IMG/VR virus record: IMGVR_UViG_3300042260_000887
Coordinates: 1-25,714 of that record
Direction: 5' to 3' (one strand)
Origin: a virus
Length of the DNA: 25,714 bases
Shown: positions 1-25,714 of the stretch, in pieces
Position numbering within the stretch: position 1 is the stretch's first letter
Layout of the letters: each line of letters opens with the position of its first letter
Position numbers and translations under genes: made by a program
The notes under the pieces: generated by a model
Told to the model about the DNA's origin: nothing
The model's database searches: none
Seen by the model: the letters and a program-made list of their open reading frames with translations, nothing else

Positions 1-603
1 TATTTTAAAGCTTAACAACACTCTAATTTCTTTGCCATTTTTATCTTTTGTGGTGTAAGGAATATTAGCAGTGCCAGCAGTTGCAGGATTATCCGATAAA
101 GCATTTACCATATTTTCGATTGCGGTAAAATCGATTGGTGTAAAATTGATAAAATTAAATGTTTTATCTGGAAAATTCTCTTTTAAAAAATCATTTATAG
201 ATTTAAAATTCGCTTGTATTGATTGAAAATTTGCTTGCAATATTTGGCAAAAGATTTGAAAAAAAGCTTGGATTGTCATAAACGAGCCTGCAAAAACTAT
301 ATTTTCACTAGCAGTCAAATTTGTATCATTAATATTAAAAATAGTATCAATAGTTCCAATCACTTTGCCGTCCTTGTCTATTTGCTTGACTTGATTAAGT
401 CCGAAAGGTTTTTGACTTGCATTGTTAAAATTAATGCGAAGTTGAGCCAGCTTTTCGTCTTTGGCTTTTTGGAGTTGATAAATTGCAATTTCTTGCTCGT
501 TTAGTTTTTTATATTTATTAGTATCGTAAAATACATCTCCAATTGAATCTTGATTTTCAAATTCAATAACTTGACTTGTTTCTAAATTTTTAAAATAAAA
601 CAT
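1..603 (-). CDS. Tail-fibre-linked protein, partial (3' end beyond window)
   Basis: An open frame of 201 codons runs from ATG at 603 to the window edge without a stop, so the C-terminus is missing. The start is firm: AAGGAGT lies just upstream and overlaps the stop codon of the tail fibre gene. I do not recognise the family. Its place directly downstream of the fibre, where Mu and P2 carry fibre-assembly genes, suggests a fibre chaperone or distal fibre part (inference). The N-terminus is mixed and charged (residues about 40-55 could form a helix). A short tandem repeat, LQANFQS then IQANFKS, sits near residue 140. Codons such as GGC, CTC, CGC and TCG are more frequent than in the tail genes downstream of 1860, hinting at a different origin. 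Confidence 0.75.
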   Translation of the reverse strand, partial: MFYFKNLETSQVIEFENQDSIGDVFYDTNKYKKLNEQEIAIYQLQKAKDEKLAQLRINFNNASQKPFGLNQVKQIDKDGKVIGTIDTIFNINDTNLTASENIVFAGSFMTIQAFFQIFCQILQANFQSIQANFKSINDFLKENFPDKTFNFINFTPIDFTAIENMVNALSDNPATAGTANIPYTTKDKNGKEIRVLLSFKI

Positions 604-607
604 TTTT

Positions 608-614
608 ACTCCTT
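608..614 (-). promoter_or_regulatory. Strong Shine-Dalgarno for the fibre-linked gene
   Basis: AAGGAGT on the minus strand, 4 bases before ATG 603. The TAA stop of the upstream fibre gene is inside it, so the two genes are probably translationally linked. It is notable because most genes here lack such a site. Confidence 0.7.
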
Positions 615-1860
615 AAAATTTTAATGTTGTATCTTCCCAAAACCTGAGAAGTATTCTTACATCAGTAGAACCAGTTGAATTACTAGTTCTCATCCCTATT
701 TGGGCGGATTTGTTTGTTCTAACTGAAACTTCCGAACCACCGTTATAAGATGTATTACATCTTATGGTTTCAAAACCAGAATTGAAAATTGGGTCAATAT
801 CAGCAGTTTCTAAATCAGAAATGTAAGTCTGTGAATAGGAAGAGGAGCCAGTTGCTTTATGATTTGTCGCCATAATATTAGCTAAAACATTTATACCTAA
901 CGGCGTAGAGATTGAGTATGCCGACCTCGAGTTTGTAGATATGTTGTAATTTTGAACCAACATAGGCGACTTGAGAGAAAAATATTTGTTATCTTGAATA
1001 AAACCTATTATATTTCCGCTTGAATTTGTTAAAATTGAACCTCTTCTTTCAAATTTAGTATATCCACTCGGCAAAACAGAGGTTGGGTCGGGGGCGGTGC
1101 CAGCAACACCAAGTAAAGCCATATAGTCTACTGCTAAAGTTGATGGATTGTAAATCGCATAAAGGTGATAAGTGCTTGAATTTGCCCTTGCTTCAGTTGT
1201 TAATAAGTTTCCTCCAGCACCAGCAGACCAAGAACCGCTTGATTGCAATCTTTTTGTTAATGCAGGGGCAATAGCTTGACCTGAACCATCAGAAAATTGG
1301 AAAGTTCCACCCGAAAAATCAATGTCAGTGTTTGGATTTCCTGAATTATTTGCAATGGTGATTGGATTATTCAAATAAACAATACCTTGGGCGGTGGTGG
1401 TGGCTTTGGTTGCTGCTGGTTTAATTAATATCCAATTAGTTCCATTGTAATACATTTCCACCATAACATTAGCAGGAATATCTCCAGCACCTAAATTTGT
1501 TCCATCTTGGTTTTTAACTAAAATATTGCCAAAACCATAAGCATTAATATTTGTAGAGCCTGTATTAGCATTTCCAGTAGCAAATTTAATTGACATACCA
1601 GTTCTTATAACTGGTGGTGCTTGTAAAGGGCTAACAGGATTTAATACATAAGCATTTGTTGTTCCAGTATCAACACAATATAAAGAGGCTTGTGAGGCAA
1701 TTATTGCCATACCTTTAATATTTTGGTCTATATCTGCATCAATAGTTTGCCCAGTTTTTGTGCAAACATTTTTAAGCTCACTATTAATCATATTTAGCCA
1801 AACATCATCTACTGGGGCTGTTGAATTATTATTTTGAAATATCGTTTGTTTATTTGCCAT
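613..1860 (-). CDS. Tail fibre / receptor-binding protein
   Basis: 415 residues, rich in Gly, Ser, Thr and Asn, with no membrane segment, as expected for a trimeric beta-rich fibre. The N-terminal 80 or so residues (VDDVWLNMINSELKNV) probably attach to the baseplate. A middle part contains a stretch around FERRGSILTNSSGNIIGF (about residues 270-287) of a type that recurs in fibre proteins of many phages. The C-terminal third would bind the host surface. It lies after the gp48-like baseplate gene, the usual fibre position in Mu-like tails. There is no SD; the leader is AT-rich before ATG. Parts are unusually GC-rich for this phage (32 of 60 bases at 1081-1140), suggesting exchange of the receptor-binding part. 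The fibre role rests on composition and position. Confidence 0.75.
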   Translation of the reverse strand: MANKQTIFQNNNSTAPVDDVWLNMINSELKNVCTKTGQTIDADIDQNIKGMAIIASQASLYCVDTGTTNAYVLNPVSPLQAPPVIRTGMSIKFATGNANTGSTNINAYGFGNILVKNQDGTNLGAGDIPANVMVEMYYNGTNWILIKPAATKATTTAQGIVYLNNPITIANNSGNPNTDIDFSGGTFQFSDGSGQAIAPALTKRLQSSGSWSAGAGGNLLTTEARANSSTYHLYAIYNPSTLAVDYMALLGVAGTAPDPTSVLPSGYTKFERRGSILTNSSGNIIGFIQDNKYFSLKSPMLVQNYNISTNSRSAYSISTPLGINVLANIMATNHKATGSSSYSQTYISDLETADIDPIFNSGFETIRCNTSYNGGSEVSVRTNKSAQIGMRTSNSTGSTDVRILLRFWEDTTLKF

Positions 1861-1863
1861 ATT

Positions 1864-2469
1864 TTATATAAAATTAATTTGTGTATTACTTGGTTTTATT
1901 GCCAATAACAATTCCCTTACTTCCGATGAAAATCCAGTTGGAATAAATGGAGGAGTATAAGGAGGTGCATTATTTACAATAGATTGACCCATTCTAACAT
2001 TTAAAACAAATCTAGCTTCTGGTAAAGAAGTTGGAATAAATGGGGGTGTATAAGGTGGTGCAACTGAATATTGAGCATTTTCAATAGTTATATTAATGTT
2101 TAATAATGCTATTAAGTTTCTAATTTCATCAATATTTAAAACCCCTAAACTTCTTAATTTAACTAAAACTTGTTTCTTTCTTTCTTCAAAGGATAGTGAG
2201 CTTGTATTTGGAAATATTTTATCAGGAATACCAACGCTAGCTTCCCATAATTCTAAATAAGGCAAACTATCACAAGTTAATATTGAAAGATTTTTCCAAT
2301 TAGTATTAAATAAATCATCAATTGCTTTTATACTTCCAGATAAACCAAAAAATAATTTATAAAGATTTGATTCTTTATAATCTTTAGAAGCAAAAACCCT
2401 TCCACTAGGTAGATACTTCAACATTATGCTGGTATGCTCTTCTTTGGTTAATGGTAAATAGTTTTTCAT
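1864..2469 (-). CDS. Mu gp48 / YmfQ-like (DUF2313) baseplate protein
   Basis: 201 residues. The N-terminal 125 residues follow the YmfQ/DUF2313 pattern: a YLPSGRVF motif near residue 20, then a leucine-rich helix, LPYLELWEASVGIPD, then a K-rich helix and RSLGVLNIDEIRNLIALL. In Mu this is a wedge or periphery protein of the baseplate linking to the fibres, and here it sits between baseplate J and the fibre, as in Mu. The start codon overlaps the stop of the baseplate J gene by one base (TAATG). The C-terminal part carries a duplicated PPYTPPFIPT segment (about residues 139-148 and 168-177), which is not a usual part of the family. Confidence 0.85.
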   Translation of the reverse strand: MKNYLPLTKEEHTSIMLKYLPSGRVFASKDYKESNLYKLFFGLSGSIKAIDDLFNTNWKNLSILTCDSLPYLELWEASVGIPDKIFPNTSSLSFEERKKQVLVKLRSLGVLNIDEIRNLIALLNINITIENAQYSVAPPYTPPFIPTSLPEARFVLNVRMGQSIVNNAPPYTPPFIPTGFSSEVRELLLAIKPSNTQINFI

Positions 2470-4004
2470 TAGAAAGTTATTGTTCCAAGGGTTGATAATT
2501 TATTAAAAGTATTCACTATATCAGCTGATGGAGAAGCTAAAGTATATTTAGGCTTTGCACCAGTTGAATCAAAGGAATTGGCTATTACAGCCCTAATATT
2601 GTCAATTTTATCTGTCTCACCAACATTATTTTGAGTTCTAAAATAATTTTTTAAATTATTAGCAATAGCATTTTGCATCGCAGAAGTATTTGGCTCTAGA
2701 GAAGAAAATGTAAAATTTACTGGATTTGCGATTGGTGATAAAACTGATAAATCTTCTTCAACCATATTGCTTGGAATTATTTTAAGTATTTCGTCTCTAA
2801 CCTTAGTAACTTCTAAAGAAGATGGAATATTTGAAGTATCGTCGTCTCTAGTAAATAAAACAGCTACTTGACCGGGTGAAATATAACTATGACTTGCGGT
2901 AATAGTTCCTGTTGCTGGTGTTGTTGGATTATTTGCAACTTTAAAATAAATATTATTACCATCGACTAAAACTCTAGCTTTAATATTATAAGCACTTTGA
3001 TTAGCACCAGAAACATTAATAAAAGAACCATCAGTCATAACATTACCAGCAGAAACTGCGGTGGCAACATTACCATTTCTAGTTAGTGATGTAATTGATA
3101 TTGTAGAAGATACTGTTGATGGGCTAAATACCCAAACCCTAGTAACCCCTGATATTTTTTTAGCTTGGTTTATAATTTCATTTTTATTAAAATGAGCTAC
3201 TGGTTGTTGTTTTCTAAATAAAAGCCTTTCGCGATAAGATTCAAAATCTTCAACATCAGTTCCATTTGATAATTCACCATTATCAACATAAACACTTGAA
3301 TCAACATTTGGGATAGTAGTTGTAGTAATAAGTTTTGTTCCTGCAATTTGATTAGTATTTAAACCACTTGTTGTTGCTTTAACTGCTACTTTAGCACTTT
3401 TCCATTGAACAACGATTGTGCCAGTAGGTGTTCCAATAGTTCCAGCTTTTTCAAAGGTAAAAGTATTGTCATTAACTACTACGATTGGCTGATTAACAAC
3501 ATTAAAATCATCAGGAGTTGCTCCAGTTATAGAATCAATAATAAAACCACTTGCAAGATTATGAGGATTAGAAAAAGAAACAGAAACTATACTTCCAGTT
3601 CTTGAAATAGAGCTAGGTGTAATCTGATTTAATGTTATAGTTGTATCACTTTGAGTTGCATAGGTTATACCATTTGCAGATTGTAATTGGCTATTAGTTG
3701 GAATAATAACTCCAGAAGTTCCAGTAAAAATAACATTACCTTCAGCTGGTGTTGCAGGATTTAAAGAAATTCCTAAATCATTTCCGTGTTGCGTTAAATA
3801 AGAATCTTCAGCAGTTGTGATAAAATATTGTTTAAATTGTCTAACTGATTTTCTATAAACATCAAATATTCTTGAGCCAATACTAGCTAATAAGGTTTTA
3901 TTTAAGTCAACTTTATAAAAATCACCATTAGTTGCAATACTAACTTCAGCGACCATCTTGTCGACTACTTCTTTTCTTGTATCTGGTGTGTTAAATTCAG
4001 CCAT
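2469..4004 (-). CDS. Baseplate J-like protein (Mu gp47 type)
   Basis: 511 residues. The N-terminus (about 1-130: conserved ESYRERL-type context later, FITTAEDSYLTQHGNDLGI early) and the middle FESYRERLLFRKQQPVAH plus SGVTRVWVFSP follow the Baseplate_J / gp47 family, which forms the wedge that triggers sheath contraction. The C-terminal domain (about 390-500) has DDDTSNIPSSLEVTKVRDEI and ends as expected. Two beta-rich insertions, about residues 133-200 and 312-370, look like copies of one module (H.L..G..I, a YN or FN turn, TPATGTI) and enlarge the protein beyond a typical gp47. The same module occurs in the protein at 14258-15592. It overlaps gp46 upstream by 8 bases. Confidence 0.88.
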   Translation of the reverse strand: MAEFNTPDTRKEVVDKMVAEVSIATNGDFYKVDLNKTLLASIGSRIFDVYRKSVRQFKQYFITTAEDSYLTQHGNDLGISLNPATPAEGNVIFTGTSGVIIPTNSQLQSANGITYATQSDTTITLNQITPSSISRTGSIVSVSFSNPHNLASGFIIDSITGATPDDFNVVNQPIVVVNDNTFTFEKAGTIGTPTGTIVVQWKSAKVAVKATTSGLNTNQIAGTKLITTTTIPNVDSSVYVDNGELSNGTDVEDFESYRERLLFRKQQPVAHFNKNEIINQAKKISGVTRVWVFSPSTVSSTISITSLTRNGNVATAVSAGNVMTDGSFINVSGANQSAYNIKARVLVDGNNIYFKVANNPTTPATGTITASHSYISPGQVAVLFTRDDDTSNIPSSLEVTKVRDEILKIIPSNMVEEDLSVLSPIANPVNFTFSSLEPNTSAMQNAIANNLKNYFRTQNNVGETDKIDNIRAVIANSFDSTGAKPKYTLASPSADIVNTFNKLSTLGTITF

Positions 4005-4473
4005 TATAACTTAAATATTGTAAATTTTTTAAATCAATATTATTGCCATTTTGGTCAATAATAGTTATTTTAAATTGAAGAGTTGATTTAGAAAAATCAA
4101 TTTTTTCTATATCAATTATTTCAATTTTGTTATCAATAATATTAATAAAATCAACATTTACTTCACTTGCAATGTTGTCAGTTAATAACCATTCTAAACA
4201 TTCTTCAATGTAGCTTTGAAATAATATTGCAGTATCTTGGTCTAATTTAGATTGCTCTAAAGTCCATAATAAACTACCTTGTTCAAAACCATCACTATGT
4301 AATATCAAATTTCCGTGCCAACCACCTCTCCTTTCAGGAATTTCAATGGTTTCATCTCTTTGATTGCTGTAAAGAGATATTAAAATAGCACTATAAAGAG
4401 AATTACCCTTTTCGAAATCTAAATCATATAAAGTAGAATCACCTACCTTAAATTCTTTTAAACCCATTGTCAT
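3997..4473 (-). CDS. Mu gp46-like baseplate protein
   Basis: 158 residues. Recognised by the GP46 signature: LYSAILISLYSNQRD followed by IPERRGGWHGN (about residues 25-55), then a helix-rich part with SLLWTLEQSK and an ECLEWLLTDNIA segment. This resembles the gp25/W lysozyme-fold wedge proteins of contractile tails (family knowledge). The gene overlaps the spike gene by the ATGA junction, and the next gene (gp47) by 8 bases, so all are co-translated in a baseplate operon. Confidence 0.85.
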   Translation of the reverse strand: MTMGLKEFKVGDSTLYDLDFEKGNSLYSAILISLYSNQRDETIEIPERRGGWHGNLILHSDGFEQGSLLWTLEQSKLDQDTAILFQSYIEECLEWLLTDNIASEVNVDFINIIDNKIEIIDIEKIDFSKSTLQFKITIIDQNGNNIDLKNLQYLSYNG

Positions 4474-5012
4474 ACAACTCCTCCAGTTGTTGCTGGTCCA
4501 GATAATACCCCACTATGAATATGAGTGAGGAATTGTTTGCCCGCAATAGTTGTTCCAGAGCCTGTTAATGTTGCATTACCACTAACTTCTAAATTACCTG
4601 TTATTTTAACATTTCCAGTTATTTCAATGCCATTGGAATTAAGTTTGATTATATTTGAATTCGATTTTATGTCAATATCGCCGTTTGCTTTAAAAGTGAG
4701 TGAATTATTAGCATTGGAGTATAAGCACAATTCACCTTCTTCAACTGAATTAGCATTCTCGGCATCAAAAGCAAAAGCGTAATAATCATCATTTTTTAAA
4801 GGTGGATTTATTATTAAACATTTAGTATTAATATTAGGATAAACATTTGATTTGGATTGATTTACCAAAACAACATCATCAATTTCAATATTTGAAGGGC
4901 AAATTAAAACTCTAAGTAAAACTTGATTACCTTCTTTATAAACTTTTGTTATAGTTCCCCATCGAATAGAATCTCTTAAGGAAATTAATTGATTAATTAT
5001 TTCTTTGTTCAT
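4470..5012 (-). CDS. Membrane-piercing baseplate spike (Mu gp45 / gpV type)
   Basis: 180 residues. The N-terminal OB-like part (about 15-85: WGTITKVYKEGNQVLLRVLI) is followed by a beta-helix of short repeats in alternating N, I and G residues (about 95-155), which in trimeric spikes forms the needle shaft. The C-terminus has the apex signature FLTHIHSG with H164 and H166. In Mu gp45 and P2 gpV this HxH binds an iron ion at the tip. So the protein should be the cell-envelope puncturing tip. It overlaps both neighbours by 4 bases (ATGA). Family and role are well supported by the combination of shaft, HxH and operon position. Confidence 0.9.
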   Translation of the reverse strand: MNKEIINQLISLRDSIRWGTITKVYKEGNQVLLRVLICPSNIEIDDVVLVNQSKSNVYPNINTKCLIINPPLKNDDYYAFAFDAENANSVEEGELCLYSNANNSLTFKANGDIDIKSNSNIIKLNSNGIEITGNVKITGNLEVSGNATLTGSGTTIAGKQFLTHIHSGVLSGPATTGGVV

Positions 5013-6232
5013 AATATTTTTTCTGGTTTATTGCTAACTCTTTTTCTACCTCTAATTCTTTCTGATATTGGTTCAAATAAAGAATCAGTATAAGCATATT
5101 TATCAACTAATTGTAAAAGGGTTGTAGTGCCATTTTCATTAGTCTTTGAATAATTTATTGATTTAATTAAGTAAGAACCAAAAACCCTTCTTCTTTCGTC
5201 CCAAACATCAACTAAATTATTAACTTTCCATAATGGATTAAATTTAATATTTTCATTTAGATTTTGTCTAAATCCATAAATTTCACAAGAATAAGTAAAA
5301 GATTTAGTTTTTTGTATATTTGCTTCCCATTTAGCTCTAGCAACTGCTTTTCGTGTTGAGGTCATTGACATATGATGATAATGAGTTCTTGTTTCTCTTA
5401 CTTCACTATCAATAGTTTCCGCTTGTGTATTAACAAAAGAACCATAATTTTGTCTTGAAACTTTAGTTGTAAAAACCCTATCGCTATTTATTGGCAAAGG
5501 CTCGATAATTTCCATAGCTCCACCATCACCATTTCCTGCTGTAGATTTAACAATATATTTATGAAAACGATGAGTCCAATCTCTATCAACACTTGATTGA
5601 ATAATATTATTTTCAGAACCGCCTATAACTCTTTGTAAAATAGTATTACATCTATCTTCGCCAATATCATTAATTACAAGATTGCTAAAGCCATCAGTAG
5701 TTAAGATTAAACCTCTTTTATCAGCGCATCTTTTAATAACTTCAAAAGCAGAATCACCATCACGATGAGAAATATCATCTTCAGAACCTAACTTATCAAT
5801 TAATCCATATTTATTTATTATTGATACTTCATTAGATTTATATCCAATAAATCTTTTAATAGGAACTACCTTAAAATTAATAGTTTCTAAAACATTTTTA
5901 CATAAAGTAATAAAATCCATTGGAGGCTTATATATTTTAGCTCCTACTTTGCTATCAACTAAATCACCTAATCTATCTCTACCACTTATTTTAATAAGAT
6001 TTCCATAATTAGAATCAGACTCACTAACTCTTTCTATAAAGCCATCAATTAATTCTTCATTATCCACTTTAATTTGGATTCTATCACCAATATTAATTAT
6101 TTCATCATCAGGGACGGAAACAATTAATTCAAAAATATTAACTAAAGATTCTAAATCAATATCAATATTATAAGATATAAAACTTGTGTAAGTCTTATTA
6201 TTAATTGTTGCAGATATAATATTAATAGCCAT
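5009..6232 (-). CDS. Baseplate hub protein (Mu gpP / gp44, late control D type)
   Basis: 407 residues. Fits the gpP/gp44 hub: a beta-rich N-terminus (VNIFELIVSVPDD, then GDRIQIKVDNEELIDGFIERV at about 34-70), a DRLGDLVDS segment near 85, and DSAFEVIKRCADKRGLILTTD (about 160-180), which is typical of the fold shared with P2 gpD and T4 gp27. The hub joins the tail tube to the spike. The gene lies between the gpN-like and spike genes exactly as in Mu, overlapping the spike gene by 4 bases and one base from the gpN-like gene. No SD. Confidence 0.85.
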   Translation of the reverse strand: MAINIISATINNKTYTSFISYNIDIDLESLVNIFELIVSVPDDEIINIGDRIQIKVDNEELIDGFIERVSESDSNYGNLIKISGRDRLGDLVDSKVGAKIYKPPMDFITLCKNVLETINFKVVPIKRFIGYKSNEVSIINKYGLIDKLGSEDDISHRDGDSAFEVIKRCADKRGLILTTDGFSNLVINDIGEDRCNTILQRVIGGSENNIIQSSVDRDWTHRFHKYIVKSTAGNGDGGAMEIIEPLPINSDRVFTTKVSRQNYGSFVNTQAETIDSEVRETRTHYHHMSMTSTRKAVARAKWEANIQKTKSFTYSCEIYGFRQNLNENIKFNPLWKVNNLVDVWDERRRVFGSYLIKSINYSKTNENGTTTLLQLVDKYAYTDSLFEPISERIRGRKRVSNKPEKIL

Positions 6233-6233
6233 T

Positions 6234-7427
6234 TTATAAGAAAATATTAATTTTACCTTTTAAATTTGCACTATCCTCAGGATTGTTTAAATCTATAATA
6301 TTTTGATATTCAGATGCGGTTTCAGAACCATAATATTGATATGTTAAAATAACTGCTGGAGTAGATTCTTTAACATCAATAACTTTTATATTTGGTAATT
6401 TTAATTTTAAACTATTTAATAATTTAATGTTTTGTAATCTAGCATTTTCTAAGTAAGAATACAATTCATCATCAATTTTATTTTGTTCGAATTGAAAATA
6501 CATTTTATCAAGTCTTTTAATCATTGAATCGATTTGCTCTTGATTAGTATAGTCAACCTGAGAACTTGCTTGCATTGCATTTGATAAACAGGCAATTTTT
6601 GTATAAGTTGCAACTGCATTTTTAGAACTATTAGTAGAAAATTGAATGCTATTAAATATTCTTTCAGAGTTTTTAATATTAGAGGTAAAGTTATCAAAAG
6701 CATTTAAGACACTTTCAAAAATATTGCTTAATTTTCCAATTAATTGACCCGGTAATTGCATTAAACTATTAATTGAAGTCATAAACTCATTGATATCAGC
6801 TACAACACCAGCAACTTCATCAACAATGCCATTAGCAAAACCAATTACATCGTTGATAGTATTGGTAACTTCATCTATTGCATCTCTTGCCTCATTGTAA
6901 GTTTCAGCTAATTCATTAGCTCCTTCAATAGCATCTTTTAATAACTGAGCATTTTTTTCACCAATTAATTTATAAAATTCATTTAATAAACTTTTCTCAT
7001 TATTAACACCTTCAGGAAATTTATTCTTATCACTTTCAGCAAAGGTTACTTGATATTGAACCCTTCCAATTTCTCCTTGTAATTGTTCACTAGTTAATTG
7101 ACATTGAACAACAACAACTTTCTTTTTACCTTCAGTTGGGTGGATTAATACTCCAATCCCCTTTTGGCTCATTACTTCTTCAAACTTTTTCTTATTTCTT
7201 TTATAAGAAGTTCCAGTATTATTATTGGCTTCAATAAATATATTTAAAACATAAATTGGTGATTTTTCTCCAGTATCTTCAACATATCTTGATTTTATAG
7301 AATCAGGAAATTCGTGTATTGCTGTTTTTCTTCCTAAATCAGGTTTTTGAGCTACTTCACAAAAGAATTGAGAACTTTTACCATTGCAAGAAAATTTAGC
7401 TCTTTGCCAAAATGAATTAATAGCCAC
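6234..7427 (-). CDS. DNA circularisation N-terminal family protein (Mu gpN / gp43)
   Basis: 397 residues. The first 135 residues match the DNA_circ_N family: FWQRAKFSCNGKSSQFFCEV, then KTAIHEFP, SPIYVLNIFIEANN and IGVLIHPTEGKKKVVVVQC. Despite the family name, in Mu-like phages this is a baseplate/tail protein (gpN). Residues about 150-270 are predicted helical (long stretches of A, E, N, I), followed by a variable C-terminal part. It sits between the tape measure and the hub, its Mu position, and its start overlaps the tape measure stop by 11 bases. Confidence 0.85.
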   Translation of the reverse strand: MAINSFWQRAKFSCNGKSSQFFCEVAQKPDLGRKTAIHEFPDSIKSRYVEDTGEKSPIYVLNIFIEANNNTGTSYKRNKKKFEEVMSQKGIGVLIHPTEGKKKVVVVQCQLTSEQLQGEIGRVQYQVTFAESDKNKFPEGVNNEKSLLNEFYKLIGEKNAQLLKDAIEGANELAETYNEARDAIDEVTNTINDVIGFANGIVDEVAGVVADINEFMTSINSLMQLPGQLIGKLSNIFESVLNAFDNFTSNIKNSERIFNSIQFSTNSSKNAVATYTKIACLSNAMQASSQVDYTNQEQIDSMIKRLDKMYFQFEQNKIDDELYSYLENARLQNIKLLNSLKLKLPNIKVIDVKESTPAVILTYQYYGSETASEYQNIIDLNNPEDSANLKGKINIFL

Positions 7428-9921
7428 CTACACCTCCTACACTTATATTTTTACCAGTATCAAAAGTAAAATTAACATTAGAGTTGGCTGTTTGTTTAGT
7501 TTTATATGGAGTCATATTTAAACCATTAGGTAATCCACCTTCAATTCTTAAAACCAATTCAATTTCTTGTTTTGGCATAACAATTTGTAATTGTGGTTGA
7601 ATTTCAGTTCCTTGTGGAATTGGTGTCATATTTTGATTTGCAATAGCTTCTAGAAGCAAGTTTTTATTTTGCTTTGAGTAATCTGCAATACTCATTCCTT
7701 TTCTATTCCAGATTTTATCCCATTTTTTTCTTTCATTATAATCATCTGAGAAGTTTAAATCAAACCACTTATTATAACCATATTCTTCTAAAGGTAAATT
7801 CTCAGCTCTTTTTTTAGACCCATCCCAAATATCTTTACCTATAGTATATCCAGCAAAAGTAACACCTATTGCCGCTCCTAATGGATTAGCAAGAGCAGCA
7901 CCACCCGCGCCAGCACCAAACAATCTTGATCCATATTTAATAGCATATTTTGCTCCAAGACCTATTAACGCACTAGTAGCGCCTGTTTCAGATAATTTAA
8001 AACCAGTTCCTAAAGTTTTTTGTGCTTTGGTTTTTTTTGGGTCATTAAATATGTTGCTATAATAATCTATATTTCCTTCTTCATCTTTCATTCCAATTAA
8101 GCCAGTTTGAACAACATAATTTACACCTCTAGTTAAATTTGAAAAGGCAGGAACTGCTTTTTTACTAGAAATATCAGATAAGTTTGATATAGATGAACTC
8201 AATCTTCCAATTTCAGCTGATAAACTTTTAAATTTATCATCTAATTTATCACCAAATTTTAATTCAAGAGCTTGTTTTAAATATGGCATAACACCAGCAC
8301 CTAAAACATTTTCTTTCATTAAAGGAAATATATCTTGGGTTCTATTAATTTTTCCTCTATATTGTGCATATTTATGAGCATTTCTAGGGTCATTTATTGC
8401 TAAATTAGTAGCTACTAATAATGTATCATAAAAACCTGCAACTTGTTCATTAATTTGTTGATTAACTTCTTCGGCACTAATTTTTTCTTTAGTTAAAGTT
8501 TGTTGAAAACCTTTTTGTAAAAAACTAGTTTCTTCAGCTGTTAAATTAAATAAAGCTGAATAAATGGCGCCAGTTTCAGTCACCGCTCTAATCTTATCTA
8601 AGGACATTCTATCTTTACCACCAGCACCTAACATTTTAATATGTGAGTTTGCTATGGCATTCATATTAACACCATATTTTTGCCCTAATCCATATAGATA
8701 TTCAATTTCTTTGTTAGCATTACTAATGTCTTGTTCTTTTGTTCCACCAGTATAATATTGGCTTGATAAAATAACTTTGGCAGAATTTCGTAAAGCATCC
8801 ATCGAACGCATATTATCAAACATTCTTGAAGGAGCTTCTTGAATAGTAGATGCAATTTTATAAGCAGCTAAATACCTCATTGCTCTCTTGGTAGTTCCAA
8901 AATAACTAGCTCTTTCCTTTTTTTTCCTTTCAGTTTCTTGATTTAAAACCTGAGGGTCAATCATAGTTGGAGCATTAAGACCAATATCGTTATACATTGA
9001 AGAGGTAAAGCCAGATGATTTTCTAGCTTGATATGTTCCAATAATTTTGCCATTCAAATCAGTTCTATATCCCAAGGCAGAAAACGGAGCGTTGTTTATT
9101 AATTTTCTTCTTTGCATCAATTCTTTATTAAATCTTTTTTCCAACAGTTCTCTTTCTTTTGCAGACCTTCTATGTATTTTATTTTGTTCGGTTTGAAATT
9201 TAATATTGTCTTTCTTTTCTTGTTTTATTTTATCAGAAAGATTTTTTGCATATTCTTTATTATAATTTTTAGCAATATCAAGGGTTTCATTTCTTAATGC
9301 AATTTCTTTTTTAGTTTGGCTAGATATTAATTTAGAATTTTCTTTAGAGGCTCTTTCATTTTGGGCAAACATTGCATTCATTTGAGCTTGCTTTGTTTGT
9401 GCTGATATTGATGAACCATAAACTTCCTTCCAAGCCTGCTCTTGTTGTCTTAATTTTTGAGTGGCAGATAATGGTTTATTAATTTTATCAAAAGCAGCAT
9501 TTCTAACACCAAAAGAAGGAGTGCCTAAATCTTTCATAACTTTAAGATTTTGCCTTTGCATTATTTGTTCTCTTAGATTTGCTTTTCTAGCTTCAGAATC
9601 AATCCTTTTTAAATCAGCAATAGATTGTCTACCAATAGTTGATTTAAATTGTTCATAAGTCATAGTTCCAGTAGTATATTTACTATTGGCGCCTTGATGC
9701 TTTTGAACTCCAGTTACCTTTCCTGCTAAATCAGTTGAATAGCTTATCGGGGTTAATCTACTTTTTGCGGTTTTTTTATTAAGGTCATCTATTTCATTAC
9801 CTAAATCATCAATTTCTTTCTTAGCTTTTTTGGCACTTTTAGCAACCTGTTCTAATTTAGGGGATAAATTATCAATGGTGTCAATTGTAAATTTAGCTCC
9901 GCCTTTGTTTATATTTGCCAT
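7417..9921 (-). CDS. Tail tape measure protein
   Basis: 834 residues, the longest protein here, in the tape measure position after the tail chaperone. The N-terminal 60 residues are heptad-like, and residues about 150-340 are rich in K, E, Q and R, typical of the extended coiled rod inside the tail tube. A glycine/alanine-rich hydrophobic stretch lies around residues 645-700 (GAGAGGAALANPLGAAIG), which in tape measures may enter the host membrane. Two similar short motifs, YSTDLAGKVTGV near residue 62 and YRTDLNGKIIGTY near 286, suggest an internal duplication. Its length should set tail length (family knowledge). The start overlaps the end of the frameshifted chaperone reading frame by 29 bases. 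Confidence 0.85.
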   Translation of the reverse strand: MANINKGGAKFTIDTIDNLSPKLEQVAKSAKKAKKEIDDLGNEIDDLNKKTAKSRLTPISYSTDLAGKVTGVQKHQGANSKYTTGTMTYEQFKSTIGRQSIADLKRIDSEARKANLREQIMQRQNLKVMKDLGTPSFGVRNAAFDKINKPLSATQKLRQQEQAWKEVYGSSISAQTKQAQMNAMFAQNERASKENSKLISSQTKKEIALRNETLDIAKNYNKEYAKNLSDKIKQEKKDNIKFQTEQNKIHRRSAKERELLEKRFNKELMQRRKLINNAPFSALGYRTDLNGKIIGTYQARKSSGFTSSMYNDIGLNAPTMIDPQVLNQETERKKKERASYFGTTKRAMRYLAAYKIASTIQEAPSRMFDNMRSMDALRNSAKVILSSQYYTGGTKEQDISNANKEIEYLYGLGQKYGVNMNAIANSHIKMLGAGGKDRMSLDKIRAVTETGAIYSALFNLTAEETSFLQKGFQQTLTKEKISAEEVNQQINEQVAGFYDTLLVATNLAINDPRNAHKYAQYRGKINRTQDIFPLMKENVLGAGVMPYLKQALELKFGDKLDDKFKSLSAEIGRLSSSISNLSDISSKKAVPAFSNLTRGVNYVVQTGLIGMKDEEGNIDYYSNIFNDPKKTKAQKTLGTGFKLSETGATSALIGLGAKYAIKYGSRLFGAGAGGAALANPLGAAIGVTFAGYTIGKDIWDGSKKRAENLPLEEYGYNKWFDLNFSDDYNERKKWDKIWNRKGMSIADYSKQNKNLLLEAIANQNMTPIPQGTEIQPQLQIVMPKQEIELVLRIEGGLPNGLNMTPYKTKQTANSNVNFTFDTGKNISVGGVGGY

Positions 9922-10207
9922 TGTTTAATTTACTTTGTAATTCCGCTAAATCTTGTTGCCTTTTTATTTCAGCACTTACTTTTTTAGCGTGGTTATTTGC
10001 TATTTCTATATATTCTTCAAATTCACCAATAGTAAAATTTACAATTTCACTATAAGTAAATATTGATTTATGATAAGATAAAAATTCAAAAATTTGTCTT
10101 TTTAAATTTTTAATCAAACTATCTACTATCTTTCTCTGCCAATCTTGTGGAATACCGAATTTATTTATTCGTTTTCTTGTGTCTCCGTCAAAATTGACCC
10201 TACTGAT
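9893..10207 (-). CDS. Tail chaperone frameshift extension (gpT/E+E'-like part)
   Basis: This frame has no good start of its own: the first possible start is a TTG at 10117 with no ribosome site. Reading upstream it stays open past the stop of the 10165-10527 gene and back to about 10228, with sensible protein sequence (NFDGDTRKRINKFGIPQDWQ). It is in the -1 frame relative to that gene and the two share a TTTTTTA heptamer at 10207-10213. A -1 slip there would give a 211-residue protein: 107 residues of the upstream frame plus 104 of this one. Such extended chaperones bind tape measure in lambda (gpGT) and relatives. The extension is helical, charged, and ends in KYKQRRS. Confidence 0.75.
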   Translation of the reverse strand: MSRVNFDGDTRKRINKFGIPQDWQRKIVDSLIKNLKRQIFEFLSYHKSIFTYSEIVNFTIGEFEEYIEIANNHAKKVSAEIKRQQDLAELQSKLNNGKYKQRRS

Positions 10208-10527
10208 AAAAAAGCGTCTACATATTTTCTATGAATAGCATAAGCCAATTTAGCAGAGATAGAAACTTTAGATAAAGGTTGGTCTTCGCCTTTTGCTTTG
10301 ATTAATTTATTGTTAATAAGAAAATCAAACTCAGCACCAGCAACATCTTCTTTACCTTTTCCAGCTTGTTGAAAATTTTCCATTTGGTTAATTTGTATAT
10401 CAACAAGTTCAATTTCAGTAACAATAGAATCAGGTTTATTATTTACCTTAACTTCAAAACTCGGATTAATTTTAATAGTTATTGTTTTTTCGTATTTATA
10501 ATCAGGATTAATTTTAATATTTGACAT
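10165..10527 (-). CDS. Tail assembly chaperone, short form (Mu gp41-like)
   Basis: 120 residues encoded between the tube protein and tape measure genes, the tail chaperone slot of Mu-like phages. A beta-rich N-terminal half (TITIKINPSFEVKV, VTEIELVDIQIN) is followed by a helical part ending in KLAYAIHRKYVDAF. I do not see a stronger family signature, so the call rests on position, size and the frameshift arrangement. The zero-frame stop at 10165-10167 gives the short product. Slippage 13 codons before the stop would give the long one. In lambda-like systems the short form is made in large excess. Start ATG 10527 has an AT-rich leader without SD. Confidence 0.75.
   Translation of the reverse strand: MSNIKINPDYKYEKTITIKINPSFEVKVNNKPDSIVTEIELVDIQINQMENFQQAGKGKEDVAGAEFDFLINNKLIKAKGEDQPLSKVSISAKLAYAIHRKYVDAFLSVGSILTETQENE
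10187..10213 (-). promoter_or_regulatory. Programmed -1 frameshift site: slippery heptamer and small hairpin
   Basis: On the minus strand, T TTT TTA (10207-10213) is in the correct phase: zero-frame codons are GCT TTT TTA. The downstream frame is -1. Eight bases later GTCAATTTTGAC (10187-10198) can form a 4-bp hairpin with a 4-base loop, a weak stimulator at typical distance. U UUU UUA is the same heptamer type used by HIV-1. The -1 frame has a TAG at about 10229-10231, so the shift must happen within the last 20 or so codons of the zero frame, and this is the only classical heptamer I see there. Confidence 0.75.
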
Positions 10528-10533
10528 ATTTTA

Positions 10534-10947
10534 TTATTGATTAGTTAAGGTAGAAGGATTAGTTTGAAACATAAACATTACAGAGCCATCTGGTCCATAG
10601 GATTGTTCTAAATCATTCATTAATGAACAACTAGTGTGCTGTTCATCAACTCCACCTGATTCTGATAAAATGTCAATTTGGCATCCGCCACTATTATTTT
10701 GAGCTTTTAATTTTCTAAATAAGAGAACTGGATTTTGTTCATTGCCAGCAACATCATAATTAGCCACTGAGAATTGAACTGAACCAATTTTAGTGGTTTG
10801 GTCTTCAGTAATTCTAATTTGAGTTTTATTGCCATTAATAACAGGTCTTGAAACGGTTTGTCCTAATCCAGCAACACTTTGTAAAGAGTTGGCATCAATC
10901 CAAATATCTTTATTATCAATTTGTAATCTTTTAAGGTTAGTTGTCAT
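10534..10947 (-). CDS. Tail tube protein (Mu gpM type)
   Basis: 137 residues in the tube position between sheath and chaperone. Size, beta-rich composition and the absence of Cys-rich or membrane segments fit the tube fold (related to Hcp and gpV of lambda). Visible segments include KRLQIDNKDIWIDANSLQS at the start, SVQFSVANYDVAGNEQNP in the middle and LEQSYGPDGSVMFMFQTNP at the end. Tube proteins stack as hexameric rings inside the sheath and are among the most abundant virion proteins. The start lacks SD. It is 5 bases after the sheath stop. Confidence 0.8.
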   Translation of the reverse strand: MTTNLKRLQIDNKDIWIDANSLQSVAGLGQTVSRPVINGNKTQIRITEDQTTKIGSVQFSVANYDVAGNEQNPVLLFRKLKAQNNSGGCQIDILSESGGVDEQHTSCSLMNDLEQSYGPDGSVMFMFQTNPSTLTNQ

Positions 10948-10952
10948 ATAAA

Positions 10953-12467
10953 TTAATTTTTAGGAGTTAATACAAAATCAGCTTTTTCAAATTGTCCCAT
11001 ATTCCAAAAAGAATAAGAACCACTAATTAAACCTGTTGCAGTATTAATATTTAATACAATACTTTTTAAGAAGTCGTCAATTTTATCTGCTTGAACAATA
11101 CCAGATGCAGATAATTCTTTATAAATTCCTGACATCCAAGCTTTAAATGATTGTTTGTCAATATATTTATTATCTGGAATATTAGGAGCTTGTCCATTAA
11201 CCATTCCAGCTTGTGACCAATCTTTTTTAATTCTTTTATAAAAAGTTCCTTTAACAAAACGAGATGTATGAACTTTATTTAAATTGTAATAGGTATTGCC
11301 ATCAGCACTTTCAGTAGCTTTTTTATAGCAAGTCATTAAATATTTGCTAGTAAGGGTATAAGTTCCAGTATCATCGATTCCATAAACAGAACCACCTAAA
11401 TCATTAATAGCTTTTCTTTCAGTAGTTGACCAATTTGTTCCTTCTACAACAACTGGTAAATCAGCTAAAATAATGTTATGGTAAGGAATACCTAATTTAT
11501 CAACTCCACCTCTAATATTACCACCAAGCATATATCTTGAAATAGGAGCATCAGTAAATACTCTTAAAGTGTTTATAGCTATTCTGTAAGCAGTTAAAAT
11601 CAATGGTTGAACTGGAATAGAAGAACCTTTATGATTTGAATTATTAACCAATTTAACACAACCTTTTTGAATAGTTTTAGTGTTTAATGTATTTGGCGCT
11701 AAAGATGAAGTAATATTTGCATAAGTATCAACATCATCAAAATGTCCAACTGATTCAATTGACAAATCTGGAGTATTCCATTTAGCATCAAGGTGAGCTT
11801 TGGCAACACTTAAGAAATGTTTAGGGAAAATTAAATCATATTGAGCTTCAGCAATTTTATCTAAAACATTTGTAATGACTGGGTCAGTTGCACCACCTGA
11901 GAAAGCAGTAATGGTATAAGAAACACCAGAAACAATACCATTAATTAAAATGGTTGCCATATTCATTGCAGTTCCTTTATTTTTTGCAGTAAAGGTAATT
12001 GTTCCAGTTGAATTAACGGCAGTTACTGAAGAGTTTTTATTAGCTGTAATTTGAGCTACTAAATCATCACCTATGGTAGTTGCAGTAGAAGTAGTTAAAA
12101 TGTTTAAAGTGTATTTGTCAAAAATACCATCAGAAACAATAACTTCTAAAATACCAATTTTAGGATTTGAAACAGTAAAGGCAATAGAACCTGTTGCCGC
12201 TACACCTGAACCATTGTCAGAAATTGGAATAATAGATAGCTCAGTATAAACATCAACCATTTTAAATGCTTTTACAGCATTGCAAGCTTGAGAACCAGCT
12301 CCTAGAAGTGCCTCATAATCTTCAAAATTATTGTTTAATTTATAGATATTACCTGAAGTAAAACCTGCTCCAAGACCTTGAGCAATGATAAGTGGTTTTA
12401 CACTATCAGCTTTATATAATGGGTCTTCTGGTTTCAATGTTAAATTTGCGATAGGGTCGATTGTCAT
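10953..12467 (-). CDS. Contractile tail sheath protein (Mu gpL type)
   Basis: 504 residues. Follows the Mu gpL family: N-terminal KPLIIAQGLGAG and LNNNFEDYEALLGAGSQ (about 24-60), a middle domain of variable repeats, NILTTSTATTIGDDLVAQI (about 123-141), and a conserved C-terminal region with RIKKDWSQAGMVNG (about 413-426) and a helical SFKAWMSGIYKELSASGIV. The middle region GSYSFWNMGQFEKADF near the end supplies the strand that links sheath subunits in known structures (family knowledge). Presence of a sheath shows the virion is a myovirus. It sits 2 bases after the DUF2635-like gene, in one operon. Confidence 0.9.
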   Translation of the reverse strand: MTIDPIANLTLKPEDPLYKADSVKPLIIAQGLGAGFTSGNIYKLNNNFEDYEALLGAGSQACNAVKAFKMVDVYTELSIIPISDNGSGVAATGSIAFTVSNPKIGILEVIVSDGIFDKYTLNILTTSTATTIGDDLVAQITANKNSSVTAVNSTGTITFTAKNKGTAMNMATILINGIVSGVSYTITAFSGGATDPVITNVLDKIAEAQYDLIFPKHFLSVAKAHLDAKWNTPDLSIESVGHFDDVDTYANITSSLAPNTLNTKTIQKGCVKLVNNSNHKGSSIPVQPLILTAYRIAINTLRVFTDAPISRYMLGGNIRGGVDKLGIPYHNIILADLPVVVEGTNWSTTERKAINDLGGSVYGIDDTGTYTLTSKYLMTCYKKATESADGNTYYNLNKVHTSRFVKGTFYKRIKKDWSQAGMVNGQAPNIPDNKYIDKQSFKAWMSGIYKELSASGIVQADKIDDFLKSIVLNINTATGLISGSYSFWNMGQFEKADFVLTPKN

Positions 12468-12469
12468 AT

Positions 12470-12652
12470 TTATTTAGTTTTAGGTTTAATAATTTTTAAA
12501 TGATTGCTAAATTCATTATGTTTGATTTGTTCAGCCCAAAATGAATCTTGAACATTTCCATACTCATCAGCCTCTAATTCAAGAGAGTGACCAATTGGTA
12601 AAAATTTACCTTCATAATAAAACTCTTTTAAAATTTCAATTTTGATTTTCAT
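12470..12652 (-). CDS. Small DUF2635-like protein preceding the sheath gene
   Basis: 60 residues: KIKIEILKEFYYEGKFLPIG then DEYGNVQDSFWAEQIKHNE. In Mu-like phages a protein of this size (DUF2635, Mu gp38 neighbourhood) precedes the sheath gene and has the same layout of a short beta hairpin followed by a tryptophan-containing helix. Similarity is by layout and position; I cannot confirm the family. Function is unknown. It is the first gene of the tail operon, with the likely promoter in the 96-base divergent gap upstream. Confidence 0.65.
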   Translation of the reverse strand: MKIKIEILKEFYYEGKFLPIGHSLELEADEYGNVQDSFWAEQIKHNEFSNHLKIIKPKTK

Positions 12653-12679
12653 AAAAAATATTTGATTTATTAATTTTTA

Positions 12680-12709
12680 CTATTATTATTATTTTCAAAC
12701 ATAAGTCAA
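12680..12709 (-). promoter_or_regulatory. Putative sigma70-type promoter of the tail operon
   Basis: On the minus strand TTGACT (12704-12709), an 18-base spacer and TAATAG (12680-12685), about 28 bases before ATG 12652. It lies in the only upstream gap of the long minus-strand tail operon. AT-rich DNA gives such matches easily, so this is weak. Confidence 0.4.
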
Positions 12710-12719
12710 TAATAGTAAA

Positions 12720-12732
12720 TAGTTTAAAACTA
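12720..12732. promoter_or_regulatory. Palindrome in the divergent terminase/tail promoter region
   Basis: TAGTTT A AAACTA is a perfect 13-base inverted repeat 16 bases before the terminase ATG at 12749. It could be an operator or a chance event in AT-rich DNA. A related TTTAAACTAA string lies upstream of the plus-strand island at about 20548-20557. Confidence 0.3.
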
Positions 12733-12748
12733 AGTAAAAAATATAAAA

Positions 12749-14266
12749 ATGTTATTAAGTAATATAGAATTAGATTCAATTGTTCAAGCTGGTTATTTAG
12801 ATTCTTATAGAAGTAATTTTAGAAAATTTTATAAAGAAGTGGCTTTTAATGCTATATTTCCCGGTAAAAAGTTAATTGAAGCTTATGTTACTGATTATCT
12901 ATGTGAAATTTGTGAAGCAAGTTTTCGTAAAGAAAAAGGTTATACAAAAATAATTGTAAATATTCCACCGGGTTTAATGAAGTCAACAATTATCTCTGGT
13001 GCCTTACCAGCTTGGGCTTTAGGAAATAGACCACAAGAAAGAATTTTTGGTGTTTCAAATACTGATGAATTAGTTAAAAGAAATATTGATTGGACTAAAC
13101 TAGTTATAGAAAATAAAAAATATAAAGAAATATTTCCTGAATTTTCTTTAAGAAAAGATACACAAACACATATTCAAACTCCCTTTGGTGGTGAACGAAA
13201 AGGATTTTCTACCTTAGGCGGTATTACAGGTGAAAGATGTGATATGATGCTTGTTGATGATTTTATGAACACTAAAATGTTATTATCAGATGCAGAAAGG
13301 ACAAGAGCATTAACATTATGGGCAGAGGGTTTTGAATCAAGACCAGATGCAAATGGTTCTATTGTAATTATTGAACAAAGATTAGACCCAAGAGATTTAA
13401 CTGGTTATATTTTAAGAACTAGAAGAGATGAATATACTCATATTTCTATACCAGCTTATTTTGAAGCTAAAAAATATTATACTATTGAATATACTAGAAA
13501 AATTAAAGATATTTCAGAAAAAGTAAAGTTTGAAATGTCTTTTGAAGAGGGGGATTTATTATCACCTCAAATTATTACTCAGAAAAAAATTGATGATTTA
13601 AAGAATAGAGTAGTTGACCCTGAAACTGGAATTGCAAATGGTAAATTTGTTTTCTTTGCTCAATACTTACAAGACCCTATTAATAAGGAAGGAAATTTAG
13701 TAGATGTTAATTGGTTTTTACCATCTAGATTAATTGATTTTGAAACTCTAGTATTTGATTATATTGTATGCTCTGTTGATTCCGCTCAAAAAGCTGAACA
13801 GATTAATGACCCATCTTGTTTTCATAAATATGGAATTATAAAAAATAAACCATATTTAATTGATAGATACTCAGAAAGGTGTTTATATCCCAAGACTAAA
13901 GAAGCTTTAATAGAATTTTTAACAAATGGATATAAAGTAAATTTTTGTTTAATTGAAGATAAAAATACAGGTTCATCATTATTGCAAGAATTACAAACCG
14001 AGCCTAGATGTGGTGGAGTTAGATTTATTAAAATTGAACCTGGTATAACTTCCAAAGAATTAAGATTTTCAACGGCTACTGGCTATATGTCTAAAGGAAT
14101 CTATGTTCCTAAAGATGCTATTTGGTATCCTGAATTTGAATCGCAAATGGTAAGATTTCCTAAAGCTCCGCACGATGATGATGCTGATGCTTGTTCACAA
14201 TTTTGCAATTATATGGCAATGAATAATTTTATGATGAATCCTAAAAATTTAATTTTTTCAGTTTAA
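12749..14266 (+). CDS. Terminase large subunit
   Basis: 505 residues, full length for the family. The ATPase part has an atypical Walker A, NIPPGLMKST (71-80), and Walker B MMLVDD (166-171) preceded by ITGERCD. Then IIEQRLDPRDLTGYIL (207-222), the coupling region typical of these terminases. The nuclease domain has SVDSA (D344), LIEDKNTG (E403) and KAPHDDDADA (D476-D480), the RNase H-like acidic cluster. It packages DNA through the portal using ATP and cuts the concatemer. It is transcribed opposite to all other late genes and its 3' end overlaps the tail-terminator-like gene tail-to-tail by 9 bases. No recognisable small subunit gene is adjacent. The start at 12749 has an A-rich leader and no SD. 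Confidence 0.92.
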   Translation: MLLSNIELDSIVQAGYLDSYRSNFRKFYKEVAFNAIFPGKKLIEAYVTDYLCEICEASFRKEKGYTKIIVNIPPGLMKSTIISGALPAWALGNRPQERIFGVSNTDELVKRNIDWTKLVIENKKYKEIFPEFSLRKDTQTHIQTPFGGERKGFSTLGGITGERCDMMLVDDFMNTKMLLSDAERTRALTLWAEGFESRPDANGSIVIIEQRLDPRDLTGYILRTRRDEYTHISIPAYFEAKKYYTIEYTRKIKDISEKVKFEMSFEEGDLLSPQIITQKKIDDLKNRVVDPETGIANGKFVFFAQYLQDPINKEGNLVDVNWFLPSRLIDFETLVFDYIVCSVDSAQKAEQINDPSCFHKYGIIKNKPYLIDRYSERCLYPKTKEALIEFLTNGYKVNFCLIEDKNTGSSLLQELQTEPRCGGVRFIKIEPGITSKELRFSTATGYMSKGIYVPKDAIWYPEFESQMVRFPKAPHDDDADACSQFCNYMAMNNFMMNPKNLIFSV

Positions 14267-15592
14267 TTTACCACTAACATTTAAAAGCTCATTTTGAATT
14301 AAATTAAATTCTTTCAAGGCAACTCTATCAACTTCATTCAAGAAGTCATCTGCTGATGGATTATTTCTTAAATAAATAGTTGTTTCAAAATTATAATTAT
14401 AACAAAATAAACCATCTTCTTCAATAGCAACACCATCATTGATTGGTGTAATTCTAGTATGCGAAGCTTCTGACAATTGAGAGCTAGGTGCAAAACCACC
14501 AATAGACTTTAAAATAGGTTTAAAATAATTTAAACACTTATCTTTAACATAAGCATTAGTGTAATTATTATTCTCATAAGTAAGTGGATAAAAAATATAA
14601 AGACTAATTGGAACAATTTGCATTATTCTTAATGTTTGATAATTTAAAGCTTGATTACTAACATCTGTATTGTTATTAGGGTCTTTTCCTATTAATCTTT
14701 CACCAATTACAACAGCAAGACTTGGTTTATAAGTTATTACACCATTATCTTCAGTAGTTGCAAAATTCTGATATAAATTTCTTGCATCAGTTAAACTAGA
14801 AGCGCCAAAAATTCTTGGAGCTGATTTAACTTTTCCACCATAGCCAATAGTTCCAATATTATCATTGTTGATAAAAGTAAATTGATGACTATGAACACTA
14901 GTTACCAATTTATAACCATTGAAGCCACCATTTATTAATTTTTTTACAATAGGACTTCCTGTTGCTGGTGTTGTGGCGGTTTGGTCAACTTCAAAAAAGA
15001 TTAAATATGGAGAAGGTTTTAAGTAAATATATTTTATATCCCAATCATTGGTAATTCCTCTACTATTGTTTATAATAAAAGTATTTGTATTAGTAATAGA
15101 AGCAATACTTTTATCAATATCTAAAGAATTTCCAAGGCTATCATAAAGACTTATTTTGTAATTTGAATTTACAATAAAAGGATTTGCTTCAGTGGTTGTA
15201 ATTGTTATTTGATTAGTTGCTTGATTTACAGCAAAACTTGTTATTTCAAATAAAAGATTTTGATTATAAATTTTTTTAATTCCATTGTATTTGCTATCAC
15301 TTGCACCACTTATTTCAATTTCTTTATCAGATGGTAAAAAGTCGTGTGGATTAGTTGTTAATGCTACTGCTATATTATCGTGTCTTTTTAAAGATACTAT
15401 TGAGTTTTCAAATTTTACATCAGTTATTAAAACACCATTTCCAACTTGAAGATGTGAAACTTGGTCTGTTTGAATAGTAACAATATTACCTGCTTTAGTT
15501 GCAGAAACAATATTGTAAGTATCATTAAATACACCATCAAGGTATTTAGGCAATACGGCTTTTAATTGATGAACTAGTTCTTCTCCTTGCAT
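14258..15592 (-). CDS. Probable tail terminator with beta-module insertions
   Basis: 444 residues, at the head-to-tail boundary where Mu encodes gp37. The first 25 residues (GEELVHQLKAVLPKYLDGV) and the last 145 (NYQTLRIMQIVPISLYIFY through YNYNFETTIYLRN) together could be a gpU/gp37-like tail terminator; these are normally about 130-190 residues. The middle, about 28-270, is beta-rich and holds copies of a module with H.(F/L)..., E(I)ISGA, KYNG and a TPATG string, the same as in the baseplate J protein. The role is inferred from position and the C-terminal layout. Ends in TGA, showing this codon is a stop here. Start has a partial SD (AGGA). Confidence 0.5.
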   Translation of the reverse strand: MQGEELVHQLKAVLPKYLDGVFNDTYNIVSATKAGNIVTIQTDQVSHLQVGNGVLITDVKFENSIVSLKRHDNIAVALTTNPHDFLPSDKEIEISGASDSKYNGIKKIYNQNLLFEITSFAVNQATNQITITTTEANPFIVNSNYKISLYDSLGNSLDIDKSIASITNTNTFIINNSRGITNDWDIKYIYLKPSPYLIFFEVDQTATTPATGSPIVKKLINGGFNGYKLVTSVHSHQFTFINNDNIGTIGYGGKVKSAPRIFGASSLTDARNLYQNFATTEDNGVITYKPSLAVVIGERLIGKDPNNNTDVSNQALNYQTLRIMQIVPISLYIFYPLTYENNNYTNAYVKDKCLNYFKPILKSIGGFAPSSQLSEASHTRITPINDGVAIEEDGLFCYNYNFETTIYLRNNPSADDFLNEVDRVALKEFNLIQNELLNVSGKLN

Positions 15593-15835
15593 TTATAATC
15601 CTAAATTAATTTTATTATTTAAGTCAATGGAGTTATAATAAGCTTCCATTGCATAAGCATCAATAACTATAACAGCACATTTTAAACATTCAAATTTTTG
15701 TTTATCATTAAATTTTTCAAAATTATCAATACATTTAGTCACCATACTTCTATAATTTTTTGGTGAATCACTTTGTTTTTTGGCAAAGGAATTTATTGGT
15801 AATAAAAGAATAAAAGCGATTACAAGGTATTTCAT
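15593..15835 (-). CDS. Small secreted protein of unknown function
   Basis: 80 residues. Residues 1-18 form a classic signal peptide (MKYLVIAFILLLPINSFA, cleavage after SFA). The mature part is about 62 residues with three cysteines (TKCIDNF and FECLKCAV), no lipobox and no second membrane segment. So it should be exported to the periplasm, odd in the middle of head-tail connector genes. It overlaps the gp10-like gene by ATGA and is followed at once by the tail-terminator-like gene, so it is expressed late with the structural genes. A role in superinfection exclusion or in lysis would fit export, but neither is supported by recognisable motifs. No family recognised. Confidence 0.7.
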   Translation of the reverse strand: MKYLVIAFILLLPINSFAKKQSDSPKNYRSMVTKCIDNFEKFNDKQKFECLKCAVIVIDAYAMEAYYNSIDLNNKINLGL

Positions 15836-16323
15836 AGTTTTTTAAGGCTTTGGTTAATCGAAGCTATAATTTTGTTTCTAATCGCTATTTTATTTTGTTT
15901 TAATGGTCTTGATATATTGTTTCTAGGTGCAATTACTTTTCCAAGTGAATTAGTGCCACCAAATTCTTGTAAAGCTCCGTGTTTAGCTATAGAAGAATCA
16001 GAACCAATAACTTGACGATTATTTCCAGCAGATTGAGTATAAATTGACCTATATAATTTACCATCATAAATAGCAGAACTTTCTCTACCACTTCTATTTG
16101 AAGCTCTATGCTTTCTTTTTAAACCCCAAGCTGGTGGAACATATAAAGTTCCTGTTTTTTTTAGGGTCATTTCCTGTTTAATTTTATTTACCATAAAATT
16201 ACCAGCATTTTTCAAGCCATTCCTTTTTCCCCTTTTATAAGCATTTAAAAACTTTCTAACATTTTCAGGGGTAATTTCTAATTTGTTTAATGATGTTTTA
16301 AGTGATATTTTAATATTGCTCAT
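15832..16323 (-). CDS. HK97 gp10-like head-tail joining protein
   Basis: 163 residues. The layout fits gp10-like/virion morphogenesis proteins: an N-terminal helix with many Lys/Arg (VRKFLNAYKRGKRNG), then KTGTLYVPPAWGLKRKHRAS, GKLYRSIYTQ, and a C-terminal ALQEFGGTNSLGKVIAPRNNISRPL that matches the usual 'E(F/Y)G... P.RP.L' ending. These proteins act at the head-tail junction. Overlaps the adaptor gene upstream and the secreted-protein gene downstream by ATGA. Confidence 0.75.
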   Translation of the reverse strand: MSNIKISLKTSLNKLEITPENVRKFLNAYKRGKRNGLKNAGNFMVNKIKQEMTLKKTGTLYVPPAWGLKRKHRASNRSGRESSAIYDGKLYRSIYTQSAGNNRQVIGSDSSIAKHGALQEFGGTNSLGKVIAPRNNISRPLKQNKIAIRNKIIASINQSLKKL

Positions 16324-16727
16324 TTTATATTGATTTTATATTGATTATCGCCTTTGTGAATACATCTTAAAACTGTGAAGGTGTGTTGATTATGAACATC
16401 TTGTTTAATATCAATTATGTCATAAGCCTGATTATTAACAGGGTTTAATAAGTAGTGGTGTTTTTTTATAGGTTTATCTTTGTTAAATCTAATATAAAAT
16501 TCATCAGTAATTTTACCTAAAGAATTTGTTGCATCAAAAACTTCTTCACCATTAATTGTTTTTTGTTTTGCCCAAAAAGTAGCATAAACACTAAGAATTG
16601 CATTTATATCTTGATTGTTTTGCAAGTTGTTTCTTGTTTGGTGTCTAGCAATTATTTGAATAGGTGTGTTTAAATCACCAATTGAAACTTTACTTTTAGG
16701 TGAAGTAATATAACCGCAATTTTGCAT
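16320..16727 (-). CDS. Head-tail adaptor protein (phage_H_T_join type)
   Basis: 135 residues. Typical of the gp7/SPP1 gp16-like adaptors: IGDLNTPIQIIARHQTRNN at the start, FWAKQKTINGEEVFDATN (about 53-70), EFYIRFNKDKPIKKHHYLL (about 78-97) and a C-terminal YDIIDIKQDVHNQHTFTVLR. The conserved pattern of a short N-terminal beta-hairpin, 'W A.....G.E' and 'I....' is visible. Forms the ring that closes the head after packaging and binds the tail. Lies 3 bases after the gp6-like gene. Confidence 0.8.
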   Translation of the reverse strand: MQNCGYITSPKSKVSIGDLNTPIQIIARHQTRNNLQNNQDINAILSVYATFWAKQKTINGEEVFDATNSLGKITDEFYIRFNKDKPIKKHHYLLNPVNNQAYDIIDIKQDVHNQHTFTVLRCIHKGDNQYKINIK

Positions 16728-16730
16728 ATC

Positions 16731-17318
16731 TTAAATAATTTCAATTATATAAGGTCTAAAATTATTAATAGCTAATGAATAATGATTGCAATTAACATCT
16801 CCTCTATTCATATAGTAATTAGCTATAAACATTAATAGGGCTTGTTTTACATCGCTAGGAATGTTGGCATTAGTTGCACCATATCCAGCTGTAAAAGTAA
16901 TTGCAACACAATTTTTAATCTCATCAATAAAATCAGGATACTGATTATTAGTTACTAACAAAATTTCAGAAAATCTTGTAGATTCGTTAAAATAATAATT
17001 TTGACTTGTGTAAGTCGTTAATACATTGTTTAATTTATATTGTATCGAAACAATGCTTTGTAATTTAGATTTCCTTATTTTTATACCAACATTATATTGA
17101 GGAAATTTATCAATATAAGTTTTATATGTTTTGGTAATTAAAGACCTTCCTGTTATGTCTTCAAAGAAAGTGCTAGCGACTTTAATTAAATGAGTTAAAT
17201 AATCATCTTCATTGGTAAAATCTATTCTTAAATGATTTTTAACCTCTGTTAATGTTAAAGGCAACTCATTTGTTTGTGAAGTAATTATGTATTCAGTTGG
17301 TTGCCTAAAATTTAACAT
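16731..17318 (-). CDS. Head-tail connector, gp6-like
   Basis: 195 residues. TLTEVKNHLRIDFTNEDDYL (about 23-42) followed by a helix VASTFFEDITGRSLITKTY (about 48-66) is the hallmark of the gp6/phiE125 gp8-like connector family, and the C-terminus (FTAGYG near 148, then VKQALLMFIANYYMNRGD) matches too. It forms the ring directly below the portal. It overlaps the acidic protein gene at one base (stop/start TAATG). Confidence 0.85.
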   Translation of the reverse strand: MLNFRQPTEYIITSQTNELPLTLTEVKNHLRIDFTNEDDYLTHLIKVASTFFEDITGRSLITKTYKTYIDKFPQYNVGIKIRKSKLQSIVSIQYKLNNVLTTYTSQNYYFNESTRFSEILLVTNNQYPDFIDEIKNCVAITFTAGYGATNANIPSDVKQALLMFIANYYMNRGDVNCNHYSLAINNFRPYIIEII

Positions 17319-17716
17319 TATTTTTTATTTTTAGTATTTTTTTTATTATCTTTTAATTCCTTAGTAGTTTTTTCTTTAACTTCTTTTTCTTCAGTTGGTT
17401 CTTCAGCCACTTCATTAATAACTTCTTCATTAGAAGTTTCAACTTCTTTTTCTTCAACTACTTCTTCAGTTGGTTCTTCAAGAATTTCTTCTTTAATATT
17501 ATTAATTTCATCTAAGGTTTTTTCTTTTATGGAATCCTTAAAGTTAGTGCAATTTAAAGCAAATTCAAATGATTCACCGATAATTAATTTTAAATAATTT
17601 TCAGTATAAAAACCTTGTTCTAAAATAGGATAGCTATTAGGAAATACATATTTTTCAATTATTTCATAAATTTTCGATTGATTAATATTTTCTTTTGGAA
17701 CTGAATTTATTTTCAT
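17318..17716 (-). CDS. Acidic, low-complexity protein in the head operon
   Basis: 132 residues. The N-terminal 65 look folded (YEIIEKYVFPNSYPILEQGF and LKLIIGESFEFALNC). From about 66 to 115 it is nearly all E, K, V, T and P, with repeated EEPTEE units. The last 17 residues are Lys/Asn-rich. It lies where HK97-type phages have a small gene between capsid and connector. I do not recognise a family. The acidic tail could bind a basic surface or the capsid interior. The DNA is correspondingly repetitive and could vary in length between copies. Confidence 0.75.
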   Translation of the reverse strand: MKINSVPKENINQSKIYEIIEKYVFPNSYPILEQGFYTENYLKLIIGESFEFALNCTNFKDSIKEKTLDEINNIKEEILEEPTEEVVEEKEVETSNEEVINEVAEEPTEEKEVKEKTTKELKDNKKNTKNKK

Positions 17717-17740
17717 ATTGGAAATTATTTAAGTTAAATT

Positions 17741-17764
17741 CCACCCCCTAATTAAAGAGGGTGG
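17741..17764 (-). terminator. GC-rich hairpin between decoration-like and acidic protein genes
   Basis: CCACCC and GGGTGG at the outside form a 6-bp stem, with two further pairs inside past a mismatch and a loop of about 6 bases. It is the most GC-rich short stretch in the head module. No run of T follows closely on the minus strand (AATTTAACTT), so it may be a weak terminator or an mRNA-stabilising stem after the abundant capsid genes. Confidence 0.5.
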
Positions 17765-17776
17765 ATAAGTAAAAAA

Positions 17777-18250
17777 TTATACTTGTTTAAGTGGGTTTGT
17801 CAATGATTCTGTTAAAACATTAAGTCTATAAGTTCCAGAGAAACCAACAGTCTTAATATTAAATCTAACAAATTTATGAGTTGAATTAGCTAGATTTGAA
17901 AAAGCAATTGATGATTTGCCATCTGCAATCAGTTTAGTTTGAGCAAATGGTTCAACATCAGAAGTTCTATCATTAGAATAGATTGAAGTCTTATAGTTTG
18001 ATGCACTATAAGTAACTAAATCAGCGCTATTGAAGGTATTTACTGAGTCAAACTCAATATTTAAAATTTCAATAGAACCAGCAGTTCTAACAACTTCTAA
18101 AAAAGCTTTAATATTAGAACCTAAACTTCCAAAGCTTGCATTTCTTAAAGTTAATGCATCACTTGGTAGAGTAGCGGTGCTAGTAGTTAAAGTAGTATTT
18201 TCTTTTAATGTTATTAAAACATCACCAGAATATTTATCAAATGGATTCAT
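17777..18250 (-). CDS. Probable head decoration / capsid-associated protein
   Basis: 157 residues, directly downstream of the major capsid gene (22 bases), the usual decoration-protein place. Beta-rich with alternating I, F, S, T; no cysteines. KSSIAFSNLANSTHKFVRF and SGTYRLNVLTESL near the end suggest an Ig- or jelly-roll-like surface protein, which is inference. It carries one of only two strong SDs in this window, in keeping with high-level production. Followed by the hairpin at 17741-17764. Confidence 0.55.
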   Translation of the reverse strand: MNPFDKYSGDVLITLKENTTLTTSTATLPSDALTLRNASFGSLGSNIKAFLEVVRTAGSIEILNIEFDSVNTFNSADLVTYSASNYKTSIYSNDRTSDVEPFAQTKLIADGKSSIAFSNLANSTHKFVRFNIKTVGFSGTYRLNVLTESLTNPLKQV

Positions 18251-18255
18251 ATTTT

Positions 18256-18262
18256 CTCCTTT
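18256..18262 (-). promoter_or_regulatory. Strong Shine-Dalgarno of the decoration-like gene
   Basis: AAAGGAG on the minus strand, 5 bases before ATG 18250. This, with the site at 608-614, is the clearest consensus ribosome site in the window; the other late genes begin after AT-rich leaders without one. Confidence 0.75.
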
Positions 18263-18272
18263 ATATTTTTAA

Positions 18273-19721
18273 TTAATTTTTAAGAACTGCAATACCCAAA
18301 GCTTCTTCTTTAGTTACATTACCAGCTCTATAAGATACTTTACCCATTACAAATTCGCCATCTTCTAATTCATCTTTAAATGAACTAGCAACACCTGTTT
18401 TAACAACAGTGCTTGTAGCTAAAGTATATGCTTCATTAAACAAACCTGCAACGCAAGCAAGCTTACCAGCATCAGAAGCCGCAGTTCCAACAAATCCAGT
18501 TGTCGCAGTATTAGCTTGAGCAGTAAAGTTGTCATTAAATAGATTATATTTAGCGAAACCATCATTTTCATCAACCTTATTGGCATCAGTATTTGTATCT
18601 ACTGGGATAATTCTAATTAAACCTTGAGCAGTTTTAATTTTAATTAATCCGTTATCAGCATAAACAAATCTTTCAGTTTTTTGGTGACCATCAGTTCCTT
18701 CAGTTCTAAACATAGAAGCCAAAACACCTTTGTCCATTAAACAAGCAAATCCTGGGTTAAGAGTATAAGCTACTTTAAATTTTTGAATAAATTTATCAAA
18801 ATCATCAAAAGTAAATACTCCCTGAGCAGCACTTAAATATCTTTGGAAATTTGAATTAGCTGAAGTTGTTTGTTGAATTGCAGGAATAATTCCTTTAATA
18901 CCTTGAGTTTCAGCTTGAAGAACTCCATTCATAATTGAAGCAGAAATTTCTTTTCTATCATTTTCCTCAATAGCAGCAAATTCAGATAACAACCAATCAA
19001 AATCATACTGACCTTGTTGTAAAGCTTCGTATGCTTCTGCAGTAATATAGTCTTTAGCGATATATTTTCCTAGATAAAAACGAACTTTTTTGCCTTTGCT
19101 TTTTTTCATTTCTTTAGCAGTTCCACCTTCATTAGCTAATTTTCCATTAACTGAATTTGGTGCAGATTTATCAATAAGATTAAAAGCTAATCCACCAATA
19201 ACTTGATTAGTAGAGAAATTTCTAACTAAGTCAATAATTGGGTTAACAGTAGCTAATTTTTCAATAATATTACCAATTTGAGTTTCTCCATTGAAAAATA
19301 AACCAGCGTGAGAGTTATCAGAAGTATTAATAAAAGCTTTAAATTTCCCTTTTTTGAAAAATTTTCCTGAGTCTGTTTGAATAGATGCTGGGTTCAATAA
19401 ATCTACTTTTGTTTTAATAATTTCAGCAAATTCTTTTTTTTCAACTTCAGATAAACCATTAGATTCTTTTTGAGTGTAACCTTTAGTGTTATTAACAAAT
19501 TCCTCAACAGTATTTTGGAATTTATCATTACTTTCGTTAATTTTTTTGAATTGAGTTTCAACTGATTCATTGATTTTTTTAATTTCAGAATCAACTAGAG
19601 ATTTGGTTTCATTAACCAAATTTTCTTTAATATCTTTAACAGAAGCTTCTAAACCTTGTTGAATACCATCAAGTTTTTTAGATATTTCTGATACAGAATT
19701 TTTGTTTTCTTGTCCTTCCAT
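18273..19721 (-). CDS. Major capsid protein, HK97 fold
   Basis: 482 residues. Residues about 1-95 are a charged coiled coil (QENKNSVSEISKKLDGIQQG, then repeated K/E/N helices), like the HK97 delta/scaffolding domain that the protease removes. From about 110 on comes the HK97-fold part, with FINTSDNSHAGLFFNGE, KGKKVRFYLGKYIAKDYIT and a C-terminal AYTLATSTVVKTGVASSF. It sits one base after the protease gene, the canonical order. Start ATG 19721 has an A-rich leader but no SD. Confidence 0.88.
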   Translation of the reverse strand: MEGQENKNSVSEISKKLDGIQQGLEASVKDIKENLVNETKSLVDSEIKKINESVETQFKKINESNDKFQNTVEEFVNNTKGYTQKESNGLSEVEKKEFAEIIKTKVDLLNPASIQTDSGKFFKKGKFKAFINTSDNSHAGLFFNGETQIGNIIEKLATVNPIIDLVRNFSTNQVIGGLAFNLIDKSAPNSVNGKLANEGGTAKEMKKSKGKKVRFYLGKYIAKDYITAEAYEALQQGQYDFDWLLSEFAAIEENDRKEISASIMNGVLQAETQGIKGIIPAIQQTTSANSNFQRYLSAAQGVFTFDDFDKFIQKFKVAYTLNPGFACLMDKGVLASMFRTEGTDGHQKTERFVYADNGLIKIKTAQGLIRIIPVDTNTDANKVDENDGFAKYNLFNDNFTAQANTATTGFVGTAASDAGKLACVAGLFNEAYTLATSTVVKTGVASSFKDELEDGEFVMGKVSYRAGNVTKEEALGIAVLKN

Positions 19722-19722
19722 A

Positions 19723-20463
19723 TTATAATTTAATTTTAGGGTTAAAATTGTTAATTGCTAAATTAATAGCAAAACTGTCTAATATTGTTTCAATATCATT
19801 TTCAGATATTGGTGAAGCTTCCCGCTCCATTTTTTCCTCAACTTCTCGTTGATTAGAAATTCTTTTAATCAAGGCAATAAAAGCCTTGGCATCGCTTGAA
19901 GATAATTCACATCTTTCTTTTAATAAATCTTCAGCATCTCTGATGGTTTTAACTTCATTTAAAAACGATTTAAAGTTTTCCACAAGAGCATTATCATTAG
20001 CTCCTTTAACTACTAATGAATATTCAATTAATTCACCTTTAGTAATTGTTCTAATACCAGTTTTAGAATCATAATCAGATTCTCTAGTTAAAAATCCTAC
20101 TGAAAATTCACTAATAGCTCCACCTTTTACAAGTGGAATAATTTCTTTAGATACAAATTCACTTTCTTTAATAAGTTTGGCAGTAGAAGCTAAACCATCT
20201 TGTCTATCAAAATTGAATTCAGTAGCAATTCCAATAGGTCTATCGCTTTTATGGTTAAACAATATTGGAAAAGGACGATTAGCATTTAATCTTTTTTGAA
20301 TGCTATCATCAAAAATACCTTTAACCAAAATATCATTATCGTGGTCAATATTGTTATAGCCAGCAACCAAGCCAGATACATTAAAATACTTATCATCTTC
20401 ATTGCTTAAATCCTTTTGAGTTAAGTCAATGTTAAAAGTTTTTCTTATAAAGTTTTTGGACAT
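19723..20463 (-). CDS. Prohead protease (HK97 family)
   Basis: 246 residues. Family features: FNVSGLVAGYNNIDHDNDILVKG-like N-terminus with the D/G pattern (about 27-49), FPILFNHKSDRPIG with His71, and AISEFSVGF (116-124) with Ser121 in the S.G(F/Y) motif. Residues after 150 are a variable helical tail. It trims the capsid delta domain during maturation. First gene of the head operon on this side; about 100 bases upstream the plus-strand island begins. The portal gene, expected next, is instead 4 kb away past the island. Confidence 0.88.
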   Translation of the reverse strand: MSKNFIRKTFNIDLTQKDLSNEDDKYFNVSGLVAGYNNIDHDNDILVKGIFDDSIQKRLNANRPFPILFNHKSDRPIGIATEFNFDRQDGLASTAKLIKESEFVSKEIIPLVKGGAISEFSVGFLTRESDYDSKTGIRTITKGELIEYSLVVKGANDNALVENFKSFLNEVKTIRDAEDLLKERCELSSSDAKAFIALIKRISNQREVEEKMEREASPISENDIETILDSFAINLAINNFNPKIKL

Positions 20464-20489
20464 AAGATATTAAAAATTAATAAAATTAT

Positions 20490-20517
20490 TTGACATTTTA
20501 TTTTTTATTAATAAATT
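20490..20517 (+). promoter_or_regulatory. Putative promoter for the plus-strand island
   Basis: TTGACA (20490-20495), 16-base spacer, TAAATT (20512-20517; 4 of 6 to consensus). It is 48 bases before the first plus-strand ATG (20566). Weak because the DNA is so AT-rich, although the perfect -35 is notable. Confidence 0.4.
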
Positions 20518-20565
20518 GTAAATATAAAACTTGCTTTTACTTTAATTTAAACTAAAATATATTAT

Positions 20566-20940
20566 ATGGACGATAAAGATTCTAAATTTGTTGGTGTGAC
20601 AATATTTATTAGAAAGTTAAAACAACATATACCAATGTTGGTAGAATTAAATATGTTGAGTGGTAAAAAAGAACCTGATAAATTTTTAGATATAAACAAT
20701 TTAGAGTATTTAGAATATCGTCAGGCATTAGCTAAACAAAAGAAAGCAAGAAAGAAATATTTAGAAAAAGAATTTAATAATAATATACTTGGCATTTCAG
20801 GATACTCGCAATGGTATGTTAAAGATGTTCAAGGAATTAGAAATTGTTATAAAACAATTTTAACTCTCCTAAATCAAATCAAAGATTTAAGAGAAAAAAA
20901 TAAAAAATTAGAGGAAGAATTAAATAAACCATTAAAATAA
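20566..20940 (+). CDS. Hypothetical protein, C-terminal coiled coil
   Basis: 124 residues, no family recognised. It is charged and helical: KQKKARKKYLEKEFNNN in the middle and a heptad-like IKDLREKNKKLEEELNK at the end. First gene of the plus-strand island, starting from an AT-rich leader without SD. A terminase small subunit would fit the charge and coiled coil, but I see no helix-turn-helix and do not propose it. Codons are as AT-rich as the phage genes. Confidence 0.6.
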   Translation: MDDKDSKFVGVTIFIRKLKQHIPMLVELNMLSGKKEPDKFLDINNLEYLEYRQALAKQKKARKKYLEKEFNNNILGISGYSQWYVKDVQGIRNCYKTILTLLNQIKDLREKNKKLEEELNKPLK

Positions 20941-20956
20941 TTAACAATAAAAATAT

Positions 20957-21388
20957 ATGATAAAATTTTTTAAGAAAGAAAAAAAATTGAATTACTCGGT
21001 TTTAGATTTAGGTAATAATATTACTAGTTATTACAAAACTGAAAAGGAAGCTAGAAAAGCATCAAAACTCTTACAAGCAGAACTTTGGGAAAAAGAAAAA
21101 CAAAAAAGATTAGAACTTTATAATAAAATTATTAAAAAAGTAGATAATTTAGTTGAAAATGGTATTTTACCTAGATTAGCCTATGGTGGTTATCAAATAG
21201 ACCAAATTTATGTTCAGAATATTAATAATAACTATTTAGTTTATATTATAGATGAATATAATGAGATGAGTAGAGAACTAGGACAAAAACTATCTAATGA
21301 GTTATATTATTATGTTAAATCTAAAACATATATAGATTTAAAAACATATTTGGAAACACTTACACCTCCACCATCAGCACTTAAATAA
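20957..21388 (+). CDS. Hypothetical phage protein
   Basis: 143 residues, no family recognised. Basic N-terminus (FFKKEKKLNYSVLDLG), a helical charged part (about 33-65), then a tyrosine-rich half with YGGYQIDQIYVQNINNNYL and YYYVKSKTYIDLK, and a proline-rich tail (TPPPSAL). Starts 16 bases after the previous gene from AACAATAAAAATATATG. No signal peptide or membrane segment. Confidence 0.6.
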   Translation: MIKFFKKEKKLNYSVLDLGNNITSYYKTEKEARKASKLLQAELWEKEKQKRLELYNKIIKKVDNLVENGILPRLAYGGYQIDQIYVQNINNNYLVYIIDEYNEMSRELGQKLSNELYYYVKSKTYIDLKTYLETLTPPPSALK

Positions 21389-21409
21389 CAACAATTAATA
21401 AATAAAAAT

Positions 21410-22000
21410 ATGACAGTATTAATAGCACAAAACACCAAAGACAAAATTATTTTAGGAGCAGACACTGGAACTTTTTATGGTGATTATCATAAAACTCATT
21501 TAACTAACCATAAAAACCGACTTAAAATAATGTCGGTAAATGATATTACTTACTCTGGCACAGGTTCAGTAAGTGAAATTATTAATTTTGGTTTATTTTG
21601 TCAAACAAGAAAACCAGAAAGAAGCGACCAATTAGGAATACAAAGATTCTTTATTGATTTTGGTAAATGGCTAAAAGAGCAAAATATAGAACTTAATGGA
21701 AGAGTTAATAATAATTATTTTTTAGTTTTTGAAAAAAAATTATTTCATTTACAATGTGGTGCAGTTTATGAAATTTTAGAAGATGATTTCAGAACTGATG
21801 GAGCTGGATTTAAAGAGGCTTATATGGCAATGTATCTAGGTAAATCAGTTAAAGAAGCAATTGATTTAACAATTGAAATGAATATCTGGGCTAGTGGGCA
21901 ACCTCAGATTGTAGAGATACAAAAAGATAAGAATAGTAATGTTCCCAAACCAAATCTAAAAGATATTGGTGGAATACAATGTAAAGGAATTAAAAAATAA
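21410..22000 (+). CDS. Proteasome/HslV-like N-terminal-nucleophile hydrolase
   Basis: 196 residues. It has the features of HslV and proteasome beta subunits: Thr directly after Met (TVLIAQ), which would be the N-terminal nucleophile after Met removal. ILGADTGT follows with Asp17 in mature numbering, the same spacing as in HslV. NHKNRLKI supplies a lysine (K34 or K38) near the Lys33 position. ITYSGTGSVSE (45-55) matches the 'AGxAG..A' strand-turn of HslV. FRTDGAGFKEAYMAMYLG (126-143) resembles the GSGG..A..AA segment, but the Ser there is Ala or Gly. A 20-residue tail follows. HslV itself is about 175 residues. It is unlikely to be a host gene: its codon use and leader match the neighbouring phage genes. 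No HslU-type ATPase is nearby. The target is unknown. Confidence 0.72.
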   Translation: MTVLIAQNTKDKIILGADTGTFYGDYHKTHLTNHKNRLKIMSVNDITYSGTGSVSEIINFGLFCQTRKPERSDQLGIQRFFIDFGKWLKEQNIELNGRVNNNYFLVFEKKLFHLQCGAVYEILEDDFRTDGAGFKEAYMAMYLGKSVKEAIDLTIEMNIWASGQPQIVEIQKDKNSNVPKPNLKDIGGIQCKGIKK

Positions 22001-22006
22001 AAATAT

Positions 22007-22480
22007 ATGATAGACTTAAAATTAGCAGAATATAATTCAGAAGGAAGGTTTAAGAAGTTTTTGGAGCTTGGTAAGGATTTTTTGTTTGGCGGCAATTTTT
22101 TGATGATTCATATAGTCACAATCGCTCCTCTCACCGAAGAAAACAGAGTAAATAGGGAAATACCAAAAATAACTTTAGAAGAAGGGAAAGTATTCAAAGA
22201 TGAAAAAGACCCGCTAAATCGCTTTGATGGCTTGTTTGATGGTTTTACATACGGAAATGGAAGATTTGTTTTGATTGATAAAAAACATAAATTTGATATT
22301 TACGAAACTCGATATGTAGTTGATATTAGACATTATACTTTTCGTAAAATTAGGCATTGTGTATCTTCTGAAATTATTGGAAACCTTCATCAAAACCCTG
22401 AACTATATGAAAAAGTAAAAGAGACTTCTCGTTGGGGTCTATTTGATGAATCAAGAGTTAGATGGAAAGATGTATTATAA
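22007..22480 (+). CDS. Hypothetical protein at the phage/host junction
   Basis: 157 residues, no family recognised. FKKFLELGKDFLFGGNFLMIHIVTIAPL at 16-43 is hydrophobic in its middle but too mixed for a clear membrane helix. Then comes a charged region and FDIYETRYVVDIRHYTFRKI (96-115), suggestive of a beta-helix mixture. Starts from the AAATAAAAATAT leader shared with its upstream neighbours. Its stop codon is at 22478-22480 and the host-like segment begins immediately after, so its C-terminus may be natural or cut. GC rises slightly in its first part. Confidence 0.6.
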   Translation: MIDLKLAEYNSEGRFKKFLELGKDFLFGGNFLMIHIVTIAPLTEENRVNREIPKITLEEGKVFKDEKDPLNRFDGLFDGFTYGNGRFVLIDKKHKFDIYETRYVVDIRHYTFRKIRHCVSSEIIGNLHQNPELYEKVKETSRWGLFDESRVRWKDVL

Positions 22481-22616
22481 CTGGATCTTGGTATTTTTGA
22501 TTTTTTCCTTGATTATTTACTTGGGCATTGGCTTGAGAATTTATATTTGACATAAAACAAAAAATTAAATTAAGAATTATAAAAAATTGAGATATTTTTT
22601 TTAATGTGTTTTTCAT
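22458..22616 (-). pseudogene. 5' fragment of a host secreted-protein gene
   Basis: A 52-codon reading frame from ATG 22616. Codons 1-31 are a signal peptide with a basic start (MKNTLKKIS), a hydrophobic core (FFIILNLIFCF) and an A-x-A-type cleavage site (ANAQ). About 14 residues of mature protein follow (NQGKNQKYQDP), then the frame runs into the plus-strand phage gene and stops. Such a short mature chain is improbable as a whole protein, so this is most likely the start of a longer bacterial gene cut at about 22480. It is divergent from ssb, consistent with a chromosomal arrangement. Confidence 0.65.
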
Positions 22617-22730
22617 AAGGAAGTAATAATTAAAAAATTAAAAATATTAATAAATTCTGGAATTTTATATGATAGTTTTTTTTATTCAATTAATAATTTT
22701 ATAATTTAAAATTAACTCTAGTTTTTAAAT

Positions 22731-22758
22731 TTTAATGATGTAAAATTTAATGATGTAA
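22731..22758 (+). repeat. Two 13-base direct repeats upstream of ssb
   Basis: TTTAATGATGTAA occurs at 22731-22743 and 22746-22758, two bases apart, so starts are 15 bases apart. They end 28 bases before the ssb ATG and could be tandem sites for a regulator. Chance is not excluded in AT-rich DNA, but a 13-base exact tandem is uncommon. Confidence 0.55.
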
Positions 22759-22786
22759 CCTCGATATTAATTTAATTAAATCAAAT

Positions 22787-23239
22787 ATGTCACTAAATAA
22801 AGTAACCTTAATTGGAAATTCGGGTCAAGATCCAGAAGTGCGCTCAACCCAAAATGGCGGAGAGATTGCAACATTTTCTATTGCTACTACAGAGAGTTGG
22901 AAAGATAAAAATACTGGAGAGCGTAAAGATAAAACTGAATGGCATCGTGTCGTGGTTTATTCGCAAGGGTTGGTTGGTATAGTAAAAAACTATTTAAAAA
23001 AAGGCTCTAAAATTTATATTGAAGGCGCCCTACAAACCCGCAAATGGACAGATAATCAAGGTATTGAACGCTATACAACCGAAGTGGTTTTGCAAAACTA
23101 TAATTCAAACTTGCAAATGTTGGATGGACGCGACAGGTCAAGCGGTTCAATGTCTGACAATGGTTATAATCAATCATCATCAAGCAAAAAAAATAATGAT
23201 GTTATGATTGAAGAAAATGATGATGAAATTCCTTTTTAG
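22787..23239 (+). CDS. ssb: Single-stranded DNA-binding protein
   Basis: 150 residues. OB fold throughout the first 105: [21 protein letters not shown], then [20 protein letters not shown] and [43 protein letters not shown]. The acidic tail ends DDEIPF, matching the bacterial SSB tip that recruits partners. The QTRKW and VVVYS stretches resemble alphaproteobacterial (Rickettsiales) SSB as I remember them. Binds ssDNA as a tetramer in replication and repair. Looks complete and functional. Codons contain GCC, CGC and CCC not typical of the phage genes around it, indicating host origin. Confidence 0.92.
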
Positions 23240-23262
23240 TTTTAAATATTATATAATTTAAC

Positions 23263-23934
23263 ATGGTTAAAATTTCTATTAACGGTGCAAATCACGAAGT
23301 TCCAAATGGAATTACAATAATTCAAGCCTGCGAAATTTCTGGCATCGAAGTCCCGCGTTTTTGTTATCATGAAAGATTGTCAATTGCTGGAAATTGTCGT
23401 ATGTGTTTAGTAGAGGTAGCTGGTGGACCACCAAAGCCTGTCGCTTCATGTGCTATGCCCGTTAATGAAAATATGCAAGTTTTCACCATGAACAAAACAA
23501 CAGAAAACCATATCATAATTTACACTGACGGCGCCTGCTCGGGAAATCCCGGAAAAGGCGGATGGGGAGCGGTTCTAATGGCAAATCAACATCGCAAAGA
23601 AATTTCTGGTGGTATGACTCAAACCACTAACAATCAAATGGAGCTTACCGCAGTAATCGAGGCTTTAAAAATTATCAAAAAACCTAGCGCTGTTCAAATT
23701 TTTACCGATAGCAAATATGTTATGGACGGCATTACCAAATGGATCAATGGCTGGAAATATAATTGCTGGAAAACCAAAGATAAAAAGCCAGTTAAAAATA
23801 TTGAACTTTGGCAAGCCCTTGATTTTGAAGTTTCAAGGCATCATATTCAGTGGCATTGGGTTAAGGGTCATTCAGGCAATGAAAATAATGAAATTGCCGA
23901 TCAACTCGCTCGCGAAGCAATTTCCAAAATTTAG
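23263..23934 (+). CDS. rnhA: Fusion: NuoG N-terminal 2Fe-2S domain + RNase HI
   Basis: 223 residues, two parts. Residues 1-75 match the N-terminal 2Fe-2S (N1b) domain of complex I subunit NuoG: ligands C34, C45, C48 and C63 with [22 protein letters not shown] and SCAMP. Residues 76-223 are complete RNase HI: D89, E127, D149 and D213 are spaced exactly as D10, E48, D70 and D134 of E. coli, H203 as H124, with [10 protein letters not shown] present. The junction is at an internal ATG (residue 76), which may be the original rnhA start, preceded by GTTTTCACC. RNase HI cuts RNA in RNA/DNA hybrids. The first part carries all four cysteines and could still bind a cluster. Whether the fusion is expressed as one protein is unknown; an internal start could give plain RNase HI. 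Confidence 0.9.
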
Positions 23935-24014
23935 TCATTATTAAAAATTTGTTAAAAAATTTAAGGTAAAAATTGCATTTAAATTTTAAAATTTTAAAAA
24001 TTGATTCTTCAAAT

Positions 24015-24071
24015 ATGAACGAAATTTATTACACCCCTAATAACACAAATCAAAATGATAATAAAAAATAA
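24015..24071 (+). pseudogene. Start of a cut-off host gene
   Basis: An 18-codon reading frame, MNEIYYTPNNTNQNDNKK, beginning 81 bases after the RNase HI stop. It appears to run into phage sequence (AATAAAAAATAAAAT) and stop at 24069-24071. It could equally be chance. It is listed because, with the fragment at 22458-22616, it would mark both ends of the bacterial insert. Confidence 0.35.
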
Positions 24072-24078
24072 AATAAAT

Positions 24079-24552
24079 ATGAAAGATATTACATTCCATT
24101 ATACAAATGAGCAAATGGTTAAGGACTTATTAGCCATTACACCTATATTTCCAGCTGATACTGCTTTAGATGCTGGTAGTGGTAAAAATAAAGTATGGTT
24201 TAATAACTTACCTTGCCTTACAAAATATGAATGTGAAATTGAAGATGGTCACGATTTTTTAAAATGGGATAAAAAAGTAAATTGGGTTATTGGTAATCCT
24301 CCTTTTCATATATCTTGGAAATTTACAGAAAAGGCTTTAGATATTGCAACAACTGGTATAGCTTGGCTTATTAATAATCAAGCTCTTAATTCTCATTTAA
24401 CTCCAAGAAGAGTAGTTTTAATGCAAGAAAAAGGCTTTTATTTACAAAAAATACAAGTGGTTGCAGATAAAAGATGGTTTGGAAGATATTATTATTTAAT
24501 TTTTACTAAAGAAGTAAATAGTTTTTTAAATTCAACTATTAGAAGTTATTAA
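24079..24552 (+). CDS. Small phage-type SAM-dependent DNA methyltransferase
   Basis: 157 residues from ATG 24079. DAGSGKNK (about residues 32-39) is the SAM-binding loop (motif I, DxGxG) and NPPF (about 72-75) is catalytic motif IV of N6-adenine and related aminomethyltransferases. WLINNQALN and RWFGRYYYLIF follow. Start 24079 is chosen because it follows AATAAAATAAAT, the leader type of its neighbours, and lies outside the putative host fragment; an in-frame ATG at 24055 would add eight residues (MIIKNKIN). At this length it lacks a separate target-recognition domain, so may be an orphan methylase guarding phage DNA from restriction. Its target is unknown. Confidence 0.7.
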   Translation: MKDITFHYTNEQMVKDLLAITPIFPADTALDAGSGKNKVWFNNLPCLTKYECEIEDGHDFLKWDKKVNWVIGNPPFHISWKFTEKALDIATTGIAWLINNQALNSHLTPRRVVLMQEKGFYLQKIQVVADKRWFGRYYYLIFTKEVNSFLNSTIRSY

Positions 24553-24568
24553 TATATATATTATTAAT
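24548..24568. terminator. AT palindrome between convergent methyltransferase and portal genes
   Basis: ATTAAT (24548-24553) and ATTAAT (24563-24568) can pair around an AT-rich centre, between the stops of the plus-strand methyltransferase (24552) and the minus-strand portal (24564). Weak, possibly a bidirectional terminator. Confidence 0.3.
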
Positions 24569-25714
24569 CTTTTAACTTTTCCCAAATGTTGGTAGCCCAA
24601 GTCCTGCCTGCATCTCCTCCCCATAAATCCCAAGCTATTCTCCAAGTTGTAGGTTCACCATCTCTAAATTCATAATGAGTTGAGCGATAGTTGCCGTGTC
24701 TTGAAAAGAAGGAATACATTCTTCTAATAGTTGTAGGTGTAAGATTTTCTCTATTTTTTAATTGATTGGCTCTTTTAACTCCAACAGCCGTGCCACCTCT
24801 ACCATATTTTTGTCTCCATTCTAAAGCTCTAGTTGCCGCTCTTGCCATTTCTTCAGTTGGCTTATAAGTTTCAACTCCTTTTAAAACTTTATTATTAGAA
24901 TTTACATCACTACTTCCTCTATTGTTGTTATAATCAATAAGAGGTTCGCCAATCATTTGTTTATCTTTTGCATCAATACCAATTGGAACTTGGTTGCCGT
25001 CCATAAAAAAGATGTCTAATCCTTTATTTATTGGCATATTAAATAAACTCCTTAATTCATTTTTATATAAGAATTTACCTTTATCTAAATTTAAAGCATT
25101 ATCAATTAATTTGCTTCTTAATGGTAAAATATCCCATAATTTATATGCAAAATTATCAATAGATTTATAAGTAAAATTATCGTAAATAGAATTTTTAATA
25201 AAGCTAAAGTAATTATTAAAGTGAGGAATAATCACTCTTTCATATAAATTAAAATTTGCCTGTTCTAAAATATTTTGAGAATTGGAAGTAACTGAATTAA
25301 CTAAAGATAAGGGTATTTCAAATTTCTTATATATCTGTAATTCAGAATTCATTTTCTGAGCAGAGAAATCCATATCTTTAGCAACAAATTGATTTTTCAA
25401 ATCTTGAATTTTTAACTTAATTAAAGAAATAATTGTTCTACCTGAATTTCTAGCTCCAGAGAATTGATTAGATAATTCATCTTGTAAATTTTTTCTTTGT
25501 TCATCAGTGTTAAAAGCAAAATTAGAGTTTTCATCAAGAGTCACAATTTTATCAGCAGTTAAAGCCTTTTCCATACCACTCTTATTATGTATATTAGCTT
25601 CATTATACAACAATATTTCTTTTTCAACGGAAGTTAATGATGATTTACCTAGAAAAGTAGAAAAAGGGATTATTCCATTGGGGTCAGATGCTTCTTTATA
25701 TACCACCAACTCAT
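24564..25714 (-). CDS. Portal protein, partial (5' end beyond window)
   Basis: At least 383 residues, frame open at the window edge (GAG precedes the first TTG at 25709, so the start is not in this window). Portal features: ERVIIPHFNNYFSFIKNSIY, LSNQFSGARNSGRTIISL, and a long helical body. The C-terminal 100 residues form a separate module: ARAATRALEWRQKYGRGGTA, then SFFSRHG, RIAWDLWGGDAGRTWA, a domain that recurs at ends of phage head proteins and standalone. It forms the dodecameric DNA entry ring. It should be beside the protease (19723-20463); the plus-strand island separates them. Confidence 0.8.
   Translation of the reverse strand, partial: ELVVYKEASDPNGIIPFSTFLGKSSLTSVEKEILLYNEANIHNKSGMEKALTADKIVTLDENSNFAFNTDEQRKNLQDELSNQFSGARNSGRTIISLIKLKIQDLKNQFVAKDMDFSAQKMNSELQIYKKFEIPLSLVNSVTSNSQNILEQANFNLYERVIIPHFNNYFSFIKNSIYDNFTYKSIDNFAYKLWDILPLRSKLIDNALNLDKGKFLYKNELRSLFNMPINKGLDIFFMDGNQVPIGIDAKDKQMIGEPLIDYNNNRGSSDVNSNNKVLKGVETYKPTEEMARAATRALEWRQKYGRGGTAVGVKRANQLKNRENLTPTTIRRMYSFFSRHGNYRSTHYEFRDGEPTTWRIAWDLWGGDAGRTWATNIWEKLKD

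Follow-up and report, generated by a model that had tools for sequence, protein, structure and literature searches.

A divergent proteasome/HslV-type Ntn-hydrolase gene in a contractile-tailed phage with a probable Rickettsiales-like host

Phage-borne proteasome homologues have already been described and are common. Fuchs, Alva and Lupas named the family PPH in 2021, a tailed-phage proteasome homologue of about 140 residues lacking helix H2, for which neither a function nor an AAA+ partner is known; AAH and CPH are found in phages too, and RPC was, like PPH, described without H2 (PMC8665760). That work turned up nothing that hints at what phage proteasome homologues do (PMC8665760), and no such hint was found in the literature searched here. 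A Salmonella jumbo phage encoding HslV without HslU has also been reported (PMC7823757). Among cellular relatives, BPH has no known unfoldase, loses its methionine to expose Thr1 and binds epoxomicin, and no protease activity was detected for it (PMC5777263). The gene analysed below is a divergent new member of the phage homologues, and its existence alone is no surprise.

The window, i.e. the whole stretch of DNA that was analysed, is a complete linear IMG/VR record of 25,714 bases. Portal, sheath, S78 prohead protease, terminase and tail genes identified its phage as contractile-tailed. The peptidase gene lies at 21410-22000 on the plus strand, opens with ATG and a Met1-Thr2 start, ends with TAA and encodes 196 residues. 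It is preceded, in the same direction, by two small ORFs of 124 and 143 codons (20566-21388), and belongs to a short plus-strand cluster that is divergent from the prohead protease gene (19723-20463, minus strand; PF04586, E 2.6e-16), which encodes the phage's own head protease, and from the main minus-strand block of structural genes. Comparisons with ten relatives gave dN/dS values of 0.12-0.25; the ORF is real and under purifying selection. As for PPH, carriage by a tailed phage or prophage was found, both from the window genes and from the 12 viral contigs bearing homologues.

Assignment of the protein to a family depended on the search tools. Taken alone, it had no significant match in Pfam (PF00227), NCBIfam or the PDB, and searching the PDB with the single sequence or with a nine-member profile returned only noise. 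It did match PHROG 1040, "peptidase HslV family", over residues 1-183 (E 6.5e-12). Two scans of viral contigs yielded 12 relatives (one partial) and a genome scan a further one, on a contig of the Rickettsiales bacterium MAG JTM.66; eleven sequences, 65-94% identical to the window protein, formed the family alignment. Bridging PPH sequences were then gathered from viral contigs, giving a joint alignment of 66 sequences. HHalign joined the window family to the PPH profile (96.7%, E 4e-10) through a direct match spanning the C-terminal 82 columns only, so that, for the N-terminal half, the call is based on the joint alignment, the structural model and the match to PHROG 1040. The joint profile found HslV (1m4y, E 1.3e-11) and BPH (5ovs, E 1.7e-11) in the PDB; all 66 of its members matched PHROG 1040 and 24 matched PF00227. 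PPH itself matched alphaproteobacterial HslV (97.1%, E 6.7e-11), and the negative control, the S78 protease, gave nothing (E 0.68). Judged by the PHROG score, by the HHalign score against this control and by the structural model, the resemblance exceeds chance. The family was thus detected because PHROGs or bridging PPH sequences were used; Pfam, NCBIfam and single-sequence PDB searches miss it. The earlier note had proposed an HslV/proteasome-type Ntn hydrolase, and this was borne out; neither of the results that it named as refuting, no Ntn-hydrolase match at high probability or a different predicted fold, was obtained. Its suggestion of mimicry of host HslV was dropped, the family being closer to PPH and BPH and showing no profile match to alphaproteobacterial HslV (HHalign 0.5%, both profiles being shallow).

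A relative compared by tblastn with deposited phages gave weak matches, mostly annotated as HslV or Ntn hydrolase, and phages of Caulobacter, Rhizobium and Vibrio are among those with annotated homologues in PHROG 1040; identities of only 19-31%, at E 0.2-5, indicate that the window family is a divergent clade. The window protein itself recovered from phage records a single non-significant match to an apparently unrelated protein (L036). A weak match in G329, a further genome from the order (E 1.2e-4 over 263 genomes), was treated as chance, and no PADLOC anti-phage defence model matched the peptidase.

A monomer modelled by AlphaFold from the 66-row alignment, which already contained PPH, reached a pLDDT of 88.4 and a pTM of 0.82; with nine close relatives only, the model was poor (pLDDT 41.9). 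Helices at 54-64, 74-90, 134-142 and 147-157, and a last strand at 165-171, follow the order of the proteasome fold. In Foldseek searches of the PDB, four BPH chains ranked first (5ovt, TMq 0.77, E 1.5e-10), followed by HslV (TM about 0.6) and 20S subunits, and the best 50 matches were all proteasome-like. Among predicted viral structures, 42 matched at E <= 0.001, several of them named proteasome or HslV subunits. A proteasome-like fold is close to certain, and the alpha-beta-beta-alpha arrangement expected by the earlier note was recovered in the model.

Helix 74-90 (21629-21679) matches H2 and falls in a gap of the PPH rows of the alignment. The window clade shares with PPH its phage location near structural genes, the absence of a propeptide, the Met-Thr start and the T1/D17/K33/G47 set. 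However, its members are about 171-209 residues long with a predicted H2, against about 140 residues without H2 in PPH, and they carry GAG and N..[AT]SG where PPH has mostly GSG and D..[ST]G. Owing to the differences in length, H2 and second triad, the clade was filed as PPH-related rather than as PPH proper in a comparison covering PPH, BPH and HslV; it could be nearer to AAH or CPH. BPH (5OVS/5OVT, PMC5777263), the best structural match, likewise has H1 and H2 and no known ATPase partner, but it is only about 19% identical to the window protein, its pore loop is long and acidic, and its GSG is intact, whereas the window protein has a short H2-S7 linker and Ala in place of Ser129. HslV (ClpQ) has the same fold and catalytic triad, but its structural score was lower, no direct profile match was obtained, and no HslU gene was found in the phage.

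The residues of the primary active site were conserved. Thr2 (21413-21415), the predicted nucleophile Thr1 once Met is removed, Asp18 (21461-21463), equivalent to proteasome Asp17, and Lys39 (21524-21526), equivalent to Lys33, were invariant among the 11 family members and among 66 aligned phage homologues. Gly52 (21563-21565), the predicted oxyanion-hole Gly47, was invariant in the 11 and present in at least 90% of the 66, and the GAG segment at 131-133 (21800-21808) was invariant in the 11, with both glycines, G131 and G133, invariant in the 66. These data upheld the threonine directly after Met, the aspartate at 17 when Thr is counted as residue 1, the SGTGS turn, which holds Gly52, and the GAG segment at 130-132 in that numbering. 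The lysine described as lying near Lys33 needs correction: an invariant lysine exists, at 38 in the same numbering, while the one nearest 33 (at 34) varies. On this alignment, the equivalents of the Thr1/Asp17/Lys33 triad and of the oxyanion Gly47 are retained, and a catalytically competent enzyme is likely.

The second triad, Ser129/Asp166/Ser169, was altered. The absence of Ser from the GAG segment is real and clade-wide, Ala132 occupying the position of Ser129 in 11 of 11 members; Asn158 aligns with Asp166, position 161 is A or T, and S162 is invariant. According to a simple pattern scan, PPH sequences have Ser at the Ser129 position in 63 of 72 cases and Ala in five. This triad is auxiliary and is not among the family-defining criteria of Fuchs et al. 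(PMC8665760). In yeast beta5, D166N lowered activity by about 60%, and it has been proposed that the Thr1 amine receives a proton by way of Ser129/Asp166 (PMC4792962). Together with the Ala and Asn found here, this suggests that peptidase activity could be weak or specialised: the enzyme is probably active, but slower, its activity being reduced by the changed second triad, or more specialised.

Neither the window nor the records of six relatives yielded an HslU homologue, these seven phage records being possibly fragments; their only AAA match was a single weak one, below cut-off. The lack of an ATPase partner gene, remarked upon in the earlier note, is therefore true for the window, and hslU is present, with hslV, in the probable host lineage: a 79% identical homologue comes from the Rickettsiales MAG, in which HslU (597 bits) and an HslV of the MAG's own are also encoded. 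By inspection, the MAG contig with this homologue held phage-like genes only, so binning alone is weak evidence for a host. However, DNA spanning ssb-nuoG in the window is 87% identical to the MAG over 548 bp, and an rnhA segment is 79% identical, which ties the phage independently to this lineage. A Rickettsiales-like bacterium is thus the probable host lineage.

Taken together, we favour, with somewhat better than even confidence, a group I Ntn hydrolase related to PPH and BPH that would assemble by itself, act independently of an ATPase and be used against host proteins. Thr1 would become exposed once Met1 is cleaved off by the host's methionine aminopeptidase; as the protein starts with Met-Thr and has no propeptide, autoprocessing is not needed. 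Lys33 (K39), together with Asp17 (D18), would take the proton from Thr1, with Gly47 (G52) providing the oxyanion hole. Subunits would most likely form a BPH-like ring or double ring that could degrade or clip its substrates, unfolded or specific peptides, with no AAA+ ATPase of its own. The gene is part of an accessory cassette, its target being most likely a conserved host protein, for example one of defence or housekeeping, and not the phage head. The parts of this proposal differ in strength: family, fold, invariant catalytic residues and purifying selection are computed results; that the peptidase works without HslU seems fairly probable, while a host-directed role is tentative, with chances a little short of even. 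A more specific version, in which a Rickettsiales-phage subfamily has kept H2, lost the Ser129/Asp166 proton shuttle and turned, without an ATPase, to an altered chemistry, a specialised form of clipping or transfer by which a conserved host protein is put out of action, is doubtful.

Gene neighbourhood and conservation bear on a role in head maturation, i.e. a protease acting on virion proteins. The peptidase gene adjoins the prohead protease gene in the window, in L001-L007 and in L013, and portal or terminase genes lie beside many PPH genes; of the named families encoded beside other PPH genes (80 neighbours), those of terminase, portal and head-tail adaptor were the commonest. A proteasome-type gene in a head-module island had been considered unusual by the earlier note, but the PPH family was already described from phages (PMC8665760), a single short scan gave matches in at least 426 viral contigs, and these neighbours indicate that the location is not unusual. 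Against processing of the head stands the dedicated S78 prohead protease already present, as does the position of the peptidase gene in L008, L009, L010 and L011, where it lies elsewhere and not beside the prohead protease gene. Moreover, the peptidase is 65-84% identical across phages whose head and tail proteins are only about 20-45% identical (about 30-45% for the prohead protease, sheath, adaptor and baseplate), the capsid protein being possibly unrelated between them. Conservation of the peptidase while head proteins diverge suggests no apparent co-evolution with virion substrates, and head maturation was judged the least probable of the readings. Recent transfer between phages was rejected as the cause of this conservation, pS being 0.51-0.60 for the peptidase gene and 0.50-0.76 for its neighbours; both ranges are near saturation, so that constraint explains the conservation as well as transfer does.

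Two further explanations concern the biochemistry of the protein. A phage HslV could dock on host HslU and redirect it, an idea consistent with the HslU and HslV genes of the Rickettsiales MAG and with a fold that matches HslV; the missing profile relation to alphaproteobacterial HslV and a structure nearer to BPH argue in the other direction, and such docking is unlikely. The protein may instead be a catalytically dead or non-proteolytic derivative of the fold, acting as a binder, a decoy or a connectase-like transferase, as connectase is itself a proteasome fold turned ligase (PMC8665760). The changes at Ser129 and Asp166 in the clade fit this proposal, but the full retention of the Thr1, Asp17, Lys33 and Gly47 equivalents would hardly be expected if catalysis had been lost, and we regard it as slightly less probable than docking. 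The clade is small and conserved (65-94% identity), keeps the main triad alongside a natural Ser129-to-Ala change and has a link to a Rickettsiales host lineage, which makes it a practicable system for asking why phages carry proteasome subunits.

Several other features of these phages were observed. Slots near the peptidase gene in relatives hold genes for a DNA methyltransferase, an HNH endonuclease and an RNA-repair-type nucleotidyltransferase. L001, a close relative of the window phage (94-99% in shared genes), has a nucleotidyltransferase (RlaP-like) and a C5 DNA methyltransferase in the variable slot between peptidase and portal (L001:9035-11006). In seven relatives, the peptidase gene is immediately preceded by a conserved ORF of about 100 codons (at 7714-8004 in L006, 7717-8004 in L007 and 7643-7963 in L013), which shares 4 bases with the peptidase start in two of them, L006 and L007; its product is a possible partner of the peptidase, and BLAST found it absent from the window. 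The large terminase gene (12749-14266, plus strand) is located inside the minus-strand structural cluster, at the same place in L001 and beside the portal gene in L002 and L004.

Host-derived cargo was found at 22787-23934, where ssb and the first 76 codons of nuoG, in the same gene order as in the MAG, are joined to a complete rnhA. An 8-base shared sequence, TTTTCACC, lies at the nuoG-rnhA junction (about 23480-23487), and the join forms one open ORF of 223 codons in which a 2Fe-2S domain is fused to RNase HI; it may reflect a chimeric assembly or the capture of genes through microhomology. A partial DNA methyltransferase gene at 24055-24552, matching positions 216-323 of the 458 in PHROG 799, is probably truncated. 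In the tail protein encoded at 1864-2469, the motif APPYTPPFIPT occurs twice, about 30 residues apart.
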